Assembly: GCA_005889405.1 (NCBI GenBank)
Contig: VBFY01000012.1
Coordinates: 1 to 34,172 of the forward strand
Length of the DNA: 34,172 nucleotides
Reading direction: 5' to 3'
DNA from: Chloroflexota bacterium
GTDB taxonomy: Bacteria; Chloroflexota; Limnocylindria; P2-11E
Positions 1-34,172 of the stretch are shown in pieces. Position numbers and translations under genes: made by a program. Under the pieces are notes generated by a model that did no database searches, had not been told where the DNA came from, and saw only the letters and a program-made list of their open reading frames with translations. Each line of letters starts with the position of its first letter. The first letter of the stretch is position 1.

Positions 1-168
1 ATGCGCGAGGTGCGGACAATCAGCAGGAAAGACCGGTCGTACGTGCGATCGGAATCCTCACAGGCCATACGCCGGACTCGCTTTACTAGCGAGAAGATAT
101 GGTCGGAACCCTGCGGCGACGTAGGGAGCCAGCGGGAACAAGAAACCAGCTGGCCTTGTAACAAAGAG
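1..168 (+). ncRNA. Group I self-splicing intron in 23S rRNA, 3' half
   Basis: These bases do not resemble 23S rRNA, although the exon that follows does. They fold as the 3' part of a group I intron. A Q-like segment lies at 18-31 (AATCAGCAGGAAAG). A fully self-complementary P6/P6a hairpin spans 33-52. J6/7 is CTCA at 57-60. The P7 strand GGCCAT (63-68) pairs with ATGGTC (99-104). P8 is CTCGC/GCGAG (77-81 with 89-93). J8/7 is AAGATA (94-99), the hallmark S element. P9 is CCCTGCG/CGTAGGG (109-115 with 120-126) capped by a GCGA tetraloop, and P9.1 is GCCAGC/GCTGGC (128-133 with 149-154). The last base before the exon is G168, as expected for omega-G. The order matches the Tetrahymena-type core. 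The 5' part (P1 to P5) and any intron-borne endonuclease gene lie outside the window. The short ORF that opens at base 1 is not a gene. Confidence 0.88.
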
Positions 169-462
<294 letters not shown>

Positions 463-599
463 ATTTCCAGCATCCATCCGGGCCATCGAAACCCGCGAGC
501 GCGAAGGCGTTCGTGGACAACGGGCCCACGGCGATCGGTGCGATCTCGCAGCGAAACTTCGCTTCGTCTTCCTCATTCACCATCTGCCGTCTCGCATCA

Positions 600-624
600 G
601 CCCTCCCTCCGTCGGAGGGCTTTT
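600..624 (+). terminator. Terminator-like hairpin after 23S
   Basis: GCCCTCC (600-606) pairs with GGAGGGC (614-620) around a 7-nt loop and is followed by TTTT (621-624). An alternative pairing of 605-610 with 614-619 gives a 3-nt loop. The short U tract makes it a moderate intrinsic terminator. It lies about 140 nt after the 23S end and 300 nt before 5S, so it could end the 23S transcript before the 5S gene. Confidence 0.55.
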
Positions 625-875
625 GTGTGCCGCTCACGCTTTGTCGTCGCTCGCGCTCTACGAACGGGAGGCAGCGGCCCAGGATGCGGGCGTCTCCTCC
701 AAAGGATCCGGATTGCGCCGTGTCTCGCACATCGTCCCAACGCGCGCCGCTGTCGATGAGGTCATGGGCAAGGCGGTGGTGGCCGGTGCCGGTGTCGTGA
801 AGAAAGCGTAGGCGCCCAGTGGGCTACTTCAGCGACCCGGACGGCTATCTTTGGAAGGTCGCCTCTTCACCTTAA
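623..875 (+). pseudogene. VOC/glyoxalase-family C-terminal remnant
   Basis: Translation from about 623 gives LALYEREAAAQDAGVS, then VDEVMGKAVVAGAGVVKKA, and hits a TAG at 809-811. One frame over, bases 822-872 read GYFSDPDGYLWKVASSP and end at TAA 873-875. Together these match the C-terminal half of vicinal oxygen chelate (glyoxalase/bleomycin-resistance-like) proteins, whose members usually run LALY...AV.AGA..VKPAQ..FWGGYSGYF.DPDGHLWEV. The linker between KPA and GYF is deleted with a frame change. The N-terminal half is absent, and the reading frame enters straight out of a terminator-like hairpin. No start codon or ribosome-binding site is convincing. It lies between the 23S and 5S genes and is almost certainly non-functional. 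Confidence 0.75.
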
Positions 876-893
876 GGCTCGGATCGGCGCGGA

Positions 894-922
894 TTGCGAG
901 CGCCGGTCGGTTTCGATAAAAT
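894..922 (+). promoter_or_regulatory. Sigma70-like promoter at the 5S gene
   Basis: TTGCGA (894-899) and TAAAAT (917-922) are separated by exactly 17 bp. Start of transcription would fall around 928-930, essentially at the 5' end of 5S rRNA. Together with the upstream hairpin at 600-624 this suggests that 5S is transcribed on its own. The promoter is a sequence match only. Confidence 0.5.
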
Positions 923-925
923 TGG

Positions 926-1046
<121 letters not shown>

Positions 1047-1047
1047 A

Positions 1048-1090
1048 AAACGACTTCGACGCGAAAGCGTGCGAGGTCGTTTTCTTTTTC
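1048..1090 (+). terminator. rRNA terminator after 5S
   Basis: AAACGACTTCG-ACGC-GAAA-GCGT-G-CGAGGTCGTTT forms a long stem with a GAAA tetraloop and one bulged G. It runs straight into a T-rich tract (TTTTCTTTTTC). This is a strong intrinsic terminator directly downstream of 5S. The next gene starts about 15 nt beyond it. Confidence 0.85.
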
Positions 1091-1105
1091 CGCCATCCTC
1101 TGCCT

Positions 1106-2059
1106 ATGTACGACGAGCTCCTGGACGAGTGGGCCATACCGCGGCCGCGCGAGCTTACCCGCGCGAGCTGGGGCATCAGCAACGAGACGTGGTTCGTCAG
1201 GAGCGAGGCCGGCGAGCACGTGCTGCGGCTGCACGTCCAGAAGCGCGTCGAGGCGATCAGGTTCGAGCACGAGCTGCTGCGCCGACTTGCCACCGCCGAG
1301 CTGACCTTCAGGACGCCGGTGCCGGTCGCGACCGAAGCGGGCGCCACATTTGTTCTCGAGGTCGACTCCGCTCGTCCCGCCGCGCTCTTCAGGCGGATCG
1401 CCGGCGAGCACCTCGACGACGACGACGTGGATGGCGTGGAGAGGGCTGCCGCCGCGTTCGCCACCCTGGACATCGCGCTCGGGGCGATCGATCGGACCGA
1501 CGTCGCGGCGCGGGCCTTCTCGGGCGACCTGCGGGCCGTCCATCCCGCGATCTCCGACCTCGCGCAGCTCGAGGAGATCGCTGGTCCGCGCGCGCGAGAG
1601 TTCGCCGAAGCGGCCGCCGAGAACTCTGCCGTCATCTACAGCTCGCTTCCCGTACAGCTCATTCACGGCGACTTCGCCTTCGGAAACATCCTCACGCGCG
1701 CAAGCCGCGTGCGTGGGGTGCTGGACTTCGAGTACGCCGGATGGAACGTGCGCGCGCTCGAGCTCGGCGGGATGCTGAGGAACGTGATCGCGAAGGGCAA
1801 TCGAGAGCGTCTGTGGCGGCCGGTGTTGCAGGGTTACCTCAGGACGCTTGCGCTCGATCCGGCTGAGATCGCTGCGCTCCCGGCATTGGTTCTTCTTCAA
1901 TCCGCGATCGTGCTCGTCTGGTGGGCGGGCCGCGTCGTTGAAGGCCACAGCAGGCCGCAAGGGCTCGCCGAGGGTGTCGATCGCGCGCTGATGATCCGGG
2001 ACTGGGTCGCGTCGAACAGCGTCCAGCTCGTTGCAGAGGCTCTCCGCACGAGCTCGTAA
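1106..2059 (+). CDS. Phosphotransferase (APH/ChoK-like) family protein
   Basis: This 317-residue protein belongs to the aminoglycoside phosphotransferase/choline kinase-like superfamily, cytosolic kinases that transfer a phosphate from ATP to a small molecule. The N-lobe contains a nucleotide-fold start (ASWGISNETWFV) and a lysine-containing segment (HVLRLHVQKR). The catalytic loop LIHGDFAFGNIL supplies the catalytic Asp and Asn, and the metal-binding segment VLDFEYAGWN supplies the DFE/D-like residue. The order and length fit the family. The closest general type is a homoserine kinase type II/APH-like protein, but the substrate cannot be told from sequence. ATG 1106 is used because it gives the complete N-lobe. 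No good Shine-Dalgarno is seen, and the gene starts right after the 5S terminator, so it may have a very short leader. It is not linked in function to the rRNA genes. Confidence 0.85.
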   Translation: MYDELLDEWAIPRPRELTRASWGISNETWFVRSEAGEHVLRLHVQKRVEAIRFEHELLRRLATAELTFRTPVPVATEAGATFVLEVDSARPAALFRRIAGEHLDDDDVDGVERAAAAFATLDIALGAIDRTDVAARAFSGDLRAVHPAISDLAQLEEIAGPRAREFAEAAAENSAVIYSSLPVQLIHGDFAFGNILTRASRVRGVLDFEYAGWNVRALELGGMLRNVIAKGNRERLWRPVLQGYLRTLALDPAEIAALPALVLLQSAIVLVWWAGRVVEGHSRPQGLAEGVDRALMIRDWVASNSVQLVAEALRTSS

Positions 2060-2088
2060 CGGCGCAATGCCGTGCCGACGTTCATGTC

Positions 2089-2505
2089 GTGGGGGAGTAT
2101 CCAGAGCGCGTGCTCCGGCGCGTCGTGCCGGATCCAGTGCAGATCCAGATCATCCTCGGCTCGCTTCTCGGGGACGGGCGGCTCGAGGGCTGTGCGGGCG
2201 CGCGACGACTTCGCATCACGCATCACCAAGGCCGCGCTGAGTACGTCTGGTGGAAATACGAGCGCCTCGGCACGTTCGCGGCTCACGCGCCGCTGCTGCG
2301 TGGCGACCAGCTCGAGTTCCACACCATCGCGCATCCGGTCTTCGACGATGTCGCGCCACTCTTCGCGGGCTCCGATCGCAAGCGCGTCCGAGAGCTGCTC
2401 GCGCCGCTCGGTCTCGCGGTGTGGATGACGGACGTGGGGCGTCTGAGGCTGCGGGCCGAGGTGTTCTTGCCTACCCAGCGCGCAGCGGCGCTGGTCGCGA
2501 GTTAG
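2089..2505 (+). CDS. Short LAGLIDADG-type endonuclease relative
   Basis: The 138-residue product aligns with LAGLIDADG DNA endonucleases of the one-chain, two-motif type. The first motif is IILGSLLGDGRLE (about residues 21-33) with its catalytic Asp intact. The family segments RLRITHHQGRAEYVWWKYE and FHTIAHPVFDDVAPLF follow. The second motif LAVWMTDVG corresponds to the usual LAIWxMDDG but has Val where the catalytic Asp before Gly is expected. The protein ends about 30 residues later, whereas relatives are generally longer, with a second full alpha/beta domain half. It is therefore either a decayed homing endonuclease or a domesticated DNA-binding protein. The start GTG 2089 is the earliest sensible one; other starts are possible. 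The last bases overlap, tail to tail, the sigma factor gene on the other strand. A group I intron in the neighbouring 23S gene makes a link plausible but unproven. Confidence 0.75.
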   Translation: MGEYPERVLRRVVPDPVQIQIILGSLLGDGRLEGCAGARRLRITHHQGRAEYVWWKYERLGTFAAHAPLLRGDQLEFHTIAHPVFDDVAPLFAGSDRKRVRELLAPLGLAVWMTDVGRLRLRAEVFLPTQRAAALVAS

Positions 2506-3143
2506 GCGGCGGCGGCCTGTGCGACTCGCGCCGACGCCGGAGCGGTGATGTGCACCGAAAGGTCACGCCGGAGACTTTGGATCGCGCGGCCGTGCAGCTG
2601 GCAGGCGCGCGCCTCGCTGACGCCCATCTTGGCCCCAGCCTCGCGCAGCGTGAGCTCATCGCCGTAATACCGCGCGATGACCTCACGCTGGCGAGCCGGA
2701 AGCCTCCCCAGCGCGTCCTGAACTCGTGTGTTGAGATCTTCTTGCTCGTACCGCTCGGTGAAGCCGTCGTCGACGGCCGGGCCCTGATGCGCACCCTTGT
2801 CCATGAGGACGTCGAGCGACACCGCGAGCTCGGCCGCCTCGGATCGACGGTCGGCGCGACCTCGCTCGTCAACACGACGAAGCTCGTCGACCACCGCACC
2901 GCGGATCCGCAGCGACGCGTAGGCCTCGAACGGCACGCCGCGGCGCGGATCAAAACGGTCGACGGCCGCGATAAGGCCGACCATCGCCGCGGAAGAAGCG
3001 TCATCCCGATCCGCGAGAGAGGTCGAAGGGATGCGCATGCAGCGGGCAATGCCGACGGCCAGATCCGCGTAGCGCTCGATCAGCGCTCCGCGCGACTCTG
3101 CGCAGCCCGCGCGACTCTTCGCCCACAACTGGGCTACGTCCAC
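2502..3143 (-). CDS. RNA polymerase sigma factor, FliA/WhiG-like
   Basis: This is a 213-residue sigma-70 family factor that directs RNA polymerase to alternative promoters. Region 2 is seen as DASSAAMVGLIAAVDRFDP followed by GVPFEAYASLRIRGAVVDE (the FliA/WhiG-type core helix and -10 recognition helix). Region 4 is seen as LPARQREVIARYYGDELT and a helix-turn-helix LREAGAKMGVSEARACQLH. The region 3 stretch between them is short. It starts at GTG 3143 with GGAGGGGGT about 5 nt upstream. The upstream 222 bp carries repeated palindromes and follows the GAF-receiver-LuxR gene on the same strand, so the two may form a regulatory pair. No anti-sigma factor gene is visible next to it. No flagellar genes are in the window, so the regulon is unknown. 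Confidence 0.88.
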   Translation of the reverse strand: MDVAQLWAKSRAGCAESRGALIERYADLAVGIARCMRIPSTSLADRDDASSAAMVGLIAAVDRFDPRRGVPFEAYASLRIRGAVVDELRRVDERGRADRRSEAAELAVSLDVLMDKGAHQGPAVDDGFTERYEQEDLNTRVQDALGRLPARQREVIARYYGDELTLREAGAKMGVSEARACQLHGRAIQSLRRDLSVHITAPASARVAQAAAA

Positions 3144-3272
3144 GCCAGACCCCCTCCGCCGCCGCCGCGCCTCACCCCACGGCCCTCCACAGAGCCGGGC
3201 CCCCGAAGCGCGCCAGCCGCGAGACTGTGACCTGACCGTATGCCTGCGGTTAATCCCCGTTCAGGCACATTT

Positions 3273-3355
3273 CGAATACCCATTCGGGTTCGTGGTGTTT
3301 AACGGGTTTAGCGATGTATAGGAACGCTGCCCAAGCAGTCCGAATACCCGTTCGG
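3273..3355. repeat. Repeated palindromes upstream of sigma gene
   Basis: CGAATACCCATTCGG (3273-3287) and CGAATACCCGTTCGG (3341-3355) differ at one base, are 68 bp apart centre to centre, and each is an inverted repeat (CGAA-N-TTCG type). A weaker third copy, TTAATCCCCGTTCAGG, lies at about 3250-3265. They sit between the 3' end of a LuxR-type regulator gene and the start of a sigma factor gene. A possible minus-strand -10 (TATACA, complement of 3315-3320) lies between them, which puts the 3341-3355 copy across its -35 region. They are likely operator sites, perhaps for the adjacent LuxR-type protein; the binding partner is a guess. Confidence 0.6.
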
Positions 3356-3365
3356 ACGGGACGAC

Positions 3366-5381
3366 TTACTCGATGACGTGGTTCCTTAGGGCTAGTACCA
3401 CCGCATGCGTCCGATCGGCAGCGCCGAGCTTCGCGATCAGCACCTGGACTCCCTTCTTGACGGTGTCCTCCGCGAGGACCATCGCGCGGGCGATCTCCTT
3501 GTTGGTGTAACCCTCGGCCATGTAGCGGAGCAGCTCGAGCTCACGCGGGGTCAGCGGCTCGTGTGTCGCTTCTCTCTCGGCCGATCCATTCGGGGCCGCC
3601 CCACTTGGCACGTTCGCCAACGTGCCTTTGGTCGCGCTCTCAGGCTCCACGGCCTCGATCCGCAGCGGTGTGAGTGGCTCGCCCGGCTCGCCGTGCGAGA
3701 TCGAGCTTGCTGCCTCGCGACCCAGGGCCACCAGACCTTCGACCGCGGCGTGGAGGGCGGCAATGACGCGGCTCGCCGGGGTGTCCTTGGAGACGTACCC
3801 GTTGCCGCCGGCGCGGAGCACCGCGCGGATGAGCTCCGGGCTCCTATCGATGCTGAACGCGACGATCGGGAGAGCCGGCGCCTCGGCGCGGAGTCGCACG
3901 ATCGCCTCGGCGCCATCGGCGTCCGGCAAGTGCAGATCGCAGAGCACGACGTCCGGCTGCGCCTCTTCGAGGAGGCCGATCGCCTCGCTGCACGTCGCCG
4001 TGAGACCGACGACGATCAGCCCTTCGCGCTCCAGGAGCGCGCGGACGCCGAGCTGCATGACGGGGTGGTCCTCCACCGCGAGGACGCGCAGGACCGCTCC
4101 ACGCTCGTGTCGCATCTCGGCGCGCCCCAGCAACGCGAGCGTGTCCGCGGTGCGCTGGGCGACGGCAGCCTCGTCCGCCTCGTACGGTGGGTCGTGGCGC
4201 GCGAAACCGACGCCCGTCGCGCCGGCGACCTCTGTGCTTCCGCCCTGCTCACTTGCGGAGAGGGCCGCCGCCCGGCACTCGGGGTCATCGTCCGGGGCGT
4301 AGACCGCCAGCACCTTGCCAGATGCGCTCCGCACCGCGACGGCGTGATGGCCGAGCGACTCGGCCGCGGCGCGCGCCGCACCGTGGGCGTCGCCTGACGC
4401 CACTGCGAGAGCCACGTCGGCGAAACCCTCGGCGTGTTCGCGTTCCTGCTGGAGCGCGGATATCACGTTCATCGCCTGCAGGGCGCGTGAGAGATCGGCC
4501 GCGATGCCCTCAAGGAGCGTCTGCCGGCCGGCGAAGCCGTCGGCCTCCTGCGGGCGCTTGACGCTGAGCACGCCAAGCACATCGTCTCCGACGCGCAGCG
4601 GCACCGAGATGGACTCAAGCGCGTCGGGATCCACGCCGTGGAACCGCTCGTCGGTCACGCGTCCCCGGAGCACGACCTTTTCTCCGCTCGTCGCGACCCA
4701 GCCGGCGATCCCCTCGTCGAGACGCTGGCCGCGACCCAGACGGACCTCGCTCGGGAGGCCCACGGATGCCCGCAACCGGAGCTCGTCCCCCTCGATGAGC
4801 ATGATCGAAGAGGCCCCGGCCCCCATTCGGCGCGCCACCTCGGCCGCTGCGCGCGCCAGGACCGCGCTGGCGTCGCGAGCGTCCACCAGACCCTCACCGA
4901 TCCCGCCGAGCACGTCCAGGCGCTCGTCCAGCTCGGTGGCGCGGCGCTGCGCACCGACCAGGTCTCTGCCGTCGGCCGCCATCATCGCGAGCAGCTGCGC
5001 GGCGGACGTCGCCGCGACGACGTCGAGGGCGTCGAACGGCATCTCGCGCCGCAGCGCGACGAGCACCGCGGGCCCGTTCCAGGTCTCGATCGGCGCGACC
5101 ACCGCGAAGGCGGCTTCCTCGCCCCACCGTCCGGATGGAACCGACACCGCGAACGCGCCCCCTGCTGCGCGAGCGAAGGCGTCCTCGCCGAGGATCGCGT
5201 GCCAATCGGCATCCTCGATCCGATGTGAGAAGACGGTGGAGGGGGGATCGGCGGTGGCAACGACAACAGCGACCGCTTCCGCCCGGAGCAACCAGGCTAG
5301 ATGTTCGAGTCGTTTCGGCCAGCGCGCCGTCGAGTTGACGGTGGGCCTCCTCGCTCCGGTTTGCCGGATTGTATGTGGCAC
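3366..5381 (-). CDS. GAF-receiver-LuxR hybrid response regulator
   Basis: About 671 residues with the order GAF-like sensory region, receiver, LuxR-type HTH. Residues 20-135 form a diverged GAF-like stretch, and 160-305 a clear GAF domain (ARRMGAGASSIMLIEGDE ... LDEGIAGWVATSGEKVV ... VPLRVGDDVLGVLSVKRP). The segment 310-425 may be a further small sensor segment. The receiver (430-550) has acidic pair E437/D438, phospho-acceptor D482 (VLCDLHLP) and K532 (YVSKDTP). The HTH (608-670) contains LTPRELELLRYMAEGYTNK and IARAMVLAEDTVKKGV. No histidine kinase domain is present. The GTG at 5381 is used; an ATG at 5411 is in frame but would overlap the start of the divergent S1 gene. A much longer open frame to 6212 runs antisense to the S1 gene and is not used. 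The likely output is DNA binding, possibly at the palindromes downstream. Confidence 0.82.
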   Translation of the reverse strand: MPHTIRQTGARRPTVNSTARWPKRLEHLAWLLRAEAVAVVVATADPPSTVFSHRIEDADWHAILGEDAFARAAGGAFAVSVPSGRWGEEAAFAVVAPIETWNGPAVLVALRREMPFDALDVVAATSAAQLLAMMAADGRDLVGAQRRATELDERLDVLGGIGEGLVDARDASAVLARAAAEVARRMGAGASSIMLIEGDELRLRASVGLPSEVRLGRGQRLDEGIAGWVATSGEKVVLRGRVTDERFHGVDPDALESISVPLRVGDDVLGVLSVKRPQEADGFAGRQTLLEGIAADLSRALQAMNVISALQQEREHAEGFADVALAVASGDAHGAARAAAESLGHHAVAVRSASGKVLAVYAPDDDPECRAAALSASEQGGSTEVAGATGVGFARHDPPYEADEAAVAQRTADTLALLGRAEMRHERGAVLRVLAVEDHPVMQLGVRALLEREGLIVVGLTATCSEAIGLLEEAQPDVVLCDLHLPDADGAEAIVRLRAEAPALPIVAFSIDRSPELIRAVLRAGGNGYVSKDTPASRVIAALHAAVEGLVALGREAASSISHGEPGEPLTPLRIEAVEPESATKGTLANVPSGAAPNGSAEREATHEPLTPRELELLRYMAEGYTNKEIARAMVLAEDTVKKGVQVLIAKLGAADRTHAVVLALRNHVIE

Positions 5382-5391
5382 GACCCTTGCC
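5376..5391 (+). promoter_or_regulatory. Sigma-54-like -24/-12 element
   Basis: TGGCACGACCCTTGCC matches the sigma-54 consensus TGGCACG-N4-TTGC, with GG (5377-5378) and GC (5389-5390) at the required 10-bp spacing. Transcription would start at about 5402, just before the S1-like gene. The element overlaps the chosen start codon of the divergent regulator, and no sigma-54 or enhancer-binding protein gene is in the window, so it may be a chance match. Confidence 0.3.
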
Positions 5392-5403
5392 TGCTCGCCG
5401 CTC

Positions 5404-6489
5404 GTGTCCATCGATCCCGAAACGATGGAGGAACTGCTCGCCAACGAGACCGCTCGGCTCTCATTACGACCGCTCAGGGTGGGTGAGACCGTCGAAGGAT
5501 CGATCGCGAGCGTGGGCGGAGATGAGGCCACGGTCGATCTCGGTGATCGTCCCGCAGGAGTGATCCCGCTGCGCGAGGCGGGACCGGAGCAGCTCAGGGT
5601 CGGGGAGCACGTGATCGCGGTCGTCATGCAGCCCGAGGATCCCGACGGTCGTGTCGTCCTGTCGCTGCGTCGCGCCCGTAATCGGAAGCAGTGGACGGAG
5701 ATGGAGGAGCTGCAGAAGAGCGGAGACCTCATCGACGCGAGCGTGCTCGAAGCGAACCGCGGCGGTGTCGTCGTCGACGTCGGCCTGCGCGGTTTCGTGC
5801 CCCTCTCGCAGCTCGTCTCGATCGGAGCCATCGACACGCGCGAGCCCGGAGTGCCCGAGTCGGTCAAGGCGCTCATCGGAAAGCGCTTGCAGGTGCGCGT
5901 GCTCGAGGCCGACCCGACGCGCGACCGCCTGATCTTGTCGGAGAAAGCCGCGACACAGAAGCTGCGGCGGGATCGCAAAGCGCGTGGCGCGGCGCAACTG
6001 GCCGAAGGTGACATCCGGGACGGAACCGTCGTCGGCGTGACGTCGTACGGACTCTTCGTGGATGTCGGCGTCGCCGACGGGCTCGTGCATCGCTCGGAGA
6101 TCACCTGGGACAAAGGGGTCGAGCCGACGTCGCTCCATCGGCTGGGGGATGCGGTGAAGGTCAGAGTCGTCGGCATCGACCGCGAGCGCCAACGCATCTC
6201 GCTGTCGATCAAGCGCCTGGGGGCGGACCCGTGGGAGCAGTATGTCGACCAACTTGAGACCGGTCAGACCGTCAATGCCACGGTCACGCGCGTGATGCCC
6301 TACGGGGCGTTCGCTCGCGTCGCGGACGGTGTAGAGGGACTGATCCACGTCAGCGAGATCGCCGCCGAGCGGGTCGCGGACCCGAACGAGGCGGTGCGGG
6401 TTGGCGACGTCCTTGCGGTGCGGATCGTGGCGATCGACCGGGAGCGGCGACGGCTGTCCTTGTCTGCTCGTCTCGCTGAGCGCACATGA
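5404..6489 (+). CDS. rpsA: Ribosomal protein S1-like RNA-binding protein
   Basis: This 361-residue protein has four S1 (OB-fold) repeats and nothing else. Repeat 1 starts at VGETVEGSIASVGGDEATV. Repeat 2 starts at GDLIDASVLEANRGGVVVD. Repeat 3 contains DGTVVGVTSYGLFVDVGVADG. Repeat 4 contains NATVTRVMPYGAFARV and GVEGLIHVSEI. Each ends in a typical DxxRxRLSLS-type strand. Four-domain S1 proteins bind mRNA at the 30S subunit in many Gram-positive-type bacteria, and repeats 3 and 4 are the best conserved here. The start could be GTG 5404 or ATG 5425; neither has a Shine-Dalgarno, so a leaderless or near-leaderless message is possible. The gene is divergent from the GAF-LuxR regulator with almost no gap and lies about 90 nt before clpC on the same strand. 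Confidence 0.87.
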   Translation: MSIDPETMEELLANETARLSLRPLRVGETVEGSIASVGGDEATVDLGDRPAGVIPLREAGPEQLRVGEHVIAVVMQPEDPDGRVVLSLRRARNRKQWTEMEELQKSGDLIDASVLEANRGGVVVDVGLRGFVPLSQLVSIGAIDTREPGVPESVKALIGKRLQVRVLEADPTRDRLILSEKAATQKLRRDRKARGAAQLAEGDIRDGTVVGVTSYGLFVDVGVADGLVHRSEITWDKGVEPTSLHRLGDAVKVRVVGIDRERQRISLSIKRLGADPWEQYVDQLETGQTVNATVTRVMPYGAFARVADGVEGLIHVSEIAAERVADPNEAVRVGDVLAVRIVAIDRERRRLSLSARLAERT

Positions 6490-6526
6490 ACGTTGTCCCG
6501 AAGGCGGTCGCGCCGGTCTCCGAACG

Positions 6527-6532
6527 TATAAT
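6527..6532 (+). promoter_or_regulatory. -10 element before clpC
   Basis: A perfect TATAAT lies 49 bp upstream of the clpC start codon. The position of the -35 box (about 6504-6509) has no good match, so the promoter may depend on an activator. No CIRCE or CtsR-type operator is seen in the gap. Confidence 0.5.
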
Positions 6533-6580
6533 CGGAACCAGATGATGCCTGCAGCGATATACGGTCCAGAAGAGCTTTAG

Positions 6581-9076
6581 GTGGGTCCTTTCGACCGCTT
6601 CAATGACCGCGCGAAGAGAGTGCTCGCGCTCGCCCAAGACGAGGCTATCCGCTTTAACCACAACTACATCGGTACGGAGCATCTGCTCCTCGGGCTGGTG
6701 CGCGAAGGCGAAGGCGTGGCCGCGCGCGTTCTGGACTCGCTCGGCGTGGAGCTTTCCAAGGTGCGCACCGCGGTCGAGTTCATCATCGGCCGCGGCGACT
6801 CCACGACGTCGCCCAGCGAGATCACGCTCTCGCCGCGGACGAAGAAAGTCATCGAGCTCGCGATCGACGAAGCGCGGAAGCTCGGGCACAGCCACGTCGG
6901 CACCGAGCATCTGCTGCTGGGTCTGGTCCGCGAGGGCGAGGGCATCGCCTCCGGCGTGCTCGAATCGCTTGGCGTATCCCTCGAGAAGGTCCGTCACCAG
7001 GTCATCGCGACGCTCGGCCAGCAACACCCCGCGACGGCGGAGACGGCCGCGGCCGGCGGGAAATCCGCCAGCTCCAAGACGCCCACGCTGGACCAGCTCG
7101 GCGTCAACCTCACGGCGATGGCCAAAGCGCAGCAGCTCGATCCGGTCATCGGTCGGGAGAAGGAGATCGAGCGCGTCATCCAGATCCTGAGCCGCCGCAC
7201 GAAGAACAACCCCGCGCTCATCGGCGAGCCGGGCGTCGGAAAGACCGCGATCGCCGAGGGCCTCGCGCACCGCATCGTCAAGGGCGACGTGCCCGAAACG
7301 CTCCAGGGCAAGCGCGTGCTCACGCTCGACATCGGCTCGCTGGTGGCCGGCACGAAGTACCGCGGTGAGTTCGAGGAGCGCCTCAAGAAGATCATCGAGG
7401 AGCTCCGTCACGCGCACGACGTCATCCTGTTCATCGACGAGCTGCACACGCTCGTCGGCGCGGGGGCCGCCGAAGGCGCTGTCGACGCGGCGAACATCCT
7501 GAAGCCGTCGCTCGCCCGCGGCGAGCTTCAGTGCATCGGCGCCACGACGCTCGACGAGTTCCGAAAGTACATCGAGCGCGACGCGGCGCTCGAGCGCCGG
7601 TTTCAGCCGGTCATGGTGGAGGAGCCGACGATCGAGGAGACCATCGCGATCCTCATGGGGATCCGCTCGCGCTACGAGGATCACCACAAGGTCGCCATCA
7701 CCGACGAAGCGGTGAAGGCGTCGGCCGAGCTCTCCGCGCGCTACATCACCGACCGCTTCCTCCCGGACAAGGCCATTGACCTGATGGACGAGGCCGCGAG
7801 CCGCGTTCGTCTGCGCTACTCGACGCTCCCGACCGACGTGAAGGATGCCCAGAGGGAGCTCGACAAGGTCGTGACCGACAAAGAGCAGGCCATGGAGGCG
7901 CAGCAGTACGAGCTCGCCTCGACGCTCCGCCAGAAGGAGCGCACGCAGCAGGACAAGCTGCAGCAGGCGAAGGCCGACTGGCTGCTCGCGCAGTCGCAGA
8001 AGCGCCCCGAGGTCACCGACGAGGACATCGCCGAGGTCGTCTCGATGTGGACCGGCATCCCGGTGCGCCGCCTCGCGGAGGAAGAGACCGCGAAGCTGCT
8101 ACGCATGGAAGAGGTGCTCCACTCAAAGGTGATCGGCCAGGCGCCGGCCGTGACGATGGTGTCGCGCGCGGTGCGCCGGGCGCGTGCCGGCCTGAAGGAC
8201 CCCCGCCGGCCGATCGGCGTGTTCTTCTTCGTCGGACCGACGGGCACGGGCAAGACACACCTGGCGAAGCAGCTCGCCGAGTTCATGTTCGGCAGCGAAG
8301 AGAACGTCGTGAAGATCGATATGTCCGACTACATGGAGCGCCACAACGTCTCGCGCCTGGTCGGGTCGCCACCGGGCTACGTCGGATACGAAGAGGGTGG
8401 ACAGCTCACGGAGACCGTCCGTCGCAAGTCGTACTGCGTGATCCTTCTCGACGAGATCGAGAAGGCGCACCCCGAGGTCTTCAACATCCTGCTGCAGATC
8501 TTCGATGAAGGGCGTCTCGCGGACGCGAAGGGCCGCACCGTCGACTTCCGCAACACGATCATCATCATGACCAGCAACCTCGCGCAGAAGATGCTCAAGA
8601 GCGAGAGCGCGCTCGGTTTCCGCACCAAGGGCGAGGGCGACGACCCCGCCATGAATGCCCAGTACGAGCGCATGAAGGAGCGCGTGCAGGAAGAGATGAA
8701 GCGCTTCTTCCGCCCGGAGTTCCTCAACCGCATCGACGCGACGGTCGTGTTCACGCCGCTGACCAAGCCTGAGATCCGCCAGATCGTCGAGCTCGAGCTG
8801 CAGGGCGTGCGCAAGCAGCTCGCCTCGCAGGAGATCACGCTCGTGGTCACGGACGAGGCGAAGGACCACATCGCGACGATCGGATATGACTCGAACTTCG
8901 GCGCGCGGCCGCTCGCGCGGCAGATCCAAAACGAGATCGCCGACCCGTTGGCGGAGATGCTGCTCCAGGGCATGTTCCACGCGGGCGACACCGTTCGGGT
9001 GAACCCGGTGGACGGGAAGCTCGTCATCGAGAAGACCGAGATCGAGGCGCCGAAGCCGGTACCCGTCGCGCCCTAA
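6581..9076 (+). CDS. clpC: ATP-dependent Clp protease ATPase ClpC
   Basis: An 831-residue Hsp100 unfoldase that, with ClpP, degrades misfolded or tagged proteins in the cytosol. Two Clp-N repeats occupy residues 1-145 ([17 protein letters not shown] at 29-45 and a near copy at 105-121). AAA-1 has Walker A GEPGVGKT (215-222) and Walker B VILFIDE (281-287). A UVR-like segment ([19 protein letters not shown], about 433-451) lies in the short middle domain and marks ClpC rather than ClpB. AAA-2 has Walker A GPTGTGKT (552-559) and the family segments [18 protein letters not shown] and [15 protein letters not shown]. The length is typical for ClpC. The start is GTG 6581, which gives the canonical N-terminus [19 protein letters not shown] box lies upstream. 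clpC heads the conserved radA-yacL-ispDF-cysS-rlmB neighbourhood but here is separated from radA by about 8 kb. Confidence 0.97.
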
Positions 9077-9137
9077 AGGCGGCTCACCAGCTGCGCGCGG
9101 GTCGGGCGTGCGTGCCGCCCTCTAGAGTCACCGTGCA

Positions 9138-12100
9138 ATGAGCGGGACGAGAAAGCGACCTGAGCGCACGGGTCGTGGTGCGGTCGCAGAGAGCACCGAC
9201 GCACGCCGAAGAGTCGTGACTGTCATGGTCGCGGACCTGTCGGGCTCGACTCCGCTCGGCGAGCGGCTTGATCCCGAGGAGCTGCGGGGGATCCTAGGAG
9301 GTTTCTTCCGCGGCCTGTCCCACGAGATACAGCGTTTCGGCGGCACGATCGACAAGTACATCGGCGATGCCGTTCGTGCGACCTTCGATGACGGAGCGCC
9401 CGAGCTCGGCGCCAAGCAGGCTCTCGATGCGGGCCTGGCGATGCTCGAGGCGATCGCGCAGAACAACGAAGACCTAGAGCGGCGCTTCAGTCTCCGACTT
9501 TCCCTTCGGATCGGCGTGAATACCGGAGAAATCCTCGCCGCGGGCGACACCGGTCGGGGACAACCGTCTGTCGGTCGCACGGTGACACTCGCACAACGCC
9601 TCGAGAGCACCGCAGTTCCGAACACGGTCCAAGCCGGCGAGGACACATATCGATACGCGCGATCCGCATTCCGATTCGAAGTCGCACCGCAGATCGTGCT
9701 CGCAGATACCGCCGAAGTCGTGCGGGCATACCGACTCGTTGGCAGGCGGCGCCGGACGACCGCATCGGATCAACCGATCACGACAGAGATACACCTCTCC
9801 ACGGTGCCGGCCAGTGCATCACTACAGGTGGGAGAGGAAAAGGCACATCTGCTCGAGGAGCAACGGAAGGTCGTCTCTGTCCTGTTCGCGGACTTGGCTG
9901 GGCCGCTGTCGGCGCCACTGGAGCCCGAACGCCTTCAAACGGTCCTTGGTGTGTATTACGGCGCCGTGGCGGCTCAGATCCAGCGCTTTGGCGGGACGAT
10001 CGACAAGTTCATCGGCGACGCGGTGATGGCTGTATTCGGCGCTCCGATGTCTCATGAGGACGACGCGGCGCGCGCCGTCCACGCCGCACTTGGTATCCAG
10101 GCTGCGATACGCAAGGAGAACGAGAGCCTCGAGCGCCAATATGCGATCCGGCTGGCGGTGCGTGTCGGTGTGAACACAGGCGAGGTCATCGCCGGTCTGT
10201 TGCCGGGCGAGATCCTCGCATACACCGTCACGGGCGACGTGGTCAACACCGCGCAGCGCATCGAGGCCGCGACGCCACCGAATGACGTGTTCGTAAGCGA
10301 AGCAACGGCCGAGCTGGCGCGCAAGAGCTTCCAGTTCGAGCCGGTACCGCCGCTGACTTTGAAGGGCAAAGCCCATCCGGTTCCGGCATACCGTGTGATC
10401 GGAACACAGCTCGAAGCAACGACGCCCCGCGCCGCGGCGATCCTGGGCCGTGAGACGGAGCTCGCACAGCTCGCGTCGCTGTTCGCGGATGCCGCGGCGT
10501 CTCGAGGGCGACTCGTTCACATCTTCGGTGAGGCCGGCGTGGGCAAGTCCCGACTCATAGAGGAATTTCGCTGGCGGTTGCCGCCGGAGGTTTGGCAGCT
10601 GTCGGCGCGATGCAGCGCATATGAGAGCCGCCAGGGGTACGGACTCATCGCCGACGTGATCCGGCAGGCGTTCGGCATCCAGAAGGCCGCTGAGGAGGAC
10701 GAGGCGCGACGGGCGATCGAGGCTGGCATCGCTCCGCTTGCGCTTGCGTTCGAAGCCAGCGCCGTGGCGTTGTTCCTCGAGGTTCTCGGCTACGCCACGC
10801 GATCGAGCCTGGACCCGGAGGGCAAGCGTCGCCAACTGACGGAGGTGTTGCGGCTCTTCTTGGAGCACAGGAGCGGCCTTGGTCCGTTCACGTTCGCCGT
10901 CGAGGACCTCCATTGGTCTGACGAAGCGTCGCTCTCGGTGCTCGCGGACGTTCTCAGCGACGTGCCTCGGCTTCGTTGCCTGTTCATCAGTACGTCGCGC
11001 GACGCCTCCCCTGAGTCTTGGAAAACCGTCGCGATGCCACTGATGCCTCTTGATGGGGACAGCGCGATCGCTTTGGTCGAGCAGGTCGACACCGCCGGAC
11101 TGACTCCTGAGATTCGCAGCGCGATCGTCGAGCGAACGGAGGGCAACCCGTTCTTCATCGAGGAAGTGGTTCGTGCCTTTGCTTCCGGACACACCACGAC
11201 CGTGCCCGCGACCGTTCAGGAACTGCTGGAAGCGCGCGTCGATGCACTTGACGCCGCCCCAAAGCACGTGGCCCAGCATGCGGCTGTCATCGGAAGGACG
11301 TTCTGGACGCGCGTGCTCGCAGAGGTCAGTCCAGGCGATCCAGTGCCGCATGCCATCGCCTTTCTAGAGGCTCAGGGCTTCGTCGCTCCCTTCGAGATGA
11401 CGCCAGAAGAGAAGTACGCCTTTCGGCACGCTCTCGTCCAAGAGGTCTTCTACCAAACGCAGCTCCTGTCGCAGCGTCGGAGGATCCACGGCGAGATCGG
11501 ATCGGCGATCGAGCATCTGTTCTCAGAGCGCGTCGACGAGTTCACGGACATTCTCGCCTTTCACTTCGACCACTCGGAAGATGACGAACGCGCGATCACC
11601 TGGCTCGAGCGCGCGGGAGCGCGCGCCAGGCGACTCTTCGCCAACGCTGAGGCGATCGCGCATTTCCTGCGCGCGATCGAGCGGGCGCGCAAGAATCCGC
11701 GACTTGCCCACCGGCTTCCCTTCGTTCTCCTCGACCTCGCCGACGTCCGGGTGCTCGTCGGCGAGCTTGACGACGCGCTGCACCTTTACACGGAGGCCCG
11801 CGACCTGAGTAACGACGTACGCGCGTGGCGAGGGATCGCACGGACCCGGCGGGATCGCGGGGAGTATGCGGAGGCTCTGAGCGTGATCGATGCTGCCCTT
11901 GCTGCGTTGGGGCCGGCTGCCACGGACGTCCTGCCGCTCAAGCTGGAGCACTCGCAGACGTTATCCGTACAGGGACGGTTCATCGATGCGATCGCGGTCG
12001 CGAGGGCAGCGCTTGGTGAGGCGGGAGATCGTCGCGATCCGATCGTGGCGCAGCTCCTGGTGCGCCTCGCGCGATCGGAAGCCGTTGCGGGCGAAGGGGA

Positions 12101-12749
12101 TGCGGCGCTTCGCGACGCAAATGAGGCGCGCACGATCTCGGCGGAGTACGGCGACGTCGTCGGGGAGCTCGCCGCTGTGCGGCTGATCGGAGACAGCTAC
12201 ACGCGGCTGGGCCGTTTGGACGAGGGCGTGGCGGCGTTTCGCGAAGCCCTCCGTCTCGCGGAGCGGATCGGTGCCGTAGCAGAAGCTGCCGGTGGGCTCC
12301 TGAATCTGGGCTGGGCCGAGCGCCGGCGCGGGCGTCTCGATGAGGCGATCGCCTGGGATCGCCGCGCCGCCGAGCAGTTCGACCGAATTCGTCACGGCTC
12401 GGGACGTGCGACCGCCTACGGCAACCTCGCCTCGCATCTCGTGCTTCGTGGGAACTACGACGAAGCGCTCGAACAGGCCGAGCGGGCGCTCGAGATCGCG
12501 CGAGCGATCAATCACACGTACACGATCGCCGACGTCTTCCAGACGATCGCGTCGGCGCGTATGGGACGTGCGGAGTTCGCCGAGGCCGCGGCGCGCGCGG
12601 AGGAATCGGCGGAGCTCTTCCTGGGGATGGGCGCGCGTCCGCAGTCGGCGGAGGCATTGCGCCTTGCGGCTGAGGCGTGGGCGAAGGCGGGGAACGAAGA
12701 GCGGGCCCGCGACTTCGAATCGCGGGCCCGCTCGGTCGTCAGCCCCTAG
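9138..12749 (+). CDS. Tandem nucleotidyl cyclase/AAA/TPR regulator
   Basis: A 1203-residue protein with two class III nucleotidyl cyclase homology domains (about 25-200 and 243-422), an ORC/AAA_16-type ATPase (about 435-760) and C-terminal TPR repeats (about 830-1200). Both cyclase domains keep two metal-binding Asp residues (D33/D77 and D252/D294) and the substrate Lys (GGTIDK). The second domain keeps D367 (GDVVN), N370 and R374. In the first, the matching positions are R147 and T150, with R154 kept, so the first domain is probably catalytically weak. The ATPase has Walker A GEAGVGKS (464-471) and Walker B FAVEDLHWSDE. No membrane segment or HTH is seen. The family occurs in actinobacteria and Chloroflexota and is often described as adenylate/guanylate cyclase with TPR. 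The product nucleotide and the signal are unknown. The gene is downstream of clpC in the same direction with a 61-nt gap, and is convergent with the secreted-protein operon. Confidence 0.9.
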   Translation: MSGTRKRPERTGRGAVAESTDARRRVVTVMVADLSGSTPLGERLDPEELRGILGGFFRGLSHEIQRFGGTIDKYIGDAVRATFDDGAPELGAKQALDAGLAMLEAIAQNNEDLERRFSLRLSLRIGVNTGEILAAGDTGRGQPSVGRTVTLAQRLESTAVPNTVQAGEDTYRYARSAFRFEVAPQIVLADTAEVVRAYRLVGRRRRTTASDQPITTEIHLSTVPASASLQVGEEKAHLLEEQRKVVSVLFADLAGPLSAPLEPERLQTVLGVYYGAVAAQIQRFGGTIDKFIGDAVMAVFGAPMSHEDDAARAVHAALGIQAAIRKENESLERQYAIRLAVRVGVNTGEVIAGLLPGEILAYTVTGDVVNTAQRIEAATPPNDVFVSEATAELARKSFQFEPVPPLTLKGKAHPVPAYRVIGTQLEATTPRAAAILGRETELAQLASLFADAAASRGRLVHIFGEAGVGKSRLIEEFRWRLPPEVWQLSARCSAYESRQGYGLIADVIRQAFGIQKAAEEDEARRAIEAGIAPLALAFEASAVALFLEVLGYATRSSLDPEGKRRQLTEVLRLFLEHRSGLGPFTFAVEDLHWSDEASLSVLADVLSDVPRLRCLFISTSRDASPESWKTVAMPLMPLDGDSAIALVEQVDTAGLTPEIRSAIVERTEGNPFFIEEVVRAFASGHTTTVPATVQELLEARVDALDAAPKHVAQHAAVIGRTFWTRVLAEVSPGDPVPHAIAFLEAQGFVAPFEMTPEEKYAFRHALVQEVFYQTQLLSQRRRIHGEIGSAIEHLFSERVDEFTDILAFHFDHSEDDERAITWLERAGARARRLFANAEAIAHFLRAIERARKNPRLAHRLPFVLLDLADVRVLVGELDDALHLYTEARDLSNDVRAWRGIARTRRDRGEYAEALSVIDAALAALGPAATDVLPLKLEHSQTLSVQGRFIDAIAVARAALGEAGDRRDPIVAQLLVRLARSEAVAGEGDAALRDANEARTISAEYGDVVGELAAVRLIGDSYTRLGRLDEGVAAFREALRLAERIGAVAEAAGGLLNLGWAERRRGRLDEAIAWDRRAAEQFDRIRHGSGRATAYGNLASHLVLRGNYDEALEQAERALEIARAINHTYTIADVFQTIASARMGRAEFAEAAARAEESAELFLGMGARPQSAEALRLAAEAWAKAGNEERARDFESRARSVVSP

Positions 12750-12758
12750 ACGAGTCTC

Positions 12759-13286
12759 TTACTGGTCCCACGAGTTATCGCCGATTGGACAGTCCGGGTA
12801 GGTGGGATCGGCAGAGTTCGCGTCACACAGAACGTATTGGACCGTAGGCGTCGTATCCGCCGTGTGTCCGCCGATTACGCTTGCTCCGGTCACGAAGATC
12901 GGTGTCGGCGCGCCCCCCGGAGTCGCGCCGAAGGTCTGGGTGTAGCAGAACTTGTTCGTGTCGCAAAGCGTCAGTAGGTCATTGCCCGCGGTCGCAGGGT
13001 ACGTTGCGGTGCGGACGGATGCTCCGCTCGAGTCGGTGATGTACAGGTAATACGTGGCGTAGCTGCATGGAGCGGTCGCGAGAAAAAACTCGAAGTGGAA
13101 CTGGGCGGCGCCGGTCGGCCCGGGATCGGGTACGACTCTGTAGGATGTCCCACCGCGGTCCTTGATATCGGTGCATTGGGGGCCCTGGTTGTCGGGCGCT
13201 ATGGCTGCGGCAGGTGCCGGATTCGCGCCGACTACCAGCGCGATCGCGAATGCGACACTCGTGAGGATCGCTCGCATCTTTCTCAT
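12759..13286 (-). CDS. Small secreted protein, unknown function
   Basis: A 175-residue protein with a clear Sec signal peptide (basic MRKMR, hydrophobic core AILTSVAFAIALVVG, then ANPAPAAA cleavage region). The mature part is rich in Thr, Pro, Asp and Tyr and has eight Cys (four likely pairs), which suggests a disulphide-stabilised extracellular domain. No known family is recognised. Start ATG 13286 has GAGGTGGAGAG immediately upstream; ATG 13277 is a second in-frame option. It lies 16 nt after the large VWA protein gene on the same strand, so it is likely cotranscribed and may act with it at the cell surface. Confidence 0.8.
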   Translation of the reverse strand: MRKMRAILTSVAFAIALVVGANPAPAAAIAPDNQGPQCTDIKDRGGTSYRVVPDPGPTGAAQFHFEFFLATAPCSYATYYLYITDSSGASVRTATYPATAGNDLLTLCDTNKFCYTQTFGATPGGAPTPIFVTGASVIGGHTADTTPTVQYVLCDANSADPTYPDCPIGDNSWDQ

Positions 13287-13302
13287 CTCTCCACCTCTTC
13301 CT

Positions 13303-16300
13303 CTACTTCACTGCCTGTAGGAACAGCGAGTGCAAGCTTCCGTCTTTGAGCTCGAGTGTCCACGTGTAGCAGTTTCCGACGCCCGCGGGGATGTTGATGT
13401 TCCCGATCCACTGCTGGCCCTTGGCGTCGTAACGGATCATCGTCGCGCCGACTTGCCAGCTGAAGACCGGGGGCCCAATCGCGGCACGGGTCGAGCAGAC
13501 GACCTGTTGGAGTTGCGCACCGAAGATGCCGTCGGTCGTAACTTCTTGTCCACTGTTGTCGCGGAATGTCCACTTCGCGGTGAACGCTTGACCGGCGTTG
13601 ACCTGATTGGTATCCGGCCAGTTCTTTGCTGGCGAGAAGAACCCGTTGAAGCTGTACTGCTGTGGCAGCAGTGGCGACGACTCGGCGACAATCGTGATCG
13701 TCCGAGCGGCAGTGCCTATCTTGCTCTCCGTGTCCGTGCCGCTGAAGCTCACTGCGTAGTCTCCGGTCGTGCTGAGCGGGCCAAATATCGCGTTCGGACC
13801 GGTGGCACTCGCGACCACCGTTGTCGAGGGGAGAGGTCCACTTAGTGTCCAACTAAAGGTCAGCGGACCGCCGTCAGGGTCGGTACCCCAGCCGGTCGCG
13901 AAGATCTTGGCCTTCGTCGTGAATAGCTTGCCGTCGCCCGGCGTGTAGATCTCGACGACGGGCGCTTTTGTGACCGTCAGCACCGTCGACGTGGCGTCTT
14001 GATCAGCGGGGCTGCTGCGCTCGAAGAGGTCGCTCACAAGCGTCGTGAGCGTGCAGTTGCCGCCGGGCACGACCGATGCATCGATGAGCGCGGCGAACGT
14101 CAGATCCGAGAGGCCCGTGGTGGGATCCGTTGATACGACGGTGCCCTTCACCGACGTGGCTACCGGGTACTTCGCGGTTCCTGGGCACTGGTAGATGAAG
14201 TCCGCCACCGCGTTTGCGCCGTTGTAACTGGTCGCTTCGGCCTTGGCTGTGCTGCCGCCGACGCTGACATTGATGATCTGCTGGAACGCAGGATCGGGAG
14301 CGTCGCCTGCCATCACCTGCGAGCCGTTGACGAGAAAGTCGACCGTGCAGGAGTAATCGCCCGCGGCCGCGCCTTCGTTGACCATCACGGTCTCATTGAA
14401 CGAAGCCACACCCATCCCACTGCGCACGACGCGCTGGGACGGATCGGCCGCGAACGTCAGCTGCTCGTCGCACGACGCCACGGGCTTCACCGTCGCAGAG
14501 AGCAGCCCGGCGAGCAGCGCATCTGCGACTTCCGTTGACGTGCCTGCGGGCTTCACGGCGCCGCCGGTCGCGTTTGCGATCCGTGTCGCCTGGCCAGCCG
14601 TGGGGCATCCGCCGTCACAGATGGTTGGCGAGGGAGAAACTGCGGCGTCGAGTCCGGGGTTGCCTGGCGTAGTGGTCGACACCGCGACGACGCGGATGCC
14701 GGCCGCCTGTAAGGCGGAGATCGCTGTGGCCTCGGTGATGCCGTCTGGGTAGGGGCTGGGATCGTGGCCCGGCGCGTCGCCGAACCAGCCGATTGCCCGC
14801 GGCCGGACCGGATCGGTGCGAAAGCCCGTCGAGGGACTAGTGGAGGTAGCGATTTGGTAGAGCGCGTAAAGCTGTGCTTCGGGAGTGTCGCAGCCACCAC
14901 TGGCCTCCCAGGCATCCATGGCGGACCGGACCGACGTGGTGTCAGACGTCATGGCTCGATCGAGCCGGTACTGGTAGGTCGAGTTCGGATCGCACCCGTC
15001 AGGCTGATTGAAGTCCTTGTAGCTGGCGACGGCGAACTGTGACAGCGGCTGTTCTGTGCGGATCGCTGCCATGATGTCGTCGGCCTTAGACCTCACATTG
15101 GTGATAGCCCCGAGCATGCTGCCGGTCGTATCCGCGAGGAAAACGATGTCGCCATCGGGATTCTTGGGAGGCGTGACGTTCCTCGTGAAGTTCAGTGTGG
15201 CTCCTCCCGGAGGGACGATGTTCGAGAGTGACACCACGTTCGGGGGACTCGGGTTCTTAAATGCCCGGAAGATGATGGGGGCAAGAAGCGGATCGTCCGT
15301 CAGCTGCGCCAGTTGGACGATCCGTGTCTCGTCAACGTCTACCGCGGAGCGCGGCAGCGCAAATGTGAAGATGCCCGGCTGAGGCAGGCCGTCTCCGTGG
15401 GTCGTGGCGGGCGCTACCGGGATCCCGGTGCCCTTCGGGTTGCCGCCCTGGATGACCCCACCTTTGAGCTGCAGCAGGCGGTAGAGACTGTTCGGCGAAG
15501 CGGTAGTCCCAGCGGATGTCCCGTAGTACGCGTTTGAGACGCCGTTCGTCGTGTCGCCAGACGCGAGATAGGAGTCGCTCGCGGCGACACCCACCAGCGT
15601 GCCACCGGGATCGGGTGTGGTGCACTCACTTATCGGGGGAGGCGGCGTGCCGCCGAACCGACAGAGGGCGAACGTGTAGTCAGGCTGCTCGAGGACAGTG
15701 ACATTGTTGTCCCATGGGCCCGTCGCCGTGTTCACGTTCATGATCGTCTTGTCGCCGGCGATGTACGTCATCGACGAGACGTTGTACGCGCCGTCCGGGT
15801 CCGTGTTGTCGGCCTGCGTGTAGGAGGAGTGGAACGTCGTCGATCGTGGCGATGGCTGGGCGCCGAGGTTGTGCATGATCTCCTGCGCCATTACCGCACC
15901 GGTCTGAGAGACCACCGCGGGTGTCGCGCCTACCTTCGGTTTATCCGCCACGGCGCGCGCGATCGAGACTTTGGCGTTAGGGCTCGCCATGCCGAGGGCG
16001 CATCCGTCGGCACTGCCTCCGGAGATCGCCTCGCCATACACACCCACGATGAGGTCGGCAGCGTCCTCTGGCGCCTGTACCGAGTTGAACGTATCGAGCG
16101 CCGCCCCCAGCGTCGGTGCGAGCGCAACGAAGACGGACTGCGTCGCGCAGAACCCCGTCGTCCCGTTGACCAACAACTTATAGGCGCCTGGAATGCTCTT
16201 CACGTCCATAAGTGATGGCACTATTTCGTAGCGGATCCCACCGCTGCGGACGGCCGATCCAACGGGAGGTCTGAGCGACCCGGGTGGCCCCGCAGGAACA

Positions 16301-16986
16301 GGCAGGACGCGAAGAAGCGTCTGTACCGCGTTTACGACCGACGTCCGGTCTGCGTCGGTGAACTGCGTCGTTGTGCCCGATTTGTCTCCAAGCGGCTGGA
16401 ACAGGATCCGGATCGCCTTCGATTCCTGATCGACTGTCTTGACAGCATTGAAGCTCGCCGTCAGCCCGGTCGTGACGTCTCTGCTGGAGAGCTTGCGCGT
16501 GTAGGTGACGTTTACGGTGAATGTCGCGCTGAAACTTGGGGCGGGGGTTGTGCTACTGCTCGGCGCGAGAATGCTGCCAGAGACAGCGAAAAAGGGATCG
16601 TGGGACGAATCGACGAGCGCGGGTCGTGCTGACAGAGCTGCGCTCGTGGCGAAGCCAGCCGCGTTCGCGGCGGCGATCCCGCTGTTACTGCTTCCACCGC
16701 CCACGACATTGAGAGTCGCACCGGTGATGTTCAGCGCCTGGCCGCTGCCTAGCGTGCAGGTCGTGCTGTCTGGTAGCGAAAAGTAGGCCCGCACAAGCGC
16801 GGGCTTGCCACGCGTGAGCCGGTCGTATGAGCCGAGACCCTGATTCACCTCGAAGCGAGTCAGGTTCGGCACCAGCGTAGTCCCCGAGCATGTACTAACA
16901 GCGTCGGCTGCTTGAGGACTGCTAGACAACACAAGGACGAACGCCGCGAGGACCGCGACGAATCGATGAACACCCAAAGCTCTCAT
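13303..16986 (-). CDS. Secreted VWA/PKD/PxKF-domain protein
   Basis: A 1227-residue exported protein. The signal peptide is MRALGVHRFVAVLAAF plus VLVLSSSPQAADA. Residues 190-440 form a putative peptidase-like region with AVMAQEIMHNLGA (365-377) followed by HSS at 386-388. This resembles HExxHxxG metzincins, but the first zinc His is Gln (QEIMH). Residues 612-835 are a von Willebrand factor A domain with MIDAS motif DTTGSM (619-624). About 1008-1100 is a PKD-like beta domain (PVVEIYTPGDG ... DPDGGPLTFSWTLSG). 1110-1227 resembles the PxKF domain (YSFNGFFSP ... NQVNAGQAFTAKW). ATG 16986 is chosen because it begins a perfect signal peptide and has GGAGGGG upstream; the longer frame lacks one. It forms an operon with the small secreted protein downstream and is divergent from radA. 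A surface adhesin or degradative role is possible; function is unknown. Confidence 0.88.
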   Translation of the reverse strand: MRALGVHRFVAVLAAFVLVLSSSPQAADAVSTCSGTTLVPNLTRFEVNQGLGSYDRLTRGKPALVRAYFSLPDSTTCTLGSGQALNITGATLNVVGGGSSNSGIAAANAAGFATSAALSARPALVDSSHDPFFAVSGSILAPSSSTTPAPSFSATFTVNVTYTRKLSSRDVTTGLTASFNAVKTVDQESKAIRILFQPLGDKSGTTTQFTDADRTSVVNAVQTLLRVLPVPAGPPGSLRPPVGSAVRSGGIRYEIVPSLMDVKSIPGAYKLLVNGTTGFCATQSVFVALAPTLGAALDTFNSVQAPEDAADLIVGVYGEAISGGSADGCALGMASPNAKVSIARAVADKPKVGATPAVVSQTGAVMAQEIMHNLGAQPSPRSTTFHSSYTQADNTDPDGAYNVSSMTYIAGDKTIMNVNTATGPWDNNVTVLEQPDYTFALCRFGGTPPPPISECTTPDPGGTLVGVAASDSYLASGDTTNGVSNAYYGTSAGTTASPNSLYRLLQLKGGVIQGGNPKGTGIPVAPATTHGDGLPQPGIFTFALPRSAVDVDETRIVQLAQLTDDPLLAPIIFRAFKNPSPPNVVSLSNIVPPGGATLNFTRNVTPPKNPDGDIVFLADTTGSMLGAITNVRSKADDIMAAIRTEQPLSQFAVASYKDFNQPDGCDPNSTYQYRLDRAMTSDTTSVRSAMDAWEASGGCDTPEAQLYALYQIATSTSPSTGFRTDPVRPRAIGWFGDAPGHDPSPYPDGITEATAISALQAAGIRVVAVSTTTPGNPGLDAAVSPSPTICDGGCPTAGQATRIANATGGAVKPAGTSTEVADALLAGLLSATVKPVASCDEQLTFAADPSQRVVRSGMGVASFNETVMVNEGAAAGDYSCTVDFLVNGSQVMAGDAPDPAFQQIINVSVGGSTAKAEATSYNGANAVADFIYQCPGTAKYPVATSVKGTVVSTDPTTGLSDLTFAALIDASVVPGGNCTLTTLVSDLFERSSPADQDATSTVLTVTKAPVVEIYTPGDGKLFTTKAKIFATGWGTDPDGGPLTFSWTLSGPLPSTTVVASATGPNAIFGPLSTTGDYAVSFSGTDTESKIGTAARTITIVAESSPLLPQQYSFNGFFSPAKNWPDTNQVNAGQAFTAKWTFRDNSGQEVTTDGIFGAQLQQVVCSTRAAIGPPVFSWQVGATMIRYDAKGQQWIGNINIPAGVGNCYTWTLELKDGSLHSLFLQAVK

Positions 16987-17269
16987 ACCCCTCCGCCTTC
17001 CCCGTTCGGCTCGATCGCCGATCAAGAACCGTTTGCGAGCAGCGCCTCTCTCAGGAGCCGGACATACGGTAGTCCCGCCGCGCAAGGGGCGGCAATACGA
17101 ATTTGTCACCATGTCCCGTTACAGATTTCGCCGCCTCGACGGAAGGCCCAATCGAGTTCACGCCAGCGGCTCTTTGGTTAGTCACACTGGTCGCCATCGA
17201 AATGGGCCGTGCTTGCGTCATGACGTACGTCGGCGCGCTCTCGGCAGGGGCAGACCGATACTTGAGTCG

Positions 17270-18634
17270 ATGCCCGCTAAACCCAGGACCGCGTTCGTCT
17301 GCCAGAACTGTGGCACGCAATCGCCGAAGTGGGTCGGGCGCTGCCCGTCGTGCGATGGCTGGAACACGCTGATAGAGGAGCGCGTCGTCGCTCCCCCCAA
17401 GGGTCGTGGTATCGCACGGTCGCCGCGCACAGTTGTAGCGCTGAACGAAGTTCCCGCTGACGCCGAGGAGCGCATCCCGACGGGCCTCGGCGAATTCGAT
17501 CGCGTTCTCGGCGGCGGCATCGTCCGCGGCTCGTGCGTGCTCCTCGGCGGCGACCCTGGGATCGGGAAGAGCTCGCTGCTCATGCAAGCGTCATCGTCCC
17601 TGGCCCAGCGCGGCGATGTCCTTTATGTATCGGGCGAGGAGTCCGCGGCGCAGATCAAGCTGCGCGCTCGGCGTTTCGGCATCGAGGGCGGCCGCATCTA
17701 CGTGCTCAGCGAGACCGACCTCGGTACGGTCATCGAGGCGATCCGCCGCCTGCGGCCGATCTTCACGGTGATCGACTCCATCCAGACGATGTCCTCCGAC
17801 GCGATCGGCTCGGCCGCGGGCGGCGTCTCGCAGCTCCGCGAGTGCACGGCGCGTCTCCTCGAGGTCGCGAAGGGCGACGACGTCCCGATCTTTCTCGTCG
17901 GCCACGTCACGAAAGAGGGCGCGGTCGCGGGCCCGCGGGTGCTCGAGCACATCGTCGACGCGGTCCTCTACCTCGAAGGCGAGCGCTTCCACGCCTTCCG
18001 CATCCTGCGCGGGACGAAGAATCGTTTCGGCTCGACCGACGAGGTCGGCGTCTTCGAAATGGGGGAGTCCGGCCTGCGCGAGGTCACCAATCCATCCGAG
18101 GTCTTCCTCGAGGAGCGCAGCCGGGGCGTCGCCGGCAGTGTCGTCGTGCCGACGGTCGAGGGCACGCGTCCGCTGCTCGTCGAAGTGCAGGCGCTCGTGA
18201 CGCCGACGAACTTCGGACTCCCGCGCCGCACCGTGAACGGCGCCGATCCGCAGCGCGTGGCGGTCCTGCTCGCCGTGCTCGCGAAGCGCGCCGGTCTCTC
18301 GCTCGGCACGCACGACGTCTACGTGAATCTTGTCGGCGGCCTCCGCGTGCGCGAGCCCGCGGCGGACCTGGCGCTGGCGGTCGCGCTCGCATCGGCGCTA
18401 CGCGACAGGCCGGCCGATCCGCGCACCGTGTTCGTCGGCGAGCTCGGCCTCGGCGGCGAGCTTCGGCGGGTGCAGCGCGTCGCCGCGCGTCTCAAGGAGG
18501 CGCAGCGGCTCGGCTTCGAGCGCGCCGTCGTGCCGCAGGCGAGTCTGGGCGATCTGAACGGCACTGGCCTCGAGGTGATCGGCGCGCCCACCCTGCGCGA
18601 TGCGCTGATGCGCTCGGGGATCGCCGACTCCTAG
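17270..18634 (+). CDS. radA: DNA repair protein RadA
   Basis: A 454-residue RecA-like branch-migration helicase that processes recombination intermediates. The N-terminal zinc finger is CQNCGTQSPKWVGRCPSC (about 11-28). Walker A is GGDPGIGKSS, with Walker B FTVIDSIQTM. The RadA-specific KNRFG motif is present (GTKNRFGSTDEVGVFEMG). The C-terminal Lon-protease-like domain includes VYVNLVGGLRVREPAADL and FVGELGLGGELRRV. ATG 17270 is chosen because it gives the normal N-terminus just before the zinc finger. The region upstream (16987-17269) is a divergent promoter zone shared with the VWA gene, and no clear promoter boxes were identified in it. Two genes away from clpC in many relatives, it is here separated by the cyclase and the secreted operon. 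Confidence 0.97.
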   Translation: MPAKPRTAFVCQNCGTQSPKWVGRCPSCDGWNTLIEERVVAPPKGRGIARSPRTVVALNEVPADAEERIPTGLGEFDRVLGGGIVRGSCVLLGGDPGIGKSSLLMQASSSLAQRGDVLYVSGEESAAQIKLRARRFGIEGGRIYVLSETDLGTVIEAIRRLRPIFTVIDSIQTMSSDAIGSAAGGVSQLRECTARLLEVAKGDDVPIFLVGHVTKEGAVAGPRVLEHIVDAVLYLEGERFHAFRILRGTKNRFGSTDEVGVFEMGESGLREVTNPSEVFLEERSRGVAGSVVVPTVEGTRPLLVEVQALVTPTNFGLPRRTVNGADPQRVAVLLAVLAKRAGLSLGTHDVYVNLVGGLRVREPAADLALAVALASALRDRPADPRTVFVGELGLGGELRRVQRVAARLKEAQRLGFERAVVPQASLGDLNGTGLEVIGAPTLRDALMRSGIADS

Positions 18635-18761
18635 CACGCGGTCTCTAGACTCGTCTGGTGATCCATCTCATCTCATCCCGGCGCCGCGTCGCCGTCGGCG
18701 GCCACATCTTCATCGGCCGGACGGAGCGCTCGCCGCACTCTCATAGAAAGGAGCGAGCACT

Positions 18762-19838
18762 GTGGCTTTCATCCGTCTCGGAGCAGCACTCCTCGGCTGG
18801 TTCTTCGGTTTCTTCCTCGGCGCTTCACTGCTCGAGGTCAGTCGCGTCACGCCGGTCAGCAACCAGGTCCTCGTCGTCTTTCTTCTCGCGACCGCGTGCG
18901 CGATCCTCGGATGGCTCGGCGCACCGTATGTCACCGTCCTACCCGCGCGCATCATCAAGGCACGGATCCAGGCGGCCTCGGCGGGCGATCTGGTCGGCGG
19001 GGCAGTCGGAGGTGGCGCCGGGCTGATCCTGGCGCTTTTCCTCGCGTTCCCGCTGTCCTTCCTGCCCGACAACGTCGGCCGCTTCGCCCCGATCATCGCC
19101 GCGATCGTGCTCGGAGCGATCGGTGCGGCCGCGGGCACGATCAAGCGCGCGGAGCTTGGTGCGCTCGCGCGTGAGATCCGGCAGGGCCGTCGCGACCGCG
19201 TTGCGGGCACCGAGCGCGCGTTGCTCGACACCTCGGTGATCATCGACGGACGCGTCGCTGACGTCGTCAAGAGCGGCTTCATCCGCGGCACACTCGTCGT
19301 GCCGCGCTTCATCCTCGCGGAGCTGCAATTCTTCGCGGACTCTCCCGATGCCTCGAAGCGCGAGCGCGGACGGCGTGGGCTCGAGATGCTCTCGCGAATG
19401 CAGAAAGAGGCGACCGTGCAGATCGAGCTGCTCGACGCCGATCCGGTGGCGAACGGCGCGGACGGCAAGCTCGTCGCGCTCGCGCGCGAGCTGAGCGTGC
19501 CGATCATGACGAATGACTACGGACTGAACCGCGTCGCCGAGCTGCAGGGCGTCACCGTCCTCAACGTCAACGACCTCGCCAAGGCCGTGCGACCCGTGGT
19601 GCTCCCGTCGGAGGAGATCACCGTGCGCATCACGCAGGAAGGAAAGGAGCCAGGGCAGGGCCTCGGCTACCTCGAGGACGGCACGATGGTCGTCGTCGAG
19701 AACGGCGCGCGCCATGTCAACACCGAGCTCACGGTCACCGTGATGCGCGTCCTCCAGACCGTTGGCGGACGGATGATCTTCGCGCAGCCGAAGGGCGAGA
19801 TCGTCGAGGCGCGCCGCCCGAGGGCCGCAAGCCACTAG
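18762..19838 (+). CDS. PIN-TRAM domain membrane protein (YacL-like)
   Basis: A 358-residue protein with four predicted membrane segments in the first about 130 residues (LGAALLGWFFGFFLGASLL, VLVVFLLATACAILGWLGA, GGGAGLILALFLAFPLSF and APIIAAIVLGAIGAAAG). A cytosolic PIN ribonuclease-like domain begins at ALLDTSVIIDGRVADVV, keeps acidic residues and the MTNDYGLNRVAELQG segment, and is followed by a TRAM (OB-fold) domain with TVRITQEGKEPGQGLGYLEDG. This is the YacL family. It starts at GTG 18762 with AAAGGAG spaced 8 nt upstream. It precedes ispD with a one-base overlap and follows radA, the order known in Bacillus (radA-disA-yacL-ispD-ispF) but without disA. The RNA substrate is unknown. Confidence 0.92.
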   Translation: MAFIRLGAALLGWFFGFFLGASLLEVSRVTPVSNQVLVVFLLATACAILGWLGAPYVTVLPARIIKARIQAASAGDLVGGAVGGGAGLILALFLAFPLSFLPDNVGRFAPIIAAIVLGAIGAAAGTIKRAELGALAREIRQGRRDRVAGTERALLDTSVIIDGRVADVVKSGFIRGTLVVPRFILAELQFFADSPDASKRERGRRGLEMLSRMQKEATVQIELLDADPVANGADGKLVALARELSVPIMTNDYGLNRVAELQGVTVLNVNDLAKAVRPVVLPSEEITVRITQEGKEPGQGLGYLEDGTMVVVENGARHVNTELTVTVMRVLQTVGGRMIFAQPKGEIVEARRPRAASH

Positions 19839-20530
19839 TGCCGGCGGTCCTGGCGATCCTCGCGGCCGGAATCTCGTCGCGCGCCGGCGTCGACAAGGTG
19901 CTCGCCGATCTCGGCGGGCACCCGGTCTTGCTCTGGTCGGTCGCGGCGGGTCAGGTCGCCGGCTGCTTTCGCGAGATCATCGTGGTCGCACCGCCGGCGA
20001 ATCTCGCCGCGGTGCTGGCCGTCACGCAGGGCCGCGGGAGCGTGCGCGTCATCGCCGGCGGTGCGACTCGCACATCGTCGTCGTGGGCTGCCCTCGACGC
20101 CGCAGGCGACGCGGAGATCATCGCGATCCACGATGGCGCGCGCCCCTTCGTCCCCCCGAGCCTCTTCCAGCGCTGCGTCGAGATCGCGCAGCGTGACGGC
20201 TCGGCGATCGCGGGACTGCCACTTGCCGACACGGTCCGTCGCGCCAACGAAGCCGGCGCGGCGCGCGAGGAGATCGAGCGGGAGGGCCTCTGGGCCGCGC
20301 AAACGCCGCAGGTCTTTGGCCGCGGTCTGCTCGAGAAGGCGCGCCTGGCGGCCGGCGATCGGTCGTTCAGCGACGACGCCGCGGCGGTGTTCGCCGCGGG
20401 TCTCTCGGTGAAGATGGTCCCGGGCGAACGCCGCAATCTCAAGATCACGACGCTCGAGGATCTGGGGTACGCGCGCGAGCTCGTCGCGAAGGGCCTCGTG
20501 GGCCTGCCCGCCTGGCAGGTCGCACGATGA
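19838..20530 (+). CDS. ispD: IspD, MEP cytidylyltransferase
   Basis: 2-C-methyl-D-erythritol 4-phosphate cytidylyltransferase, 230 residues, forms CDP-methylerythritol from MEP and CTP in the non-mevalonate isoprenoid pathway. The nucleotide-binding N-terminus AILAAGISSRAGVDK keeps the AAG and a Lys further on, although the usual GxGxRMG is reduced to GISSR. The middle has IHDGARPFV and later LWAAQTPQVF. The C-terminal KITTLEDLGYARELV matches the family end. The start GTG shares a base with the stop of the upstream gene, so translation coupling is likely. The gene ends overlapping ispF by four bases (ATGA). Confidence 0.95.
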   Translation: MPAVLAILAAGISSRAGVDKVLADLGGHPVLLWSVAAGQVAGCFREIIVVAPPANLAAVLAVTQGRGSVRVIAGGATRTSSSWAALDAAGDAEIIAIHDGARPFVPPSLFQRCVEIAQRDGSAIAGLPLADTVRRANEAGAAREEIEREGLWAAQTPQVFGRGLLEKARLAAGDRSFSDDAAAVFAAGLSVKMVPGERRNLKITTLEDLGYARELVAKGLVGLPAWQVAR

Positions 20531-21003
20531 CCGGCCCGCGGGCGGGCATCGGCTACGATATCCATCGTCTCGCGGCGGATCGCCGCCTCGTTCTCGGCGG
20601 TGTTGCGATCGAGCACCCGGCCGGACTCGCTGGTCACTCCGATGGCGACGTCCTACTTCACGCGCTTATGGACGCGCTCCTCGGGGCAGCGAATCTCGGG
20701 GATCTCGGACGGCACTTCCCGAGCGACGATCCGGCCTACGCCGGCGCCAGCAGTCTTGGACTGCTGAAGCGGGTGGGCGCGCTCATCCGCGAGGCTGGTT
20801 TCGCAGTGGCGTCGCTGGACGCAACGGTCATCGCGCAGGCGCCGCGCCTCGTGCCGCACATCGGCGCGATGCGGGACGCCATCGCGGGCGCTCTCGGGAT
20901 CGAGAGCGGACGGGTCAGCGTCAAGGCGACGACGAACGACGGCCTGGGTGTCGTCGGTTCGGGCGAGGCCATCGCGGCCCTCGCGATCGCACTGCTGGAT
21001 TAA
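20527..21003 (+). CDS. ispF: IspF, MECDP synthase
   Basis: 2-C-methyl-D-erythritol 2,4-cyclodiphosphate synthase, 158 residues, a zinc enzyme of the same pathway as ispD. It has the zinc ligands in GIGYDIHRL and in LAGHSDGDVLLHALMDALLG, the substrate loop GRHFPSDDPAY, and the C-terminal VSVKATTNDGLGVVGSGEAI. The length is normal for the trimeric enzyme. It starts within the ATGA overlap with ispD, and cysS begins 23 nt after its stop. Confidence 0.97.
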   Translation: MTGPRAGIGYDIHRLAADRRLVLGGVAIEHPAGLAGHSDGDVLLHALMDALLGAANLGDLGRHFPSDDPAYAGASSLGLLKRVGALIREAGFAVASLDATVIAQAPRLVPHIGAMRDAIAGALGIESGRVSVKATTNDGLGVVGSGEAIAALAIALLD

Positions 21004-21025
21004 TAAGGAGAGAGCCATCACGGTC

Positions 21026-22459
21026 ATGGCCCCGCCGGGCGTCCGGCTCTTCAACAGCGCGAGCCGCCAGGTCGAGCCGTTCGTTCCGCTCGTTCCTGGT
21101 CAGGCTGGGATCTACGACTGCGGCCCGACCGTCTACGACTGGCAGACGATCGGGAATCTCTATCGCTACATCGTGTCGGATGTTCAGCGCCGCACGCTCG
21201 AATACCTCGGCTACCGCGTGAAGGCGGTGATGAACATCACCGACGTCGGTCACATCGTCGGCGACGTCGACGAGGGTGAGGACCGGATGATGCTCGCGGC
21301 GAAGCGCGAGGGTCGGGATCCCGAGACGCTGGCGCATAAGTACACCGAGCAGTTCATGGACGATCGCCGCAAGCTCAACATCCTCGAGCCGCATGTGATG
21401 CCAAAGGCGACCGAGCACGTCCCCGAAATGATCCACCTCATCAAGCGTCTCATCGATACGGGGCACGCGTACGTCGCGGCGGACGGCGTGTATTTCGACA
21501 TCGCGACGTTCCGCGGCTACGGAACGCGCCTCGCCGGCGAGCTCACGCAGGATCTCGTCGCCGGTGCGCGCGTCGACGTGAATCCGAACAAGCGAAATCC
21601 CGCGGACTTCGCCTTGTGGCGAGCGGCGAAGCCGGGCGACCTTCAGGTCTGGGACTCGCCGTGGGGTCGTGGCAATCCGGGATGGCATATCGAGTGCTCC
21701 GCGATGTCGATGAAGTACCTCGGCGAGACCTTCGATATCCACTCCGGCGGCGAGGACAACCTCTTCCCGCACCACGAGTCGGAGATCGCGCAGTCCGAGG
21801 CGGCGACGGGGAAGCCGTTCGTCCGGTACTGGACGCACGTGCGCTTCCTCAAGGTCGACGGTGGCGCGATGCACAAGTCCGCGGGCAACGCGTATCTGTT
21901 GAAGGACCTGGAGTCATGGGGTTTCGAGCCGCTCGCGTTCCGGATGCTCGTGCTCAACAACAAGTACCGGCAACCGCTGGACTTCACGCGCGCCGGGCTC
22001 GCGTCGGCGCAGAACCGGCTGGACCGCTGGCGCGGGATCGTGCGCGACGCGTGGCAGGCGACCGGTGGTACGCCGATCGACGTCTCGCCCGACGATCCGC
22101 GGCGCACCACCTTCGTCGCCTCGCTGACCGATGACCTCAACACGCCGGCCGCGCTCGCGCAGGCGGAGGCGGTCCTCGATCTCGCCGCGACCGGCGATGT
22201 GGCGACGAAGCGCCACGCGCTCGAGGTGCTGTTCGACATGGATCAGGTCCTCGCGCTGTCGCTGCGCGAGCGCGCGAGCGACGCCGATCTGTCGGCTGAA
22301 GAGCGCGCGGCACTCGCGGAGCGTGACGACGCGCGCAAGAAGGGTGACTACAAGCGCTCGGACGAGCTTCGCGCGGAGCTCGAGCGCCGCTACGGGATTC
22401 GCGTGAAAGACACCAAGGACGGCACGCGCTGGGAGCGCGTTCGCCGCAGGGGAGCATGA
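21026..22459 (+). CDS. cysS: Cysteinyl-tRNA synthetase, atypical signatures
   Basis: A 477-residue class I synthetase that charges tRNA-Cys. Zinc ligands are conserved: C32 (DCGPTVYD), C225 (PGWHIECSAMS), H250 and E254 (FPHHESEIAQSEA). DIHSGGEDNLFPH and the C-terminal helical domain with its ARKKGDYKRSDELRAEL segment are typical. Two signatures are unusual. The HIGH box reads T41-I-G-N44 (WQTIGNLYR). The KMSKS loop reads A282-M-H-K-S286, which keeps only the second Lys. The rest (NITDVGH, NPADFALW) is clearly CysRS and not MshC. ATG 21026 is used, with AAGGAGAGAG about 12-20 nt upstream, a long spacing. It overlaps rlmB by 4 bases. In Bacillus, gltX and cysE sit before cysS; both are absent here. 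Confidence 0.9.
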   Translation: MAPPGVRLFNSASRQVEPFVPLVPGQAGIYDCGPTVYDWQTIGNLYRYIVSDVQRRTLEYLGYRVKAVMNITDVGHIVGDVDEGEDRMMLAAKREGRDPETLAHKYTEQFMDDRRKLNILEPHVMPKATEHVPEMIHLIKRLIDTGHAYVAADGVYFDIATFRGYGTRLAGELTQDLVAGARVDVNPNKRNPADFALWRAAKPGDLQVWDSPWGRGNPGWHIECSAMSMKYLGETFDIHSGGEDNLFPHHESEIAQSEAATGKPFVRYWTHVRFLKVDGGAMHKSAGNAYLLKDLESWGFEPLAFRMLVLNNKYRQPLDFTRAGLASAQNRLDRWRGIVRDAWQATGGTPIDVSPDDPRRTTFVASLTDDLNTPAALAQAEAVLDLAATGDVATKRHALEVLFDMDQVLALSLRERASDADLSAEERAALAERDDARKKGDYKRSDELRAELERRYGIRVKDTKDGTRWERVRRRGA

Positions 22460-24039
22460 CCGTGGAAGAGTTCGACAAGCAACCGGAGAACGCCGGCGGC
22501 GCGCCGGACAACGGACCCGCCGATACCGGACGGCCTGAAAGCGGACCGCCGGAGGAGGGCAATCAGCGGCCGATGCAGCCCGGCCCCGGAGCCGCCGGCG
22601 CCGATGAGCTCGCGCGCCGTCGCCGTCGCGGTCGACGCGGACGAGGCGGCGGACAGCGCTTCGGTGCGCCACAGCGAGGACCGCTCCCGCCACGACCGTT
22701 CGCGCCGCGCGGCCCGATGCCTCCGCGTCCGATGGCTCCGCGCGACGATGAGGAGAGCTCTCAGGCGCGCGAGCTCGCGAATTACGAGCGCCGTCAGCAA
22801 GCGCAGCGTCAGCGCACGCAGGGCGGCTGGCGTGGCGGCAACCGCGGCTGGGTGCCGGGTGTCGGAAGTGGCAGTGGCGGCGGCGGTAACTTCTTTGCCG
22901 GCGGAGCACGCGGTCCGCGGCGCGGCCCCGTCGGACAGGCCCAGTACTCCGAAACGATCCGCCGGGCGACGGCGGGTCCACGCACGACCGCCGCGCCGTC
23001 GCACGACGCCGGCGAGCCGATCGCAGGACCGCACGCCGTTCTCGAGGCGATCCGCGCGGGTCGCGTCATCAAGCGTCTCTATGTCTCGAACGAGCGAGGC
23101 ACGCGCACTGGTGCGGTGAACGAGCTTCTGACCGAAGCGCAGGAGCGGCGCATCTTCGTGCGCTATGTCGACAAGCTCGAGGTGCAGCGGCTCTCGCCCA
23201 TCGAGAGTCATCAGGGCGTCGTCGCGATCGTCGAGGGCAAGGCCGGCGTCGAGCTCGACGAACTGCTGCTCCACCTCGACGCAGTCTCGGAGCCCGCCCT
23301 CGTGCTGGTCGTCGACTCCCTGCAAGATCCACAGAACTTCGGTGTGCTGCTGCGCTCCGCGGAGGGCGCCGGTGTCGCAGGTGTCGTCATCCCGCGGCAC
23401 CGCAGCGTTGGTCTCACGCCGGCGGTCGCGAAGACGAGCGCGGGCGCGAGCGAGCATCTCATGATCGCCGACGTCGCGAACCTGCGACAGGCGATCGACG
23501 CGCTCAAGGAGAAGGGCGTCTGGGTCATCGGCGCCGACGAGAGCGGCGACATGCTGTACGACGAGGTCGACTACCGCGGGCCCAGCGCGATCGTGATCGG
23601 TGGCGAAGGCGAGGGCATACGCCGTCTCGTGCTCGAGGGCTGCGACCAGGTCGTGCGCATCCCGATGGCAGGGCACGTCGCGTCGCTCAACGCCGCGGCC
23701 GCCGGCACGGTAATCCTGTACGAGGCGCTCCGCCAGCGACGTCGTGACGCAGCGCCGCCCGACACTCGCACGGCACGTCCGGCCGCCCCGCTGCAGATCC
23801 CCGAGGACGCCACCGACGACCCGGAGTTCGCGGAAGGCGACGAGGACGTCGTCCTCGAGGCGGACGCGCGGACCGTGTCCGCACCGACCGCGGAACCGGA
23901 CGCCATCGTGTCCGTTCCACATCCCGCTGACGACGAGATCATTGAAGAGGGATCGGCCGAAGCGACACCGCCCGCCAAGAAACCCGCGCCAAAGAAACGC
24001 GCGGCTCGCCCCCGCGCGAAGAAGAAGACCGACGACTAG
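22456..24039 (+). CDS. rlmB: RlmB/TrmH-family rRNA methyltransferase, extended
   Basis: A 527-residue SPOUT methyltransferase, RlmB-like (23S Gm2251 2'-O-methyltransferase) by similarity. The N-terminal substrate-binding domain begins at about GEPIAGPHAVLEAIRAGRV (residue 180), and the knotted SPOUT core has DSLQDPQNFGVLLRSAEGAG, IVIGGEGEGIRRLVLEGC and VRIPMAGHVASLNAAAAG. A typical RlmB is about 240-290 residues. Here about 175 extra N-terminal residues are Arg/Gly/Pro-rich and probably disordered (RRRRRGRRGRGGG, RPFAPRGPMPPRP), and about 100 C-terminal residues are acidic then Lys/Ala/Pro-rich (PAKKPAPKKRAARPRAKKK). The start is in the ATGA overlap with cysS. The tails probably aid RNA or ribosome binding, but this is inference. 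Confidence 0.92.
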   Translation: MTVEEFDKQPENAGGAPDNGPADTGRPESGPPEEGNQRPMQPGPGAAGADELARRRRRGRRGRGGGQRFGAPQRGPLPPRPFAPRGPMPPRPMAPRDDEESSQARELANYERRQQAQRQRTQGGWRGGNRGWVPGVGSGSGGGGNFFAGGARGPRRGPVGQAQYSETIRRATAGPRTTAAPSHDAGEPIAGPHAVLEAIRAGRVIKRLYVSNERGTRTGAVNELLTEAQERRIFVRYVDKLEVQRLSPIESHQGVVAIVEGKAGVELDELLLHLDAVSEPALVLVVDSLQDPQNFGVLLRSAEGAGVAGVVIPRHRSVGLTPAVAKTSAGASEHLMIADVANLRQAIDALKEKGVWVIGADESGDMLYDEVDYRGPSAIVIGGEGEGIRRLVLEGCDQVVRIPMAGHVASLNAAAAGTVILYEALRQRRRDAAPPDTRTARPAAPLQIPEDATDDPEFAEGDEDVVLEADARTVSAPTAEPDAIVSVPHPADDEIIEEGSAEATPPAKKPAPKKRAARPRAKKKTDD

Positions 24040-24167
24040 GTAGCATTTGCTCGTCGCGCGATCAAGTGAGACGGCCCTCAGCGCGCGTTCGACCCCCGCC
24101 AGGTACGTAGTATTTACGGCTCACCGAATCGGATGGCGGCGGTTCGCTGGCTTTCTACGCTCGTGGC

Positions 24168-25328
24168 GTGAAGTTTCTCGGAGTAGTCCTCTCGTCGGCC
24201 ATCGCCATTGCCGCGTGCGCCGAGGCTCGGAACTCTGGCCTCGACAGGGAGACAGCGCCCGGCGCGTCGTTGTCGCCCGCAACGCCCGCGGGTACGTCGG
24301 TCAGTCGTGGCTCCGTCGCCGCGTCCACGATCTCGATACCCGGCGGCGCCTGGCGACTCGCGATTGACGCGACGCGCGGCCGGCTCTACGCGGCTGGGGC
24401 GAACACGCTCAGCGCGATCGACACAGCCACACGCGCCGTCCTGGGTACGTTCGCGCTGCCGCGACGAACCACCGGCACGGGTCCAGCGGGCGCCGTCGTC
24501 GTGGATGAGAAGAGCGGGTACGTCTATGTGACGGACTTCGTGGACGACGACGTCTTCGTCGTCGACGGTCCGACGCTCGCCCTGGTCGCAACCGTGCCGG
24601 TCGGGCGAGGTCCTATGGCGCTTGCTTTCGACGAGGCCGCGCACCAGATCTATGTGGCGAACGTCGGCCAGCAGAGCTCGCGAGCGGTCGACGATCGTTC
24701 GGGCTCGGTCTCCGTCATTGACACGAACACGACCAGAACGGTTTCGACGATCGCGCTCGAGGGGCATCCCGTCGCGCTCGCGCTCGATGCGCGTCGTGGA
24801 CTTCTCTACGTGCCCGAGCTACGCGCCGCAGGCGTTGCCGGCGCGCCGTTCACCGCCGTTCTTGATGCGAGAAGCCAGAGCGAAGTGACGACGCTTGCGC
24901 TCCGCGGGGCCACCTCGATCCCGTCGAACGAGGAGATTGCGGTGGACGAAGCGCTCGATGCGGTGTACGCGATCGAACCCGCGTCGAGCTCGAGCTTCCC
25001 AGGCGCGAACATGATCATGCACCTCGACCCAGCTACGAACGAGGTGCGGTTACTCGTCAACCCGCAGGGCTGGACGGCGGTCGCGGTCCGGAGCTCCGGG
25101 CCCGGAGCGCCACGCTTCTATCTCTTCGAGCGTTATGGGGATGGGGCAGGTCGGCTCTGGATCCTGCAGCACCTGGGTGGCCGTGTGGAACAGTTCATCC
25201 GCGTCTCCGTGATGCTGCTCGCTGAGGAGCCGACGGAGATCGTGCCGAATCCGAGGACGAATGAGGTGTATCTCGGATCGCGTGTGGCCTCGCAGGTGCG
25301 CGTCGTGGTGGAACCGGCTTATCCCTAA
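24168..25328 (+). CDS. Beta-propeller (YVTN-type) lipoprotein
   Basis: A 386-residue exported lipoprotein with N-terminus MKFLGVVLSSAIAIAAC, where the cysteine of the lipobox is about residue 17. A low-complexity Ala/Ser/Thr linker follows. The body consists of repeats of about 40 residues such as RLYAAGANTLSAIDTATRA, YVYVTDFVDDDVFVVDG, QIYVANVGQQSS and SVSVIDTNTTRTVSTI, typical of YVTN/NHL-like beta-propellers. It likely lies on the outer face of the cytoplasmic membrane; the ligand is unknown. GTG 24168 is the start that gives the signal peptide; no strong Shine-Dalgarno is seen. It stands alone, with a 128-nt gap after rlmB. Confidence 0.85.
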   Translation: MKFLGVVLSSAIAIAACAEARNSGLDRETAPGASLSPATPAGTSVSRGSVAASTISIPGGAWRLAIDATRGRLYAAGANTLSAIDTATRAVLGTFALPRRTTGTGPAGAVVVDEKSGYVYVTDFVDDDVFVVDGPTLALVATVPVGRGPMALAFDEAAHQIYVANVGQQSSRAVDDRSGSVSVIDTNTTRTVSTIALEGHPVALALDARRGLLYVPELRAAGVAGAPFTAVLDARSQSEVTTLALRGATSIPSNEEIAVDEALDAVYAIEPASSSSFPGANMIMHLDPATNEVRLLVNPQGWTAVAVRSSGPGAPRFYLFERYGDGAGRLWILQHLGGRVEQFIRVSVMLLAEEPTEIVPNPRTNEVYLGSRVASQVRVVVEPAYP

Positions 25329-25422
25329 TACCGTGCCGCGGCTCGCTGCAGCGAGCGTGGGGTCGTCGCCGACAGAAACACCCGTGCTCGCACGGGCGTG
25401 CGAAAATACGAACGAAAACGAC

Positions 25423-25495
25423 GCCGACCTAGCTCAATTGGCAGAGCAGCGGTTTTGTAAACCGCAGGTTCCGGGTTCGATTCCCGGGGTCGGCT
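25423..25495 (+). tRNA. tRNA-Thr (anticodon UGU)
   Basis: Cloverleaf of 73 nt. The acceptor stem GCCGACC pairs with GGTCGGC, with discriminator T. The D arm is GCTC...GAGC. The anticodon stem GCGGT/ACCGC closes the loop TTTGTAA with anticodon TGT. The T arm is CCGGG-TTCGATT-CCCGG. CCA is not encoded. The last base coincides with the end of the minus-strand lipoprotein gene (stop 25495-25497). Confidence 0.96.
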
Positions 25496-26220
25496 CAGCC
25501 GGCGCCGTTCAGCAGCGACAGGAAGAACGCTTTGGTCGCGACTGGGTTGATCGTCCTGCCGTAGTCGAGCGTCTTCTCCTGACCGCCGCCGACCATCCCG
25601 ACGCTGAACGCTTCGGCCCACGACTCCTGCGGCTGATGGATCCACTGACCCATGCCCGTCATCGTCGCCGCTTCGGCCGCGGCCTGCTGCCATGTTCCGG
25701 GAAAGCCGCGGAACGCCCAGTACTTCGCGCGCCAATCGACGCTCGCATCCTTGCGTTGGAGGAGCGCTTCATACGCGTGGCCGATTTCGTGATACGCGGT
25801 CCTCGGCGTCATGAAGAAGTCCTCGCGGACGGTGAAGATCGGCTGGCCGACCGGGGTGAGACCGCGGAAGAACGCGTCGCCATCCACGTCTGACGCAAAG
25901 TCGAAGTCGAGCTGGGGCGTTGGCGGAAAGATCGAGAACTGCCCCCGCACCACGAAGTAGTAGGGAATGAGCTTGTCGCCAGCGTCGTGGTTCGTGGGCG
26001 CGGGCTTCGGCGTCCGTGGCGGCGTCGTCGGCGGAGGCGTTGTTGCGATGGTCGGAGTTGGCGTCGGTGTCTCCGGGAGGAGAGTGAATGTCGGGATGGG
26101 CGTCGGTGTCGTGGTCGGCGCGGGCGTCTCGCTGGGCCGGGTCACCGGCTGCGGCGCAAGGCAGGCGGACAGCGCAGCCGCGGTGACCAGAGCGACGCAG
26201 GCGCGCCGTAATGAGCCCAC
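25495..26220 (-). CDS. Putative zinc-peptidase lipoprotein
   Basis: A 241-residue lipoprotein. Signal and lipobox are in MGSLRRACVALVTAAALSAC, with the lipidated Cys at residue 20. It is followed by a Pro/Thr-rich linker (residues 22-75). The mature domain has HEIGH (144-148), the HExxH zinc site of gluzincin-type peptidases, and E203 in WAEAF as a plausible third ligand. The rest (FIPPTPQLDFDF, WQQAAAEAATM) matches no family I can name. It starts at GTG 26220 and ends at the last base of tRNA-Thr on the other strand. The next gene upstream (a receiver protein) is divergent. The substrate is unknown; a cell-wall or secreted-protein role fits the export signal. Confidence 0.8.
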   Translation of the reverse strand: MGSLRRACVALVTAAALSACLAPQPVTRPSETPAPTTTPTPIPTFTLLPETPTPTPTIATTPPPTTPPRTPKPAPTNHDAGDKLIPYYFVVRGQFSIFPPTPQLDFDFASDVDGDAFFRGLTPVGQPIFTVREDFFMTPRTAYHEIGHAYEALLQRKDASVDWRAKYWAFRGFPGTWQQAAAEAATMTGMGQWIHQPQESWAEAFSVGMVGGGQEKTLDYGRTINPVATKAFFLSLLNGAG

Positions 26221-26353
26221 AGAACAAGGGTAGAGGTGACGGGCCTGCCGTTCCGTCTCATTGCCGGACCGACCCGCCGGACAGCCCCCGCGGCCTGGTC
26301 AGCGTATCGCTGAAGCGGTTCAGCCCAATCAACTTTACGGCTATGCTGCGACG

Positions 26354-26752
26354 GTGTCCGCACCCTCCCGCACGCTCAGGATCGTCGTCGCCGACGACCA
26401 CCCGTCGATCCGCGAGAACCTGCGGTACCTCCTCAACGCCGAGCTCGGGATGGTCGTGGTCGGCGTCGCGCGCGACGGCCCCGATGCGCTGCGGCTGGTG
26501 CATGCGACTCGACCCGATGTGCTTGTTCTCGACTCGGACATGACCGACCTTGGCGGCCTCGAGGTCGCCGAGACGCTGCGACGTGACGGCACGCTGATCC
26601 GCATCGTTCTCTACACCCTCGACGGTGACGCGTGTGTCCGAGCCAGAGAGATCGGCGTCGACGCGTGCATCACGAAGGATTCGGCCCCGTCGCTGCTGAT
26701 CGACGCGATACGCGGCGGGGCGCCGGTCGTCTCGACGCCGCCCGCGGAGTAG
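26354..26752 (+). CDS. Stand-alone receiver-domain protein
   Basis: A 132-residue single receiver (CheY-like) domain with all key residues: acidic pair ADDH, phospho-acceptor Asp in VLDSDM, Thr in LYTLDGD and Lys in ITKDSAP. No output domain follows, so it may act by protein contact or accept phosphate from a kinase elsewhere. GTG 26354 is chosen since it starts just before LRIVVADDH; an upstream ATG in the same frame (26261) would add an unlikely Pro-rich tail. The region between it and the lipoprotein gene is a divergent promoter zone. Confidence 0.82.
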
Positions 26753-26805
26753 ACCGCCAACAACGCCGTTCGTCGAGTGGCCTCCGTCTTGCGGTCTCTC
26801 GGGCC

Positions 26806-27654
26806 ATGACCTTCGATCCGGATGCCAAGCTCGACCCCTCGCAGGTCGAAGACCGTCGCGGCAGCGGATCCACCGCAGGCGGGCCCGTCATCGTTGGCGG
26901 GGGTGCGGTCGGGCTCATCATCGTCATCGCCCTGCTGCTGCTCGGCGTCGACCCAACCAGCGTGATCGACACGACGAACACACAACCGCCGATCGAAGGC
27001 GTTCAATCGGTGCAGGACTGTCGGACCGGCGCGGATGCGAACAAGCGTGACGACTGCCGCGTCGTCGGCGTCGTCGACAGCGTGCAGAAGTACTGGGGCG
27101 ACGAGTTCACGCGGCGCGGGTCCACGTATTCGCCAGCGCGAACGGTGATCTTCAGCGGGTATACGGAAGCCGCCTGCGGCACCGCGAGCGCAGCCACCGG
27201 ACCCTTCTACTGTCCGAATGACCAGAAGGTCTATCTCGACATCAGCTTCTTTCAGGAGCTGCAGTCGCGCTTCGGGGCGAAGGGCGGTCCGTTCGCGGAG
27301 GCCTACGTCATCGCGCACGAGTACGGGCATCACGTGCAGGACGAGCTCGGCTTGCTGGCGCAGACCTCGAGCAACCGCGCCTCGGTGCGCGTGGAGCTGC
27401 AGGCCGACTGCTTAGCCGGGGTGTGGGCGAAGCACGCGGCGGACACCGGCTACCTGCAGGCGCCGACGGCCGAAGAGATCGCGCAGGCCCTCGACGCGGC
27501 CGCCGCCGTAGGTGACGACCGCATCCAGCAGCAGACACAGGGCAAGGTGACGCCGGAGAGCTGGACGCACGGATCGTCGGAGCAGCGTCAGTTCTGGTTC
27601 AAGACGGGCTACACGAGCGGCAACCTGGATCGCTGCGACACATCGGGCGTCTGA
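26806..27654 (+). CDS. Neutral zinc metallopeptidase (YpfJ-like)
   Basis: A 282-residue membrane-anchored zinc peptidase of the neutral zinc metallopeptidase (YpfJ) family. One N-terminal membrane segment ([19 protein letters not shown], residues 28-46) anchors it, with the rest outside. The zinc site is HEYGHH (171-176) in [18 protein letters not shown], with the downstream family motif [15 protein letters not shown], which supplies the third ligand. It ends with the conserved [15 protein letters not shown]. Start ATG 26806 gives the usual short cytosolic lead. It lies 53 nt after the receiver gene on the same strand. Substrates are unknown for this family. Confidence 0.93.
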
Positions 27655-27691
27655 CATGCGCGCGCGATCGCGGCCGGGCGGCCGCGACAGG

Positions 27692-27940
27692 CTAGATGAC
27701 GTTCAGCTCTTCGGAGCGCTTGCGACCGCGGCCGCGGCGCGCCGCCGGGCCCTGGGCGAACGTCGACGCGCCGCTCAGGGTGGTCGTCGCGACGTGCCGG
27801 TAGTCGTGTACCTCGATCTCATGGGCGTCGCGTCGGGACGCGGCTTCGCGGAGCGCCTCCATCGAGTTCTGATGGCTCAGGCTGAAGACGGCTTCGCAGT
27901 CGGGATTTGCGCGGCAGGGGAGTCCAGAAGTTCTCATCAC
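27692..27940 (-). CDS. Small protein, unknown function
   Basis: An 82-residue protein with a compact N-terminal part (LPCRANPDCEAVFSLSHQ, with Cys residues six apart) and a helical stretch SMEALREAASRRDAHEIEV, then a basic tail (RRGRGRKRSEE). It is read as real because it has a coherent, balanced composition and a possible small Cys-based zinc-binding motif. GTG 27940 or ATG 27937 both work. No family is recognised. It lies convergent with the zinc peptidase gene. Confidence 0.55.
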   Translation of the reverse strand: MMRTSGLPCRANPDCEAVFSLSHQNSMEALREAASRRDAHEIEVHDYRHVATTTLSGASTFAQGPAARRGRGRKRSEELNVI

Positions 27941-27997
27941 CTATAGAACGCCGCAGGGTGCCCAAATGTTCCATCTGGCGAGAGGCCGCTTGGTCGC

Positions 27998-28216
27998 CTA
28001 CCGGTCGACCTCGTCCTCCCGTGGCCATTTGAAGCGGTCCAGGCCGGCGCGGGTGATGCCGCCGGTGCGATACCAAAGATGGTTTTGCGTGGCGCCCGCT
28101 GGGCAGTAGCCCCAGCCGCCCTTCTCGTGGATGTTGAAAGGCGTCGATTGATCGGGCGGCGGCGTGTGGCGATGCGCATCCCGGACGCAGATCCACTGGA
28201 TGAGCCCACCGTCCAC
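27998..28216 (-). CDS. Small conserved-looking protein, unknown
   Basis: A 72-residue protein. Residues CVRDAHRHTPPPDQSTPFN and then GGWGYCPAGATQNHLWYRTGG are patterned with Cys, His and aromatics, which suggests a small metal-binding fold. It starts at GTG 28216 on the same strand as azlD upstream (17-nt gap), so it could be the last gene of that operon or independent. No function can be assigned. Confidence 0.55.
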   Translation of the reverse strand: MDGGLIQWICVRDAHRHTPPPDQSTPFNIHEKGGWGYCPAGATQNHLWYRTGGITRAGLDRFKWPREDEVDR

Positions 28217-28232
28217 GCCCGAAACCCTAGCG

Positions 28233-28541
28233 CTAAAGGCCGACGGCGCGCAGCGCGGCGACAGCGATGACCCCCAGGGTCACCGCGAGGAGCAGGTTCC
28301 GCCGCCACGCCGCGGCGGCGACCACGGCCAGCGCGGCGCCGATCTCGGCCCCGCCGGTCGGCTGCCCGTCCTGCACGGCGACGCCGGCGCCGGCGAGCGC
28401 CGCGATGATCGCGATCGGTAGAGCGTCGAGGTAACGCCGCAGCCACGGTGGCGCGGTACCGCGGAGCGTCAAGGCGAGCGGCAGCGATCGCATGAGATAG
28501 GTGGCGATCCCCGAGGCGACAACGGTCGCCCAGAACATCAT
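28233..28541 (-). CDS. azlD: AzlD-family transport subunit
   Basis: A 102-residue membrane protein of the AzlD family (about four hydrophobic segments: VVASGIATYLMRSLPLALT, LPIAIIAALAGAGVAV, GAALAVVAAAAWRRNLLL and VTLGVIAVAALRAVGL). AzlD and AzlC together export branched-chain amino acids or related compounds. Its start ATG 28541 overlaps the azlC stop by 4 bases (ATGA), the usual azlCD arrangement. The longer open frame upstream is antisense or shadow and is not used. Confidence 0.9.
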   Translation of the reverse strand: MMFWATVVASGIATYLMRSLPLALTLRGTAPPWLRRYLDALPIAIIAALAGAGVAVQDGQPTGGAEIGAALAVVAAAAWRRNLLLAVTLGVIAVAALRAVGL

Positions 28542-29212
28542 TCGCGGCTCTCGCCCAGCGCAAATGAGAGAACGGGAGCGAGAGCACCGGCAACGACGAC
28601 GGCGACGGCCGACGCGCCGGCAAGACGGAGTCCGGCCGCGACGAGCACGGCGACGACGGCGATGACGGCGTCGGCTCGGTGCCGAACGCCGATCACGACG
28701 ATCGCGGCGAACACGGCCGTGATCGCGAAATCGATGCCGTAGCGCTGCGGATCCTGGACGTCGGCGCCGAAGACCGCGCCCATAAGAGTCCCAGCGTTCC
28801 AGGCACACCACATGAGTGAACCGAACACCGTGAAGTACGTGAGATCGCGGTGACCACGGCGGAACCATCCGACGCCCATCGCGAAGGCCTCGTCGGTCAG
28901 GACGTAGGCGAGACCGAGGCGCCTGGCGAGTGAGACCGACCCCACGAATGGACGGATCGCGGCCGCCATCAAAAGGTGACGCGCGTTCAACAGGACGACG
29001 GTCAGCACGATCAGCGGCGCAGGTGCTCCGGTCCGCAGCAGGTCGACCATCACGAACTGCGAGGCGCCGGCGAAGACGATGAGGCTGGTCGCGCTCGTCT
29101 CGACGACGGTGAGTCCCGACTGTCGCGCCGTCAGGCCGAACGCGGTCCCCACGACGAGCGCCGTGACGAAGACGGGCCAGCCCTCGATGATCGCAGCGCG
29201 GCCTGGGGTCAC
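28538..29212 (-). CDS. azlC: AzlC-family transport protein
   Basis: A 224-residue inner-membrane protein of the AzlC family. It has several hydrophobic segments (GWPVFVTALVVGTAFGL, SATSLIVFAGASQFVMVDLL, PLIVLTVVLLNARHLLMAAA and the C-terminal AVAVVVAGALAPVLS) and the family motif FAGASQF and LNARHLLM. With AzlD it likely exports branched-chain amino acids. GTG 29212 is used; it overlaps the stop of the upstream methyltransferase gene (GTGA), so coupling is likely. A long N-terminal extension seen in the same frame lies over that gene and is discarded. Confidence 0.92.
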   Translation of the reverse strand: MTPGRAAIIEGWPVFVTALVVGTAFGLTARQSGLTVVETSATSLIVFAGASQFVMVDLLRTGAPAPLIVLTVVLLNARHLLMAAAIRPFVGSVSLARRLGLAYVLTDEAFAMGVGWFRRGHRDLTYFTVFGSLMWCAWNAGTLMGAVFGADVQDPQRYGIDFAITAVFAAIVVIGVRHRADAVIAVVAVLVAAGLRLAGASAVAVVVAGALAPVLSFALGESRE

Positions 29213-29772
29213 GCTCCGAAGGGTATGAGTGCGGGCACGCGCTCGGCGTATCGCACGTAACGCTCGCCGAAAGCATCCTTCAAGACCTTCTCCTCCGCGC
29301 CGATGCGGACCGCGGTGAAGGGCACGACGAAGAACGCGGTCGCGATCAGAAGGAGCGCGCTTTCCATCGCAAGCGACGCGCCGAGATGGAACAGCACGAT
29401 GCCGAGGTACATCGGATGTCGTACCAGGGCGTAGGGGCCATCCGTTTTGAGCGCGTGGCCCGCGAACACGTCCATACGGATGCCATAGCTTCGGCCCAGC
29501 GACCACATCGCCCAGGCCGCGAAGATCGCGGATGCGACGGCGATCGCGAGGCCCACGAGCCGCAGGTTCTGATCGAGATCGATCGCGAGCGGCTGCACAT
29601 ACGCGACGACGAAAGGAACCCAGACGAGCGGCGGGTAGTACTGGATCCACCATGGCGCGTCGGCGACGAGAAGGTGCGCCCGCTGACCGCGCAGGATCCG
29701 GAGCGCGCCGGCCGACAGGAAGATCAGGTGCGCCGAGAGCAGCACCGCGATGCGTAGCGAGTGGTCGTCCAT
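29209..29772 (-). CDS. ICMT-like membrane methyltransferase
   Basis: A 187-residue membrane protein of the isoprenylcysteine carboxyl methyltransferase/phospholipid methyltransferase superfamily. Hydrophobic segments include AVLLSAHLIFLSAGALRIL, WVPFVVAYVQPLAI and LVGLAIAVASAIFAAWAM. The SAM-binding signature is LVRHPMYLGIVL with the downstream E (GAEEKVL) and FGERYVRYAERVP. Start ATG 29772. It heads an operon with azlC and azlD. Its natural acceptor is unknown; bacterial members methylate small lipids or other hydrophobic molecules. Confidence 0.88.
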   Translation of the reverse strand: MDDHSLRIAVLLSAHLIFLSAGALRILRGQRAHLLVADAPWWIQYYPPLVWVPFVVAYVQPLAIDLDQNLRLVGLAIAVASAIFAAWAMWSLGRSYGIRMDVFAGHALKTDGPYALVRHPMYLGIVLFHLGASLAMESALLLIATAFFVVPFTAVRIGAEEKVLKDAFGERYVRYAERVPALIPFGA

Positions 29773-29841
29773 CGCGTGATTCTCGCGGACGTGTGCGGAC
29801 GGGTCGAAAGCCTTAAACTTCGGCGGTCACCGCCGCGTCTT

Positions 29842-29924
29842 GGGCAGATTGAGCAGTGTGGTGAGCTCCGCTGACTGTAGATCAGCCGCCTCTGGCTGTG
29901 GGGGTTCGATTCCCTCTCTGCCCA
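29842..29924 (+). tRNA. tRNA-Tyr (anticodon GUA)
   Basis: An 83-nt class II tRNA. The acceptor stem GGGCAGA pairs with TCTGCCC, with discriminator A. The D arm is GAGC...GCTC. The anticodon stem GCTGA/TCAGC has loop CTGTAGA and anticodon GTA. A long variable arm (about CGCCTCTGGCTGTG) is typical for Tyr. The T arm is GGGGG-TTCGATT-CCCTC. CCA is not encoded. A T5 tract follows about 8 nt later (GACTTTTTG). Confidence 0.95.
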
Positions 29925-30047
29925 CCGACTTTTTGTAGTGACGACGGGCCGAACGGTCCTGTCGTTGCTTTCTACGCCCGACGACCCTTTAGAGGGGGCA
30001 GGTATGTGTAATGCACTACGGAGCCTGCGTATCTAAAGGAGGAAACG

Positions 30048-30314
30048 ATGGCTGAGACGATCTGTGCGCACTGCGGCACGACGATCACACATCGCGAGAC
30101 CTTGCAGGAATCCGGGGGCAAGACCTACTGCTGTCGAAACTGTGCAGCTATGGCGAGCGGACGGACGAGCGAAGGCAGCGGACAGCCAGTCTGCGCCCAC
30201 TGCGAATCCGCGATCGTGGACGAGACGACTGCTGTCCACCGCGGTAGCGATACCTTCTGCTGCGCGAACTGCGCGGACGCCGTGTCGGCGGGAACGACGC
30301 AGCGGTTGGCGTAA
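30048..30314 (+). CDS. Tandem zinc-ribbon-like small protein
   Basis: An 88-residue protein made of two copies of a CxxC ... CCxxC unit: CAHCGTTI ... YCCRNCAAM (residues 6-35) and CAHCESAI ... FCCANCADAV (48-78). It has five Cys per copy plus a His in each, which is typical of a small zinc- or metal-binding (metallothionein-like) module. Start ATG 30048 has the ideal AAAGGAGG Shine-Dalgarno 5 nt upstream, the best ribosome-binding site in the window, so high expression is likely. No family can be named with certainty; bacterial metallothionein-like proteins are the closest guess. It lies after tRNA-Tyr and is convergent with the HxlR gene. Confidence 0.75.
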   Translation: MAETICAHCGTTITHRETLQESGGKTYCCRNCAAMASGRTSEGSGQPVCAHCESAIVDETTAVHRGSDTFCCANCADAVSAGTTQRLA

Positions 30315-30334
30315 GGCGAGCCCTTCGCCCGGTC

Positions 30335-31045
30335 TCAGGGTGCGCCCGCTCGCGTGAGGATGCGTTCCGCGCCTCCATTCGCGAACGGGCTTAAGCCGAA
30401 CCACCGTCCGAATCGGGGCCGGGCGTCGTCGTCGCTATCGAATCGGATCGAACCTGCGGCGATCGCGTCGGCGAGACGTACGCGCCCGAGCCACACCGCG
30501 GTCAGTGCCGCGAGGTCGGCGTCGACCGCGAGCTCCACCTCGAAGCCCTCGTCGGTGAAACACAGGTCCACGGCCGGCGGTTCCATCCGCAGCCAGAAGG
30601 AGCGTCGTGGTCGCCGAATGTCGAAGCGGACCACGGTCCGCGCGCGGGGGAGCGCTTGGACCTGCACGCGTCGTCGGATGAACCACATGAGCAGCACGGG
30701 ATCCAGCTGCCGCGACGGAAGATCGGCACCGCCCCAGCGGTAGCCCCACGCGCCGAGCGCCTCGACGACCGGTCGCAGCTCCTGGCCGGCCGAGGTCAGG
30801 TGATAGTTGAAGCCGCGTCCTGTCTCCGCGGGTCGTCGCTCGATGACCCCGGCGCTGACAAGCGAAGTGAGACGCTGGGTTAGAAGGTTTCGCGAGATTC
30901 GCGGCAGTCCGATCTGGAGCTCGCTGAAGCGGTGACTGCCGTTCAGCAGCTCGCGCACGATGAGCGGCGTCCAGCGCTCGGCGAAGATCTCCGCGCCACG
31001 AGACACCGGGCAGAACTGGCCGTAGTCCGGCACACGCAGAGTCAA
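30335..31045 (-). CDS. HxlR-family regulator with SCP2-like domain
   Basis: A 236-residue regulator. The N-terminal winged helix of the HxlR type is seen as FCPVSRGAEIFAERWTPLI, RFSELQIGLPRISRNLLTQ and LTSLVSAGVIERRP. The C-terminal part (about 125-230) resembles the SCP2-like domain often fused to HxlR in actinobacteria-type proteins, with PAVDLCFTDEGFEVELAVD and LTAVWLGRVRLADAI. It starts at TTG 31045 or GTG 31033; the former has GAGG just upstream. It is divergent from the cupin gene with 100 nt between, which may be its target. Confidence 0.88.
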   Translation of the reverse strand: MTLRVPDYGQFCPVSRGAEIFAERWTPLIVRELLNGSHRFSELQIGLPRISRNLLTQRLTSLVSAGVIERRPAETGRGFNYHLTSAGQELRPVVEALGAWGYRWGGADLPSRQLDPVLLMWFIRRRVQVQALPRARTVVRFDIRRPRRSFWLRMEPPAVDLCFTDEGFEVELAVDADLAALTAVWLGRVRLADAIAAGSIRFDSDDDARPRFGRWFGLSPFANGGAERILTRAGAP

Positions 31046-31145
31046 CGCCTCGACGCGCCAACGCGCAAGTTCATTTTTTGGACTTTCGCCGCGCGGCCCG
31101 AGTCCCGATCGTTCAGATGGTCGGAGACACGAAGGAGGTAGGTCA

Positions 31146-31700
31146 ATGCGTCAGCTGGGCTCGATCACCATCGCGCTGCTCCTCGTCACGTGCGGAGGCG
31201 CCCCGCCGGGTGCCGCGTCGTCGCCAACGCCGCGGGTTACCGCGTCGTCGGCAATCCCGTCAGCCTCGGTTGCCGCTGTCGCGACGTCCGCGAACGGGGT
31301 CACCAGCACGGTGTTCGCCGTAGGGCAATTCCACCCGATCGACGCGCAGTCGGTCGCGTATTCGAGCAGCTGGCAGGCGCTGATCAACACGAAGGGTGAA
31401 TCAGATATCTGGATCTTGGAGAACAGGATCGCGCCTGGCGGGACCTTCGGCTGGCACTCGCACCCGGGGCCGAGCCTCGTGGTCGTCAAGACCGGCGCGC
31501 TGACCCTGTATCGAGCCGATGATCCGAAGTGCGCGGGCCAAGTCGTCGAGGCTGGGTCTGGGTTCGTCGATGCGGGCGGCGATATTCACGTCGTCCGCAA
31601 CGAAGGGAGCATCGAAACGGTCGTGTACGTGATGTCGCTCGTCCCGCGGGGAGCCGCGCGCAAGATCGATCAGCCAAAACCCGCCAACTGCTCGTTCTAA
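31146..31700 (+). CDS. Exported cupin-domain lipoprotein
   Basis: A 184-residue protein with a lipobox-type leader (MRQLGSITIALLLVTCGGA; the lipidated Cys is about residue 16) and a Ser/Thr/Pro linker. The body is a single cupin barrel with a metal site: GGTFGWHSHPGPSLVVVKTG supplies two His and the downstream FVDAGGDIHVVRNEG a third. Start ATG 31146 has AAGGAGGTAGG upstream. It is divergent from the HxlR-type regulator. Extracellular cupins of this layout have many roles; the ligand is not known. Confidence 0.85.
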   Translation: MRQLGSITIALLLVTCGGAPPGAASSPTPRVTASSAIPSASVAAVATSANGVTSTVFAVGQFHPIDAQSVAYSSSWQALINTKGESDIWILENRIAPGGTFGWHSHPGPSLVVVKTGALTLYRADDPKCAGQVVEAGSGFVDAGGDIHVVRNEGSIETVVYVMSLVPRGAARKIDQPKPANCSF

Positions 31701-31710
31701 GTGGCGGTCA

Positions 31711-31765
31711 GGTGCACGGCCTTCTCGAGGCGCGACGCCGTCGTCCGCTCGAGGCGCCGTGCACC
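31711..31765. terminator. Inverted repeat between convergent genes
   Basis: GGTGCACGGC (31711-31720) and GCCGTGCACC (31756-31765) form a perfect 10-bp stem around a 35-nt loop with CTCGAGGCGC repeated. It lies between the cupin gene and the ABC transporter operon, which converge, and could act as a bidirectional terminator, although there is no T tract. Confidence 0.4.
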
Positions 31766-31842
31766 GCGCGCGGTGTTTCATAACTGAGCTCGCCCTTGGT
31801 GTCTCCAGTCACCTTGCAGGTGCCGACGAGCTTCTCGAGGGC

Positions 31843-32715
31843 TTATCCCTTGATCGCGCTGCTCGCGGCGCTTCGAATGAAGTACTTCTGGAAGAAGATC
31901 ACGAGCAAGATGATCGGCACGGCGTTGAACATCGCCCCCGCGAGGACCCAGTTCCAGTTCACACCGAACAATCCCTGGAACGACGCGAGGCCGAGCGGCA
32001 GCGTGAGGTGCTCGGGCGAGCGCACGACGATGAGCGGCCACTGGAACGCGTTCCACGACCCTTGGAATTGCAGGATCGCGAGCGCGGCCAGGGCCGGGTA
32101 GGCGTTCGGCAGGATGATCTGCCGGAACGTGCGGAACGTGCTCGCGCCGTCGATCGACGCGGCCTCCTCGAGCTCCTTCGGAAGTGACTTGAAGAACTGG
32201 GTCATGAAGAAGACCCCGAACACGTCCGCAAGATTCGGTAACGCGATCCCGAACAAGTTGTCGACGAGCCCGATCTGGTTGAGGATCAGGAACTTCGGCA
32301 CCCAGAGAACCTGGCCGGGGATCATGATGCTCCCCAGGATCGCGATGAAGATGACACTCGCGCCGGGGAAGTTCATGCGCGCGAAGGCGTAGCCCGCCGC
32401 GGAGCAGATCGCGATGTACGCGATCAGGTGGAAGCCTGCGAGGAAAATGCTGTTCGCGATCCATTGCGGGAAGAAGTGCGAGTTCGTCCAGACTTCGACG
32501 TAGTTCTGCCATTGGATGACCGTCGGGATGATCGTCGGCGGCCAGTCCAGGATCTCGCTCTTGGTCTTGAACGACCCTGAGACCGTCAGGATGAACGGCG
32601 CAAGAGCGACGGCGGTGAAGATCGCAGCGATCGTCAGGAAGAGCACGCGCGAGATTCGCAATCTGAAGCGCGGCCGATGCACCGCGACGGTCTGCGCCCG
32701 CGCGAGCGTCGCCAT
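31843..32715 (-). CDS. Sugar ABC transporter permease (MalG type)
   Basis: A 290-residue integral membrane permease. It has six hydrophobic segments, beginning FLTIAAIFTAVALAPFILT and ending WVLAGAMFNAVPIILLVIF. The EAA loop, which contacts the ATPase, is seen as EEAASIDGASTFRTFRQI plus ILPNAYPALAALAIL. The C-terminal SSAIKG is typical of MalG-type permeases. It overlaps the partner permease at TAATG (stop/start sharing). No ATPase gene is present in this part of the operon; many sugar transporters use one encoded elsewhere. Confidence 0.95.
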   Translation of the reverse strand: MATLARAQTVAVHRPRFRLRISRVLFLTIAAIFTAVALAPFILTVSGSFKTKSEILDWPPTIIPTVIQWQNYVEVWTNSHFFPQWIANSIFLAGFHLIAYIAICSAAGYAFARMNFPGASVIFIAILGSIMIPGQVLWVPKFLILNQIGLVDNLFGIALPNLADVFGVFFMTQFFKSLPKELEEAASIDGASTFRTFRQIILPNAYPALAALAILQFQGSWNAFQWPLIVVRSPEHLTLPLGLASFQGLFGVNWNWVLAGAMFNAVPIILLVIFFQKYFIRSAASSAIKG

Positions 32716-33626
32716 TAATAGTCCGGTCTCACGTCGAGCACGCGCCGTTGGATGAGCGAGATAACGAAGATGCCCGCGAATAGGATCACGCCCATTGCGC
32801 TGGCGTATCCCATGTTCAGGTCACGGAATCCCTGCCGCCAGATCAGGTATGTGACCGTGAGCGTGGCCTCGTTCGGGCCGCCGTTCGTCGCGATCTTGAC
32901 CTGGTCATAGAGCTGGAAGCATCCGATCGTACCGAGCAGCACGACGAGGAAGATCGCCGGGCGCATGAGCGGGAGGGTGATCTGGAAGAACTGGCGGATC
33001 GGGCCAGCCCCGTCGAGATTGGCCGCCTCGTAGATCGGGCCGGGGACGTCCTGGATCGCGGCGAGGAAGATCAACATCATCGTCGCGGCGGTCGCCCAGA
33101 TGTTCATGAACATGATCGACGGCAACGCCGTCGCCTCGTCGCCCAGCCAATTGATGCGCACGTCGATGCCGACAAAGTTGAGGGCCGCGTTGATGAACCC
33201 GTCAGGGAGGAAAAGCCACATGAAGATGAGCGTCGTGACGACGCTCGACGCGACACATGGCAGGTACCACGCGATGCGGAAGAAGCGCCGGAACGGGATC
33301 TTCCGATCGAGGATCGCGGCCATCACCAGACCGATGAACGTTTGAGACGGGACCACGACCGCCGTGTAGGTCGCGACATTGCGGATGGCGTGAAGGAAGC
33401 TCTCGTCCTGGAAGGCCTTCTGATAGTTCTTGAGGCCGACGAAGACGGGATCAGAAAGCAGGTCGTAGTCCGTGAAGGAGAAATACACGGCGAGGACGAT
33501 CGCGCCCGCAATGAAGACCAGGAGGAAGATGAGCCATGGCGCGATGAAGAGGTACGCGGTCAGCCACCGACGCCAGTAGCGGAAACGAGAGGGGCGGCGG
33601 ACCGCCCCTCTCGCTAACACCGCCAT
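32715..33626 (-). CDS. Sugar ABC transporter permease (MalF type)
   Basis: A 303-residue membrane permease of the MalF/UgpA type. It has an N-terminal cytosolic basic lead, a first membrane segment (YLFIAPWLIFLLVFIAGAIV), and the EAA loop YEAANLDGAGPIRQFFQI plus TLPLMRPAIFLVVLL. It forms the transmembrane heterodimer with the downstream MalG-type protein. It is separated from the binding protein gene by only a few nt, so it is in the same operon. Confidence 0.95.
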   Translation of the reverse strand: MAVLARGAVRRPSRFRYWRRWLTAYLFIAPWLIFLLVFIAGAIVLAVYFSFTDYDLLSDPVFVGLKNYQKAFQDESFLHAIRNVATYTAVVVPSQTFIGLVMAAILDRKIPFRRFFRIAWYLPCVASSVVTTLIFMWLFLPDGFINAALNFVGIDVRINWLGDEATALPSIMFMNIWATAATMMLIFLAAIQDVPGPIYEAANLDGAGPIRQFFQITLPLMRPAIFLVVLLGTIGCFQLYDQVKIATNGGPNEATLTVTYLIWRQGFRDLNMGYASAMGVILFAGIFVISLIQRRVLDVRPDY

Positions 33627-33629
33627 GCG

Positions 33630-34172
33630 TTACTGCAGAAGTGGCTTGATCGTCGTCGCGAGCTTGTCGAGCGCGTCCTTGACGGTCGACTTGCCGAGCA
33701 TGACCGACTCCAGCGCCTTGTTGATCTCGTCGTTCACCTTGCCCGTGTTCGCGCTGGCGTAGTTGAACGGCTTGCCGTACGGGGCGCCGTCGAAGATCGC
33801 CTTGGAGTTCGGGTTCGTGATCTGGCTCGCGAGCGCCTGCCGCGTCGGCAGCGCGAACCCGGCCTTCAGGACCTTCGCCTGGTTCTCGCTACCGGTGAGG
33901 TAGTTCGTGAGCGCCCAGGCGGCGTTCGGGTTCTTCGTCTTCGCGGAGATCGAGTACGACACCGTGAAGATCAGGTTCGACTTCGCGGCGGTGCCCTTCG
34001 GCATCTGCACGACGCCGTAGTTCACGGACTTGAAGTTGTTGTTGAGGTCCGCCGGGAGCCAGCCGCCCTCGAAGACCATCGCGGCCTTGCCCTTCTCGAA
34101 CGCCTCGCCGGCCCAGCCCATGCCGAGCTCGGACGGAAGCTTGGAGACCTTGTCCTTGGACTCAAAGCCGGT
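33630..34172 (-). CDS. Sugar-binding protein, C-terminal part (partial)
   Basis: The C-terminal 180 residues of an extracellular solute-binding protein (family 1, sugar type). Features include GKAAMVFEGGWLPADLNNN, VVQMPKGTAAKSNLIFTVS and AAWALTNYLTG, which form the hinge and second-lobe segments common to this family. The gene continues past the right edge of the window (the reading frame is open to base 34172). It is the first of at least three genes, binding protein then two permeases, of a sugar uptake operon. The sugar is unknown. Confidence 0.93.
   Translation of the reverse strand, partial: TGFESKDKVSKLPSELGMGWAGEAFEKGKAAMVFEGGWLPADLNNNFKSVNYGVVQMPKGTAAKSNLIFTVSYSISAKTKNPNAAWALTNYLTGSENQAKVLKAGFALPTRQALASQITNPNSKAIFDGAPYGKPFNYASANTGKVNDEINKALESVMLGKSTVKDALDKLATTIKPLLQ

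What the first reader, a model, noticed from the sequence alone, without database searches (positions are those of the whole stretch)
1..168. Group I intron inside the 23S rRNA gene
Seen: the sequence before the 23S exon is unrelated to rRNA and forms P6, P7 (GGCCAT/ATGGTC), P8, J8/7 AAGATA, P9 with a GNRA loop, and a terminal G. Known: this is the 3' half of the group I catalytic core. Bacterial 23S introns are known but uncommon, and annotation tools often miss them or shorten the 23S gene.
Basis: partly seen in the sequence, partly recalled or inferred. Interest (0 to 1): 0.85.

Follow-up and report, generated by a model that had tools for sequence, protein, structure and literature searches.

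The report
Self-splicing intron in 23S rRNA gene
[quoted passage not shown] it is a real and tidy example of a known kind.

Summary
Confirmed. Window 1-168 is the 3' half of a group I intron; the 23S 3' exon starts at T169 (E. coli U2605), so the insertion site is L2604, two bases from peptidyl-transferase base A2602. The contig begins inside the intron, so the 5' half and 5' exon cannot be read in this genome. They are readable in two close relatives, G003 (Chloroflexi CF_147) and G025 (Chloroflexi CF_84), which carry the complete 301-307 nt intron at the same site, 87-93% identical to the window, while sister species G001 and G002 are uninterrupted there. P7, P8 and P9 show strong covariation across 34 L2604 introns (97% of cells paired, 156 double changes against 42 in shuffles). 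In the relatives the intron guide tracks the 5' exon: GCTGTT with AACAGT, GCTGTC with GACAGT. The site is not new: Tsurumaki et al. 2024 describe insertions at 23S position 2604 in CPR bacteria. A GTDB scan adds Omnitrophota, Actinomycetota, Armatimonadota, Chloroflexota and others. Splicing itself is inferred, not shown. Verdict: a genuine, ORF-less new member of a known intron class. It lies in a family whose rRNA genes also carry introns at L1931, L1951 and L2500.

The parts
1..168 (+). [quoted passage not shown]
   Evidence: Rfam; 87-93% identity to complete introns in G003 and G025
20..25 (+). P4 3' strand (TCAGCA); partner TGCTGG is readable only in relatives
33..52 (+). P6a hairpin (33-39 with 46-52)
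   Evidence: sequence; flanks conserved and loop variable in relatives
63..68 (+). P7 5' strand GGCCAT (guanosine-binding helix)
   Evidence: helix 1, 99% of cells paired, 2 pairs with compensatory changes
71..76 (+). P3 3' strand GCCGGA; pairs with TCTGGC in the relatives' 5' half
77..93 (+). P8 hairpin (77-82 with 88-93)
   Evidence: helix 2, 6 of 6 pairs covary
94..98 (+). J8/7 (AAGAT)
   Evidence: near-invariant columns
99..104 (+). P7 3' strand ATGGTC
109..126 (+). P9 hairpin with GCGA tetraloop (GNRA)
   Evidence: helix 3, 99.6% of cells paired, 6 of 7 pairs covary
128..154 (+). P9.1 hairpin (128-133 with 149-154)
   Evidence: sequence; conserved in relatives
168..168 (+). terminal guanosine (omega-G), 3' splice site
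   Evidence: sequence; E. coli mapping
169..462 (+). 23S rRNA 3' exon, E. coli 2605 to the end
   Evidence: 96% identical to uninterrupted G002 over 169-629
929..1045 (+). 5S rRNA of the same operon
   Evidence: 89.3 bits

Best explanation
The window begins inside a group I intron that interrupts the 23S rRNA gene after E. coli position U2604. Shown: the sequence, its position, the conserved 3' half of the catalytic core, its covariation, and full-length homologues at the same site. Inferred from group I biochemistry: in the precursor rRNA the guide (GCUGUU in relatives) pairs with the end of the 5' exon (AACAGU, with U2604 in the U.G pair). An external guanosine bound in P7 attacks after U2604, the freed exon attacks after omega-G168, and the exons join to restore an intact peptidyl-transferase loop, releasing an intron of about 300 nt. 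The intron of the relatives has no reading frame for a homing enzyme, so it cannot home by itself now. It was probably acquired horizontally and has lost, or never had, a LAGLIDADG_1 gene like those of other introns at this site.
For: Rfam group I hits in the window and full-model hits in G025 and G003. Junctions map to E. coli 2604/2605. The intron in G003 and G025 aligns with the window through to the splice site. Uninterrupted sisters show the empty site AACAGTTCGGTC. Covariation of P7, P8 and P9. Guide/exon matching: 61 of 63 GACAGT exons have a GCTGTC guide, and both AACAGT exons have GCTGTT. 61 of 66 L2604 insertions carry the same P7-J8/7-P7' signature.
Against: No RNA data, so splicing is not demonstrated. 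The window's own 5' half and 5' exon are missing. All close members are metagenome-assembled genomes.
Confidence: 0.95

Rival explanations
1. Assembly chimera: a group I intron fragment from another organism or locus was joined to the 23S 3' end.
For: Base 1 is a contig end, and rRNA regions often break or misjoin in metagenome assemblies; the G000 bin has no other 16S or 23S fragment.
Against: The same junction occurs in two other genomes, G003 and G025, inside longer contigs with both exons. The break is inside the intron, not at the intron/exon junction. A downstream gene matches the genus.
Confidence: 0.02
2. Broken, non-functional rRNA copy with a dead intron.
For: Only the 3' part is visible; no RNA data.
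Against: 3' exon intact to the end, followed by 5S; 96% identity to G002; intron core and covarying helices intact; only one 23S 3' exon found in the genome.
Confidence: 0.03
3. An RNase III-excised intervening sequence (IVS) rather than a group I intron.
For: Bacterial 23S IVSs are common.
Against: IVSs sit at variable hairpin tips (general knowledge); this sits in a highly conserved stretch of domain V and has P3-P9, J8/7, omega-G and a guide.
Confidence: 0.005

Closest known systems
CPR 23S insertion at position 2604 (Tsurumaki et al. 2024, PMC11270868; listed among positions 1917, 1931, 1952, 2593, 2604, 2657 = 23IS6-8 and 12-14)
   Same: Same E. coli position, and CPR introns at this site share the core sequence and structure
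   Different: Host is Chloroflexota, not CPR; no LAGLIDADG_1 gene; extra P2-like domain between P1 and P3 (seen in the relatives); guide changed to match the family's altered exon (G2599 to A)
Group I introns at L1931 in the same family and order (G001, G003, G028) and in other bacteria
   Same: Same core type; window matches G001's L1931 intron at 77-82% over parts
   Different: Different site; G003's copy encodes LAGLIDADG_1
L2500 introns of the same family and order (G001, G016, G018, G021, G025, G028)
   Same: Introns in domain V of the same gene; G025's copy encodes LAGLIDADG_2
   Different: Different site, and no match to the window intron in the DNA searches

Membership tests
Group I intron | Conserved core helices P3-P9 with J8/7 | tested here: met
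   3' half in the window; complete in G003 and G025; covariation
Group I intron | P7 guanosine-binding helix with compensatory changes | tested here: met
   UA to CG and AU to GC exchanges
Group I intron | Intron ends in G; 5' exon ends in U paired with a guide G | tested here: met
   G168 in the window; the U.G pair can be read only in relatives
Group I intron | Guanosine-dependent self-splicing | not testable with these tools
   needs RNA
L2604 23S intron (CPR type, 23S position 2604) | Insertion after E. coli 2604 | tested here: met
   E. coli rrlH coordinates; empty sites
L2604 23S intron (CPR type, 23S position 2604) | Sequence relationship to CPR members | tested here: met
   shared core motifs; window clade placed with L2604 introns of Actinomycetota (96/90), tree weak overall
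L2604 23S intron (CPR type, 23S position 2604) | Encodes LAGLIDADG_1 endonuclease (common, not required: ORF-less copies are described) | tested here: not met
   longest stop-free stretch in the complete relatives is 58 codons; the window's half is only 168 nt

The most novel reading that the evidence does not exclude
L2604 is a widespread group I intron site well outside CPR (Actinomycetota, Omnitrophota, Armatimonadota, Chloroflexota and others), where the published CPR survey called several of its 23S sites unreported in known bacteria. In this Chloroflexota/Actinomycetota branch the intron may have moved between L1931/L1917 and L2604 and then retuned its guide to a changed exon.
Probability: 0.4. 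Interest if true: 0.45.

Novelty: new member of a known kind. Interest (0 to 1): 0.33.

Why it matters
It adds a soil phylum to the hosts of an intron that sits beside A2602 in the ribosome's catalytic centre. In relatives it shows guide and exon changing together, which predicts that the intron is still under selection to splice. In practice, the complete 23S genes of this Chloroflexota family and order are 3.3-4.0 kb and carry one to three introns, so annotation, PCR and read mapping of rRNA will misjudge these bacteria.

Tried and rejected
Looked for the missing 5' half, other 23S and 16S pieces in the window's genome: none; the contig simply ends. A tree of 75 intron cores had only 95 columns; the deep order of sites (L1917, L1931, L2604) is unresolved, so no direction of transfer is claimed. 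Of 116 stretches matched by the exon pattern, 40 were only 23S variants without an insert (many of them DPANN archaea with TTGTAT) and 11 could not be judged; both sets were left out. A first P7 regex was wrong (18 of 65) and was corrected. Literature search for 'L2604' plus intron found nothing relevant; the site appears in PMC11270868 written as a number.

Full report
WHAT IS THERE. The window is one whole contig (G000:C23, 34,172 bp) of a 3.05 Mb assembly in 114 contigs. From base 169 to 462 it carries the 3' end of a bacterial 23S rRNA gene, followed by a 5S gene at 929-1045. Bases 1-168 are not rRNA. Rfam's group I intron model matches bases 1-126 as a 5'-truncated hit (24 bits; E = 1.7e-4 for the 175-nt search, 0.0057 for 6 kb). 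The score is below the 50-bit gathering cut-off because the 5' half of the intron is off the contig.

POSITION. Mapping to E. coli rrlH (L043) puts T169 at position 2605, so the last 5' exon base should be U2604. In E. coli the stretch reads ...GAGACA(2602)GU(2604)|U(2605)CGGUC (printed), so the insertion lies two bases from A2602 of the peptidyl-transferase centre.

THE MISSING HALF. The genome has no other 23S or 16S fragment that could be found, and the complete relative intron finds only the known place in it. Their introns are 307 and 301 nt, score 58.3 and 61.5 bits over the whole Rfam model, and align to the window through to the splice site. The window half is 93% and 89% identical to them over the core blocks and 87% to G025 over the whole overlap. 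The intron sits between 23S exons in both. Sister species G001 and G002 and six others of the family have the uninterrupted AACAGTTCGGTC. Among 177 species of the class, 45 show an empty site, 2 an interrupted one, and the window is the third; the rest had no readable site.

STRUCTURE AND COVARIATION. On an alignment of 34 L2604 introns (window, two relatives, 31 from the wider scan) I counted the structure P7-P8-P9 read from the window: 97.1% of cells paired (shuffles 72.6 +/- 1.0), 14 of 19 pairs with changes on both sides, 156 doubly changed cells (shuffles 42), covariation score 0.683 (shuffles 0.194; slid versions at most 0.10). The shuffles do not correct for relatedness, but the slid controls keep it, and P8 and P9 each have 6 covarying pairs.

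SPLICE-SITE GUIDE. In G025, P1 is AACAGU|UC paired with GAGCUGUU. The family's 23S has A instead of G at 2599 (AACAGT against GACAGT), and the intron guide differs to match: GCTGTT with AACAGT (2 of 2), GCTGTC with GACAGT (61 of 63). The intron bases just before the guide can pair with the 3' exon (P10), 4 bp in G003 and 6 bp in G025. This is good indirect evidence that the intron splices. Splicing itself was not tested.

HOW WIDESPREAD. With the window added, 61 of 66 carry the same core signature. Record titles include CPR/Patescibacteria, Omnitrophota, Actinomycetota (Solirubrobacterales, Acidimicrobiaceae), Armatimonadota, Chloroflexota, Dadabacteria, Deltaproteobacteria, Margulisbacteria and a Methylococcaceae genome. 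Nearly all are MAGs, in which rRNA contigs can be mis-binned. About two thirds of the insertions are 690-900 nt long, and those examined have open frames of 150-230 codons; the window clade and about a quarter of the others are short (under 400 nt) and ORF-less.

WHAT IS KNOWN. Tsurumaki et al. 2024 (PMC11270868) report LAGLIDADG_1-encoding insertions at 23S positions 1917, 1931, 1952, 2593, 2604 and 2657 of CPR bacteria, note ORF-less copies at the same sites, and state that group I introns at 23IS9, 10, 11, 13 and 14 were unreported in known bacteria. Reading 2604 as 23IS13 is my inference from the order of their list. So neither the class nor the site is new; the host phylum for this site is, as far as the held literature goes.

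FAMILY CONTEXT. The same Chloroflexota family and order carry further 23S introns: L1931 (G001, G003, G028), L1951 (G001) and L2500 (G001, G016, G018, G021, G025, G028). G003's L1931 copy encodes LAGLIDADG_1 and G025's L2500 copy encodes LAGLIDADG_2. In a weakly resolved tree the window clade groups with L2604 introns of two Actinomycetota (96/90) inside a larger set that mixes L1931, L1917 and L2604 (95/89), compatible with movement between sites but not proof of it.

VERDICT. The finding is a solid new member of a known kind.

Noticed in passing
window 2089-2505 (+): Free-standing LAGLIDADG_2 gene (E = 6e-15) downstream of the rRNA operon. Homologues lie downstream of the 23S on the same contig in many family members (G001, G002, G003, G009, G010, G013, G016, G018, G020, G022). 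The first motif (GSLLGD) is kept, but in the four free-standing copies aligned the second reads WM(T/A)DVG or WLTDLG, losing the second acidic residue of the WFMDDG form. This suggests a domesticated relic rather than an active endonuclease.
   Followed up: partly
L001 1481-1759 (G000:C70, the window's genome): Group I intron (77 bits) of about 206 nt in the anticodon loop of tRNA-Arg(CCT), missed by a normal tRNA scan.
   Followed up: partly
L034 about 4075-4328 (G028:C26): About 250-nt insertion near position 790 of the 16S rRNA gene, with group I-like motifs; not reported by Rfam at the gathering score.
   Followed up: partly
L032, L033, L034, L035: 23S genes with two or three group I introns each (among L1931, L1951, L2500, L2604), some with LAGLIDADG genes.
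   Followed up: partly
L091 (Acidimicrobiaceae MAG), intron at L2604: Short intron with what looks like a decayed start of a LAGLIDADG gene in the P6 region, consistent with gene loss from a homing intron.
   Followed up: no

Follow-up and report, generated by a model that had tools for sequence, protein, structure and literature searches.

Features of the locus

The DNA studied here (hereafter the window) comes from a Chloroflexota bacterium and makes up the first 34,172 nucleotides of contig G000:C23. It opens with the end of an intron-bearing 23S rRNA gene and runs through the 5S rRNA gene and an APH-like gene to a short gene of LAGLIDADG_2 descent (the LAG gene), which faces a sigma factor gene (Table 1). 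With 87% identity, the intron fragment matched the 3' half of introns of about 300 nt found near E. coli 23S position ~2605 in two related genomes (G003 and G025), in agreement with the initial annotation, which had placed the gene close to an intron-bearing rRNA locus. These homologues carry no endonuclease ORF. A terminator-like hairpin follows the 5S rRNA gene in the window, and no sigma-70 promoter was found between window positions 900 and 3400.

Table 1. Position of the features of the locus within the window.
Feature	Position	Strand	Remarks
3' part of group I intron (E. coli 23S ~2605)	1-168	+	contig starts inside the intron
23S rRNA 3' exon, from E. coli ~2605	169-462	+	
5S rRNA gene	929-1045	+	
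APH/homoserine-kinase-like gene	1106-2059	+	variable cargo between 5S and LAG gene
Conserved non-coding block just 5' of start codon	2062-2088	+	GCAAG-N7-CCGA type
Short LAGLIDADG_2-derived gene (LAG gene), 138 aa	2089-2505	+	GTG start, TAG stop
Codon of Asp29, acidic residue of first motif (LLGDG)	2173-2175	+	kept
Codon of Val116, at second-motif Asp position (WMTDVG)	2434-2436	+	
FliA/WhiG-like sigma factor gene	2502-3143	-	convergent; stop overlaps LAG gene stop

The LAG protein matched Pfam family PF03161 (LAGLIDADG_2) with an E-value of 6.1e-15 and 56 bits, well over the curated cut-off of 25 bits for family membership, and no other Pfam model matched at E ≤ 1. Residues 20 to 130 aligned with positions 2 to 125 of the 168-position model, leaving positions 126 to 168 (about 43, the last quarter of the domain) absent. 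The protein had been described initially as truncated, with an intact first motif and a second motif deprived of its Asp, and this description held. The first motif is intact, and the Val of the second stands where 13 full-length relatives, located in introns, inteins or rRNA loci, have Asp (12) or Glu (1). With its significant Pfam match, its orthologues and its constrained reading frame, the ORF is confirmed as more than a chance frame.

Distribution, length and loss of the orthologues

A protein search of 121 genomes (the genome of the window and relatives) returned 20 with a match. Of the 28 genomes in the GTDB family to which the window belongs, 17 had the short form, with 51 to 88% identity in the 16 further ones, and a single divergent short copy was found in G028, which belongs to a different family of the same order. 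Fourteen short orthologues are full length (138 to 144 aa). The second-motif Asp is replaced in every one of the 16 readable copies, by Val (12), Leu (3) or Ala (1), and always by Val or Leu in the 14 full-length ones, while at the first-motif position 15 of 17 readable copies still have Asp, the exceptions being G018 (Asn) and G028 (Arg). As for the incomplete copies, that of G023 is cut by a contig edge, that of G010 has 121 aa, that of G003 lacks the second motif and that of G028 has diverged; the G003 and G010 copies are eroded. G006 retains a remnant, the last 24 codons, adjoining its sigma gene. In three g8 genomes (G011, G015 and G021), the contig spans the region from the 5S rRNA gene to the S1 gene, and neither the LAG gene nor the sigma gene was found. 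Absence is firm in these three genomes (plus the G006 remnant), and in G004, G005, G007, G012, G014, G017 and G019 a mere gap in the assembly may account for the missing locus. The short LAG gene is dispensable and has been lost in some lineages. A weak LAG-like match near the 5S rRNA gene of G011 (E ≥ 0.003) was dropped, being on the wrong strand.

Beyond this family and G028, the short form was not found among 177 genomes of the class (up to 23 candidates scored per genome) or 400 genomes of the phylum (up to 10 candidates scored per genome), where the other matches sat in frames of 265 to 732 aa. Searches of plasmids and of viral contigs gave no match to the LAG protein, a phage search gave one distant match, and a genome-contig database yielded three full-length intron relatives.

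The 5S rRNA gene lies upstream on the same contig and strand at 16 of 18 loci, the contigs of the other two (G023 and G024) starting too near the LAG gene to judge, and a FliA/WhiG-like sigma gene is convergent on the LAG gene at 17 of 18; in the exception, G009, the sigma gene is gone and an S1-domain gene follows. The distance from the 5S rRNA gene to the LAG gene is 71 to 133 nt in six genomes and 0.66 to 1.36 kb, with differing genes, in the other ten, indicating that this spot gains cargo while the LAG gene and its leader persist. Examples of the spot are window 1046-2061, L036 3292-4655, L040 2160-3131 and L033 413-1160; by eye, its contents vary by genome from an APH-like gene to a protein of about 200 aa, a membrane-protein-like or lipoprotein-like frame, or nothing. 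Separately, G002 alone has about 1 kb of DNA between the LAG and sigma genes (L030 2352-3356).

Purifying selection and phylogeny

Codon-model fits gave omega values of 0.031 (window and G002), 0.088, 0.067, 0.157, 0.125 and 0.023 for six close pairs, and omega = 1 was rejected in all six (2dlnL 44 to 136). A pair including the eroding G003 copy reached 0.248; eight pairs were tried, of which G020/G025 was left out as the fit did not converge. The Nei-Gojobori method gave a median pN/pS of 0.51 over 136 pairs, a value made noisy by saturation. Among 14 sequences, 15 of the 33 positions of the tail (residues 106 to 138) were invariant, as compared with 28 of 105 in residues 1 to 105, so that conservation does not fall off in the truncated tail and the residues past the second motif are not debris. 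The stretch PLGLAVW, D115 and R118, together with the basic residues R39, H45, R49, K56 and R59, were invariant in all 14 short orthologues. The LAG protein was also better conserved than its APH neighbor between the window and both G002 (88 vs. 73% identity) and G001 (66 vs. 39%).

In a tree of 30 sequences, comprising 17 short proteins (G028 included, the G023 fragment excluded) and 13 endonucleases, the short clade was split from the endonucleases by a long branch with 99/98 support, and its subtree broadly followed the genera. No endonuclease came out as nearest to the short clade. All 18 LAG loci lie outside rRNA genes, and the short proteins form one clade tracking genera, which is not the pattern of an intron-borne, intein-borne or mobile gene. 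The clade has thus been inherited vertically beside the rRNA operon. The initial annotation had suggested a displaced endonuclease of the 23S intron, which, given the long branch, is plausible only as a remote origin. Relatives were recovered within 23S introns as separate full-length endonucleases, one of them visibly decayed, and none of the short orthologues lies in such an intron.

The same annotation had left the choice between a decayed homing endonuclease and a free-standing domesticated DNA-binding protein to a comparison of homologue length and second-motif residue. A decaying, displaced endonuclease of no present function could account for the dead second motif, the missing tail and the erosion or loss of the gene in G006, G003 and G010, and decay does occur in this family: in G001, the LAGLIDADG_2 endonuclease ORF of a 448-nt intron at E. 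coli 23S position 2501 (L095 4604-5051) has been reduced to its C-terminal half (63% identity to the G025 endonuclease over 57 aa), a genuinely decayed homing endonuclease. Against this stand the purifying selection, the conserved tail and start, and the equal length in 14 family genomes. We therefore rejected decay of the short clade, given its conserved length, residues and omega well below 1, and regard it as highly improbable; the same short length and Val/Leu replacement throughout the full-length orthologues instead support domestication. Within one family, real decay is seen inside an intron and retention outside the 23S introns.

Predicted fold and comparison with known LAGLIDADG proteins

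AlphaFold2 was run with the window protein and stretches of six Parcubacteria/Nomurabacteria endonucleases, so the models are guided by endonucleases. The predicted fold comprises a complete first LAGLIDADG half, from helix 16-27 to helix 83-92, whose order (alpha-beta-beta-alpha-beta-beta-alpha) is supported by sequence and model alike. In the model, the second half is reduced to the second-motif helix (106-115) and a short tail of low confidence (residues 120 to 138 under pLDDT 50); the first half-domain and second LAGLIDADG helix are thus kept in the predicted structure and the rest of the second half is lost. The best structural matches were I-WcaI (Z 14.6, 123 residues aligned, 2.9 Å) and I-SceI (Z 14.0), followed by other LAGLIDADG proteins, WhiA among them; a first model had given Z-scores of 11.8 and 11.7.

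The likeness to I-SceI and I-WcaI covers both fold and motif order. A profile of the short family alone reached I-SceI residues 33 to 146 (E = 0.002) with both motifs lined up (the catalytic pair of I-SceI is Asp44 and Asp145), and a wider alignment covered the full domain (E = 2e-27). Unlike these enzymes, the short family has no second active-site Asp, retains very little of the second half past its first helix, and is non-intronic and vertically inherited. The LAG protein does not have the acidic residue in both motifs that marks an active I-SceI-type endonuclease. With one of the two metal-binding acids lost and the loss fixed across the clade, double-strand cleavage has presumably been lost as well, although an enzyme deprived of a single Asp might still nick DNA. 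For the I-SceI lineage, a life cycle has been described in which invasion is followed by degradation and loss (PMC13405050).

The closest relatives beyond the short clade are LAGLIDADG_2 endonucleases of 23S introns, from Parcubacteria/Nomurabacteria and from the same family (L026, L027, L028 and L040), at about 33 to 39% identity. They differ from the short clade in having frames of 192 to 264 aa, a DDG or DEG second motif and an intronic location. Other long frames were also noted: G028 has a full-length LAGLIDADG_2 frame (265 aa, WFMDDG) just 3' of its 23S rRNA gene and outside any intron (L047 4916-5302), and long LAGLIDADG_2-bearing frames occur in G006, G012 and G011 (L025, L065 and L066, respectively), of which that of G006 runs into RecA-like sequence and looks intein-like by eye.

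Introns of the 23S rRNA genes

Pieces of 23S rRNA genes were located by DNA search, a search with RF02541 having missed most partial ones; the 5' part of the gene was recovered in only 3 of the 28 genomes. LAG-bearing genomes had introns at E. coli positions 1931, 1952, 2501 and 2605, and an intron was usual wherever enough of the gene was assembled, so a role linked to introns, such as that of a maturase, is conceivable. The initial annotation would have seen domestication favored by short relatives in intron-free genomes, a situation that the assembled 23S sequences did not offer. G003 (L094 2777-3508, minus strand) and G028 (L047 2824-3555) have 732-nt introns at position 1931, with open stretches of about 200 aa that showed no match to the LAGLIDADG_2 proteins of this analysis.

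A trans-acting maturase, that is, a dead endonuclease whose retained or newly acquired RNA binding aids the splicing of mostly ORF-less 23S group I introns, would suit a gene that adjoins an rRNA operon whose 23S genes carry introns; 7 of 11 measured introns were shorter than 310 nt. LAGLIDADG maturases (bI3 and I-AniI, and the T. neapolitana protein) share the fold class (2ab5, Z 6.5; 1p8k, Z 6.4), but the LAG gene, unlike theirs, is not intron-encoded. There is also a precedent, as one study attributes maturase-like activity to a LAGLIDADG protein of a Thermotoga neapolitana 23S intron (PMC3984707). All five LAG-bearing genomes with sequence at position 1931 (G001, G003, G010, G020 and G028) showed an intron or its 3' end there, and G021, which lacks the LAG gene, had none, but this association of 5/5 vs. 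0/1 has a single informative LAG-lacking genome. G021 does have an intron at position 2501, showing that at least this intron is independent of the LAG protein. Moreover, the 23S rRNA gene of G002 is intron-free from E. coli position 2423 to 2790, and no sign of cotranscription was seen, the 5S rRNA gene of the window being followed by the terminator-like hairpin. We consider a maturase doubtful, although it ranks second after DNA regulation.

Alternatively, the protein could shield homing sites, a dead endonuclease occupying its conserved rDNA target and blocking the active endonucleases of 23S introns. Active-looking LAGLIDADG_2 endonucleases are indeed encoded in 23S rRNA genes of this family (a complete one in the 2501 intron of G025, another in G018), and the LAG gene is linked to rDNA. 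Nevertheless, 23S introns are present despite the LAG gene, G025 carries its intact endonuclease ORF and the LAG gene on the same contig, and the tree singles out no endonuclease as the source. Such a shield seems quite improbable.

The adjoining sigma factor and WhiA

The sigma gene product matched Pfam sigma regions 2 and 4, region 3 being without a match, and scored 126 bits with the FliA/WhiG model, below its cut-off of 189.6. WhiA (DUF199) invites comparison as a degenerate LAGLIDADG domain retained by hosts, with a similar fold (Z 7.5 with 3hyi, 98 residues aligned, 3.2 Å), and a FliA/WhiG-like sigma gene lies close to the LAG gene. Contrary to WhiA, the 138-aa LAG protein has no HTH domain (no such Pfam match), and it matches PF03161 rather than the WhiA model. 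A search of the genome with PF14527 hit only another locus, a separate WhiA-like one (G000:C99). As PF03161 was the sole match and a WhiA-like locus exists elsewhere in the genome, we rejected orthology with WhiA.

A partner of the adjoining sigma factor acting in the manner of WhiA, as cofactor or anti-sigma factor, would fit the convergent arrangement. Across the 28 family genomes, both genes were found in 16, the LAG gene alone in one, the sigma gene alone in two and neither in nine (Fisher p = 7e-5, a raw count that ignores kinship and missing MAG contigs). According to one report, Streptomyces WhiA is a degenerate LAGLIDADG protein that targets whiG, and direct contact with sigma-WhiG was proposed, although its authors could not detect that interaction (PMC3781837). 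In addition, G009 has a LAG gene without the sigma gene and G006 a sigma gene with a LAG remnant, and the whole stretch to the S1 and clpC genes tends to synteny, which makes the neighborhood argument by itself weak. We judge such a partnership unlikely.

A conserved block upstream and a candidate role

The 27 nt before the start codon had a mean pairwise identity of 48% (136 pairs), and 39% between genera (85 pairs), as compared with 26 to 29% for three stretches further upstream. A CAA and a CG about one helical turn apart were invariant in 17 of 17 copies. The block is not coding, since G009 has an in-frame stop and the spacing shifts in G009 and G003. In a scan of six g5 genomes, the LAG gene was the only place where the consensus occurred with zero mismatch; the g1 copies deviate from this g5 consensus, and a two-mismatch pattern did not recover them. 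A regulon was unsupported, the other matches having two mismatches, and no consensus structure pointed to an RNA hairpin. Resemblance to a 23S target was not above that of shuffled sequences for the six copies tried, so nothing links the block to an old homing site. We consider it a candidate binding site, promoter or leader.

Vertical inheritance and purifying selection mark the LAG protein as domesticated, with nuclease loss suggested by its residues. Since it has changed very little within a family of uncultured bacteria, it probably serves its host by binding DNA or RNA. The reading we prefer, though our confidence in it is evenly balanced, is a domesticated, cleavage-dead LAGLIDADG_2 protein, most likely a local, site-specific DNA-binding regulator. 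The basic sheet of the first half-domain would bind a specific nucleic-acid site, and the second-motif helix would pack against that of the first motif, forming a structural interface. What selection would then maintain is a nucleic-acid binder in which the first half-domain, basic residues included, is joined to the second-motif helix and to a short tail of new making. The setting of such a regulator would be the rRNA/sigma neighborhood, and the first candidate target is the block 5' of its own start codon. A bolder extension of this regulator seems to us rather unlikely: a minimal, HTH-less, I-SceI-like protein that would bind the 27-nt block and either cooperate with the convergent sigma factor or act on it. 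In that case a WhiG/FliA-type sigma circuit would have captured a LAGLIDADG protein a second time and independently, in convergence with WhiA.

Domesticated LAGLIDADG proteins are known, yeast HO being one. WhiA is the one well-known domestication of a homing endonuclease in bacteria, and its very wide distribution makes the route it took difficult to follow. Two papers treat WhiA as such a domesticated protein (PMC3984707, PMC3781837), and no description of a short family like the present one was found in the retrieved portions of the open-licence PMC literature. The LAG family is a separate, smaller, HTH-less domestication in another LAGLIDADG family, parallel to WhiA. It is narrow, comprising a single GTDB family plus one relative elsewhere in the order. 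Full-length cousins lie in introns of the same 23S genes, and some copies are intact, others eroding or mere remnants. How a selfish nuclease became a host protein, step by step, is therefore directly testable in this family, as is what the LAG protein is retained for.
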